Of a stretch of 39,368 nucleotides of DNA, positions 1-39,368 are shown one piece after another. Under the pieces are notes generated by a model, which was not told the origin of the DNA, ran no database searches, and was given only the letters and a program-made list of their open reading frames with translations. This DNA is from a virus, in IMG/VR virus record IMGVR_UViG_3300046542_000629, positions 1 through 39,368 of that record. One strand, written 5' to 3'. How positions within the stretch are numbered: the stretch's first letter is position 1; each line of letters starts with the position of its first letter. The translations under genes and the position numbers were made by a program.

Positions 1-1014
1 ATGTCGTCCGACTTTGTAGCTGTCCCCCATGAGGTTCCGTTCAACGCATGCAATCTGCTCCTGATCGAGCATCAGAACTTACCGTTTGTACCACTGCAGC
101 CAGTGCTGAACGCACTAGGACTTTGCTGGAAAAATACTGCCGTCAAAGGGTCACTAAGACGATTCAAAACGACACTGATCAAGGTTCCTGTTTTCTACCA
201 AGCCGCCATCAGCACTTTCGACTGCATGCCGCTACGAAAACTTCCAGCCTGGCTCATGGCGATTGAGCTAACTCAGCTCAATACCAAGGTTCGCAAGAAA
301 TTGATGGATTACCAGAATGGTTGTGACGACGCGTTGTGGGACCACTGGTTGGGCCTCAAGGAAAGCGCGGGGCCGGTCACGCTTACCTATGAAGGCCGTC
401 GGTTTCGTTTCAGGTATATCGGCAGTGAATGTTGGTACGTTGCCGCCGATGTCGTGGCTGCATTGGGTTTACGCGATACTGCGTCCCTGCTGGTAGCCCT
501 TCCCCGACAGATGCGCTTGATGCAACAGATTGGCGGCCGTCGCCTCGCCACGATCAACCAGTCCGGACTAGAGCAGACCTACCTGAGCAGCCCGCCTCAA
601 TGCACTGAACGACTGCGCGCATGGCTTGCCAACGTGACCAATGATCCTCAGTCGCGAACATCTCCAATCGTCTCTGCCCAAGCCTTTATTAGCAAAGAGT
701 GCTCTGACATGACTATGGATTATCTTGCTCGCACCAGTGCCGCACTGCAAAAAGCGGGAGTCGCGCCGGTTGAGTGGGATGAAGCCCGTGCGCAACACAT
801 TGCGAAAAACTTGCCATGGGTACTCATGAAACATCAGAGGTGGTTGTTCACGCTTTCCGATAGCGGTGTGCCGCAGTTTTCTGTAGTGCCTAGCAATGCA
901 GGGGTGTTTACGCCGGAGAAGATTCTTAGCTGGGTTCGGGAGAGTGATGGAGCGGATTTGGAACTATTGCCGCAGTTGCTGCATGCGATTGGCGAGCGAT
1001 TGGGTAACCGCTAA
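1..1014 (+). CDS. Phage antirepressor-like protein (P22_AR_N plus Bro-N-like domains)
   Basis: 337 aa. Residues about 10-115 resemble the P22 antirepressor N-terminal domain: the IEHQNLPFVPLQPVLNALGL pattern, then KVRKKLMDYQ. Residues about 125-215 resemble a Bro-N/antirepressor domain, with a short beta region, WYVAADVVAALGL, a GGRR turn and the typical SGLEQTYL ending. Family knowledge: such proteins bind or antagonise phage repressors or act as DNA-binding regulators. The C-terminal 120 residues are not recognised. It sits outside the tail cluster on the opposite strand and begins at the first base of the window, so its promoter and ribosome site cannot be seen. It may belong to this prophage's left arm or to a neighbouring element. 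The domain assignment is fairly firm; the role as antirepressor of this phage's CI is inference. Confidence 0.75.
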   Translation: MSSDFVAVPHEVPFNACNLLLIEHQNLPFVPLQPVLNALGLCWKNTAVKGSLRRFKTTLIKVPVFYQAAISTFDCMPLRKLPAWLMAIELTQLNTKVRKKLMDYQNGCDDALWDHWLGLKESAGPVTLTYEGRRFRFRYIGSECWYVAADVVAALGLRDTASLLVALPRQMRLMQQIGGRRLATINQSGLEQTYLSSPPQCTERLRAWLANVTNDPQSRTSPIVSAQAFISKECSDMTMDYLARTSAALQKAGVAPVEWDEARAQHIAKNLPWVLMKHQRWLFTLSDSGVPQFSVVPSNAGVFTPEKILSWVRESDGADLELLPQLLHAIGERLGNR

Positions 1015-1279
1015 TACAGAAGCTGGAATCTTTATAAAATAAAAGTAGTGTAAAGCTCTGTGACAAAAACAAAACAAAAGCACTGCCACAACCAAGAACT
1101 GTATCAGTAAGGAAACAATCTATCTTTCAACAGATCGCCGAGAGTAAGTTATATGACCATTTGTAATTCCACGAATAGAGACGCCTAACTGCAACACAGG
1201 GCTTCAGCTTGACTTACAGAAAAGTTAGGCTTTTCTTCTAAACCATTCCTACGGCGATGAGAAATCTAAAGGGGCAGGT
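1015..1279. other. AT-rich intergenic region with an inverted repeat
   Basis: 265 bases without a gene, clearly richer in A/T than the flanks. It holds an 8-bp inverted repeat, GCCTAACT (1183-1190) with AGTTAGGC (1223-1230), followed by TTTTCTT. This could end the antirepressor transcript, although the 32-base loop is long for an intrinsic terminator. The rest presumably contains the promoter of the lipoprotein gene. A prophage attachment site could also lie here, but one flank cannot reveal it. Confidence 0.4.
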
Positions 1280-2635
1280 ATGATCAGAACATTTACGTAT
1301 GCCACTGCCGCGATATTAACGCTGGTTTTGAGCGGCTGTGGAAGCGAGCGTCCAAAACCTGGATCTGTTGCGAAGGAATGGGCTGAGAACACCCGCAACC
1401 TTGGAATAATACCAATCTACCCCCCAAGGGAACGTGTATATCCGGGCGACATTTATATATCAGCGATTTTTGACTACGTGACCATAGAGGATGGAGCTGA
1501 ATATCTATATACCATTACACCATTCCGCTATGATCATTTGGACCTCCAGCAAGAGTTCAAGAATGAAGCCGCCGACACGCGCCTCATGCCTGCGATGGCT
1601 AGTTACACGAATGGAGGGAACTCAACCACACCTTGGGCCATGCCAAAGCACGGTGTCAATGGTGGCCGATTAAATGGTCTAATTGCATTCCCCGGTTTCA
1701 CGTTTGCATCTATGAAGGAATTTACCGTCGGAGCTAACATTACAAATGGTGCATGGGGAGCACTATTCGGTGGGAGCCGGACTACGGAATATTTAGTCTC
1801 ATATTCAGTTCCGGCCGCCGAGTATATCAGTCTAGAGCTGAGGCCACTCCTGCAAAACATTAGATCTTATCGAGCGAAAATAACTGCATCGCAAGTGAAA
1901 GACATCCGCGACTTAGGCAGATCACTACAAAAAGCTTACGTTGGCGATACCCCTCCAATTATGGCAATAATAATACCTTCAGAAGTCTACTATGCTCGTT
2001 CTATCGATGTGACCATCTCGTCTGCGGATGGGACTGGGGTTCAGTTTTCTGCTGTCACCATGGCTATGGTTGAGCTAAGTGCCAGAAAGCAAAAACTGCA
2101 GGATCAGCTAGTGAGTATAGGTGAACTAGGTCCTCCACAGAATACCCAAGACAAACCGGAAAATGGCGCAAAACCTCCCAAACCGGATGTAAAACCTGCT
2201 AGCCCTGACAGCAGTGAAAAGCCGGGCAATGATACCGACGGTAATACAGAAAATATAACAGCAACGTCACTGCGGACCCAGATCTCTTCAATTCAGACAG
2301 AAATTGCGACCCTTGCAAAATCAGCTATTCCTAGCGCCCCAGGAGTAACCGGATCTGTTTCGGCAAGTAATGCGAATGGGGTTACACTAACTCAGACCTT
2401 TTATTATCCCATTGCCGTTGGATATAAAGGACTAACCTACCGACTAAATGCCTTTGCCGCCCTTCCAAAGCCGGGAAACTCGCCTAAAGCAGCCGCCACA
2501 GAAACCGATGGCGCGATTGACGACTCAGAAGGCGGACTAATTAGTAGAGACCCCAGATTCCTGAAAGGCAGGGAAACCACAAAAAAAATTGATATGGACG
2601 ACTGCAATGCCAAATATCAGCATATACCTTGCTAG
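1280..2635 (+). CDS. Putative lipoprotein, probable lysogenic-conversion cargo
   Basis: 451 aa. The N-terminus is a signal peptide with lipobox LSGC, so the mature protein should start at a lipidated Cys at residue 20. Residues about 280-325 form a Pro/Lys/Asp/Asn-rich linker (KPPKPDVKPASPDSSEKPG), flanked by a helical stretch with many Lys and Gln before it and a second helical stretch after it. The function is not recognised. AAAGGGG a few bases upstream supports the ATG at 1280. Base composition is more AT-rich than the late genes and it is transcribed against them, which fits a gene acquired as a separate unit and expressed in the lysogen. Superinfection exclusion by a surface lipoprotein is one possible role, but nothing in the sequence proves it. 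Confidence 0.7.
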   Translation: MIRTFTYATAAILTLVLSGCGSERPKPGSVAKEWAENTRNLGIIPIYPPRERVYPGDIYISAIFDYVTIEDGAEYLYTITPFRYDHLDLQQEFKNEAADTRLMPAMASYTNGGNSTTPWAMPKHGVNGGRLNGLIAFPGFTFASMKEFTVGANITNGAWGALFGGSRTTEYLVSYSVPAAEYISLELRPLLQNIRSYRAKITASQVKDIRDLGRSLQKAYVGDTPPIMAIIIPSEVYYARSIDVTISSADGTGVQFSAVTMAMVELSARKQKLQDQLVSIGELGPPQNTQDKPENGAKPPKPDVKPASPDSSEKPGNDTDGNTENITATSLRTQISSIQTEIATLAKSAIPSAPGVTGSVSASNANGVTLTQTFYYPIAVGYKGLTYRLNAFAALPKPGNSPKAAATETDGAIDDSEGGLISRDPRFLKGRETTKKIDMDDCNAKYQHIPC

Positions 2636-2657
2636 TGGAAATCATCTCGAATTCGGG

Positions 2658-2819
2658 ATGAATAACATCGAAACCAACAGACTTCTGAAAGCATTCGAAG
2701 GGTTTGTCATTAACCAAAAGCAGACAGACAGTGCATTTAGGATTGACTCAAAGAATGCACTAGTCATAGATTTCAATAAAGTCGAACTCATTACAGGCGA
2801 GCATGATGTAACCGGGTGA
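2658..2819 (+). CDS. Possible small protein downstream of the lipoprotein gene
   Basis: 53-aa reading frame starting 22 bases after the lipoprotein stop codon, with ATG at 2658. The predicted product is soluble and mixed charge, with no recognisable motif. The ribosome site is poor (CGGG directly before the ATG). It could be a real short gene cotranscribed with the lipoprotein, a remnant of a longer gene, or chance. It lies in the gap before the convergent adenine methylase gene. Confidence 0.25.
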   Translation: MNNIETNRLLKAFEGFVINQKQTDSAFRIDSKNALVIDFNKVELITGEHDVTG

Positions 2820-2888
2820 CAGATCACTTCCGATATGGCAGAGCTAGCTTTTGCCATAAAAGTCTCGCAGCTGCGAGTTGAAAATGGC

Positions 2889-3701
2889 TTAAAACAGCTC
2901 TCCCATCAACCCTGGCGCCCAATTCATCACCACCAATTCTCCTGCCACCTCTGCCTTCCCCTGCCGCTGGTTGGCCGTCGTGTACCGGATCTCCAGCGTC
3001 TCAAAATGAAACCCCTCGAACACCCGCCGAATATCAGGATGGTCATTGATACTAACCATCACCTTCCCTTTGCAGCGCCGCATGAAGTCGGCCATGCGCT
3101 CGTAATTCTCAAACGGGAAGTCAACGCCATAGCCTGCGGTCTTCCAGTACGGAGGGTCCATGTAATGGAACGTGTGAGGCCGGTCGTACCGCTCGGCGCA
3201 GTCAAGCCAGGGAAGGTTCTCGATGTAAGTACCGGCCAACCGCTGCCAGGCAGTGGATAGGTGTTCCTCGATACGCAGCAGGTTGATGGGTCGGCCCGTT
3301 GTCGCGGTACCGAAACTCTGGCCGGAAACCTTACCGCCGAAGGCATGATGCTGCAGGTAGTAAAAACGGGCGGCTCGCTGAATATCGGTCAGGAGTTCGG
3401 GCCTTGTCATTTTTTGCCACTCAAATATCTGCCTGGAACTGAGCGCCCATTTGAACTGGCGGACGAACTCTTCAAGGTGGTTCTGAACGACGCGATACAG
3501 ATTAACCAGCTCGCCGTTGATGTCGTTCAAGACCTCGACAGGCGCGGGTTGCGGCCGCATGAAGTACAGCGCGGCGCCACCGGCGAAAACCTCGACGTAA
3601 CATTCATGGGGTGGGAAAAGTGCAATAAGACGGTCGGCCAGGCGACGTTTGCCGCCCATCCACGGGATGATGGGTTGATTCAATTTGTTAGCAAGCCTCA
3701 A
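2889..3701 (-). CDS. D12-class DNA N6-adenine methyltransferase (Dam-like)
   Basis: About 270 aa. The N-terminal PWMGGKRRL element (residues 13-21) and EVFAGGAAL (37-45) form the S-adenosylmethionine site, and DPPY at 182-185 is the catalytic motif of alpha-class (D12) adenine methylases. It would methylate adenine in phage and host DNA; the target sequence cannot be read from the protein. It is the last gene of the late operon, downstream of Rz/Rz1. The frame opens with TTG at 3701 (a second TTG lies six codons later) and no ATG precedes the conserved core, so the exact start is uncertain. Likely role: self-protection against host restriction. Confidence 0.85.
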   Translation of the reverse strand: MRLANKLNQPIIPWMGGKRRLADRLIALFPPHECYVEVFAGGAALYFMRPQPAPVEVLNDINGELVNLYRVVQNHLEEFVRQFKWALSSRQIFEWQKMTRPELLTDIQRAARFYYLQHHAFGGKVSGQSFGTATTGRPINLLRIEEHLSTAWQRLAGTYIENLPWLDCAERYDRPHTFHYMDPPYWKTAGYGVDFPFENYERMADFMRRCKGKVMVSINDHPDIRRVFEGFHFETLEIRYTTANQRQGKAEVAGELVVMNWAPGLMGELF

Positions 3702-3835
3702 TGGAATGGAAAGCAGGCGCTAGACTTCGGATGCTTTGTGCACGAAGCGGGGCCTTGGCTGGACTTGCAGGTAAAGGCTGCGGGTTTGGCGTTCAGTCCG
3801 GATGTTGGCGCATCCGGGCTGATCGCTCCTTTTGG

Positions 3836-4324
3836 TTAATGGGCTTGCCCTAGGCAAACAGTTCTGACGTACGTCTGCAGCGCACTCAGTTGGCGGATGG
3901 CGTCATCTCCATCGACACCGGTATGGAGAATTCTTTCTGCAGTCGCTGGGTCAAGTTTGGCTCGACCCTCCTCATCAGATTTGCCGGAGGGGCTTGGGGT
4001 GGCTCGCATAGCTGGACAACTGGCTTTGACGTACACCCGCTGAGCCCCAGTAGCGATAGCAGCAAGCAAAGGTTTATTCGTTTCATCGGCTTTGGCCTGC
4101 TCCTTTGTGTGCTGTGTGTCGAGATCGAGCAGCAACTTCTGGGTTTTCTTTCGTGACTCATTGGCGGCGGTAAGCTGGCTGACCTTCTCCCGCTCAGCAT
4201 CACGCTCAACGGTGACGGCATCGCGGGCGATTCTCATGGTATCCAGACGCAGGAGTAGATAGGCGACAGATGCCACCAACACCAACGGCACCCAAACGGG
4301 TATCAGCTTGAGGACTGCCGTCAT
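3836..4324 (-). CDS. Rz: Rz-like inner-membrane spanin (i-spanin)
   Basis: 162 aa. One N-terminal membrane helix (residues about 7-26, VWVPLVLVASVAYLLLRL) is followed by a long charged helical region rich in Glu, Lys and Gln (about 27-85), the layout of i-spanins, which span the periplasm and pair with Rz1 to fuse the two membranes at the end of lysis. The ATG at 4324 overlaps the endolysin stop as ATGA, which decides the start over an in-frame start 63 bases upstream. The gene contains Rz1 entirely within it in another frame. The endolysin-Rz-Rz1 order is standard. Confidence 0.85.
   Translation of the reverse strand: MTAVLKLIPVWVPLVLVASVAYLLLRLDTMRIARDAVTVERDAEREKVSQLTAANESRKKTQKLLLDLDTQHTKEQAKADETNKPLLAAIATGAQRVYVKASCPAMRATPSPSGKSDEEGRAKLDPATAERILHTGVDGDDAIRQLSALQTYVRTVCLGQAH
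3886..4086 (-). CDS. Rz1: Rz1-like outer-membrane spanin lipoprotein nested in Rz
   Basis: 66 aa, embedded wholly within Rz in a different frame. It starts with a signal peptide with lipobox LSGC (Cys at residue 17), followed by a short Pro-containing periplasmic chain (CEPPQAPPANL). Rz1 proteins are small outer-membrane lipoproteins, and the proline-rich segment is typical. ATG at 4086. Nested Rz1 is the classic lambda arrangement. The remaining codons of the longer reading frame upstream of 4086 are Rz shadow. Confidence 0.85.
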   Translation of the reverse strand: MKRINLCLLLSLLGLSGCTSKPVVQLCEPPQAPPANLMRRVEPNLTQRLQKEFSIPVSMEMTPSAN

Positions 4325-4758
4325 GGCACATCCCGAAAAAAGATATGCCGACCAAGTGTCAGCGTCTGCTTGGCGTTGGCTGCCCATTTTGGCGCCTTGG
4401 GCATTGTGGTTGCGTAGTAGTGCGTGGCACCGCTCGTGGGATCCGGCTGTCTGCCATCGATAACCATGGAAGCGGCGTTGAGGGCTTGGGCGTACTGAGT
4501 AACAGGGATGGGCTTTTTGCCGCTCAGAAACGGGAAGTTAGGATCGTCGTGGTTCCAGCAGCTGAATTGCCGGGCCTTCTGGCATACACCGGCATAGCCC
4601 TCCCCCCACCAATCCGGTTTATCGTCGCCGTGTAGATCCATTTCCATACGGTTGCGTATGGACCAGGCCACGGCGATCTGCCCTGTCAAACCTTCCCCCC
4701 GGGCCTCTCCCCAGAGTGTACGAGCGAGGATGTCGCGATCCTTTTCGGGAACGGTCAT
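4321..4758 (-). CDS. Endolysin, SleB/Hydrolase_2-type cell wall hydrolase
   Basis: 145 aa. LARTLWGEARGEGLTGQIAV near the N-terminus, with NRM at about residue 36, is the signature of the Hydrolase_2 (SleB/CwlJ) family; the Glu of WGEARGE is the usual catalytic residue. The C-terminal GATHYYA is also family-typical. No signal peptide or membrane anchor, so it needs a holin; the likely partner holin is far away at 25105. ATG at 4758 has GGAGA seven bases upstream; an in-frame TTG four codons earlier would lie within that ribosome site. It is separated from gene D by an intrinsic terminator. Confidence 0.85.
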   Translation of the reverse strand: MTVPEKDRDILARTLWGEARGEGLTGQIAVAWSIRNRMEMDLHGDDKPDWWGEGYAGVCQKARQFSCWNHDDPNFPFLSGKKPIPVTQYAQALNAASMVIDGRQPDPTSGATHYYATTMPKAPKWAANAKQTLTLGRHIFFRDVP

Positions 4759-4773
4759 GCTTTTCTCCAAGCG

Positions 4774-4797
4774 AAAAAAAACCGCTCGATGGCGGTT
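4774..4797 (-). terminator. Intrinsic terminator between gene D and the endolysin
   Basis: On the minus strand a 6-bp stem (AACCGC/GCGGTT, 6-base loop) is followed by eight T. It lies just upstream of the endolysin ribosome site, inside an otherwise continuous late operon, so it must be read through or leaky, or the endolysin must have another promoter. Confidence 0.75.
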
Positions 4798-4817
4798 CCG
4801 GATGATGAGTTAGGTCG

Positions 4818-5858
4818 TTACAGAGGAACGACCTTTAGCGCCTTTACGGCTTTCTTAATGATGCCCTTGGCATTGGCCTTGCCCTTTTTGCCGCCGTTGC
4901 ACTCGACGGTCGTTGTCCAGCCTGCCTGGGTAAAAACCTGCTCGACCGTTTCCACCAGATAGCCGCCATCCAAACCAACCTTGAAACCCTGGGCATCGAT
5001 CTCTCGCTCGGCAAATAGATCGGTGCGGCCGGGCATTTCCAGACGGACCCCGGCAGTAGATCGATTGAACCCAGCCAAGCGAGCCTTTGCCGCTGCTTCG
5101 GCAGCGCTCTTGTTGGGATGAATGTGCCGGTCGGTATGGATCGGCGGCAGCCCGTCCATGCTGTCCTCGTTATCGAGCTTGACCGTCACCAGCTCGCCTT
5201 TCTTGTCCGCGTAGGAAGCCTTGACGGCAGACTTAACGTTGTCGTCGCCCAAGCGGAATTGCCACCGGCTGACGTCGCCACGGCGGATCACGATCACGGG
5301 CAGAATTTTGCCAGTGACACTGACTCCTCCCTGGCGTGGCAGCACGATCAATATGCCGTCGGCAACCTTGGCCGTGCAGTCGTATTGCTTAGCCAGGCGC
5401 GTGATAAAGCTCAGGTCCGACTCGCTCATCTGGTCGGCCCGCTCGACATGGGTTTGCACTGCGCATCCGGGGATCCAGCCGTTGCGCGCGGCGATCTCGG
5501 CCACGATGCTGGCAAGGCTGACACCCTCCCAGCTGCCGCTCCGGGTCGTTTTGGCGCTGCTGCGCGCATCGCTCGACTTGCTACGCACGACTATGATGTC
5601 AGGCGGCCCGGAGACTTCGATTTCATCCACGGTGTAACGGCCGATCAGGGTCAGCTTCTGCCCTTCATAGCCCAGGTACACATCCATTTTCGCGCCGCGC
5701 TTGGGCAGCTTAATCGCGCCGTCACGGTCATCCAGGCGCAACTCGAAGTCGTCGGAACTGGTGCCCGATTTATCGACGGTGCGCACCAACAGCATGCGGT
5801 CGTTAATCACAGCGGTGATGTCGACCCCATTGGCGACGATCTTGTAGGCAGGCTTCAA
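4818..5858 (-). CDS. D: P2 gpD-like tail hub / late control protein D
   Basis: 346 aa, the normal length for P2 gpD. The N-terminal beta-rich region (KIVANGVDIT, then DDFELRLDDRDGAIKLPKRG) and the central SDLSFITRLAKQYDCTAKV are characteristic of the gpD/gp27-type hub that sits under the tail tube in the baseplate. The C-terminus is Lys-rich (GGKKGKANAKGIIKKAVKAL). It is the last tail gene, directly after gpX, which is the order in P2. Both neighbouring junctions carry intrinsic terminators. Confidence 0.9.
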   Translation of the reverse strand: MKPAYKIVANGVDITAVINDRMLLVRTVDKSGTSSDDFELRLDDRDGAIKLPKRGAKMDVYLGYEGQKLTLIGRYTVDEIEVSGPPDIIVVRSKSSDARSSAKTTRSGSWEGVSLASIVAEIAARNGWIPGCAVQTHVERADQMSESDLSFITRLAKQYDCTAKVADGILIVLPRQGGVSVTGKILPVIVIRRGDVSRWQFRLGDDNVKSAVKASYADKKGELVTVKLDNEDSMDGLPPIHTDRHIHPNKSAAEAAAKARLAGFNRSTAGVRLEMPGRTDLFAEREIDAQGFKVGLDGGYLVETVEQVFTQAGWTTTVECNGGKKGKANAKGIIKKAVKALKVVPL

Positions 5859-5878
5859 GGGGGGCTACTCCAGGAACG

Positions 5879-5901
5879 AAAAACCACGCACGCGGCGTGG
5901 T
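5879..5901 (-). terminator. Intrinsic terminator between genes X and D
   Basis: Minus-strand stem ACCACGC/GCGTGGT (7 bp, 5-base loop) followed by five T, in the short gap between gpX and gpD. One of a series of terminators at gene junctions in the late operon. Confidence 0.65.
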
Positions 5902-5921
5902 CGGGTATTGCGCGGATAACG

Positions 5922-6128
5922 TCAGTCCCAGAGGGTGACAGCGGTATCAGTCCTTGATGCAATGTCCGGTAGCTTGATCTGCAGCCCGGCCCGGAAGGGT
6001 TGAGGCTCATCCGAAAGCCCCTGATTGGCATCCAGAACCACCTCTACGGTGCCAATTAAATGGCCGTAGTAGTGCTGACAAATGACGTCCAGGATATCGC
6101 CGTCAGAGGTTCTGCATGTCGTCGCCAT
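5922..6128 (-). CDS. X: P2 gpX-like tail protein (LysM-like fold)
   Basis: 68 aa. The pattern SDGDILDVICQHYYGHLIGTVEVVLDANQGL then IKLPD is the gpX/LysM-like tail-terminal family, small baseplate-associated proteins. ATG at 6128 with GGAG upstream at 10 bases is preferred over a TTG nine bases earlier, which would overlap that ribosome site. It overlaps the 3' end of the U gene by 26 bases. The neighbours U and D are the expected ones. Confidence 0.85.
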   Translation of the reverse strand: MATTCRTSDGDILDVICQHYYGHLIGTVEVVLDANQGLSDEPQPFRAGLQIKLPDIASRTDTAVTLWD

Positions 6129-6948
6129 AGCGGACAAACTCCAGATTGAATGCCTGCTTGAGAGGGATACCGCCCTGCAGCAGAGAGCTTTGTTCTTCGC
6201 TGATGTTCAGAAGGCACCAGCTACCCAAGACCTTGCCATAGCCCGTGGTCAGAATGAGCGGCTCCAGCTTTTGGCCGATGCTACGCAGGGTGTCGAGCTG
6301 TTTTAAACCACCCTTGAAACTTGGGAAGATCGCACCCTTGATGGTGATCTTCTCCTCCCCCATACCCACCGCTTGCTGCGCAGGACGGCGGGTCAAGCGC
6401 TCTTGGCTGGCCCAGCGAAATGCTGTGGTGCGGTTCAGTTCGTCGAAAGCCGCTGTATCAAGGTTGAAGAAATACGGCGCGGTATTCGGTGTCAGCGGCT
6501 GCATAATCAGCAGGTGCGGGAAAGGCTTCACCGCCTCCGGCACCGGTGTCCCGTTTGGCGCGATATCGGCAGTCGAGAATAACGACCCACCTCTTGAGTT
6601 GATCTTGGCCGCCACGGTATTGACCGCGCTTTTGAAGCGGGCAGTCTGCTTGCCCAAGTCGCTGACGCGCTCTTGCAGCGCAGTCGCTGCCCGGGTTGCC
6701 TTGCCATAGGTAGCAGCGGCCTGACCAATCTTGGACTGTGCCATGGTTACGACACCGGTGATCCGTTGCAGCTTGGCACCAATGGCAGGCCCTACAAAGG
6801 GAATACCCTCCAGCTCGTCCGCTGCACCGGTCATGTCACCAATTGCACTATTGAGTGGCCCAAGCATGCCGTCCATGCTCTTGCGCCCGGCCTCCCCCGC
6901 CTGAACCATGGACTTGAGGCCCGCCTGCGCGCTTTCCATGTATGTCAT
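6103..6948 (-). CDS. U: P2 gpU-like tail protein with N-terminal extension
   Basis: 281 aa. The C-terminal 130 residues (FRWASQERLTRRPAQQAVGMGEEKITIKGAIFP... then LNLEF-like strands) correspond to the phage P2 gpU domain, a tail completion/terminator protein. The N-terminal 140 residues form an Ala/Gly-rich helical region (GPLNSAIGDMTGAADELEG, QSKIGQAAATYGKATRAATAL) absent from P2 gpU, which is about 160 aa. Such an extension could be a fusion with a tail-associated helical segment. It follows the tape measure gene after nine bases. Confidence 0.8.
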   Translation of the reverse strand: MTYMESAQAGLKSMVQAGEAGRKSMDGMLGPLNSAIGDMTGAADELEGIPFVGPAIGAKLQRITGVVTMAQSKIGQAAATYGKATRAATALQERVSDLGKQTARFKSAVNTVAAKINSRGGSLFSTADIAPNGTPVPEAVKPFPHLLIMQPLTPNTAPYFFNLDTAAFDELNRTTAFRWASQERLTRRPAQQAVGMGEEKITIKGAIFPSFKGGLKQLDTLRSIGQKLEPLILTTGYGKVLGSWCLLNISEEQSSLLQGGIPLKQAFNLEFVRYGDDMQNL

Positions 6949-6957
6949 ATCACCCCC

Positions 6958-9576
6958 TTAAAACACAGGTTCATCGGTCATATTCCGCCGCGCAATCTGC
7001 TGCGCGGAGTTGGCGAGGTTGCGCTCGATCTCCGGCATCATCTGGGCTACCAGCTCGCGCGGATCTTTGGCATCGCCCTGAACCAGAATGTGGAACGTCG
7101 GCGACAGGGTGATTTTCTGATCGATCTTTGGCGCGGCCCTTTTCTGTGGTGGTGTCTTGGCAGCGGCTGCCAGTGTCACTTCCGGTAATCCCCTATCGGC
7201 GGCCTTGAGAGAGTTCGACACGTCCGCCAAACCGGGCATGGCAGACGACGCGTGACGCGTAACAAGCGGACCGGTAGGGCTGAATGACGTCGCGATGCTC
7301 TCAAGACTCGGCACCGCGGGTCCTGGGCGATCCTTCATGAGCAATGGCGTAACCGGAGCCGAAGTGTTGGTCACTACCTCCGGGCCGCCAAACAGCGACT
7401 TACCGATCACACCGCCCAGTGATTTGCCGCCCATGCTACCCAGCGCGCCGCCAATCATCGCGCCGATGGCTGTGCCGATGATGGGCACCACCGATCCAAT
7501 GGCCGCACCGGCAGCAGCCCCCGCCAACGCACCGGCAGCACCGCCGCCAGCACGGCCATAACCCTCGGCTTTCTCGTCCCGGGTTTTGGCATTATCAAAA
7601 ACATCTTTAGCGTCAATCGCTCCCTCGAACAACACGCCGGGTAAGCTGCCTTTACCGAGACCACTAAGGCGACTCAGACCAGCGCCGGAGGCAGTCGGTA
7701 CTACTGACGCACTTCCTGCCAAGGGTGCTCTGGGCGTTGTGATTGGAGGTTTCCAACTACTCAGCGGCTTGGAGCTCACAACAGCCCCTCCACCGGCATG
7801 CACGCGCATTCGCGGTTTGGTTGCCGATTCGCTCACGGCCGACTTGCTGCCCACCGCGCTGCCGCGCCGCCACCCACGCTTGCCCTTGGACTTTCCTCGG
7901 GAGCCACCCAGATCGGGACCACCCCCGCCTAAGCCATTGACCACCGCGACTTTCTGTACGAGGTTGGGGTTCCCCAGGAGTGTGCTACGCCCGATGTTCC
8001 TCAGGCCTTTGACGATTTTGATACTGTTGTGAGCAGCGCTGATACCGGCAATTGCTGCACCGGCCCCCAACAGCCCGGTGACAAGCGCGGGAGCCTTGTC
8101 GCTGATTGAGCTGACGCCCTGCGCAATTGCGGTCAAGCCGGTCGACAGCTTGTCTGTCAGTGGTCGGATCGCATCTCCTGCGCTGCGCAAGGCATCATTC
8201 ATGGCCTGCCCGGTTTCTTTCCACTTCTGTGCAGATCCGTCGCGCCGCTCGTTTAGGTTCTTGTCCAGAATCCCTGAGGCGTTGCCCGAGTCTTTTTTGA
8301 GTTTGTTGTATAGGTCCTTGTTCTGCATGTAGGCCGTGAGCGCCGCCTTGACCTGCATGTCGGTGAACAGGTCGCCGGTACGCATGGATTCCTCAAAGGC
8401 GTTCATCATGGCCTTTGCCTTGGCCGGGTCGGCTTCCTTACTGATCGTGGCCATGGCTTTGGCCATTTCAGCAGCCTTTGCCGGGTCCGTGGCTTCAACG
8501 TATTTTTGCGCGAGCGCAAAGCTGGCTTCGAGGGTCGACATGCCTTTTTGCATGCCGCCGCGCATCGATTGCTGATAGTCGATGCCCGCATCCTTGTAGG
8601 CATTCACGACATCACTTGAACCGATCTTGCCAATCCAGTTTTTGAGGTTGTTCGCAGCCTCGTCGGAGCTGCCGGCAGTTTTCATCTGGACCTGAAGCAT
8701 TGCGCCCAGCTGTGCTACAGCATCTGTTCCGGTAATCCCCATGTTTGCCATTTGCGACAATAACTCAGGGAACCACTTAGCCATGTCAGCAGCTTCAAAA
8801 CTGCCCGCCTGCCCCTGAAAGGCGATCGCCTCAAGCGCCTTTTGCATGTCCTTGGGATCAGTGATTTTGGCGTTTTGCCCCAAGGCATTGATCATCTTGG
8901 CCGTAGCCGTGCCATCGGCCCCCTGTCCGACGACGAACTTCGCCGCTACAGGGGCATAATCCATGGCTTGCTTGAGGTCCATACCGGCCCCTACCAGCGC
9001 ATTGACGATTTCCGCCACCTCGTTGCGCGCCAGCCCGTTCTCCCGGGAGGTGCCGACGATGGTGTTGGCCATCTGCTTTTCTTCATCAGTACCCGCCACA
9101 CCCGCTTTGATGGCGATGTCTCGGATTACCGCCCCGAACTCAGCGCTGACTTTGGTCGGTACGATCATCGTGGCGGCCGCCGCGCCAGTGGCCATGGCGG
9201 TGTTGCGCAGCCCTGTAGCGCCCGCTTTCAACTGGCCTTGCCCGGTCGACTTGAGTTCAGCCGACCGGGCCTGACGCCCCGCTTGCTCGTAGGCTTTGCC
9301 AAGGTTTCTGACCTCAACGCCCTGACGCCGCAAGCTTTCAAGATTGGCATCGAGCTTGCGCCGTAACCCTTCAGCGGTGGCCGCACCACTCAAGTGAGCC
9401 TTGCGCCACTCATCCTGCAGACGCTTGGTTTCGCCGATCACCGATTGCAGCACCTTAGCTTTACCAGCCGTCGACTCCAGGCGTTTAACCCTGCCCTCGA
9501 CATCCTTGAAAGCAGCCCCAACAGATCGGCTCACCGCGCCGCCAATCACCAGCCCTAGCGCTAATTCCCTCGCCAT
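6958..9576 (-). CDS. T: Tail tape measure protein
   Basis: 872 aa. It shows the TP901-type tape measure core: KAGVAGTDEEKQMANTIV, then QAMDYAPVAAKFVVGQGADG, ANMGITGTDAVAQLGAML and repeated helical segments. A long Gly/Ala-rich hydrophobic stretch around residues 670-730 (GAAGALAGAAAGAAIGSVVP) is likely the region that enters the membrane during DNA injection. It sits between the E/E' chaperone gene and U, as in P2. ATG at 9576 has AAGGGG seven bases upstream. It sets tail length and is packed in the tube. Confidence 0.9.
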   Translation of the reverse strand: MARELALGLVIGGAVSRSVGAAFKDVEGRVKRLESTAGKAKVLQSVIGETKRLQDEWRKAHLSGAATAEGLRRKLDANLESLRRQGVEVRNLGKAYEQAGRQARSAELKSTGQGQLKAGATGLRNTAMATGAAAATMIVPTKVSAEFGAVIRDIAIKAGVAGTDEEKQMANTIVGTSRENGLARNEVAEIVNALVGAGMDLKQAMDYAPVAAKFVVGQGADGTATAKMINALGQNAKITDPKDMQKALEAIAFQGQAGSFEAADMAKWFPELLSQMANMGITGTDAVAQLGAMLQVQMKTAGSSDEAANNLKNWIGKIGSSDVVNAYKDAGIDYQQSMRGGMQKGMSTLEASFALAQKYVEATDPAKAAEMAKAMATISKEADPAKAKAMMNAFEESMRTGDLFTDMQVKAALTAYMQNKDLYNKLKKDSGNASGILDKNLNERRDGSAQKWKETGQAMNDALRSAGDAIRPLTDKLSTGLTAIAQGVSSISDKAPALVTGLLGAGAAIAGISAAHNSIKIVKGLRNIGRSTLLGNPNLVQKVAVVNGLGGGGPDLGGSRGKSKGKRGWRRGSAVGSKSAVSESATKPRMRVHAGGGAVVSSKPLSSWKPPITTPRAPLAGSASVVPTASGAGLSRLSGLGKGSLPGVLFEGAIDAKDVFDNAKTRDEKAEGYGRAGGGAAGALAGAAAGAAIGSVVPIIGTAIGAMIGGALGSMGGKSLGGVIGKSLFGGPEVVTNTSAPVTPLLMKDRPGPAVPSLESIATSFSPTGPLVTRHASSAMPGLADVSNSLKAADRGLPEVTLAAAAKTPPQKRAAPKIDQKITLSPTFHILVQGDAKDPRELVAQMMPEIERNLANSAQQIARRNMTDEPVF

Positions 9577-9614
9577 TTCATCGCCCCTTGATCAATGCCC
9601 ACGGGCAAAGCGGC

Positions 9615-9767
9615 TTAGTCCCGTAGCCACCACCACATATCGAAAATCGGCATCGTTTCTATCTCAGCCAAGGAGAAACCCGTTTCCCTGGCCATGCGCT
9701 TTGCCAGTTGCCGCAACAGTGAAGGGTCAAATCTCGTCTTCGCTGACCAAGCAAAAGTAACCACTTT
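9615..9767 (-). CDS. E'-type frameshift extension of the tail assembly chaperone (GpE-like)
   Basis: Open frame entered from gene E by ribosomal frameshift. It reads through KTRFDPSLLRQLAKRMARET to a tryptophan-rich end, FDMWWWLRD, stopping at 9615-9617; this is the conserved GpE/E' tail. The open part begins just after a TGA at 9768-9770. The E' frame is offset by +1 (equivalently -2) from E. Runs of four identical bases that allow one-base forward slipping are AAAA (9765-9768) and TTTT (9753-9756). If the slip is at the TTTT site the fusion would be 144 aa. A separate TTG start at 9716 is possible but less likely. Confidence 0.75.
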   Translation of the reverse strand, partial: KVVTFAWSAKTRFDPSLLRQLAKRMARETGFSLAEIETMPIFDMWWWLRD

Positions 9768-10050
9768 TCACACGCTCATAGTCCTTTAGCGTGAGGTTCA
9801 TCAGATCCTTTTCACCAATCTCGGCGAGGCTGGCAAACAGCATGGCATCAACGGCCAGGTCGTCGTTGGGATGTGCCTGCTGACACGCCCTTACCTCCCT
9901 TACGGTCGGTGAGCGCAGGGTGATTTTGTCGACCTTCATGCCGTTCATTTCCTTGGGCGTGGACAGGGAGACAGTTGCACCGGCATCGGTGACAACCAGC
10001 CATTTAGGCAGCCCATTCGGGTAAGCCTTCGCGTTAACTTGAATGTTCAT
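9727..10050 (-). CDS. E: P2 gpE-like tail assembly chaperone
   Basis: 107 aa. DKITLRSPTVREVRACQQAH, MLFASLAEIGEKDLMNLTLKDYERV is the Phage_TAC_7 (gpE/gp41) pattern. These proteins bind the tape measure protein during tube assembly. It sits directly between the tube and tape measure genes. Near its 3' end the ribosome can move to the E' frame. ATG at 10050 is preceded by a GGGGGA ribosome site. Confidence 0.85.
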   Translation of the reverse strand: MNIQVNAKAYPNGLPKWLVVTDAGATVSLSTPKEMNGMKVDKITLRSPTVREVRACQQAHPNDDLAVDAMLFASLAEIGEKDLMNLTLKDYERVKSGYFCLVSEDEI

Positions 10051-10059
10051 TTATCCCCC

Positions 10060-10563
10060 TTACAGGCCAAGCTGGTTTCGCATTTGAATGAGCTGGTCGA
10101 CACCATTGATTACACGCACAGCGTTGACCGGATCGATTTCGTACATGACGCTGCCGTCAATTTCGAGTTTGTAGTAGGCAACCCCGACGCTGTATTTGAA
10201 CTCGGCTTTGTCGCCGGGCTTCCAGCTGCCTGGATCGACCTCCTTGAGCATGCCGCGAATCGTAGCGGTGACGCCGACGAAACTTCCTTTATGGCCCCTG
10301 AAGGAGCCACGAAAAGAGCCGTTGAAGGCGGTACCGTCAGCCAGGCCGAGGAACTTCAGGGCCTCTTTGCGCACGCCGTTGGTAGCGAATGAGCACTCAA
10401 GCTTTTCCAGCCCTGTGTCCACATCGATTTCGGCATCCATGCCACCGGCACGGTAGCCCTCCGTTTTTACCGTCACTTTCGGCAAGGACAGCTCCGGCAC
10501 ATCTCCGCTGAAGTTGATGCCGTCGACGAATAGGTTGGTGTTAAAAAGCGTTTGCGGAATCAT
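10060..10563 (-). CDS. FII: Major tail tube protein (P2 FII-like)
   Basis: 167 aa, the usual length. IPQTLFNTNLFVDGINFSGDVPELSLPKVTVKTE near the N-terminus, GGMDAEIDVDTGLEKLEC, and FKYSVGVAYYKLEIDG are typical of the contractile-tail tube protein. It stacks into the inner tube through which DNA passes. ATG at 10563 has an AAGGAGG ribosome site seven bases upstream, the strongest in the cluster, fitting high expression. It follows the sheath gene by 12 bases. Confidence 0.9.
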   Translation of the reverse strand: MIPQTLFNTNLFVDGINFSGDVPELSLPKVTVKTEGYRAGGMDAEIDVDTGLEKLECSFATNGVRKEALKFLGLADGTAFNGSFRGSFRGHKGSFVGVTATIRGMLKEVDPGSWKPGDKAEFKYSVGVAYYKLEIDGSVMYEIDPVNAVRVINGVDQLIQMRNQLGL

Positions 10564-10575
10564 CGTGCGGCCTCC

Positions 10576-11757
10576 TTAGCCTTTGCTGTCCAGCACTTCT
10601 GTCAGCCATTGATTTGTGACTTCGACGAGGAAGTTCGGATTTTCCGCAGGCGGCACGTCGGTGAAACGGATCACCCAATACACCTTGCCTTGTTCCAACT
10701 GGCTGACGGTGTTGCGCTCAGGGTCCGCGTAAACCTCGAAGTTGATCACCGCGCCTTGGTTTTTCAGGTCGCGCATGAAGTTCTGCAGCCCTTCGGTCAC
10801 GTCCTTGATGTAGGTTTTGGTTATCGATCGGTCAACGGCCCACTTGTGCCCATAGAGGATCGCGTCCATGACGATATCCATGGTTCGCACTCGGGTGACG
10901 AATGACCATTTCGGATCGCTTGAGCGGGTGCGGTTGCCCCAGAGGCGGTACCCCTCATCACGGATAATCGTAGTGATGTTGGACTTGTTGAGTAGATTGG
11001 CCCGGCAGGTTTTGTCGCCGTCCAGAAACTCAATTGGGCGAGTCGTACCGGTGATACCGACAAACTCTTTGTTCGACGGCGAAGCCCAGAATCCGTATTC
11101 GCTGTCAGTCCAGGCGAACAGTCCTGCCACGTAAGCCGATGCAGGGGCGTCTACCGTGGCATTTGAGGTCGTGTCCCAATACTGCACACCAGGATCAACC
11201 ATAAAGACGCGCTTACTGCCGAAATTCTTGGCGTACGCAATGGCGGCTTCGTCTGTGGTGTTGGGGCCATCGATGATCGCGATAGCGCGCAGTTTTCCTG
11301 CCAGACCATCCATCGCCGTGGCTACTGCCTGAGTTGAAGAATGACCGGGTGCGGCCAACAATCGGGGCTGGGCATTGAACTTGCTCTTGCCATCCAGCAG
11401 CGCTTGCATACCGGTACGTTGACCGTCTGCCAGAACCCCGCCGATGATTGAAGATGTTTGCGCAGCTGCCCCTTCTAACTTGGCGACACCGCAGCCTACG
11501 ATGACGGCCTTGGCTCGGGCGTAGATCGCCTGACAGGCCTTGGTAATTGCCGCATCAGCGCCCCAGGCGGCGATAGCTTCTCGCTCGCTGGTAATCAGCT
11601 TCAGCTCATTGGCCGTCGCGGTCGGTGTGCCCTTGGCCAGAGGTCCCGATGTGAAGGTATCGCAAAGCCCGATGATCGACGTCGACGGCAGCGAAATGGT
11701 CCGTGCTCCGATGTCCAGATTCGTGACCGTGACACCGTGAAAAAAATCGGTGCTCAT
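10576..11757 (-). CDS. FI: Contractile tail sheath protein (P2 FI-like)
   Basis: 393 aa. FHGVTVTNLDIGARTISLPS, SIIGLCDTF, the SPSNKEFVGITGTTRPIEF segment and the C-terminal RTRVRTMDIVMDAILYGHKW, then VIRFTDVPPAENPNF, mark it as a P2-type sheath subunit. The gene proves that the virion is a myovirus. ATG at 11757 with GGAGA eight bases upstream. An intrinsic terminator lies between it and the upstream fibre assembly gene. Confidence 0.93.
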   Translation of the reverse strand: MSTDFFHGVTVTNLDIGARTISLPSTSIIGLCDTFTSGPLAKGTPTATANELKLITSEREAIAAWGADAAITKACQAIYARAKAVIVGCGVAKLEGAAAQTSSIIGGVLADGQRTGMQALLDGKSKFNAQPRLLAAPGHSSTQAVATAMDGLAGKLRAIAIIDGPNTTDEAAIAYAKNFGSKRVFMVDPGVQYWDTTSNATVDAPASAYVAGLFAWTDSEYGFWASPSNKEFVGITGTTRPIEFLDGDKTCRANLLNKSNITTIIRDEGYRLWGNRTRSSDPKWSFVTRVRTMDIVMDAILYGHKWAVDRSITKTYIKDVTEGLQNFMRDLKNQGAVINFEVYADPERNTVSQLEQGKVYWVIRFTDVPPAENPNFLVEVTNQWLTEVLDSKG

Positions 11758-11776
11758 ACAAGCTTTCTCCAGAAAT

Positions 11777-11801
11777 AAAAAAACCCCGCCAAGCGGGGTT
11801 T
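11777..11801 (-). terminator. Intrinsic terminator upstream of the sheath gene
   Basis: Minus strand: 9-bp stem AAACCCCGC/GCGGGGTTT with a 3-base loop, and a run of seven T. It lies between the fibre assembly gene and the sheath gene, some 20 bases before the sheath start. Confidence 0.8.
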
Positions 11802-11847
11802 GTGGTGATGTCTTTGTTGTTTGTGAAGCGCAGCCCCGAATGTGGGA

Positions 11848-12252
11848 TCAGGCAGCTTCGGCTGCTTCCAACCACGCAGGCCCCGTCGGGCGACCTTTGC
11901 TCTTGGGAAAGCCCTGGCCTTGAGGCCAGTCACGTAACTGTTTGCGATAGGCGAGCAACTCGGAAAATTGCTCACTGGAAAGAGTGGTGGCCCCGCCTAT
12001 GGCCTGCTCGTCACGATGGCGTGTAACCCACCATTCGTGACTCGCCAGTTCGCCGTTGCGCCAAACTCTTTCCGCAGCCGCGAGGGCCTCCAGACTGAGT
12101 GCCGGTGGCGGCGAGAAAACACCACCCGCGTGGGACCAATCAATACCTACAGACTCAGGGCAAGGCACCCAAATCCAAGACGCGTGATAGCGTCCCTCAG
12201 GGTCGGTGTCGGTCAGCTCAATGACACGACCGTTTTCAACATGTGCCCACAT
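11848..12252 (-). CDS. Tail fibre assembly / tail chaperone protein
   Basis: 134 aa. MWAHVENGRVIELTDTDPEG and the C-terminal SELLAYRKQLRDWPQGQGFP match the Phage_tail_APC / fibre assembly type found directly after fibre genes. RxQLRDW is the most characteristic part. It probably helps fold or trimerise the fibre encoded four bases upstream, and the two usually travel together. Confidence 0.75.
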   Translation of the reverse strand: MWAHVENGRVIELTDTDPEGRYHASWIWVPCPESVGIDWSHAGGVFSPPPALSLEALAAAERVWRNGELASHEWWVTRHRDEQAIGGATTLSSEQFSELLAYRKQLRDWPQGQGFPKSKGRPTGPAWLEAAEAA

Positions 12253-12255
12253 GGA

Positions 12256-13506
12256 TCAATACCTCACTGTTACGCTACCTGCGTGGCCGGCACCCGATAC
12301 ACCTCCGTTATCCATACGGCCTGCACCACCGCCACCCGGGCCCTGCCCGTTTCTGATCGGGGTTTGGCCAACCTCAAAAGCGTCAACTGCGACGCCCGCA
12401 CCGCCAGCTCCACCGCCACTGCCGGGAAAGCCATATGTATTTTTGTACAAGCGACCGGCAGTTTGCCCATCACCCAAGCCATAATTGAGCCTGCCACCGC
12501 TGCCTGTTCCACTTCTCCCGCCGCCACCACTGGAATCGCCGCCAGTACCACCGGTGGCTGACATGAATGTCCCAAATGACGAGCTTGAGCCGGGAAGCCC
12601 TACACCACCCGTTCCATTGTAAGGCACTCCAGCCCCGCCCCTGCCGACAGTGATCTTTATCATCGTGCCCGGGACCAAGGTCACCAGATCTTCAGCGACA
12701 CCACCAGCCCCGCCACCCGGGCCAAAAATCTCACTGTTTCGCCCGCTACCACCCCCGCCAGTGACGACGACATAAGCCTTCGTGACATGAGGTGGTACCG
12801 TCCACTCATAGACCCCCGCCACCGTCCAGGCGACAAAGCCCCTATAGGGCAGATCATTCAGTAACGCGCGCGACGCCAGAAGCTGATTGATTTGTTTTCT
12901 GGTAAAAGCGTCTTCAATACCGTGGCCCTCCAGCGTTCGAGGGTTATCGCCGGACAGTACAATGCCCCGGTCGCTGACCTTGACGCGGTTGAAAGTGCCC
13001 GCTGTTTTGTTTTTGGGCAGCACCTCAAGAATGGCTGCGTCGACGTAGGCGCGAGAAGCCAAGACCACTGATGGGTCGATTTTCAGTTCAACGTTGTCGG
13101 AATTGCTGACCACGATGTTCAACCGCACAACCTGCGTACGACCGGAGCCCTGAACCAGCAAAGGCTTGAACGACGGCGCACAGTTGGCTACAGCGACCAG
13201 ATCGCCGTCACTATCAAACAGACCGATTTCACGAATCCACCAGCCCCCTACGTCTGCCGGTATGACCTGCTCAGCGATGATCACCGCATGGTTGGCCGGA
13301 TCCACCTTCAACTGATTCAGCGGTGCCCGGCGCACCTCGTTGATCAGCTTTGTTTGTGCAGCGCCAGGGATTGGGTCCGAACCATTTGCATCCCCAATGG
13401 CCATATGGCTGATCTTCCACGGCACACCCAGTGCGTCGGCATTCGCCTGCTTGGCGGCTCCGATGTTTGTCAGAATCGCGAAGAATTGTGAGTTTTGGTT
13501 AATCAT
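12256..13506 (-). CDS. Tail fibre protein with glycine-rich tip
   Basis: 416 aa. Residues 1-160 (NQNSQFFAILTNIGAAKQAN, PWKISHMAIGDANG, GGWWIREIGLFDSDGDLVAVAN) are the conserved baseplate-attachment domain Phage_tail_fib. Residues about 235-416 are very glycine-rich (GGGGSGRNSEIFGPGGGAGGV, GGTGGDSSGGGGRSGTGSGG) and end GSVTVRY. Family knowledge: such a polyglycine-turn domain resembles receptor-binding adhesin tips, so the C-terminus likely decides host range. Its stop is close to the fibre assembly gene and its start overlaps the gpI stop as ATGA. Confidence 0.88.
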   Translation of the reverse strand: MINQNSQFFAILTNIGAAKQANADALGVPWKISHMAIGDANGSDPIPGAAQTKLINEVRRAPLNQLKVDPANHAVIIAEQVIPADVGGWWIREIGLFDSDGDLVAVANCAPSFKPLLVQGSGRTQVVRLNIVVSNSDNVELKIDPSVVLASRAYVDAAILEVLPKNKTAGTFNRVKVSDRGIVLSGDNPRTLEGHGIEDAFTRKQINQLLASRALLNDLPYRGFVAWTVAGVYEWTVPPHVTKAYVVVTGGGGSGRNSEIFGPGGGAGGVAEDLVTLVPGTMIKITVGRGGAGVPYNGTGGVGLPGSSSSFGTFMSATGGTGGDSSGGGGRSGTGSGGRLNYGLGDGQTAGRLYKNTYGFPGSGGGAGGAGVAVDAFEVGQTPIRNGQGPGGGGAGRMDNGGVSGAGHAGSVTVRY

Positions 13507-14108
13507 GTGAAGACATCCAAAGTATCAATAGAAGTTTCACGGCTGCCCAGGGCAAACCAGCCCGCGACTTCGATATCACGCGGTTGCGGGGGATAAACGT
13601 CGATTTCGTCCCCTTCATACAGGCATGCGGAGAGGTGCAAAGCGCCCGTGGTTTCAAGGCTGATTGCTAGCCCTGTCAGATGACGGGTAAGAGGTTTCGC
13701 GTCCTCAATCAACCACACCAGCTCGCGATACATCTCCTCGGTAATGCCGGTCTCAAGCACGCCGACTTCCAGAGCAAAAGTAGCAGGAACGCCTTGCGGC
13801 ACTGTCTGCCACCACTCCAGTACCTTGACCAGATATCCCAGAGGCTCGACGACACGACGTATCGCGCCAATCGTGCCCTTGTGTTTATGGACGTAATACG
13901 AGGCGCTAATGGCCGCGCGCTTCACGCCTTCGGGCCACGTATCAACCCAGCGGTCTACCGAACACTCCCAGGCCAGGAACGGCAACAGCGGTGCTGGACA
14001 GGTCAACGGGTCGTATAGGGAGCGCAAGGGTGCCGGAGTTACTTCGGCCGTCGCCCCTTCGATAGCCCGCTCCAGCTTGGTGCTGTTGACTGGTAGAAGA
14101 CTGTTCAT
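13503..14108 (-). CDS. I: P2 gpI-like baseplate/tail protein
   Basis: 201 aa. LLPVNSTKLERAIEGATAE, then RSLYDPLTCPAPLLPFLAWE and SVDRWVDTWPEGVKRAAI, is the hallmark of the P2 gpI family, a baseplate wedge component to which fibres attach. ATG at 14108 lies in a GGAGGATGAC context that overlaps the end of J. It overlaps the fibre start as ATGA. Confidence 0.9.
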   Translation of the reverse strand: MNSLLPVNSTKLERAIEGATAEVTPAPLRSLYDPLTCPAPLLPFLAWECSVDRWVDTWPEGVKRAAISASYYVHKHKGTIGAIRRVVEPLGYLVKVLEWWQTVPQGVPATFALEVGVLETGITEEMYRELVWLIEDAKPLTRHLTGLAISLETTGALHLSACLYEGDEIDVYPPQPRDIEVAGWFALGSRETSIDTLDVFT

Positions 14109-14109
14109 G

Positions 14110-14991
14110 TCATCCTCCCAACGTCACGCGGTACGACGTACAGAAGGCAGCCTGAGCTTTCGTTGGAACAAGGTCCCGCCACCCCGGTAGTTCGACGCGC
14201 CTAACTCCGCTGATGTGCAATCGAGCATCAACAGCAGAACGCGGCACCTCGATGCCAAGACGCCGACGCGGATTGATCCAGGCAGCAAGACGGGACCGGC
14301 ACTCGGCCAATACCGCCTCGTTCTCAGAACCGGTTCCGACCGGGTGGATGACAGCCTCAATCGAGTAGGGAATGATTTCAGCACTCTGCACCGTCACCCG
14401 GTCACCAATGGGCCGGACGTTTTCGTCACTCAGATTTGCAAGAACTGTATCCAGCAAAGCCGCATCGGCCGTGCCGTCGCCCTCAAGGCTCAGCACAGTG
14501 ATGACCGCAACTGCGGGTGAAGGGCTTTCTGCCGTCGCGTCGGCGACCATCCCGGACGCGTTGCGCGCATGCAGGATGTAACTGTTGCGTGGCCCCGCCG
14601 TGCTAAGCCCTTCCCAACACATCTGAATACGTTCGCGATAAGGTTCATCCTCTTCAAGCACCTCTGCTGTGGGGGGCACTGTCGTCAGGTCTTGTGCCCG
14701 TACCACCAAACGCCGCAGATTGACTCGCGCCCCCAGATGATCGAGATCTGCTCCCTTGGAGAACGCCAACATCAGCGCCTTGGCTGCATCATTGACTCGC
14801 GCCCGATTACCCATTTTCCGGTAGGCCGCCAGCTCCAGCTGTTTTACGACCGGATCACTCTCCAGCTCTGCGTTCCAGTCATCCCCCATTAGTAGTCGAA
14901 AGTTCGCCAGCTCTTCTTCGTAGATCGCTTCGAAATCGAGTAACTCCAGAACATCCGGAGCAGGGAGTGAGGACAGGTCTACGATATTCAT
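14110..14991 (-). CDS. J: P2 gpJ-like baseplate assembly protein
   Basis: 293 aa. MNIVDLSSLPAPDVLELLDFEAIYEE at the start, GADLDHLGARVNLRRLVV in the middle and EEDEPYRERIQ are standard baseplate J markers. It forms the baseplate wedge with gpW and gpI. Start overlaps the gpW stop by four bases. Order V-W-J-I as in P2. Confidence 0.92.
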   Translation of the reverse strand: MNIVDLSSLPAPDVLELLDFEAIYEEELANFRLLMGDDWNAELESDPVVKQLELAAYRKMGNRARVNDAAKALMLAFSKGADLDHLGARVNLRRLVVRAQDLTTVPPTAEVLEEDEPYRERIQMCWEGLSTAGPRNSYILHARNASGMVADATAESPSPAVAVITVLSLEGDGTADAALLDTVLANLSDENVRPIGDRVTVQSAEIIPYSIEAVIHPVGTGSENEAVLAECRSRLAAWINPRRRLGIEVPRSAVDARLHISGVRRVELPGWRDLVPTKAQAAFCTSYRVTLGG

Positions 14992-15314
14992 GCAGACACC
15001 TCCAATATCTTGCTTTCGCCCTGATACTCCGCAACGAGTTGTAAGCTGATCTTGCCTTCAAGTAATGCCACGGCCTTGATGCTGGTGATTTTTACTCGAG
15101 GCTCCCAACGGCCAAGCGCCCTGGCAGCTTCGGCCTGCACGGCTCCTTTCCAGCCTTCGTTAACCGGCAAGTCCACATAACGGCGTAGGTTGCTGCCGTA
15201 CTCTGGACGCATCCGGCGACTGCCTAACGGGGTCGATAGAATGTCCTCGATGGACTGCCGCAGATGATCAAAGCCGGTAATAGGCCGACCGGTACGTCGG
15301 TCCATTCCAATCAT
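14988..15314 (-). CDS. W: P2 gpW-like baseplate wedge protein (gp25-like)
   Basis: 108 aa. GMDRRTGRPITGFDHLRQSIEDILSTPLGSRRMRPEYGS is the gp25/gpW lysozyme-like wedge signature (RPEYG). ATG at 15314 with GGAG eight bases upstream. It overlaps J as ATGA. This is the tail gpW, unrelated to the lambda-type head gpW at 21661. Confidence 0.92.
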   Translation of the reverse strand: MIGMDRRTGRPITGFDHLRQSIEDILSTPLGSRRMRPEYGSNLRRYVDLPVNEGWKGAVQAEAARALGRWEPRVKITSIKAVALLEGKISLQLVAEYQGESKILEVSA

Positions 15315-15319
15315 TTAAG

Positions 15320-15559
15320 TCACTCCAGCAAGCGCTCGAAATCCTTACGGTCGCTGAGGTATGCCAGCAACTCAGGGGTGTCCGCCGTGATCTGCCCCTT
15401 TGCTACCTGCACCACTGCGCCATCGGGCAGGATCAATGTTCTTGAGGTGTACTGCTTATCGCGAAAAATCGCCGCAGCCATGACCACCACGCTGGGTAGT
15501 GCGCCATGGGTAATATCGCCTTCATCACTTTGTTTCTCGGCAGCTTGTTTGACAGCCAT
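15320..15559 (-). CDS. Small conserved phage protein of unknown function between V and W
   Basis: 79 aa. It contains SVVVMAAAIFRDKQYTSRTLILPDGAVVQVAKGQITADTPELLAYLSDRKDFERL. The end (LLAYLSD) resembles small proteins found between V and W in Pseudomonas P2-like tails. No known domain. ATG at 15559 has GGAGG seven bases upstream; an in-frame ATG six codons earlier has none and lies beside the terminator hairpin. Probably a minor baseplate or assembly factor. Confidence 0.65.
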   Translation of the reverse strand: MAVKQAAEKQSDEGDITHGALPSVVVMAAAIFRDKQYTSRTLILPDGAVVQVAKGQITADTPELLAYLSDRKDFERLLE

Positions 15560-15577
15560 CTGCTTGCCTCCGGGCAT

Positions 15578-15600
15578 AAAAAAGCCCGCTCAAGGCGGGC
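15578..15600 (-). terminator. Intrinsic terminator after gene V
   Basis: Minus strand: GCCCGC/GCGGGC stem (6 bp, 5-base loop) followed by six T. It lies between V and the small gene at 15320, immediately upstream of that gene's ribosome site. Confidence 0.8.
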
Positions 15601-15617
15601 CGGGTTGGAAGGATGTG

Positions 15618-16178
15618 TCAGTGGATATGGTTCGGTGTATTGCCACCGGTGTCGGTGATTTTGCCTAAGCCAGTGATGTCGCCATTTACTTTCAAGGTCC
15701 CACCAATTTCAGTCGCGCCATCCAGCTTGATCAACGATGACTTAACGATTACAGCGCTGTCCGTAACGGTCAATGTCGAACCCCCGACTTTGATGGTGGC
15801 AGTCCCTGTTGGAAGAGTGATTTCGTAGGTTTTGCCTGCCCAGTCGTAGATGAGCGAGCCACCATCGTCAAAACGCCAGACCTCTACATGATCGCGATTG
15901 TCGGGCTGCGGCCCGGCATCGCTATACAGTCCCGGTATGAAGCGCCCTAACGAAGGTACGCCGCTAGGGCTGATCAGGGTTCCGTGCTCGCCGATGCTGG
16001 GGACTCGCCAGTGTCTGGCCTTTCCAGCCGCCTGGCTGTGCCAGCGCACCCAAGGGCTGACCCATTCAAGCGACTTAATGCGCACCCTACCCGCGATGGC
16101 ATCCACCGCCACCACATGCCCAGGCATCACAAGTGCTGCGATCATACGGTCATGCTCGGCGAGTGCTTCGCGGCTCAT
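15618..16178 (-). CDS. V: P2 gpV-like baseplate spike protein
   Basis: 186 aa. An OB-fold N-terminus (GHVVAVDAIAGRVRIKSLEW, then GEHGTLISPSG) precedes a repetitive beta-strand C-terminus (VGGSTLTVTDSAVIVKSSLI) that ends in NHIH; the His-X-His is the metal-binding apex motif of membrane-piercing spikes. It caps the tail and pierces the outer membrane. The ATG at 16178 overlaps the previous gene's stop as ATGA; a longer in-frame extension upstream is rejected. Confidence 0.9.
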   Translation of the reverse strand: MSREALAEHDRMIAALVMPGHVVAVDAIAGRVRIKSLEWVSPWVRWHSQAAGKARHWRVPSIGEHGTLISPSGVPSLGRFIPGLYSDAGPQPDNRDHVEVWRFDDGGSLIYDWAGKTYEITLPTGTATIKVGGSTLTVTDSAVIVKSSLIKLDGATEIGGTLKVNGDITGLGKITDTGGNTPNHIH

Positions 16179-16678
16179 GCTGCCTCCACATCGATGAGTA
16201 CAAGGTCTTCTCGCGGATCTAAATATGAAGGGAGCTCGGTGGACCAGGGCCATTGCTCAACGCCGAGATAAACCTGCTGGACCCACTCGACCTTCCAGAC
16301 GGTGTACCCGTCTAGCTCTGGCTTGGACCAGTCTGGCCCTGACTGTACAAAATCAGCCGCGTCGACGTCATCCAGCCCCCAGTACTGCGCACGCAACAGC
16401 ACGGCCAGCTGTGCAGCCAATTGCGCTGCCTGATGGTGATGCCGGGGCAGTTCCGAGGCGACGATCAGATAGGCTTCGAAGCGACAAACCAGCCCCACAC
16501 GCCCATTCCCCGGATCGTTCCCGGGCTCCAGCTCGGCCAGTTCCAAAAATAGAGCGGGCAGTGCAACACGGTCTCGAACATCCGGCCAGGTCGCAACGGT
16601 TTCCAGCCCCGGCAATTGTTCGCCAATCTTCTGTTCAATGGTCGAAAACAATATATCCAGAGTAAGTGGTTCATCCAC
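16175..16678 (-). CDS. Phage protein, DUF1834/Mu gp37-like (tail completion)
   Basis: 167 aa. VALPALFLELAELEPGNDPGNGRVGLVCRFEAYLIVAS and the final GVEQWPWSTELPSYLDPREDLVLIDVE resemble the DUF1834 (Mu gp37-like) proteins that lie at the head-tail junction or start of contractile-tail cassettes. A structural role in tail completion is likely, but the assignment rests on pattern memory. It overlaps the minor tail Z-like gene by 8 bases and V by four. Confidence 0.6.
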   Translation of the reverse strand: MDEPLTLDILFSTIEQKIGEQLPGLETVATWPDVRDRVALPALFLELAELEPGNDPGNGRVGLVCRFEAYLIVASELPRHHHQAAQLAAQLAVLLRAQYWGLDDVDAADFVQSGPDWSKPELDGYTVWKVEWVQQVYLGVEQWPWSTELPSYLDPREDLVLIDVEAA

Positions 16679-17336
16679 TGGCGCTACCTCGCAGGTACTT
16701 TTGCAACTCGAAGTTCAATTCCTGTTTGAGGATGTCCAACAGCCTGGCATCAGCGCGGCGTGTCCAGGTATCGAACAATGGCCGAACGTCTTCAAGCGAC
16801 AGCTTCGCCTTAGCCAGTGGGAATCGGCTCCCGTGCTCGGTGATCCAGCCAGAGCTGGGACCACTTGCGCCAGACACGTCGCTGTTGGGGTAATCGCTGG
16901 CCGAGAAATGCTTGCTGGCCGTGCGGATCCAGATATCGGGATTTGCGCCATACACCCGTTTGTAGAACGCCCCGCTGTAGCGTCGACGCCCAACGGAAAC
17001 CCCCGATTGTGTTTGGCGTGCCCGCCCTGTTCGGCTCGCTTCAAGAGGGTTGATACCAAACCAAAGCTTGCCTTGTTGCTGTCCGGCTTTGACTGGATAC
17101 GCCTTCAACCGCTGACGAACCGCGCGCATGGCAATGCCCTCTTTGCGTCCCACGGCACGTGCGATATGGGTCCTGAGCCACCCTAACGTCTTGTTGATCG
17201 CGCGCCGCTGAGCGCTGGCCGCCGCCTTGGGCATCACCTTGGCGAACTCACTGAACGCCTTGAGATCCGCATTCGAGGTTTGCAGAGTAATCAGCCCGCT
17301 TTTGGCCGACGTCTTGTAGAGCGAACCGACGCTCAT
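16671..17336 (-). CDS. Minor tail protein Z-like (head-tail connection)
   Basis: 221 aa, basic. FSEFAKVMPKAAASAQRRAINKTLGWLRTHIARAVGRKEGI fits the prophage minor tail Z / gpZ family, which in lambda acts at the head-tail joint. Basic residues dominate the first half. It lies between a small head-tail protein and the DUF1834-like protein, with short overlaps at both ends. Confidence 0.75.
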   Translation of the reverse strand: MSVGSLYKTSAKSGLITLQTSNADLKAFSEFAKVMPKAAASAQRRAINKTLGWLRTHIARAVGRKEGIAMRAVRQRLKAYPVKAGQQQGKLWFGINPLEASRTGRARQTQSGVSVGRRRYSGAFYKRVYGANPDIWIRTASKHFSASDYPNSDVSGASGPSSGWITEHGSRFPLAKAKLSLEDVRPLFDTWTRRADARLLDILKQELNFELQKYLRGSASG

Positions 17337-17647
17337 GGCTTGAGCCTCAAGACCAGAGCAACCTGGCTAGCGCCATCAGGCTCAGCCCGGACGAGGGTGT
17401 ATTCACCCCCGCCGTCCATGTCAGGCAGATCGATAGTCACGCTCTGCCCTTTATCGACACCTTCTGCATCAACCACGCGGATCATGAAGGTAGGCTCGCG
17501 CAACCCAGTGTTCAAACGTCCGAAGCTGGGTTGCAACCAAGGAGCCGAGAACATGCCCAGCACCTTGCGCCCTTCAATAGATCCGGAGTCACCCAAGGTC
17601 TCGAATACGGTGCCATCGATGTCAGCCACAAGATCACGAAAGCCCAT
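17333..17647 (-). CDS. Head-tail joining protein, lambda FII-like
   Basis: 104 aa. GFRDLVADIDGTVFETLGDSG, then beta-rich FMIRVVDAEGVDKGQSVTIDLPDMDGGGEYTLVRAEPDG. Position directly after the lambda gpE-like capsid gene and the pattern fit the Phage_attach (lambda FII) family. ATG at 17647 is chosen because it lies next to the capsid stop; earlier codons in the frame overlap the capsid gene. Confidence 0.65.
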   Translation of the reverse strand: MGFRDLVADIDGTVFETLGDSGSIEGRKVLGMFSAPWLQPSFGRLNTGLREPTFMIRVVDAEGVDKGQSVTIDLPDMDGGGEYTLVRAEPDGASQVALVLRLKP

Positions 17648-17649
17648 GA

Positions 17650-18645
17650 TCAGATCTCCAACAGGATCTGGGCGCGTGGCCGAGTACAAATATGGAGCGG
17701 GTTTGACTGGGCTTCACCCGCGATACCTTTGTTGAAAGGGAGCGGCTCCATTTTGCTGTAGTACGGAATGCCCTGGGTATTGACCGTCTCCATGTAGTCG
17801 GCTGGGGCGAACGCAGAAATGTACAGATCTGGGACACCTTCAGGCACGAGATGGGCCTTGTCGTCATGGACAAATGAAATCCCGGCTACTTTGCCCCGGT
17901 AGCGCTCCCAAGTAATGCCACCGAATTCGAAGCTTTCCCGGGCGTCACCGCGCAGGGCTGCCGCCTGCTGACTGTTCAGGTAAGTATCTTCGACAGACTT
18001 GTGGACGATCAACTTGCTCCAGAAGTTCTTCCCGCAGAAAGCTCGGGCACCACTGCTGGTGATGCTGCCAAGCGCGTCTTCCTGCATGTCTAGTGCTTCA
18101 ACGCATTTAACACGCAGCTTAGTGTTCTGATCACTTAACCCCATGGACAGCGTCTGACGTTCCACGCCGAAACGGTCGTAGAGGTTAAGCAATGGGGTTT
18201 TACCGTCGGCATCCAGGACAAGGCCGTTCAGCGCGCCCATGCGCTGAAATTCGTGGGTGGCATCCAATTGGCGGCGTGCTTTGGCCAGACGGGAGTTGAC
18301 CACATCCTGAACCGCCTGCAGCTCGGTACGAGTACCAAATGCCCGTATACCCTGAATCTCATCTGCCTTGATGGTGAAACGTTCAGGCAGATGGACTGTG
18401 TTGAAGGGAATCAGCATGCGTTTGCTAGCCCCAACCACCAGCCCTGAACTACCCCGCTCGCCTGCAGGAACGAGGGCTAAGGTGTCGCCGTCCTTTTCGA
18501 TCTGCACGGTCAGGGTGGTAACACCCTCTTCGCGAAACAAACCGAGGCTGCTAATGCGCCCAGGCAGATAAGGCTGATCGTTGAGTGCAGCGGTAAGCGA
18601 GGTGACGCTGAATGCTTCATCGTCAAAAATGGCGATATCAGCCAT
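17650..18645 (-). CDS. Major capsid protein (lambda gpE-like)
   Basis: 331 aa. ADIAIFDDEAFSVTSLTAALN, YLPGRISSLGLFREEGVTTLTVQIE, FNTVHLPERFTIKADEIQGIRAFG and LGSITSSGARAFCGKNFWSKL are the lambda gpE (Phage_cap_E) pattern with the HK97 fold. The C-terminus (DLYISAFAPADYMETVNTQG) is also conserved. GGAG seven bases before the ATG. It follows the decoration protein gene across an intrinsic terminator. Confidence 0.92.
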   Translation of the reverse strand: MADIAIFDDEAFSVTSLTAALNDQPYLPGRISSLGLFREEGVTTLTVQIEKDGDTLALVPAGERGSSGLVVGASKRMLIPFNTVHLPERFTIKADEIQGIRAFGTRTELQAVQDVVNSRLAKARRQLDATHEFQRMGALNGLVLDADGKTPLLNLYDRFGVERQTLSMGLSDQNTKLRVKCVEALDMQEDALGSITSSGARAFCGKNFWSKLIVHKSVEDTYLNSQQAAALRGDARESFEFGGITWERYRGKVAGISFVHDDKAHLVPEGVPDLYISAFAPADYMETVNTQGIPYYSKMEPLPFNKGIAGEAQSNPLHICTRPRAQILLEI

Positions 18646-18663
18646 AGAGATACTCCAGAAATG

Positions 18664-18686
18664 AAAAACCCCGCTCAGGGCGGGGT
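18664..18686 (-). terminator. Intrinsic terminator between decoration and capsid genes
   Basis: Minus strand: ACCCCGC/GCGGGGT stem (7 bp, 5-base loop) followed by five T, just upstream of the capsid ribosome site. It may tune the high capsid level against the decoration protein or be silenced by antitermination. Confidence 0.7.
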
Positions 18687-18705
18687 GGCTACGCGAATGC
18701 TCGAT

Positions 18706-19050
18706 CTACCGAACGATTAGGTGGTGACCGGCCAACGCTTTCTCTGCGTCCGGGTCCAGGCCTGTAAGATGCCCTTCGCTGACTTCCGCTAGCCGCACGA
18801 CCGCGCGACCGCGTCGGACAACATCCGACTCGCCTAACGGGCCGAACAGAATCGCTACAGCGGTCTCGCTGCCATCTTCGGCAGCCGGTGAATACGGCGC
18901 AAATTCACCCGTTGCCGAGACAAGACCGAGGACCTGTCCTGGCTCTAGCGCAGCACCCGCCGCCACATTTATGGATTCCCGTGAAATGCTCCCTGCCCCT
19001 TCGGACAATAGAAACTCACCCGCGTGAACCGGCTCTTTTTTGATGTTCAT
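18706..19050 (-). CDS. Head decoration protein (lambda gpD-like)
   Basis: 114 aa. EPVHAGEFLLSEGAGSISRE, AAGAALEPGQVLGLVSATGEF and AVAILFGP are typical of the HDPD family, trimers that stabilise the capsid. The ATG overlaps the protease stop. It lies directly before the capsid gene, as in lambda. Confidence 0.88.
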   Translation of the reverse strand: MNIKKEPVHAGEFLLSEGAGSISRESINVAAGAALEPGQVLGLVSATGEFAPYSPAAEDGSETAVAILFGPLGESDVVRRGRAVVRLAEVSEGHLTGLDPDAEKALAGHHLIVR

Positions 19051-20183
19051 GGTCGCACTCCTTTCGTGCCGTATGCGGCTGCAGATTGAGCCGCTTGGCG
19101 AGCGGCCCAGATCGATGGGGGATCGGGCTGTTTCGCCTGGACTCTCATTGCCGGGTCAACGTCCATTGGCAGGCTATTGTCGATTTCGAAGCCCTTGCCG
19201 CTGCCAACCAGCTTGTCGAATAGGCGCGCCCGAACGGCTGCTGAATCCAGGCCGGCAGCGACATACTCGGCGGTGAATTCCGGCAAACGTGCCGCGACGC
19301 AGAGGTCATGTATGGCCTTTGCCCTACTCAGGCCAGCCTGTACGACCTCTGCGCTTTCCAGCTTCGTAGAGTTGAGCAGCGGTTCTATCAGGTTGCTAAT
19401 ACCCGCCTCTGTGCAACGTTGAGTAATCATCAGCGCCAGGCTGGCTGCATCAACTACTGAATCGTCCTCAGGTTCTGGATCTACCTCGGCGGGCCCATCA
19501 AGCTGCGCCAGCAAATCAGGTGGCGCATGTTGGTAACGCTGCAGCACGGCACCTTGACCCAGACAGGCCTTGACGGTGATGCCCTCGCCCACTTCATCAG
19601 CCAGCCCCAGCGCCACGGCTTCATTTGCAGTGAGCCAGGTTTCAGCGGCCACCAGTTGCCGCAGCTCAACCTCATTAATGTCAGGAGCTTTAGCTTTGTA
19701 TGCGGCGATGATGGCTTCCATGGTCTGATCAAGCACTGAGGCCACTTTGCGGAAAGCCTCGGCGTCTCCTGCCGCATAGGTCCACGGGTTGTGGATCATC
19801 AATATGGCGTTGGATGCAATGACCACCCGATGTGCGCCGCAGACGGCGACACTCGCCGCACTGGCAGCTAAAGCATCGACACGGCCAGTGCAACGGTCGC
19901 CAAGCCGTGACAGGGCGTTATGCATCGCCAGGCCGTCAAAGAGGTCCCCGCCGACGCTATTGAATGCTGCGATCACGGGCGATACCCCGTCGTCTATGGC
20001 GCGCAGGTCCTGAATGAATTGATTGGCTGTGATGCCCCATCCGCCAATTTCTCCATAGACAAACACCTCGATCACTCGCTCGGCGGCTTCGCCTTCAGCG
20101 TGAAGCGCGTACCAGGTTTTATCCTGCACCGGCACCTGCTTACCTGCTCGGTTATAAATGCGCGGCTGCGCTGTATTGCTCAT
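19047..20183 (-). CDS. ClpP-like head maturation protease with C-terminal scaffold region
   Basis: 378 aa. FVYGEIGGWGITANQFIQDL, SPVIAAFNSVGGDLFDGLAMHNAL and ALAASAASVAV with catalytic Ser at about 108, then MIHNP with His at about 131, mark a ClpP/S14-like capsid protease. Residues after about 230 are charged and helical and end in a low-complexity tail, as in lambda C, whose C-terminus overlaps the separately started scaffold Nu3; an internal scaffold start is possible here but not shown. Starts in an ATGA overlap with the portal gene. Confidence 0.87.
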   Translation of the reverse strand: MSNTAQPRIYNRAGKQVPVQDKTWYALHAEGEAAERVIEVFVYGEIGGWGITANQFIQDLRAIDDGVSPVIAAFNSVGGDLFDGLAMHNALSRLGDRCTGRVDALAASAASVAVCGAHRVVIASNAILMIHNPWTYAAGDAEAFRKVASVLDQTMEAIIAAYKAKAPDINEVELRQLVAAETWLTANEAVALGLADEVGEGITVKACLGQGAVLQRYQHAPPDLLAQLDGPAEVDPEPEDDSVVDAASLALMITQRCTEAGISNLIEPLLNSTKLESAEVVQAGLSRAKAIHDLCVAARLPEFTAEYVAAGLDSAAVRARLFDKLVGSGKGFEIDNSLPMDVDPAMRVQAKQPDPPSIWAARQAAQSAAAYGTKGVRP

Positions 20184-21661
20184 GGTTGCTCCTTGTCGAC
20201 CGCTGGCTCGTAGGGGTCGTGAGTCCGGTAATTCAAGCCAAGGCCAGTGGCTCTTTCGAGGTCTGCGGCATTCTCGGCATCGACGGTTTCAGCGTCGTAG
20301 CCGGTACGCAGAACCATTTCGCTACGCGAGGCAAAGCCCGCCTGCACTTCCAGGCGGCGCGCTTGTACATCCTGAACAGGCTGGATGTAGGCCCAACCTT
20401 GCGGCACCCACCGCGTGCGCAGATATTCGCGCCTGCGTTTGGCGTAATCAGCCAGTACCAACGCTCCGGATAGCACAGCCATGTCCATCCACGCGGCACG
20501 CACCGGACGACAGAGCTGGTGTACATAGACGCCAAACTGCAGTTGTTCCAATCGACGCCTGAACTCGTTGAGCACCACTCTCAGTGCCCGGTCATTGATC
20601 TCGCGCATATCCCCGGTAAGGATTTCGTATGGCGTGCCGGTACCCGCCGCCGCTGCCATCAATTGCTGTCGCATGAAGTCTGGGTAGTTGTTCCCTGCGT
20701 CGGGCGGTTTTGAAAACTCGACCTCTTCACCTGGCCCCAACTCCTGCATGGTGCCGGGTTCCAGCGCGACCATGGGCGTGAAGCCGTCACGATCAAAGTC
20801 CAAGGGCTGGCCGGTAACCGGATCCCGAGGCACGGGGCCAGAATCAGGTGCCGGGCGACTAATGAAACCTGCGAAAAGGTTCGCGACCTCCTGGCGGAAC
20901 AACACCGCATCGTCGTAGTTGTCCAGACTGCGCAAGCGTTTGAGCACCGGCGACAGACGCGGGACGCCGCGCAGTTGGCCAGGTTCTACCGGTTCGAAGA
21001 TGTGCAGCACCTGAGACGCGGGCACCCGCACCAGTTGGTTGTAACCGGCGTTCACCGATGACGCATCGCGCGGGTGCGACAGGTACATCCAGAATGCCTC
21101 GCGCTTACCAGCAGGAGTGAACTCAATGCCCGCTCGGATGATGTTGCCCGTGCGGGTAGTCTCGTACTTGTCGTGGGGTACGAACTCCGGTGCAAGCACT
21201 TGCAGCTGGAGCGGAACGGCCAACCCTTCATCCAGGCTGCGTGGACGCAGTCGGACAAAGCATTCACCCGATGTCTCAACTGTACGAGCAACCAAAGCCT
21301 GAAGGCCGTTGAAGTCCGTGTGCTCGTCGGCATCCGATTCGTCTACCCAGTCATCCCAGAGATCCTGCAGCAGCTTGCGCAACTCAGCGTTTTCAGTTTT
21401 CGGCCTCGGCGTGATGCCGGTTCCGATCAGGTTGCTGACTCTCTTGTCGATGACGTTGAAGGCATAAGGATCGTTGCGCACCGCAGCCCGTGAACGTGCG
21501 CGCAAGTTACGCAGTGCGGGGGTGTTGATGCTGTTGATGCCGTTGTCTGGAGCATCCCAGCCAGAGGATCGACGGCCCTCTCCTGCACCTTCGTAGCTGG
21601 CTTTGATGTTCGACGGCAGCACGAATCCATTACGGGTCAGCGTTGGATAGTGACGCGCCAT
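20180..21661 (-). CDS. Portal protein, lambda family
   Basis: 493 aa. AYNVIDKRVSNLIGTG-like region near residue 65, ALVARTVETSGECFVRLRPR, LQVLAPEFVPHDK, VLHIFEPVEPGQLRGVPRLSPVL and GTPYEILTGDM are characteristic of lambda-type portals (Phage_portal_2). It forms the dodecameric DNA gate. It starts one base into the gpW stop (TAATG) and ends in overlap with the protease. Confidence 0.92.
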   Translation of the reverse strand: MARHYPTLTRNGFVLPSNIKASYEGAGEGRRSSGWDAPDNGINSINTPALRNLRARSRAAVRNDPYAFNVIDKRVSNLIGTGITPRPKTENAELRKLLQDLWDDWVDESDADEHTDFNGLQALVARTVETSGECFVRLRPRSLDEGLAVPLQLQVLAPEFVPHDKYETTRTGNIIRAGIEFTPAGKREAFWMYLSHPRDASSVNAGYNQLVRVPASQVLHIFEPVEPGQLRGVPRLSPVLKRLRSLDNYDDAVLFRQEVANLFAGFISRPAPDSGPVPRDPVTGQPLDFDRDGFTPMVALEPGTMQELGPGEEVEFSKPPDAGNNYPDFMRQQLMAAAAGTGTPYEILTGDMREINDRALRVVLNEFRRRLEQLQFGVYVHQLCRPVRAAWMDMAVLSGALVLADYAKRRREYLRTRWVPQGWAYIQPVQDVQARRLEVQAGFASRSEMVLRTGYDAETVDAENAADLERATGLGLNYRTHDPYEPAVDKEQP

Positions 21662-21867
21662 TAGATGCCTTTGCCTCCGTGGTACAACCTCACCACCCGA
21701 GAGCGTGGGCCCGCAGCGTTGATCAGCGAATTGCGAATTTCTTCCCGGGCCTTAAGCAATTCGTCGACGGTGCGGTATTCAATTGTGCGGTCTGTGTAGC
21801 GCACGATTTTCTCGCCGCGAGCGATGGCCGTCTCGACTGCGGCGAGGTGCTTTTGGGTGAATGACAT
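21661..21867 (-). CDS. Head-tail connector gpW (lambda gpW-like)
   Basis: 68 aa, exactly the size of lambda gpW. HLAAVETAIARGEKIVRYTDRTIEYRTVDELLKAREEIRNSL is the gpW fold pattern. In lambda it closes filled heads and prepares tail joining. The long N-terminal extension of the open frame is rejected because it runs antisense through the flanking (+) gene. Separated from the terminase by that gene. Confidence 0.88.
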   Translation of the reverse strand: MSFTQKHLAAVETAIARGEKIVRYTDRTIEYRTVDELLKAREEIRNSLINAAGPRSRVVRLYHGGKGI

Positions 21868-21959
21868 TCGCGAGTTCCACTGAATTGTTGCCGATGGGGT
21901 TGGAGCGGGATGGGAGATATGGCTAATCTCGGACGCCCTCTTTGAACGCAGGTACACAC

Positions 21960-22394
21960 ATGACCACATCAAACATTGATCGATTTGACGAATACACCGG
22001 ACGAATTTTTGCCCACCTTTACGCAAGCTTTCCCATGCGTGTGAGGTTGAGCGATTTCGACGTGATGCCAGAAGCATGGAACGAAGGGGAGTTCGTGGTG
22101 GATGCTTATGTAACGGAATCTGCTTTCGTTGAAGCGACGATTTTATGGCTCCGAGATGCTGGTTATATTTCTGGTCAAGTGATCAGCCTTGGGTTGCTGG
22201 ACGCGGTGTTAACAGCGAAAGGTCTGGAAGTTCTGAAGGCAACACCTTCCAGTCTCGTTGGCGGTCCATCCTTGGGTGATCGGATTACAGATGCCCTCCA
22301 AGAAGAAGCCAAAGAAACGATGCGTAGTCTGGTTTCTGAAGCGTTAGGCATCGGTGCTCGACTCATTAGCCCGTTGGTAGGGCTCTCGTCGTAA
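21960..22394 (+). CDS. Moron-like winged-helix-type protein, antisense in the late operon
   Basis: 144 aa. The middle (ATILWLRDAGYISGQVISLGLLDAVLTAKGLEVLKATP) has the LTxKGLExL pattern of winged-helix proteins. The C-terminal half is charged then hydrophobic (EEAKETMRSLVSEALGIGARLISPLVGL), perhaps membrane associated. I remember similar proteins of unknown function on mobile elements but cannot name the family. It lies on the strand opposite to gpW and terminase, ending one base before the terminase stop, so it must have its own promoter in the 92 bases upstream. ATG at 21960; an in-frame TTG is six codons earlier. Confidence 0.7.
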   Translation: MTTSNIDRFDEYTGRIFAHLYASFPMRVRLSDFDVMPEAWNEGEFVVDAYVTESAFVEATILWLRDAGYISGQVISLGLLDAVLTAKGLEVLKATPSSLVGGPSLGDRITDALQEEAKETMRSLVSEALGIGARLISPLVGLSS

Positions 22395-24389
22395 CTACCT
22401 TCGTTTCAAATAGCCGCTGCTGGAGCTGCGACGCTTAGTTGCTGGTGTCATAGGGTGCGAGACCGGTTGAGACGCTGCAGCAGATGTGGACGGAGCCGCG
22501 GTGCTGACACGCACGCCCTGAACTGGCTTGATGCTCGGCGCGTCGTCAAACAACCCCGACTGAGCCAGCGCCTGACGGACCCGTTCCCAGTCGTGTTCCT
22601 TGTAACGGTTTAGGCCCAGGTAATGCGCCATCGCCAGGCAATACACCATCAGGTCGAGTGCTTCGTTGCGTTCGGCCTTACCTTTGACCCATTCGATCCG
22701 TTTGTGGCCGCGAACGTAACGAGCAACCTTACGTTCCGCTACACATTGATCGAAGAAGTCGTCGGGCAGGTCGTTGGCAAAGTGCAAAGCGCCCGGCCCG
22801 GACTCGAACGGATACCGGTTGTAGATCCAGTCCTTAGCGGTGTCAGTACCGACGAACCATAGCTCGGCACCATTGCGTTCGGTCTGGCCCTTCCAGGTTA
22901 CGTCGACCATTGACGGCCGCTGGGCAATCACCGGCCGACCGGGCTTGCTGGCACCTTTGATCGCAAACACATTGCGCCAGCGCCGCACGCGGCAGAACTG
23001 ATAAACCTCGTCGGTGTGGTGGCCGCCTGAGTCGACAGCCGTTGCGAGAATACCTAACCCAACACCTGAAGGATGCCGGTACCGCGTCTTAAGCAATTCA
23101 TCCAACGCCGCCCAGGTGCGTTCATCAGCGGGGTCACCAGAAACTATCTGGTAATCAACGATCCAGCGCTCCATGCCCACGCCCCAGCCCATCGCCATAA
23201 ACTCCAGGCGGTTGGCCTGCACGTCGACGGCACCGGTAATCATCAATACAGCGGCAGGCATAGAGCCAAGACCAAAGTCTTCCAATCGAGCCCGTTGCCT
23301 GAGCGTATCGGCTTTGGTTTGCTCTTGGGCGCTATCCCAGACCTTTGCCAGACGAGTGTTATAAAACACCTGCATGGGTTCGAGGTCGCCTTTGGCCTGA
23401 GCCTTTTTGGCCTTCTCGAACTGTTTCGCCAGCGACCTCCAGTCCATCCAGCCCAGCGGCGAATACAAGGCGTTCAAATTGAACCCTGCCGTTTCACCGT
23501 CGCCGACTGCTGTCGCTCGCCATTCGCCTCGGGCCAGCATCTCGCCTTTCTGGTGTTCCTCAATCAACACGTCGCATTCAGGCCCGGCACATTGGTAATG
23601 CGCCAGGGTGAAATCTGCCGAGTAATGCAGACGTTCCCATTCGAGGGTTTGCATGAACCCGCATGTGGGGCACGGGACGAAGTAATAGCGCTGGTCGCTC
23701 GACTCGAATAAATCAGAGATCCGGGATGCACCCTTGATCGTCGGCGAGCTGGAAAAGTAGAACTTCGCGTTGCGGCCAAACGTACTCCCGCGCGTCTCGG
23801 CCAGCTCGATTGGGTCGCCCTCCTCGCCGACATCGACCTCCCAGCGATCTATTTCGTCTCCGTAGATGTACCGCGCTGAAAGCTCCGCAAGGTTGGCGGC
23901 AGAGCCTGCTGTGGTCACGTACAGAGAGCCACCCTCAAACTCTTTGGTGTCCATGGTGTTGCGAGCATCCCGGGAGCGGCTCGCCGCTACACGCTCACGC
24001 AACACCGGCGTAGCTTTGATGGTTTTGCTGATCCGAGATGACACCCGCTTGGCAAGCCCTAGGCTTGGCAGCAGTGTCAGGATGTTTGATGGAGCCATGT
24101 GGATCAGGCCGCCGATCCAGTTCAGCGCGATCTGGGTTTTCATCAACTGCGAAGCCACCATGGTGACTACACGTTTACAGGGGTGTGCTGGGGAAAGACA
24201 GCGCATGGGTTCCCGTGCATAGGGTGTGCGCGAAGTCCGGTATTGACCAGGTTCGGCGGCACCGGTGTCACGCGGAATGCGCATGTACTCATCGGCCCAC
24301 TCATCCACCCAAAGATCTGGGTCGGGTTGCAGCCCTCGGAGATACGCTTCGCGGTACACCTCTGCACCGTCTGCGTATCCAGGTTGCAT
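22395..24389 (-). CDS. Terminase large subunit (lambda gpA-like)
   Basis: 664 aa. DEWADEYMRIP near the N-terminus, TMVASQLMKTQIALNWIGG (degenerate Walker A, about 77-94), IYGDEIDRW (Walker B, about 176-183), a Cys pair (CPTCGF) near 237, and TGAVDVQANRLEFMAMGWG of the nuclease part are the GpA terminase signature. It cuts cos sites and pumps DNA into the head. C-terminus is a Ser/Ala-rich tail with SSSGYLKRR. Starts 4 bases after the small subunit. Confidence 0.93.
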   Translation of the reverse strand: MQPGYADGAEVYREAYLRGLQPDPDLWVDEWADEYMRIPRDTGAAEPGQYRTSRTPYAREPMRCLSPAHPCKRVVTMVASQLMKTQIALNWIGGLIHMAPSNILTLLPSLGLAKRVSSRISKTIKATPVLRERVAASRSRDARNTMDTKEFEGGSLYVTTAGSAANLAELSARYIYGDEIDRWEVDVGEEGDPIELAETRGSTFGRNAKFYFSSSPTIKGASRISDLFESSDQRYYFVPCPTCGFMQTLEWERLHYSADFTLAHYQCAGPECDVLIEEHQKGEMLARGEWRATAVGDGETAGFNLNALYSPLGWMDWRSLAKQFEKAKKAQAKGDLEPMQVFYNTRLAKVWDSAQEQTKADTLRQRARLEDFGLGSMPAAVLMITGAVDVQANRLEFMAMGWGVGMERWIVDYQIVSGDPADERTWAALDELLKTRYRHPSGVGLGILATAVDSGGHHTDEVYQFCRVRRWRNVFAIKGASKPGRPVIAQRPSMVDVTWKGQTERNGAELWFVGTDTAKDWIYNRYPFESGPGALHFANDLPDDFFDQCVAERKVARYVRGHKRIEWVKGKAERNEALDLMVYCLAMAHYLGLNRYKEHDWERVRQALAQSGLFDDAPSIKPVQGVRVSTAAPSTSAAASQPVSHPMTPATKRRSSSSGYLKRR

Positions 24390-24393
24390 AGGG

Positions 24394-24963
24394 TCAGCTC
24401 TGTGTCATGGCGTGTTCAAGATCGGCCGCGCTCATGCGCCCCGCGTCGTTAAAGACTCGGCGAAACGTACCCGTCAGGTGTTTTTCGATTTGCCACGGAT
24501 CGCTCATGGACGCGAGCTCCGGGGCTAACTGCGGAGACAATCCGAGCATTAGGTCCCGCAGCATGCGCCCGGCAGTGAAGGCTGCTTTGGCCACGGCATC
24601 GCGTTGGACCAGGTTGCCTTGGACCTTGTGAAATTCCGCCTCTGCCAACTGAGCGAGAAAGTACTCGCGGTGGGCACGTGCCCTCTGGAAGTCCGGCGCC
24701 TTCCCGGTCGGCAGCACCGCAGGTGTTTCGGCGACTATGGCCAGCTCGGTATGCACATTACGCTCAATCCGATCCTGCTCATGCCGGGCGGTGACGGCTG
24801 CTTTGCTGGGATCGGTGGATGACGCGAGTAGCAGCTCTGTTGCCTCAAGCTCAATCTTGCCGCAGTCGGTCAGCACCAGCCGGTCCTGCTTGGCGAGTTT
24901 GGAAACGTAAGACTTCGCCCAGCCACGCCGCGCCGCAAACTCCGTTTTGCTGATAACGGTCAT
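24394..24963 (-). CDS. Terminase small subunit (Nu1-like)
   Basis: 189 aa. N-terminal helix-turn-helix (KTEFAARRGWAKSYVSKLAKQDRLVLT) is the DNA-binding domain that recognises the cos region in lambda Nu1; the C-terminal region (FQRARAHREYFLAQLAEAEFHKVQGNLVQRD) is the conserved oligomerisation part. ATG at 24963 has AGGA about nine bases upstream. Upstream DNA carries TTCAC repeats that are candidate binding sites. Confidence 0.85.
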   Translation of the reverse strand: MTVISKTEFAARRGWAKSYVSKLAKQDRLVLTDCGKIELEATELLLASSTDPSKAAVTARHEQDRIERNVHTELAIVAETPAVLPTGKAPDFQRARAHREYFLAQLAEAEFHKVQGNLVQRDAVAKAAFTAGRMLRDLMLGLSPQLAPELASMSDPWQIEKHLTGTFRRVFNDAGRMSAADLEHAMTQS

Positions 24964-25104
24964 GATGAAATGTCCTGTTCACCTAATAAATCCGGGGTGT
25001 TCACCAATTCACTCAGTTCACTAAGCTGGTGAACCACCCGCTAACAAAATCCCGCGGGTTTCCTGCCCCGTATCCCTAGGCTTACCCCAGGGTCCCCGGC
25101 TCAT
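24964..25104. other. Candidate cos region with repeated TTCAC sites
   Basis: 141 bases between the holin and small terminase genes, where lambda-type phages carry cos. Near-direct copies of G/A-TTCAC-C/T lie at 24977-24983, 24999-25005, 25006-25012 and 25016-25022, with an inverted copy GGTGAAC at 25028-25034. A GC-rich partly symmetric segment follows (25035-25095). The repeats could be binding sites for the small terminase (cosB-like); the cut site cannot be fixed from sequence alone. Confidence 0.4.
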
Positions 25105-25449
25105 TCAGGGCTGCCCGCCGCTGGTAGTCGAGGATTGGCTGATACCCAGTCGCTTTGCGGCCCAGCGTTCGTACAACCCGATGGCGACGTCGGCACCTGC
25201 CATTGCGGTTAGACAGCCCACCGCGCTCGCCGCCACTACTGACACGCCTGCGGCATACAGCAACATCGTGCTGGATACGCCACATCCGACACACGCCCCT
25301 GAACGCAACGCCAGCCTCCTGATCAGCGACCATCCGCTTATTCCAGCCTTATCCGCCCTCCACATCTCCCCGGAAATACCGCCTACCAGAGAAAGGAAGA
25401 TAACCATCCAGAGTGGCATCTCTGCCAAGGCTTCATGTTCGCTAGGCAT
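25105..25449 (-). CDS. Phage holin
   Basis: 114 aa. It has hydrophobic segments about residues 12-26 (MPLWMVIFLSLVGGISG), 48-63 and 66-86 (YAAGVSVVAASAVGCLTAMAG), with a polar C-terminus (RWAAKRLGISQSSTTSGGQP). The pattern matches LydA-type phage holins in Pseudomonas. Holins make the membrane lesions that release endolysin. In-frame Met codons at residues 1, 11 and 15 leave room for a dual start. It is the first late gene, about 20 kb from the endolysin. Confidence 0.75.
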   Translation of the reverse strand: MPSEHEALAEMPLWMVIFLSLVGGISGEMWRADKAGISGWSLIRRLALRSGACVGCGVSSTMLLYAAGVSVVAASAVGCLTAMAGADVAIGLYERWAAKRLGISQSSTTSGGQP

Positions 25450-25572
25450 GTCTTCACGATCCTCGATATATGTATTAACTAGAGTTCAAAAAAGAGACTG
25501 AATATTGGTTTGTTGTCTTGTGTAGAGGCCTCTAGGCTGGTGGTCTCATCCCCATTTCAACTGTGGTGCAAC

Positions 25573-25857
25573 ATGACAACACCAGAAATCATTAGCCTCA
25601 CCCTCACAAGCGTGATTGGTTACTACACGATCCCAAGCGACCGCCTGACAGACCTAAAGGTTTTAGTAATGTGGTGCTGCCTGATAGCACTCGTTGGCAC
25701 CCATACCTTCAGCCTGTACCTCCTATTCACGAATGCCCAGCCATACACATTGATGTCCGTTCTCACGCTCAACATCGCAATGATTGGAATGCTGGTGCTG
25801 CTGGGGACGGCGTATTTTTTCAAAAAGTATCTTCGCGCTCATTTTGAGGCCAGATAG
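25573..25857 (+). CDS. Small membrane protein, divergent from the holin
   Basis: 94 aa with two clear hydrophobic spans (about 28-52, LKVLVMWCCLIALVGTHTFSL, and 61-84) and a weaker one at the N-terminus; it ends in a basic tail (KKYLRAHFEAR). Function unknown. ATG at 25573, weak ribosome site. It is transcribed against the phage late and early operons and is followed at once by the terminator at 25866, so it looks like a self-contained unit such as a moron. An upstream in-frame extension to 25510 adds no hydrophobic segment. Confidence 0.5.
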   Translation: MTTPEIISLTLTSVIGYYTIPSDRLTDLKVLVMWCCLIALVGTHTFSLYLLFTNAQPYTLMSVLTLNIAMIGMLVLLGTAYFFKKYLRAHFEAR

Positions 25858-25865
25858 TCATGGCA

Positions 25866-25898
25866 ATAAAAAACCCGGCGCAATGGCCGGGTTTTTTA
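25866..25898. terminator. Bidirectional intrinsic terminator (tR'-like position)
   Basis: 8-bp stem AACCCGGC (25872-25879) / GCCGGGTT (25886-25893), 6-base loop, with runs of six A before and six T after. It works on both strands: for the small (+) gene and for leftward transcription coming from the Q-like gene. Its place between a Q-like gene and the first late gene copies lambda tR'. Confidence 0.85.
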
Positions 25899-26360
25899 TG
25901 TGGTGCTGACCGCTCTCTGTGGTCGCACCTATCGAAGATGACTACTTTTTACAGGTGGAATTTCCTGGCAGCAAGCCGGTTTTAATGCCACCGACGAATA
26001 TGTAGTCAACACAGCATGAACGCCATACGAATACCGACGAACACATTCATTCGGCATTCGCTTTTTGAACGACGTCCCACCCCGTCCCACCTACCCCTAA
26101 AGAGGTGGGACGTCTGAGCCCTCCGAAAACAGGGCTTCGTCCCACTGTCCTACTTTAATAATCAACTTCTCGCGTAAAGAGATATTAAAAACACGCTGGC
26201 GCGCGAAACGCGCGTAATGCTCCGCGCTGCGCTACACACGCGCATGTAGTGTTTAGTGGTGGGACGGTGGGACGCAGCAACAAAAACGGGGGCCTACCCC
26301 GTCCCGCTATGCATAGCCATAGTGGGACGAGGTAGGACGACACACAGGGAGCAACCATCA
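25899..26360. other. Non-coding regulatory region between Q-like gene and late operon, with GTGGGAC repeats
   Basis: 462 bases without a convincing gene. The segment 26074-26338 holds GTGGGAC or its complement at 26074, 26084, 26105, 26139, 26259, 26267 and 26322, plus one-base variants at 26147, 26301 and 26332. Two inverted pairs stand out: a perfect 10-bp pair (26083-26092 with 26103-26112) and a 19-bp pair with two mismatches (26293-26311 with 26318-26336). GCGCGCGAAACGCGCG lies between. Candidates are a replication origin, partition site or late-control element. The left part holds a possible promoter. Confidence 0.6.
25982..26010 (-). promoter_or_regulatory. Candidate late promoter (pR'-like)
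   Basis: On the minus strand TTGACT (26005-26010) is followed after 17 bases by ATTAAA (25982-25987). The -35 match is good, the -10 poor. Its position, downstream of the Q-like gene and about 90 bases before the terminator at 25866, is where a Q-dependent late promoter is expected. Confidence 0.3.
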
Positions 26361-26720
26361 TTAAGCTGCTTTGCCCCACAGCATGGCTTGGACGCACTCA
26401 TGCGCTTCGTGCAGCCGGTCATAGTACGTTTTACGGCTGCACCCGCAGTGTGTGATCTTCTGCGAAAGAAGGCTTTCACCGTTGCAATAGTGCTCACGCA
26501 CCACCAAAGCCAGCTCGGGAGCCAAGTGCTTGTTCACAATAAGCTCGATGTCGGCAGACTCATCTAACAACACCCTGCTTCCCCGCGTGCCACGGATGAG
26601 CTCTCCTTTGCACTCAATAAGCATGGCAATCATATTGCTTGCCGCCCCGCTGCTCGCCCGCAACGGCGAATGCAAATCCTCAGCCCATAACCTCAACATC
26701 TCGTCCATTCGCTTAATCAT
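26361..26720 (-). CDS. Q-like late antiterminator
   Basis: 119 aa. RMDEMLRLWAEDLHSPL at the start and LVVREHYCNGESLLSQKITHCGCSRKTYYDRLHEAHECVQAML at the end, with a helix-turn-helix reading CGCSRKTYYDRL, resemble the short antitermination Q family (about 120 aa) of P22/phi82-type phages. Such proteins load on RNA polymerase at the late promoter. It is the last gene of the early operon, overlaps the primase stop by 8 bases, and borders the late operon. ATG at 26720 with GAGGAG 10 bases upstream; the longer upstream frame is primase shadow. Confidence 0.7.
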   Translation of the reverse strand: MIKRMDEMLRLWAEDLHSPLRASSGAASNMIAMLIECKGELIRGTRGSRVLLDESADIELIVNKHLAPELALVVREHYCNGESLLSQKITHCGCSRKTYYDRLHEAHECVQAMLWGKAA

Positions 26721-28932
26721 CGAAGCAAGGCTCCTCAATTCTCTCGAGAACCAATGCTGATGCCCTGCCCCAACTCGCTGGTTTTCTGTAAACCCATTGC
26801 CGTTGCCCACTTTTCGAAAGCGTAGACATCCGTTCTCGTTTCCACCCCATGCGATGCATGATCGCGCCGACGCGCATCTGTTCAGGTTTCCCCCAATGAC
26901 CTGCGTCCAGCTTCAGCGCATTGCCCAATAACTCTCCACCACTGGTGGTTTCGCCTATCTGCGACTCTTCCAGCCAGGTCAAAATAAGACCTTCCCACTC
27001 GTCTACTACAAAACGGTCGTCCTGCGCCTCGCCAAACAATGCGGACTCATCGCGGCTCACCCACCAGGCTTCACCAGCCTCGTAGCAAAAAACTGCCTCA
27101 GCCCAGAGCTGATCCCGGATCTCGCGGAGTGCTTCCAACTCAACCTTCGTACATGCAACCGGCCAATAGCGGCGGTTTCCAGTGGCGTCTTTGAGGTACT
27201 CCTCCTGGTTTGTTGTACCCACGAAAACACACTGGCGAGGCACATCGTTTGTTCTTCGGCCGTAGCTTTCGCGGTACGTATCGGTGGAAGCCGAGAAGAA
27301 CTGCTTGGCCTTCGTGCTTTCAGCTTTATTGAAGCTATCTAACTCCCCCAACTCAACAATCCACTTGCCGCGTATGGCCTGAAAACCATCCTTGTCCCCC
27401 AAAGCAAATGGCGTATCCATGAACCACTCACCGCCCAGGATGCTCATTGCCGTCGATTTACCAGCACCCTGTGCGCCCTCGAGGATCAACACTGAGTCGG
27501 CCTTGCAACCTGGCCTCATGACACGCGCGACAGCAGAGATCAACCAGCGCTTCCCGACCTTCTTCACGTACTCGCTTGGCACCACACCCATGACATCAGT
27601 TAGCCAACGCTCAAGTCGTGGCACACGATCCCATTCAAGCTTTGTCAGGTATTCGCGCACAGGATGAAACGCATGGTCATGGGCAACCACACTCACTGCC
27701 TCGATGACACTGGTTGCCTTGACTCGCAGGTTATAAACCTGGGCAAGCCACTTCATCACACGCATGTCATCAATATCGGCCCAATCCCCTGTGCCTCCGC
27801 CATACGGAGCGGCCCGCAACTTGACGATTTTCGAGCTGAAAGCGCTATAGCTGATGACCCCAGCCCAGCGCTCATCGTTGCCGAGAATCAATTCCACGTT
27901 CTGCATATGCGGGATCAAGGCACCGCTTTCGGAACGCGCTAATTGGTCCTTCCAGCCACCAGCTGCAGGTGGTTGAACAACAGCGAGCACCTGACGGCGT
28001 ACAGCCTCCAATCCCTCCGCACAGTGCAGGTCATTGAAGTCAGTCCACTTATCTTGCCGCTCGCCGGAGAAGACCGGACCAACAACTTGCCCCCCGACTA
28101 CAAGCGCCGCGTTACTCCCCTTCTCCTCACCAGGATTCCAAGGCTCGTCATTTGGGCGTTTTGTTTTCCAGTCGTCATCTCGGCAGATGATGATCGGGCG
28201 ACCCGGGAAGCGCTCCCGCATCACCTTGGCCACGCACAACAGATTACCGGCATCAAACGCTATGGCCACCCCGAACGAGGTCGCCATGTGCAAACTGGCA
28301 CCTGTCGCGTAACCCTCGCAAATCAGCAGAGGCATGCCTGGCTCTGGCTCTGGCCCTATTAAATGGAAAGCACCTTCTTTGGACATCCCGTATGGCCAGT
28401 AGGACTTATCCCGCCCGGTAGCTTCCTGTTTGCTGGGGTAGACAACCTGCAAGCCAACAATCTGGTCTCGGGCATTGCTCATGGGGACCAGAAACGCGCC
28501 TGACCGGGGTGCATAACGCACCCGAAACCCAGCAATCTGCTTCCGATCCAGATACGAGCTCTTACCCTTCTCCGGCATACGCTTGAACAGAACGCTCGCG
28601 CGATCCGCCGCCCGCCGTGCAGCATTGGCAGATACCTCGGCAGCCTTACGCTTTGCCTCCTCCTGCCGAGCGCGCATAACCTCACGCTCCTCAGCACTCA
28701 TCCGCCCAGCCTTAACCTTTACCTTCTTGGTCTCGCCTGATCGCCAATCACCGAAGCTGCCGAAGATAAGCGTTTCGCCTTTTTCGGTGCGGTATTCATG
28801 TACCACATACCAACCGTTTTTCTCCTTACCCCTGTCTTGGGAAGTCTTACAGCGGGTCAGCTTGCCGAAGATTAATGGCTGCTTGGGCTCAAGCCCATAA
28901 TCCGCGAACTGATTCAGCACATCATCCAGCAT
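26713..28932 (-). CDS. Toprim-VirE primase/helicase replication protein
   Basis: 739 aa. A Toprim core (LLICEGYATG at about 202-211; acidic RDDD at about 251-254) gives primer synthesis or DNA handling; a Lys/Arg/Ala-rich helical linker lies at 75-115. The C-terminal half is a VirE/D5-type ATPase with Walker A GAQGAGKS at 486-493, and FVGTTNQEEYLKDATGNRRYWPV. Such fused primase-helicases replicate phage DNA from an origin. Its start overlaps the TraR-like gene by 11 bases and its stop overlaps the Q-like gene. A Zn-finger at the N-terminus is not obvious. Confidence 0.88.
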   Translation of the reverse strand: MLDDVLNQFADYGLEPKQPLIFGKLTRCKTSQDRGKEKNGWYVVHEYRTEKGETLIFGSFGDWRSGETKKVKVKAGRMSAEEREVMRARQEEAKRKAAEVSANAARRAADRASVLFKRMPEKGKSSYLDRKQIAGFRVRYAPRSGAFLVPMSNARDQIVGLQVVYPSKQEATGRDKSYWPYGMSKEGAFHLIGPEPEPGMPLLICEGYATGASLHMATSFGVAIAFDAGNLLCVAKVMRERFPGRPIIICRDDDWKTKRPNDEPWNPGEEKGSNAALVVGGQVVGPVFSGERQDKWTDFNDLHCAEGLEAVRRQVLAVVQPPAAGGWKDQLARSESGALIPHMQNVELILGNDERWAGVISYSAFSSKIVKLRAAPYGGGTGDWADIDDMRVMKWLAQVYNLRVKATSVIEAVSVVAHDHAFHPVREYLTKLEWDRVPRLERWLTDVMGVVPSEYVKKVGKRWLISAVARVMRPGCKADSVLILEGAQGAGKSTAMSILGGEWFMDTPFALGDKDGFQAIRGKWIVELGELDSFNKAESTKAKQFFSASTDTYRESYGRRTNDVPRQCVFVGTTNQEEYLKDATGNRRYWPVACTKVELEALREIRDQLWAEAVFCYEAGEAWWVSRDESALFGEAQDDRFVVDEWEGLILTWLEESQIGETTSGGELLGNALKLDAGHWGKPEQMRVGAIMHRMGWKRERMSTLSKSGQRQWVYRKPASWGRASALVLERIEEPCFDD

Positions 28933-29170
28933 GAGCTAATTCCTCCAGCTCAAGAGTTGTTTGGCACTGGGCGCAGCGCTGGCAACCCAGGACAGCAAAG
29001 CGGCGCTGCCACGGGATCAGGCGCTCACAGTCGACGCAGAACATCGTTGCCGCGACAGCCTCGGTCGGACGTCGTGCCGCAAGGCCCCACTCCATGTACT
29101 TGAGGGTAAGGTCATTTGCAAAATCAGCGGGATCAGCCACGGTCAGCACCCCGCGTTGTCTGATTGACAT
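28922..29170 (-). CDS. TraR/DksA-type C4 zinc-finger protein
   Basis: 82 aa. DFANDLTLKYMEWGLAARR, then CVDCERLIPWQRRF and CQRCAQCQTTLEL: the paired Cys motifs and the IPxxRR spacing are those of TraR/DksA proteins, which bind the RNA polymerase secondary channel and alter initiation. Phage versions modulate host or phage promoters. ATG at 29170 lies in the tail of the CII-like gene (38-base overlap). The mRNA start region has no good ribosome site, so translational coupling is likely. The longer upstream frame is rejected. Confidence 0.75.
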   Translation of the reverse strand: MSIRQRGVLTVADPADFANDLTLKYMEWGLAARRPTEAVAATMFCVDCERLIPWQRRFAVLGCQRCAQCQTTLELEELAHAG

Positions 29171-29651
29171 AGGAGGCGCGATTGAACATCCCCAACAGCC
29201 CTTGAATACCGCGAAAAACCTGGAAGCGGATCTCAGCCAGCTCGTCATCAGTAACGACCCCATCCCCAATGCTCTTTGCCCACGTATCCGCCAGTTCAGC
29301 AACCTGCCGGAAATAAGCCGCGATGCCAGTAGTAAGCGTTTCAGGCATGTCGTGGGTGTACGCCTCGGCCAGCTCCTGCCAGGTCGTGTCCCCGACCAAG
29401 GCATGCACTGCATCAAGGATGCGTCGATCCTTGGTCAACTCCAGAATTTCGCCAAACTCCTGAATGTTCACCGTGTGGCTGGGATGAGTGGGCGACAGCT
29501 TGTGCTGCAGCGTGGTGGCGTTCCTGCCGGTGGTGGCGGCAATGGCAGCGGCACCGCCGGGATAGTCCCGTGCGGCGTGATACAGCGCGAGATCGAGCGG
29601 CAGGATTTCCCGCTTGGCTCGATCAACGCAACTCAGAGCGATACGGCTCAT
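29133..29651 (-). CDS. CII-family phage regulatory protein
   Basis: 172 aa. LDLALYHAARDYPGGAAAIAATTGRNATTLQHKLSPTHPSH then VNIQEFGEILELTKDRRILDAVHALVG is the Phage_CII (PF06892-type) pattern: a helix-turn-helix (AAIAATTGRNATTLQHKL) that probably activates a lysogeny promoter. AAGGA eight bases before ATG 29651. It follows Cro after a 331-base non-coding region in the early operon, as cII follows cro in lambda. Confidence 0.85.
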   Translation of the reverse strand: MSRIALSCVDRAKREILPLDLALYHAARDYPGGAAAIAATTGRNATTLQHKLSPTHPSHTVNIQEFGEILELTKDRRILDAVHALVGDTTWQELAEAYTHDMPETLTTGIAAYFRQVAELADTWAKSIGDGVVTDDELAEIRFQVFRGIQGLLGMFNRASYVNQTTRGADRG

Positions 29652-29839
29652 GGCATTAATCCTTTCATGTTGCCAGTGCCGCGCGGCATGCAGTGGTGAT
29701 ACATTTGCCGCGTGGCTTGTATGGGCCCAAACGCCGGTCAGACTCTCAAGGTCGAAACCGGCACCGTGCCGAGGCGAACAATCCGTTGCTCACCTCTGGC
29801 GCAACAGCTGCCTTATCTGTGGTGGAGACGGCAGCAACA

Positions 29840-29946
29840 CCAGGGCATCCGTGCCCTGGAAAGCGCAGTGAAGGTGGCGTTAGTGCATGTGGTGTGCGCG
29901 CTTACCTTCACTGCTACCCGACACCGCTGTGGTGGTGCGTGTCGGG
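29840..29946 (+). ncRNA. Candidate structured RNA: three consecutive stem-loops
   Basis: Stem 1: CCAGGGCA/TGCCCTGG with a 4-base loop (29840-29859). Stem 2: an 11-bp perfect pair, 29865-29875 with 29904-29914, around a 28-base loop. Stem 3: CCCGACAC/GTGTCGGG, 29917-29924 with 29939-29946. All would form on either strand. On the plus strand they run straight into a terminator at 29955, so a short antisense transcript like lambda OOP is possible. On the minus strand they would form a leader. No promoter was found with confidence. Confidence 0.4.
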
Positions 29947-29954
29947 AGGAACTG

Positions 29955-29978
29955 GGCGGCCTTTTGGTCGCCTTTTTT
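29955..29978 (+). terminator. Plus-strand intrinsic terminator facing the cro gene
   Basis: GGCGGCC (29955-29961), TTTT loop, GGTCGCC (29966-29972), then six T; one G-U pair in a 7-bp stem. It points towards cro (transcribed in the opposite direction), ending five bases short of the cro stop. No plus-strand gene lies upstream, so it implies a non-coding transcript or protects the immunity region from antisense readthrough. Confidence 0.7.
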
Positions 29979-29982
29979 CTCC

Positions 29983-30243
29983 TCAAGCTGCATCTTTTTG
30001 AGGAGCTGAAGCACCCAGCAACCAGCTAGCTTCAAAAGCGTTTCCCTTATCACAAGCGGCAACAGCTAGAAGCTTCGCGTAATGTGTCTCGCCCGAGTAA
30101 TCGGTGCGGGGAAGACAAGACGCGAGCCGCCATTTATTAAGAGCTTGGTAGCTCCGATTGCAAACCTTAGCCGCGGCACCGATGCCACCTACGGCCTCAA
30201 AAGCGTATGCAATTGCGCTCGGAAAATCAGCGGGGTCCAGCAT
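29983..30243 (-). CDS. cro: Cro-like repressor (YdaS-type)
   Basis: 86 aa. AIAYAFEAVGGIGAAAKVCNRSYQALNKWRLASCLPRTDYSGE is the YdaS/Cro-type helix-turn-helix: the recognition helix sits around SYQALNKWR. It faces cI divergently across the operator cluster and is the first gene of the leftward early operon. AGAGG five bases before ATG 30243. It would repress cI expression and promote lytic growth. Confidence 0.82.
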   Translation of the reverse strand: MLDPADFPSAIAYAFEAVGGIGAAAKVCNRSYQALNKWRLASCLPRTDYSGETHYAKLLAVAACDKGNAFEASWLLGASAPQKDAA

Positions 30244-30256
30244 GGAAACCTCTACT

Positions 30257-30275
30257 TATCAACTAGAGGTTGATA
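30257..30275. promoter_or_regulatory. CI/Cro operator O1
   Basis: Perfect inverted half-sites TATCAAC and GTTGATA around a 5-base centre. It overlaps the -10 of the cro promoter (30273-30278). Same half-sites and spacing as the operator at 32372. Confidence 0.8.
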
Positions 30276-30301
30276 TTAGACATCAACTGACTATTGTGCA
30301 A
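30273..30301 (-). promoter_or_regulatory. Early leftward promoter for cro (pR-like)
   Basis: Minus strand TTGCAC (30296-30301), 17 bases, TAATAT (30273-30278). It is covered by operators O1 and O2, as expected for a repressed early promoter. Confidence 0.6.
30281..30299. promoter_or_regulatory. CI/Cro operator O2 (imperfect)
   Basis: Left half CATCAAC (one mismatch to TATCAAC), right half ATTGTGC weak. Same 5-base spacing. It overlaps the cro -35. Confidence 0.5.
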
Positions 30302-30313
30302 GCATTGTGTCAC

Positions 30314-30332
30314 TCTCAACCAATGGTTGATA
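30314..30332. promoter_or_regulatory. CI/Cro operator O3, containing the cI start codon
   Basis: Half-sites TCTCAAC and GTTGATA with centre CAATG. The central ATG is the cI start codon, so binding here would block cI expression (autoregulation). It shares 17 consecutive bases with the operator at 32372. A possible cI promoter is TTGATA (30270-30275) with TATTGT (30292-30297). There is no ribosome site before the ATG. Confidence 0.7.
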
Positions 30333-31054
30333 AAAACGAATTACGCGCGGCCTTTGCCTCGCGCCTTCACGAATCGCTTAACGATGCCGGGATCCGCAGT
30401 CGGGGCCGGGGTGTGGACGTCCAAAAGCAGTTAAAGAGTGTTGGTGTGAGCAAAACTACTCAAGCCATCAGTAAATGGCTGAACGGCGAGGCCATAGCCG
30501 AAGCAGATAGCATGGTTGCTTTATCCGCTTGGTTGCATGTAAGAAGGGAATGGCTTGAGTATGGCGTGTTACCGAAAACTCATGAAGGCGCTTCTGGTGA
30601 ACACACGAGCAGCGCAGCTAATGCAATGACCGCCAAGCCAAGCATCAAGCGCTTCAGCGATGTACCACTAATCTCATGGGTGAAGGCAGCATCATCGCAT
30701 CCGGCGGCGCTAGAAGCCGAGTCGGCCGAGAACGGATCTTGGCTGCCATGCCCTGTTCCTATCAGCAAAAGCGGATACGCATTACTCGTTAGAGGCGATT
30801 CAATGACGAATCCAGGATCTGGTAGAAGCTACCCAGCTGGATGCATCATTTTTGTTGATCCAGAATTAGCAACCAAGCCTGGAGATAGGGTAGTTGCTCA
30901 GTTGCCACATACAAACGAGGTGACCTTTAAAGTGCTAGCTGAGGACGCCGGACGCCAATTCTTACGGCCTATCAACCCGCAATATCCGATAATAGAAATA
31001 TCGGAGGGAACACATATATGTGGAAAAGTAGTTGGCGCTTTTTTACCAGAGTAA
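30323..31054 (+). CDS. cI: CI-type repressor, XRE-like HTH plus S24 peptidase
   Basis: 243 aa. N-terminal helix-turn-helix (VQKQLKSVGVSKTTQAISKWLNG) followed by a Ser/Ala-rich linker, then a LexA-like S24 domain: RGDSM with catalytic Ser at 160, and TFK with Lys at 203, 43 residues later. It should hold the prophage silent and self-cleave upon RecA activation. The expected cleavage dipeptide after SWVK is Ala-Ala instead of the usual Ala-Gly. ATG at 30323 chosen because the earlier in-frame codons run through the operators and cro. No ribosome site is visible before it. Confidence 0.88.
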   Translation: MVDKNELRAAFASRLHESLNDAGIRSRGRGVDVQKQLKSVGVSKTTQAISKWLNGEAIAEADSMVALSAWLHVRREWLEYGVLPKTHEGASGEHTSSAANAMTAKPSIKRFSDVPLISWVKAASSHPAALEAESAENGSWLPCPVPISKSGYALLVRGDSMTNPGSGRSYPAGCIIFVDPELATKPGDRVVAQLPHTNEVTFKVLAEDAGRQFLRPINPQYPIIEISEGTHICGKVVGAFLPE

Positions 31055-31141
31055 TCATTTCCACTTATCGCTTTGTTGATCAGTAAACACATCATGAGCT
31101 GACTTATTGTTTGCAAGTAAATAATCACGATCAGCTAAATC

Positions 31142-32371
31142 TCAATTCAACAGATCATATGGAATACTTTTGTTTTTCCCAAAGGCACCCCCAAATGTTT
31201 TCTCCAAATCCAGCGTCGCAAACTTCTTAACCTTCTTATACTGGCATACCATGCTTTTATCCACCATCAGACGCGAGCTGCCATCCAGCTGAAATCTTCC
31301 ATCTATGAGTTTGCAAGGCAAATGCTCGAACATTGCATACTTGATCAGCAAATTTTTGAACTGACCTTTATCACACACATTATCTAAACAATTCAAAAAC
31401 AGTAACGCAAGCTCCTTAGTTGAGAGCTGGGCCCTTAGTATACTAGCGTACTTGTATTTTTCACCTTTAGAGACGATCTGTTCATCATAGTTATCAATTA
31501 CCTTCAACGCTTGATAGAGATTCCTGAAATAATGACCCAAGACGTGATTGTGATCATCTTGGATGATTTTGTATCGTTCTAGAACTTGTTTGGGGGAAGC
31601 TGCATCCGCCGAAAGGAACTTTAGAACCTCATCAAAAGCTGCCCGTCCCTGAAACACTGTTTCAGACGAACTATGCAGACGTCCCGCTATAACAATTCCA
31701 TTCCCAACCTTATCGGGTCTGGAAGCACTGAATGCACTGATATCAATTTTTAAGTTATCAGCAATTGCGTGATGCAAATCCAGAATATTAAAAAAAGTGT
31801 TTTCTACAGATTGGGTTGTGAGCGCATCCGACGTTTTCTCAAACTCAACTCTAGAGAGTTTCAGTTCCTGCCTCTGAATGACAATAGTCACTATAAGACC
31901 CATGAATGTCAAAAAGGTCAGGATCGGATTAAGCATACCACCAAAAAAATCTCCGAAAATCCCGCTGGATGATTCATCTACCTGCACCCAAAAACAGTTG
32001 ACTATGAAAAGAAAAACGCCACAACAAAAAGCACCTACAAGCAAATTGAAGAGAGTTTTAGTCAGGAGATCTCCAGATACAGCATCATCCTTATCTGAAA
32101 ATAGTTTTACGAATCGAACGTACAGCTTCTGATAGATTTTTATTAAGTAAGCCAAAAACACTTTCAACTCACCAATAATTTCCATGTTCCATAACCACAG
32201 AAGTATAAATGTAATAATAGCCATAAGGTTGGGTACCAATCTCAGCGCAGTCCATTGTATGGATGAATGATACGGATCTATAGTCAATTTGCCAGCACGC
32301 AATCCAAATCCGGGACATCCCAGATGAGAAAAGGCAGGGAAATACGAAAATTTGCTACTGAGCATTGACAT
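31142..32371 (-). CDS. putAbiC-family membrane protein (putative phage abortive infection)
   Basis: About 409 aa. Hydrophobic spans lie near the N-terminus (MAIITFILLWLW and FNLLVGAFCCGVFLFIVNCFW), then FGDFFGGMLNPILTFLTFMGLIVTIVIQRQELKLSRVEFE, the conserved core of the putAbiC family, followed by a soluble domain (FFNILDLHHAIADNLK; HYFRNLYQALKVID). Family knowledge: putative abortive infection proteins that stop other phages. It lies next to cI, is AT-rich and convergent with cI. The start is uncertain: ATG 32371, 32365 or 32224 all lack good ribosome sites; the first lies directly beside a CI operator. Confidence 0.75.
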   Translation of the reverse strand: MSMLSSKFSYFPAFSHLGCPGFGLRAGKLTIDPYHSSIQWTALRLVPNLMAIITFILLWLWNMEIIGELKVFLAYLIKIYQKLYVRFVKLFSDKDDAVSGDLLTKTLFNLLVGAFCCGVFLFIVNCFWVQVDESSSGIFGDFFGGMLNPILTFLTFMGLIVTIVIQRQELKLSRVEFEKTSDALTTQSVENTFFNILDLHHAIADNLKIDISAFSASRPDKVGNGIVIAGRLHSSSETVFQGRAAFDEVLKFLSADAASPKQVLERYKIIQDDHNHVLGHYFRNLYQALKVIDNYDEQIVSKGEKYKYASILRAQLSTKELALLFLNCLDNVCDKGQFKNLLIKYAMFEHLPCKLIDGRFQLDGSSRLMVDKSMVCQYKKVKKFATLDLEKTFGGAFGKNKSIPYDLLN

Positions 32372-32394
32372 AATATCAACCAATGGTTGATATT
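32365..32394 (+). promoter_or_regulatory. Rightward early promoter with embedded CI operator (pL-like)
   Basis: A perfect 11-bp inverted repeat around one central base occupies 32372-32394, with half-sites TATCAAC and GTTGATA at the same spacing as the operators beside cI. A TTGACA -35 (32365-32370) and a GATATT -10 (32389-32394) with an 18-base spacer bracket the operator, so CI binding must block this promoter. It would drive the genes from 32429 onwards. Confidence 0.75.
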
Positions 32395-32428
32395 TGGCTC
32401 ACTCTTCACCACAGAGCGAGGCAATACC

Positions 32429-32608
32429 ATGCACACCACAGCAACCCTGCACGTTCACCCGACATGCGCTCACAAGCTGCACCTGATCGAGCAGCTGCAG
32501 CTTATCACCGGCTGCTCGGTCATCCTTCACGACGGCAAACCTAGGCTTGTTCCACAGCGCCACCGCCCTACCTATGCATTTGGAAGCGACGGAGGGCGGG
32601 CCGCATGA
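32429..32608 (+). CDS. Small protein, first gene of the rightward operon
   Basis: 59 aa with several His near the start (HTTATLHVHPTCAHKLHLIE). Function unknown. GAGG upstream of ATG 32429. It is translated directly from the operator-controlled promoter and its stop overlaps the next gene's start as ATGA. A longer in-frame extension starts inside the operator and is rejected. Confidence 0.55.
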   Translation: MHTTATLHVHPTCAHKLHLIEQLQLITGCSVILHDGKPRLVPQRHRPTYAFGSDGGRAA

Positions 32609-32931
32609 AGAGGCTATTCGTCGAAGAAATGTCCATGCCGTTGTTCAAGGCCCAGGCCCACCTCAACGGCACGTTCAGGCACAAATGCTTCTCCCTGCAT
32701 TCGGATGAAAGAGTCCCGTATCAGCTAACCGTTGAGCGAGGCGCGCATGCCACGACTTTCGTTGTCGAGATGATGTGCCAACGGCATAGCCTGACACTTC
32801 ACAAGGTGCCCAAGCACATCGATTGTCGCCTGGCTGATTTCGTGGAAAACATCGCCAACGGTCATATCGACACAGGCGAATCCCTCCTCCATCTAGTACG
32901 TTCTGCAGCCCCTGCAGAACGGACTGCATGA
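32605..32931 (+). CDS. Hypothetical phage early protein
   Basis: 108 aa, His- and Cys-containing (RHKCFSLHSDE; EMMCQRHSLTLHKVPKHIDC), soluble. No family recognised. It overlaps the previous stop by four bases and precedes the KilAC-like gene by 10 bases, so it is part of the same transcript. Confidence 0.6.
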   Translation: MKRLFVEEMSMPLFKAQAHLNGTFRHKCFSLHSDERVPYQLTVERGAHATTFVVEMMCQRHSLTLHKVPKHIDCRLADFVENIANGHIDTGESLLHLVRSAAPAERTA

Positions 32932-32941
32932 GGAAGATTTC

Positions 32942-33226
32942 ATGGATCGCACCCTTTCCCAGGCAGCCAATTATTTTGGCTTGGGCCAGAAGCAACTGAT
33001 CAAGCAGATGCGTGACAAGCATCTGCTGAACGAGCGCAACCTGCCAGCCTACCCGACCCGCGACCGCGCCTATCTAGGCGTGAAGGAAGGCCGCTGGTAC
33101 CACCCAGATGCAGGTTTGCAGTACAGCCAGTCCACCCGCGTCAGGCAAGCGGGCATCCCCTGGCTCGCCGAACATCTGGGCATCAGTCTGCCGCCACCAC
33201 CGGATGACTGCCGGTATGTGGCCTAG
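32942..33226 (+). CDS. KilAC/antirepressor C-terminal-like protein
   Basis: 94 aa. TLSQAANYFGLGQKQLIKQMRDKHLLN, GRWYHPDAGLQYSQSTRVRQAGIPWLAEHLG matches the phage antirepressor KilAC (ANT) domain, a small DNA-binding fold, here as a stand-alone protein. Together with the two-domain protein at position 1 the phage encodes two antirepressor-type proteins. The C-terminus is Pro-rich. Confidence 0.7.
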   Translation: MDRTLSQAANYFGLGQKQLIKQMRDKHLLNERNLPAYPTRDRAYLGVKEGRWYHPDAGLQYSQSTRVRQAGIPWLAEHLGISLPPPPDDCRYVA

Positions 33227-33371
33227 AGATTACGCCCGACAGATCATCGCAATACGCACTCGCGAGGAGCGCAATGGCGCGCTCCTCGAAGTGCCCGAGC
33301 ATCTGCGGGAATTGACTAAACGCCACTGTTTGAATGCCTGGAATCATCCAGCAAGGAAGAAAAACAAATGA
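33216..33371 (+). CDS. Small basic protein overlapping two neighbours
   Basis: 51 aa. MWPRDYARQIIAIRTREERNGALLEVPEHLRELTKRH is a pattern I have seen as a small conserved protein in Pseudomonas phages; basic and helical. It overlaps the KilAC-like gene by 11 bases and its stop overlaps the next start as ATGA, which supports it as a real coupled gene. An alternative ATG is 12 bases earlier. Function unknown. Confidence 0.6.
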   Translation: MWPRDYARQIIAIRTREERNGALLEVPEHLRELTKRHCLNAWNHPARKKNK

Positions 33372-33703
33372 ACAGCCAACTGGGCGAGATGCAGCCGCCA
33401 CTACGCCTCATGTCGCCACCGGATGCGGCCACTGTTGAGTTGCTTTACCGCATCTTTGGAGATGTCCTCATCCCACTGGAAAAGCTGCGCGCGCAGTACT
33501 TTCGCAACCTCAACGAGCGTTCATTCGTGGCTGAAATCGAGAGCGGGCGAATTGCGCTACCGGTGACCACCCTGGATACCAGCCGCAAAGCTCCCAAGTT
33601 CGCTCACATCCGCCACGTCGCGGCACTCATCGACATCCGCGCTTACAAGGCGGATGAGGACATGGCGAACACGCAAACCGACTCATCAGATCAACCGACT
33701 TAA
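33368..33703 (+). CDS. PrtN-family transcription activator (first copy)
   Basis: 111 aa. ELLYRIFGDVLIPLEKLRAQYFRNLNERSFVAEIESGRIALPVTTLDTSRKAPKFAHIRHVAALIDIRAYKAD fits the pyocin activator PrtN family: YxxxVIPLExxxxxYF, then basic-acidic strand and the final ALIDxxR helix. In P. aeruginosa PrtN switches on pyocin genes from P-box promoters and is itself repressed by PrtR. It likely activates a promoter of this phage. Start overlaps the previous stop as ATGA. Confidence 0.72.
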   Translation: MNSQLGEMQPPLRLMSPPDAATVELLYRIFGDVLIPLEKLRAQYFRNLNERSFVAEIESGRIALPVTTLDTSRKAPKFAHIRHVAALIDIRAYKADEDMANTQTDSSDQPT

Positions 33704-33753
33704 ATTGTCACGGCTGCCACCACCAGCCGAGCAAGACGCAAGGAGCACACCAC

Positions 33754-34161
33754 ATGGAAACACAACAAGTTCTAGCCCTGGCAGGGTTAATCATCAGCGT
33801 TGCAGTACTGTTTTGGATCGCTTACCGACAGGGCCTGTCGGACGGCCGAGCTCAAACGCGACTTTTCGAAAACGCAGCGAACGCGACGGCTATTGAGGAG
33901 CTCAAGCAGACAGTAAAAAGAGCGCGCTTCCTCAATTTCCGCATGAGGGCACATTGTGCAAGCGTCGATGCACGTTCACGGATGGGAGATCCTGAACGTA
34001 AGATTTTGATGCACGCAGCGGCCAAATTGACCCTTGCTGCTGAGACATTCAGAACGCTTCCAGCCAGGCGAACAGACGTCGACGAGACCATTCACCTGCG
34101 AAACCAGACATTGATGATTGCCAGCATGCTTGCACCCATCGAATTGGGAGAGGCGGCATGA
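33754..34161 (+). CDS. Small membrane-anchored protein
   Basis: 135 aa. One hydrophobic span at residues 6-24 (VLALAGLIISVAVLFWIAYRQG), then a charged soluble helical part (AIEELKQTVKRARFLNFRMRAHC). No family recognised; the layout resembles small phage inner-membrane proteins. GGAG upstream of ATG. In line with the operon. Confidence 0.6.
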   Translation: METQQVLALAGLIISVAVLFWIAYRQGLSDGRAQTRLFENAANATAIEELKQTVKRARFLNFRMRAHCASVDARSRMGDPERKILMHAAAKLTLAAETFRTLPARRTDVDETIHLRNQTLMIASMLAPIELGEAA

Positions 34162-34239
34162 AGAGGCACCCACGGCACGCTAAGACATCCACAAATTCGT
34201 CTCTTCGCATTGCTCCTCCCTCATCAGGTTGGAGGGCTT

Positions 34240-35109
34240 GTGAATGAGCTGGCTCTTTTCGCAGGCGCTGGTGGCGGGATACTCGGCGGCCACTTGCTGG
34301 GTTGGCGCACCGTCTGCGCCGTTGAGCGTGATGCCTACGCAGCACAGGTTCTCGCGCAACGACAAAACGATGGTGCCCTCCCGCCTTTCCCAATTTGGTC
34401 TGACGTGCGCAGTTTTGACGGACGACCGTGGCGAGGGATTGTTGACCTGGTATCGGGCGGGTTTCCCTGTCAGGACATATCAGCTGCAGGCGGCGGCGCA
34501 GGTATCGACGGCAAGCGTTCGGGACTGTGGCGAGAGATGGTGCGAATCATCAGTGAAGTTCGATCCGCAAGCGTGCTGCTGGAAAACTCACCGCTGCTTG
34601 TGGGACGAGGTCTTGCCGTGGTCCTCGGTGACCTTGCCCGCCTGGGGTATGACGCTCGATGGTGTTGTATTTCAGCAGCCGACTGCGGCGCGCCCCATAA
34701 GCGCGACCGCATCTGGCTTGTGGCCAACGCCAACCGTGCATGGCAACCACAACCAACAGGGGAGCAGCAAGAACGCTGGATGGGGCCTGAGCAGCGCAGT
34801 CAAACAGTGGCCATCCCCGACCCGCAAATCAGCACGACATCCGGCCACTTCGGCGTGGCCGACCCCGGTCGCGAGCATGGCCAAAGGATCATCACCCAAA
34901 GCGCTCACCCGCAAATCTGGAGCAAGCCGCTCCCGGGATCGCTTGGACCACGCGGTCATGGCCTCCGACCATGGCCACCTGAACCCGACGTGGGTCGAGT
35001 GGTTGATGGGCTGGCCCATAGGCTGGACCGACTTAAAGCCCTTGGAAATGGCCAGGTTCCGCGAGTGGCAGCGACAGCATTCGATTTCTTGTACAACATC
35101 CAAAAGTAA
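34240..35109 (+). CDS. C5-cytosine DNA methyltransferase (Dcm-type)
   Basis: 289 aa. NELALFAGAGGGILGGHLLG (motif I, AdoMet site), VSGGFPCQDIS with catalytic Cys at about 77 (motif IV), VLLENSPLL (motif VI, ENS instead of ENV), RDRIWL (motif VIII) and a C-terminal LGNGQVPRVAATAF (motif X) give a complete catalytic set. It methylates cytosine, probably for protection against host restriction. Start at GTG 34240: GGAGGG lies four bases upstream. A second reading frame (34244-35122) is open across the whole gene. Confidence 0.85.
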   Translation: MNELALFAGAGGGILGGHLLGWRTVCAVERDAYAAQVLAQRQNDGALPPFPIWSDVRSFDGRPWRGIVDLVSGGFPCQDISAAGGGAGIDGKRSGLWREMVRIISEVRSASVLLENSPLLVGRGLAVVLGDLARLGYDARWCCISAADCGAPHKRDRIWLVANANRAWQPQPTGEQQERWMGPEQRSQTVAIPDPQISTTSGHFGVADPGREHGQRIITQSAHPQIWSKPLPGSLGPRGHGLRPWPPEPDVGRVVDGLAHRLDRLKALGNGQVPRVAATAFDFLYNIQK

Positions 35110-35122
35110 GAAGGCAGCATGA
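34244..35122 (+). CDS. Second overlapping frame of the methyltransferase gene, MTase-associated phage protein
   Basis: 292 aa, +1 relative to the methyltransferase and uninterrupted throughout. It contains TWYRAGFPVRTYQLQ, KTHRCLWDEVLPWSSVTLPAWGM and a C-terminal PTWVEWLMGWPIGWTDLKPLEM. I recall these segments in phage proteins annotated as methylase-related, a memory that a search should check. Its ATG at 34244 lies eight bases after GGAGGG (a better spacing than for the GTG of the other frame) and its TGA overlaps the next gene's ATG (ATGA at 35119), like most junctions in this operon. This suggests real translation. Function unknown. Confidence 0.5.
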   Translation: MSWLFSQALVAGYSAATCWVGAPSAPLSVMPTQHRFSRNDKTMVPSRLSQFGLTCAVLTDDRGEGLLTWYRAGFPVRTYQLQAAAQVSTASVRDCGERWCESSVKFDPQACCWKTHRCLWDEVLPWSSVTLPAWGMTLDGVVFQQPTAARPISATASGLWPTPTVHGNHNQQGSSKNAGWGLSSAVKQWPSPTRKSARHPATSAWPTPVASMAKGSSPKALTRKSGASRSRDRLDHAVMASDHGHLNPTWVEWLMGWPIGWTDLKPLEMARFREWQRQHSISCTTSKSKKAA

Positions 35123-35421
35123 TGGACAGACTCAAACAATTGGCCGAGCAAGCCAGCAACGTCACCTGCAGCGGACCAACCATCCACCCCGCCTGCCCTG
35201 CCCCGTATTGCCTGTTTATGGCAGCAGCGACACCAGCAGCGATTATCAATCTGTATGAGCGGCTTGAAGCATCGGAGCTACTGGCAGGGCAGGCGATGAT
35301 GGTTAAAAGCCTGGTGGATGGCCTTGCGCAAAGCGTTGAAGAGAAAGTGGGAGCCATCCAAAAATTCTCGGCAAACGCCGCCAACAGGCAGGATTTCCAG
35401 AACGACAAGGAGGCAAAATGA
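35119..35421 (+). CDS. Hypothetical phage early protein
   Basis: 100 aa. Mostly helical and soluble, with an Ala-rich centre (LFMAAATPAAIINLYERLEASELLAGQAM). No family identified. ATGA overlaps with the second methyltransferase-frame stop and, at its end, with the next gene. AAGG upstream of ATG. Confidence 0.6.
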   Translation: MMDRLKQLAEQASNVTCSGPTIHPACPAPYCLFMAAATPAAIINLYERLEASELLAGQAMMVKSLVDGLAQSVEEKVGAIQKFSANAANRQDFQNDKEAK

Positions 35422-35678
35422 ACACTCTATTTCTACTAATGGCCCAGTACGACGGCCAAGCCGTCATCCCCCTGGACCGCGTGTGCGCCGACTACATGAA
35501 CCTCTCGGTTGAGAAATTTAAGCGGAAGCGGCTGATGGGGGAGATTGATATCCCGGTAGTGAGGCTGGGAGCGGAAAGTCAGAAGGCAGGGTTGGGAATT
35601 CACTTGCGGGATTTGGCGGATTATATCGACAAGCAACGTGACAGAGCCATGAGAGAACAACAACAACTTACACGTTGA
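35418..35678 (+). CDS. PrtN-family transcription activator (second copy)
   Basis: 86 aa. NTLFLLMAQYDGQAVIPLDRVCADYMNLSVEKFKRKRLMGEIDIPVVRLGAESQKAGLGIHLRDLADYIDKQR is very close to the classic PrtN pattern (FLLMAQY, IPLxxVCADY, GEIDIPVVR, LRDLADYID). Probable positive regulator of phage or host SOS genes. It is more typical of the family than the copy at 33368. It is the last gene before the AT-rich cargo island. Confidence 0.85.
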   Translation: MNTLFLLMAQYDGQAVIPLDRVCADYMNLSVEKFKRKRLMGEIDIPVVRLGAESQKAGLGIHLRDLADYIDKQRDRAMREQQQLTR

Positions 35679-35702
35679 GGCTCATATACCGTTTCACACC
35701 CG

Positions 35703-35741
35703 TAGGTATGGCATGCAATCTATATTTGTAATCCATACCTA
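35703..35741. promoter_or_regulatory. Inverted repeat upstream of the adenine methylase
   Basis: A perfect 9-bp inverted repeat, TAGGTATGG and CCATACCTA, spaced by 21 bases, lies 40 to 80 bases before the methylase start. It could be an operator for an autoregulator or the end signal of the previous operon, although no T run follows. Confidence 0.45.
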
Positions 35742-35781
35742 AAACCAATACCATCAGCGATTTTTTCAGAGAGCACTACGC

Positions 35782-36660
35782 ATGCTTACACCATTACGCT
35801 ACCCTGGCGGCAAGGGCAAGCTCGGAGCCTGGCTCGCGCACTTACTGAGAAACAACAACATTCATAACGGTTCGTATATTGAAGCGTATGCTGGCGGAGC
35901 AGGCGCTGCTATATACTTACTCAGCAATAAGTACGTTAAAAACATATACATAAATGACATAGACGCAGCCATATATTCATTCTGGAACTCCGTTACCAAC
36001 GACAGTCGCAGCTTTATAAAACTACTTCTTGAAACCGAAGTAAGTATCGACGAAAGAGAGAGACAACGAGACATATACCTGAACCCGCTAAGACACACTG
36101 AGCTGGAACTTGGATTTGCGACTTTTTTTCTGAATAGAACAAATCGCTCCGGAATTATCAAAGGCGGTGTTATCGGCGGAAAAGATCAAAAAGGCACTTA
36201 CAAAATAGATGCTCGATACACAAAGGAAAACCTTGCGAAACGAGTATTAAATATAAGCGAGATGAAGTCCAACATATTCATCTCGTCCGATGATGCAATA
36301 AAATTCATGAAGACCGTTCCTCTAAGCGCCAACTCGCTAGTAAACCTTGACCCACCCTATTACAAAAAGGCTGAGCAACTATACTCTAGCTTCTACTCGC
36401 ACGACGATCACGTGCGTATCGCACAGCTGGTCCAATCAGTCGTGACACCAATAATTGTAACGTACGACAACTGCGAAGAAATACAAGAAATTTATGAAGA
36501 CCACAACTCCCTAACATTCAATATTATCTATTCCAGCCATCTAGATCGACCCGTTGCGAAAGAATTATTGATATACAAAAACATAAATATCGACCCCTTA
36601 CCGTTCACATCGAAGCAGATAAGACCAATTAAGGAGCCGAATCTACTCCCTATACCTTAG
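35782..36660 (+). CDS. D12-class DNA adenine methyltransferase in AT-rich island
   Basis: 292 aa. RYPGGKGKL (6-14) and YIEAYAGGAGAAIYLL (32-46) form the AdoMet site; NLDPPYYKK with DPPY at 190-193 is catalytic. It differs clearly from the late-operon methylase at 2889 and has lower GC. The 3' end overlaps the convergent ParB-like gene by 11 bases. Its own upstream inverted repeat hints at separate regulation. Next to a ParB/Srx protein, it may be the modification or sensor part of a defence-like pair (inference). Confidence 0.85.
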   Translation: MLTPLRYPGGKGKLGAWLAHLLRNNNIHNGSYIEAYAGGAGAAIYLLSNKYVKNIYINDIDAAIYSFWNSVTNDSRSFIKLLLETEVSIDERERQRDIYLNPLRHTELELGFATFFLNRTNRSGIIKGGVIGGKDQKGTYKIDARYTKENLAKRVLNISEMKSNIFISSDDAIKFMKTVPLSANSLVNLDPPYYKKAEQLYSSFYSHDDHVRIAQLVQSVVTPIIVTYDNCEEIQEIYEDHNSLTFNIIYSSHLDRPVAKELLIYKNINIDPLPFTSKQIRPIKEPNLLPIP

Positions 36661-38140
36661 AGGCCATTATGCGCCAAAGCACACTAAAGAAATAATAAAA
36701 CTCATCCCAAGTTTTTATAACATCTGCATCCTTGGGATTAAAAATACTTGAATGAATAAATTTCTGCATCGTTGGAACGGTCACAATGGAGCTCTGAGAC
36801 ATCGCTTCAACCTTAATAAACATATCAGATCCCGTACCCTCAACCAACACGCCGTCTTCTACTAGCTTTTTACGTATAAATTTGAGCATATCTTTTATCG
36901 ACGCACTATCAATGCGCGAATCATCCATCAACTCATAACGCTTAACGAATATCCTAAATGTACTTTCAGTAAACGCTCGAACGAGCATCATTCCAGCAAT
37001 CGGACACTTTTCGACAGTCTGTAGCTCTTTATAGATATCTCTGACTTTCTGCTCGCCCATAGGCATTTCCAAGGGATGCAAAGCTCTAGTAACATACTTT
37101 TTTCGCAGAGAACTATGGATAGCTGGGGTACTGCCGTTCTTACTTTCTTTTACCTCTTGACCTGCAACTTTTGAATTATCTGGCTCCTGACTGGAGACGC
37201 CAACACTTCCTAGTGCAATGGGAGTTTTGCTTAAGCCTTCAAGCTCGCTACCTACTGGAGCAGATGCTACACCTGCCTCACTAGACGGACTACTGGTGGT
37301 ATCACCAGCATCCAGCGAGTCCATCTTCAGCTCAAGTCTAATCGATTCAATATATGAATCGCGATTTGGAGCCGCCATCAGTGACAAAGTGCCTGCTGTA
37401 TCGCTACGCTTCACATGAACATAGCCCGTTACAATATCATTGACGATTTTCTTGACTACACTCACAGCAGTAAACAGCGGTACGATCGGGAAAATCTCAT
37501 CTTCATCGTCGAAGGCAAATCCAAGCATTTTAATATTTTTGTTTGAACTAAAAAAACGACCTAGCGTTGTGATACTAAATGAATCAGGAACCTCGATATC
37601 ATTCTTATCCGCCCACAGCATCAGCTTAGCGGATTTCCAATAAGGGCCTTTTTCCCCAATCGAAATTTGATAAAATTCCTGCTGGAGCGACTCCCAATTC
37701 TTTCGTCCTAGACCACTATTCTCGCCGGTGTGTGCTCTCCAGATATAAGCATTAATAGCCTCATCGCTGTCACCGACCATACAATCGACTTTTGAAATAA
37801 GGTGACCATTAGCGTGAGCGATATCGGCCAACTTAGTAAAGCGATCTCTAGAAGCCTTATCAGGACAAATATGTGGCCTATTAAGCAGCTTTAGTGCGGA
37901 GATTCGACGATTACCGTCCCTGACTTTAAATTTACGGCCTTCTTGCTGGACCACAATATGCTCGATGGACAATCCCGATTCTGCAATATCTTTGGCGAGT
38001 GCAAAAAACGGTGCCCCATAGGCGATCATACGTTCCAGACAAGCGTCTTGGTCTTTGGCAAACCCCAAACGGGGGTTTTTCTCATCAAGAATAAGCGAGT
38101 CAATTGAAACCGCTTTCTTTTCCCTGAAATCAGCTCGCAT
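36650..38140 (-). CDS. ParB/sulfiredoxin-domain protein, defence-like
   Basis: 496 aa. N-terminal ParB/Srx fold: SLILDEKNPRLGF, ESGLSIEHIVVQQEGRKFKVRDGNRRISALKLLN with the DGNRRxSALKLL motif in place of the GERRxRA of chromosomal ParB. Residues 290-345 are a Ser/Pro/Gly-rich linker. The C-terminus (MSQSSIVTVPTMQKFIHSSIFNPKDADVIKTWDEFYYFFSVLW) resembles helical ends in some phage-defence proteins. The activity (nuclease, NTPase or DNA binding) is not clear. Its start is ATG at 38140. AT-rich, convergent with the adenine methylase, adjacent to integrase. Confidence 0.75.
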   Translation of the reverse strand: MRADFREKKAVSIDSLILDEKNPRLGFAKDQDACLERMIAYGAPFFALAKDIAESGLSIEHIVVQQEGRKFKVRDGNRRISALKLLNRPHICPDKASRDRFTKLADIAHANGHLISKVDCMVGDSDEAINAYIWRAHTGENSGLGRKNWESLQQEFYQISIGEKGPYWKSAKLMLWADKNDIEVPDSFSITTLGRFFSSNKNIKMLGFAFDDEDEIFPIVPLFTAVSVVKKIVNDIVTGYVHVKRSDTAGTLSLMAAPNRDSYIESIRLELKMDSLDAGDTTSSPSSEAGVASAPVGSELEGLSKTPIALGSVGVSSQEPDNSKVAGQEVKESKNGSTPAIHSSLRKKYVTRALHPLEMPMGEQKVRDIYKELQTVEKCPIAGMMLVRAFTESTFRIFVKRYELMDDSRIDSASIKDMLKFIRKKLVEDGVLVEGTGSDMFIKVEAMSQSSIVTVPTMQKFIHSSIFNPKDADVIKTWDEFYYFFSVLWRIMASKV

Positions 38141-38270
38141 ATGGACATCCTAAAATAGTCAAATCAAGCAACATTTTACTAACATGTCTTTTTAACATCA
38201 TCAGGTTGAGAACATACTAATTTTGTCCGTCACAAGCAATGCCTCAACGGCCGAGACGTGCCAGACACAT
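38141..38270. other. AT-rich spacer between the ParB-like gene and integrase
   Basis: 130 bases. It contains the promoter region of the ParB-like gene on the minus strand and the 3' end of integrase. No strong terminator hairpin, no tRNA gene or attachment repeat seen. Confidence 0.35.
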
Positions 38271-39368
38271 TTAGATACTTCGAAGCATGACCGCTTTCCC
38301 CTGCCATTCCTTATACCTGTCCCCTCTTCCTCTGAGATGCGTATACCGCCTCAACGAGTTCCAATTCCGATGCCCCGACACGCTCGCCACCCTCGGAATG
38401 TCCCAGTCCATCTCGAACAACCGACTCACGCCCTCATGGCGTAAATCATGAAAATGCAGATCCTCAATCTCTAAAAATTGACACGCCCGGGTAAACGAGG
38501 CCGAAATGGAGCTGGCGTTGTAGGGGAAGATCTCCTTGGCCACCCTTGGCATCGTATGCAGGATCGCCCAAGCTTCGTCAGGGAGATGGCACCACACGTC
38601 GTTGCCGATTTTCTGCCCTGGGTTCTTCATGTCCCGCACCAGAACTGCCTGGCGGTGTTCGTCAAGATCGTCCCAGCGGATCCGGGTGATCTCCTCCTGA
38701 CGGCGGGTCGAGAAAATCGCGAAGGTAGTAACCTTGGGCATGTCGATCTGAGCATTGCCGCGGTCCTGCATCTCGAAGTAATGGCCCATTATCTTGTCCA
38801 GCTCATCCAGCGTCGGACGCCGGTTGCGCTCACGACTTTTCATATTCGCGCCAAGTTTGCGCAGCACCTTTCGCGCGTCGGACATGGCGTACGGGTCCAC
38901 CAGATATCCCCACGCAGGCCTCGCTACTGAAAGTACCGCCCCCAGATGGGACAGATCGTTGCCTACGGTTTGCGCTTTAACCCCACCTCCCGCATCACTC
39001 ATACGCCATTGCGCGTACTCCACCAGATGTTGGCTGGTCAACGCGGAATCCAGGATCTCACCAATCCATGTGTCACCGGTTGCCTTCAACGTCGCCCGCT
39101 TCGTCTTACCTAGCGGCCGCAATACTTCATATTCGTCCAGGTATCGATCAATCATCTCCTTGATCGTCGCCCCTTTGCGGTTGGCTCTTTCAATGGCCCC
39201 GGGTGCTGCCAGCTCAGTTTCCCGCCGCTTGATCCAAGCCTGGGCTATCTGCTTGCGGTCGAAGGTTTGGCTTTCCTGATAAACTGTCTTTCCATCCCGA
39301 TTGATCCGGATTTGCGCCGTGTAGGCAATCGAGTTGTCCTTGCGTTTACGCGATGTGATCGTTCCCAT
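38271..39368 (-). CDS. int: Tyrosine-type phage integrase
   Basis: 365 aa. TRRQEEITRIRW (catalytic Arg about 222/223), HFHDLRHEGVSRLFE (His307 xx Arg310), GHRNWNSLRRYTH (His333, Tyr342) give the complete R-H-R-H-Y set. The N-terminus has an arm-binding-like strand region (TAQIRINRDGKTVYQES). It catalyses attP/attB recombination. The start ATG is formed by the last three bases of the window, so the promoter and the right-hand attachment site lie outside. It is transcribed towards the ParB-like gene. Confidence 0.92.
   Translation of the reverse strand: MGTITSRKRKDNSIAYTAQIRINRDGKTVYQESQTFDRKQIAQAWIKRRETELAAPGAIERANRKGATIKEMIDRYLDEYEVLRPLGKTKRATLKATGDTWIGEILDSALTSQHLVEYAQWRMSDAGGGVKAQTVGNDLSHLGAVLSVARPAWGYLVDPYAMSDARKVLRKLGANMKSRERNRRPTLDELDKIMGHYFEMQDRGNAQIDMPKVTTFAIFSTRRQEEITRIRWDDLDEHRQAVLVRDMKNPGQKIGNDVWCHLPDEAWAILHTMPRVAKEIFPYNASSISASFTRACQFLEIEDLHFHDLRHEGVSRLFEMDWDIPRVASVSGHRNWNSLRRYTHLRGRGDRYKEWQGKAVMLRSI

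Follow-up and report, generated by a model that had tools for sequence, protein, structure and literature searches.

Two long reading frames lie on the same strand over almost the same bases of one phage gene, and the question this locus raises is whether they encode two unrelated proteins, one protein and a fortuitously open frame, or two parts of a single enzyme. In the window, the whole 39,368-nucleotide stretch of record IMGVR_UViG_3300046542_000629 that was analyzed, a frame starting with GTG and encoding 289 aa (alpha) is overlapped by a +1 frame starting with ATG and encoding 292 aa (O2), and both are open over exactly the intervals given in an initial annotation of this DNA (Table 1). 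Both frames are conserved among relatives, and the parts missing from one are found in the other. It is very probable, judging from sequence, that the locus specifies one C5-cytosine DNA methyltransferase made as two polypeptides, of the M.EcoHK31I kind, with the two genes overlapped almost from start to stop. We infer that both frames are translated, that their products bind each other, and that the complex methylates DNA.

Table 1. Positions of the parts of the overlapped methyltransferase locus in the window.
Feature	Positions	Strand	Evidence
Shared Shine-Dalgarno GGAGGG	34231..34236	+	Sequence; GGAGG core 4 nt from alpha GTG, 8 nt from O2 ATG
Alpha, C5-cytosine methyltransferase frame, motifs I-VIII and X	34240..35109	+	PF00145, phrog_363, HhaI profile, AF2/Foldseek
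O2/beta, +1 frame protein, 292 aa	34244..35122	+	Open in relatives, conserved ATG at +4, phrog_1008, synonymous constraint
Alpha motif IV Pro-Cys-Gln, catalytic Cys77	34465..34473	+	Invariant, 86 aligned sequences
O2 residues 159-245, WPTP-rich segment, putative target-recognition region	34718..34978	+	hhalign to VIII-IX segment of single-chain enzymes
O2 residues 246-262 LNPTWVEWLMGWPIGWT, putative motif IX equivalent	34979..35029	+	Invariant P248 E252 W253 M255 P258
Alpha residues 267-277 ALGNGQVPRVA, motif X	35038..35070	+	Invariant G269 N270 Q272
ATGA, O2 stop overlapping start of next ORF (35119-35421)	35119..35122	+	Sequence

Alpha carries the AdoMet-binding and catalytic motifs I-VIII, including the Pro-Cys, that define a C5-cytosine DNA methyltransferase. 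It matches PF00145 (5.8e-31) and phrog_363 (1.2e-61), and Foldseek searches with its AF2 model returned HaeIII and HhaI as the top matches (E about 1e-10). The initial annotation had credited this frame with all catalytic motifs, which holds for I-VIII and X but not for the target-recognition region (TRD) and motif IX. The PF00145 match in the alpha frame ends at residue 194 of 299, similarity to the HhaI profile is confined to motifs I-VIII, and neither TRD nor motif IX was recognizable in alpha, where matches to the HhaI and single-chain profiles go no further than VIII; alpha does not, then, unite TRD and motif IX with the catalytic motifs in one polypeptide. Motif X is present although the HhaI similarity ends earlier. 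The AF2 model is ordered at approximately residues 1-175 and again at 272-289 (the motif X helix), with most of 180-271 under pLDDT 50, including 185-234 and neighboring stretches, and this low-confidence region coincides with the DNA over which O2 carries its predicted TRD and motif IX.

The rest of the enzyme appears to lie in the +1 frame. In hhalign comparisons with single-chain actinophage C5 enzymes, alpha 5-166 aligned with the first half (E 5.7e-44) and O2 159-269 with the second, TRD-motif IX half (E 4.6e-11). The WPTP repeats and LNPTWVEWLMGWPIGWT of O2 sit over DNA where alpha is without recognizable TRD or IX, and the EWLMGWP block presumably occupies the motif IX position, by comparison with HhaI. 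A database search with the second protein, proposed in the initial annotation, was partly productive: it returned phrog_1008 (3e-19), a PHROG family labelled DNA methyltransferase, for which the library output makes no statement on overlap, and nothing in Pfam or PDB. The AF2 model of O2 is too poor to be of use (mean pLDDT 58.7) and a Foldseek search with it gave no PDB match, so the TRD/IX assignment in O2 depends on sequence profiles and frame accounting. In a pattern search across all loci, every motif IX that could be located either shared the frame of the catalytic half (0) or lay in +1 relative to it, and none lay in +2. In a sizeable minority of loci the pattern missed motif IX or even the catalytic half; in many of these, the O2 profile match spans the motif IX region.

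These comparisons bear on whether O2 is instead an unrelated protein with a function of its own, perhaps in anti-restriction, that was overprinted on the methyltransferase and resembles TRD/IX incidentally. Two sources describe viral overlapping genes as mostly encoding unrelated proteins (PMC8227390, PMC6195259), and such an origin would suit both the want of a Pfam or PDB match and an N-terminal half that resembles nothing known. It is nonetheless an unlikely explanation, given that O2 matches the TRD-IX part of single-chain enzymes, that exactly this part is absent from alpha, and that motif IX is confined to frames 0 and +1. The evidence supports reading the C-terminal half of O2 as the TRD-motif IX part that alpha lacks, both frames thus belonging to one enzyme. 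The initial annotation had pointed to overprinting because AGFPVRTYQLQ of O2 and GGFPCQDIS of alpha are the same DNA read with a shift of one base; the correspondence is exact, and overprinting in its usual sense fits the N-terminal half of O2 only.

The starts of the two frames are closely tied. Among unique IMG/VR loci collected by alpha and O2 searches, 116 of 120 place the O2 start exactly 4 nt past that of alpha, and the same offset was found in 86 of 89 additional loci, drawn from phages, one plasmid, and genomes of Pseudomonadota, Spirochaetota, Verrucomicrobiota, Acidobacteriota, Planctomycetota and others. The O2 start codon is ATG in 119 of the 120 loci; that of alpha is variable (ATG, GTG, TTG, and TTA in 13). 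Of the two starts, that of alpha is the less certain because up to 20 loci (e.g., L033, L043, L050, L169, L298) have TTA rather than NTG at this position, with the O2 ATG intact; a TTG three codons later is present in those TTA loci that were read and may serve as the alpha start. The single GGAGGG reported ahead of both starts is indeed there, and its spacing in the window agrees with the 8-9 nt from core to O2 ATG that is commonest among 79 representative loci. Ribosomes on this one site would start either at the GTG or ATG of alpha or at the ATG 4 nt downstream, producing beta, the O2 protein. The reported ATGA overlap of the O2 stop with the next start was likewise found, but since ATGA occurs about equally at the O2 stop (20/77 representative loci) and the alpha stop (19/77), coupling was dropped as evidence for O2.

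Two other routes to an O2 product were considered and rejected for want of signals. No internal Shine-Dalgarno sequence was found at O2 M136 in 72 loci, and slippery heptamers occur at the junction in only 9 of 114, which together favor two polypeptides over a frameshift fusion or initiation inside O2. Programmed ribosomal frameshifting, fusing the I-VIII part of alpha to the TRD-IX part of the +1 frame in one polypeptide, would account for the position of TRD-IX downstream of VIII in +1 and for the continuity of both frames. It is, however, very unlikely: almost every locus gives O2 a separate ATG at +4, motif X in frame 0 would demand a second shift, and O2 is free of stops upstream of the junction, which a shift does not need. 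Over the first 165 codons of 79 representatives, 235 stops were expected and 0 seen, a count biased by the choice of loci with both ORFs >200 codons and therefore given a supporting role only.

The fairest sample for conservation of the second frame is the set of relatives chosen by alpha alone, with duplicates removed. The initial annotation had named stop codons or random drift in this frame as what would speak against it; both were looked for, and the +1 frame was open across the aligned gene in 77 of 77 unique relatives (49-82% alpha identity) and constrained, most strongly at motif IX. When the alpha codons were redrawn synonymously according to their own usage, +1 stayed free of stops in 1% of redraws of the window and in a mean of 0.9% over 116 loci, which, with the 77 open relatives, ruled out a chance open frame. 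Single stops interrupt the O2 frame in one locus (L009) and the alpha frame in four (L026, L241, L291, L301). That +1 is open merely through codon usage and methyltransferase constraint, and is untranslated, is most improbable and already contradicted, for although +1 stops are few in G+C-rich members (about 1.2 expected in the first 165 alpha codons of the window), all 77 relatives are open, members with G+C down to 46% remain so, the O2 start codon is conserved, and fourfold sites are near-invariant over motif IX.

Synonymous constraint across relatives, which had been suggested as a check, was clearly present. At 50-60% alpha identity, 0.57 of alpha fourfold sites were identical, against a usage expectation of 0.295 and against controls at similar divergence of 0.42 (166 flanking-gene pairs) and 0.43 (single-chain relatives). 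These fourfold-site tests with flanking-gene controls were used in place of alternative-frame similarity z-scores, in which shared descent raised all frames, +1 most. Computed by region on pairs at 45-60% alpha identity, alpha wobble identity was 0.68 at codons 1-15, 0.47 at 16-45, 0.52 at 46-75, 0.37 at 76-110, 0.62 at 111-135, 0.49 at 136-165, 0.53-0.59 in the variable region, 0.98 at codons 249-266 (motif IX of O2), and 0.60 after. Over codons 249-266, alpha differed more often at first positions (34% of comparisons) than at third (12%), the opposite of what an ordinary gene shows, and O2 is therefore the selected frame there; alpha wobble was more variable over motif X than over motif IX. 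The second frame is thus conserved and constrained beyond the first, weakly so over alpha codons 76-110, where identity was no higher than in controls and O2 shows no constraint beyond staying open. The N-terminal half of O2 is only partly constrained. It is possible, if rather doubtful, that this half of beta, read across the alpha catalytic motifs, is a functional segment in its own right born by overprinting, for example one that couples subunit synthesis and assembly; if so, one enzyme would be built from two proteins with nearly every gene base in common.

In the two-polypeptide enzyme proposed here, motifs I-VIII of alpha would fold into the catalytic domain that binds AdoMet, with the motif X helix closing it, and beta would contribute the small domain, which holds motif IX and the target-recognition region. 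An active enzyme would require the two to associate. Going by the enzyme type, the complex would methylate phage DNA, most likely against host restriction.

Relatives of the locus show three arrangements: single-chain (motifs IX and X in frame 0), split (both in +1), and overlapped (IX in +1, X in 0), the last being that of the window's clade. Gordonia phage Derg and its relatives have single-chain enzymes in which the second half, with LPTP repeats, EWMMxxPxGW, and then GNGV..., follows in one frame. Split examples are Mycobacterium phage Cintron 79/78 (L168 2420-3515) and Gordonia phage Upyo 54/53 (L166 2284-3553), whose adjoining "DNA methylase" genes look like the halves of one split C5 enzyme. 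Derg gp4, Cintron gp79/gp78, and Upyo gp54/gp53 all resemble alpha/O2 in having a homologous catalytic half and a homologous LPTP/EWMMGWPxGW second half; they differ in that Derg gp4 has everything in one frame, while in Cintron and Upyo TRD, IX, and X stand together in +1 and the first frame ends soon after VIII. In a tree of the catalytic half (53 rows), all 34 overlapped forms fall on one side of a branch (100/100), and the three split forms require three separate changes among single-chain ones. In a Spirochaetia MAG (L297 3997-5167), alpha ends after VIII and O2, still starting at +4, carries IX and X, an apparent intermediate between overlapped and split forms. In another locus (L127 2007-2903), the motif IX sequence falls in the alpha frame and is lost from O2; either the frames were naturally swapped between TRD and motif IX or the sequence contains an error there.

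Enzymes of this type made from two polypeptides are already known. The small subunit of M.EcoHK31I is reportedly approximately 176 aa long and nested within the large-subunit gene in an alternative frame, whereas beta here is 292 aa and overlaps alpha almost from start to stop. The large subunit of M.EcoHK31I (YGGCCR) has motifs I-VIII and X and the small subunit motif IX, with the predicted TRD assigned to the large subunit (PMC3404938, citing Lee et al., 1995). Alpha/O2 would share the division of motifs, a likeness of motif content seen here at the level of sequence, and would differ in the TRD, the TRD-like segment lying in O2 rather than in the large subunit. Because O2 159-269 matches the TRD-IX segment, the claim is that the locus would work like M.EcoHK31I and not that it strictly belongs with it. 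M.AquI (CYCGRG) is a C5 enzyme naturally split between motifs VIII and IX (PMC3404938), and like alpha/O2 it comprises two polypeptides divided at this point; its small subunit, however, has both IX and X and its variable region is divided, whereas in alpha/O2 the large subunit keeps X and the coding regions overlap nearly completely.

PHROG 363 (alpha) and 1008 (O2) are both catalogued phage families, which here are two halves of one locus, and of nine public records containing both frames, six annotate only alpha and three only O2. The open-licence papers searched, a partial coverage of the literature, contained no description of a near start-to-stop overlap of this kind in a broad viral clade. 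A same-strand overlap of approximately 290 codons, conserved in viruses of several bacterial phyla, thus appears to have been missed by annotation. It is unusual in that the overlapping proteins would be complementary halves of one enzyme and not unrelated products, and the single-chain, split, and overlapped forms offer a series for following and testing the origin of an overlapping gene. The arrangement also suggests that, in this clade, a phage methyltransferase cloned as only the annotated alpha frame, whether recoded or taken out of its context, would need beta to be active.

The virus record also encodes terminase, portal, tape measure, tail fibre, primase-helicase, and repressor. The methyltransferase is flanked on both sides by ORFs (33368-33703 and 35418-35678) that match Pfam PyocinActivator (PrtN, 8e-29 and 2e-25) and that PHROGs labels excisionase (phrog_1300). 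Close downstream, ORF 35782-36660 encodes a second DNA methyltransferase, of the D12-class adenine type (PF02086, 3.8e-14).
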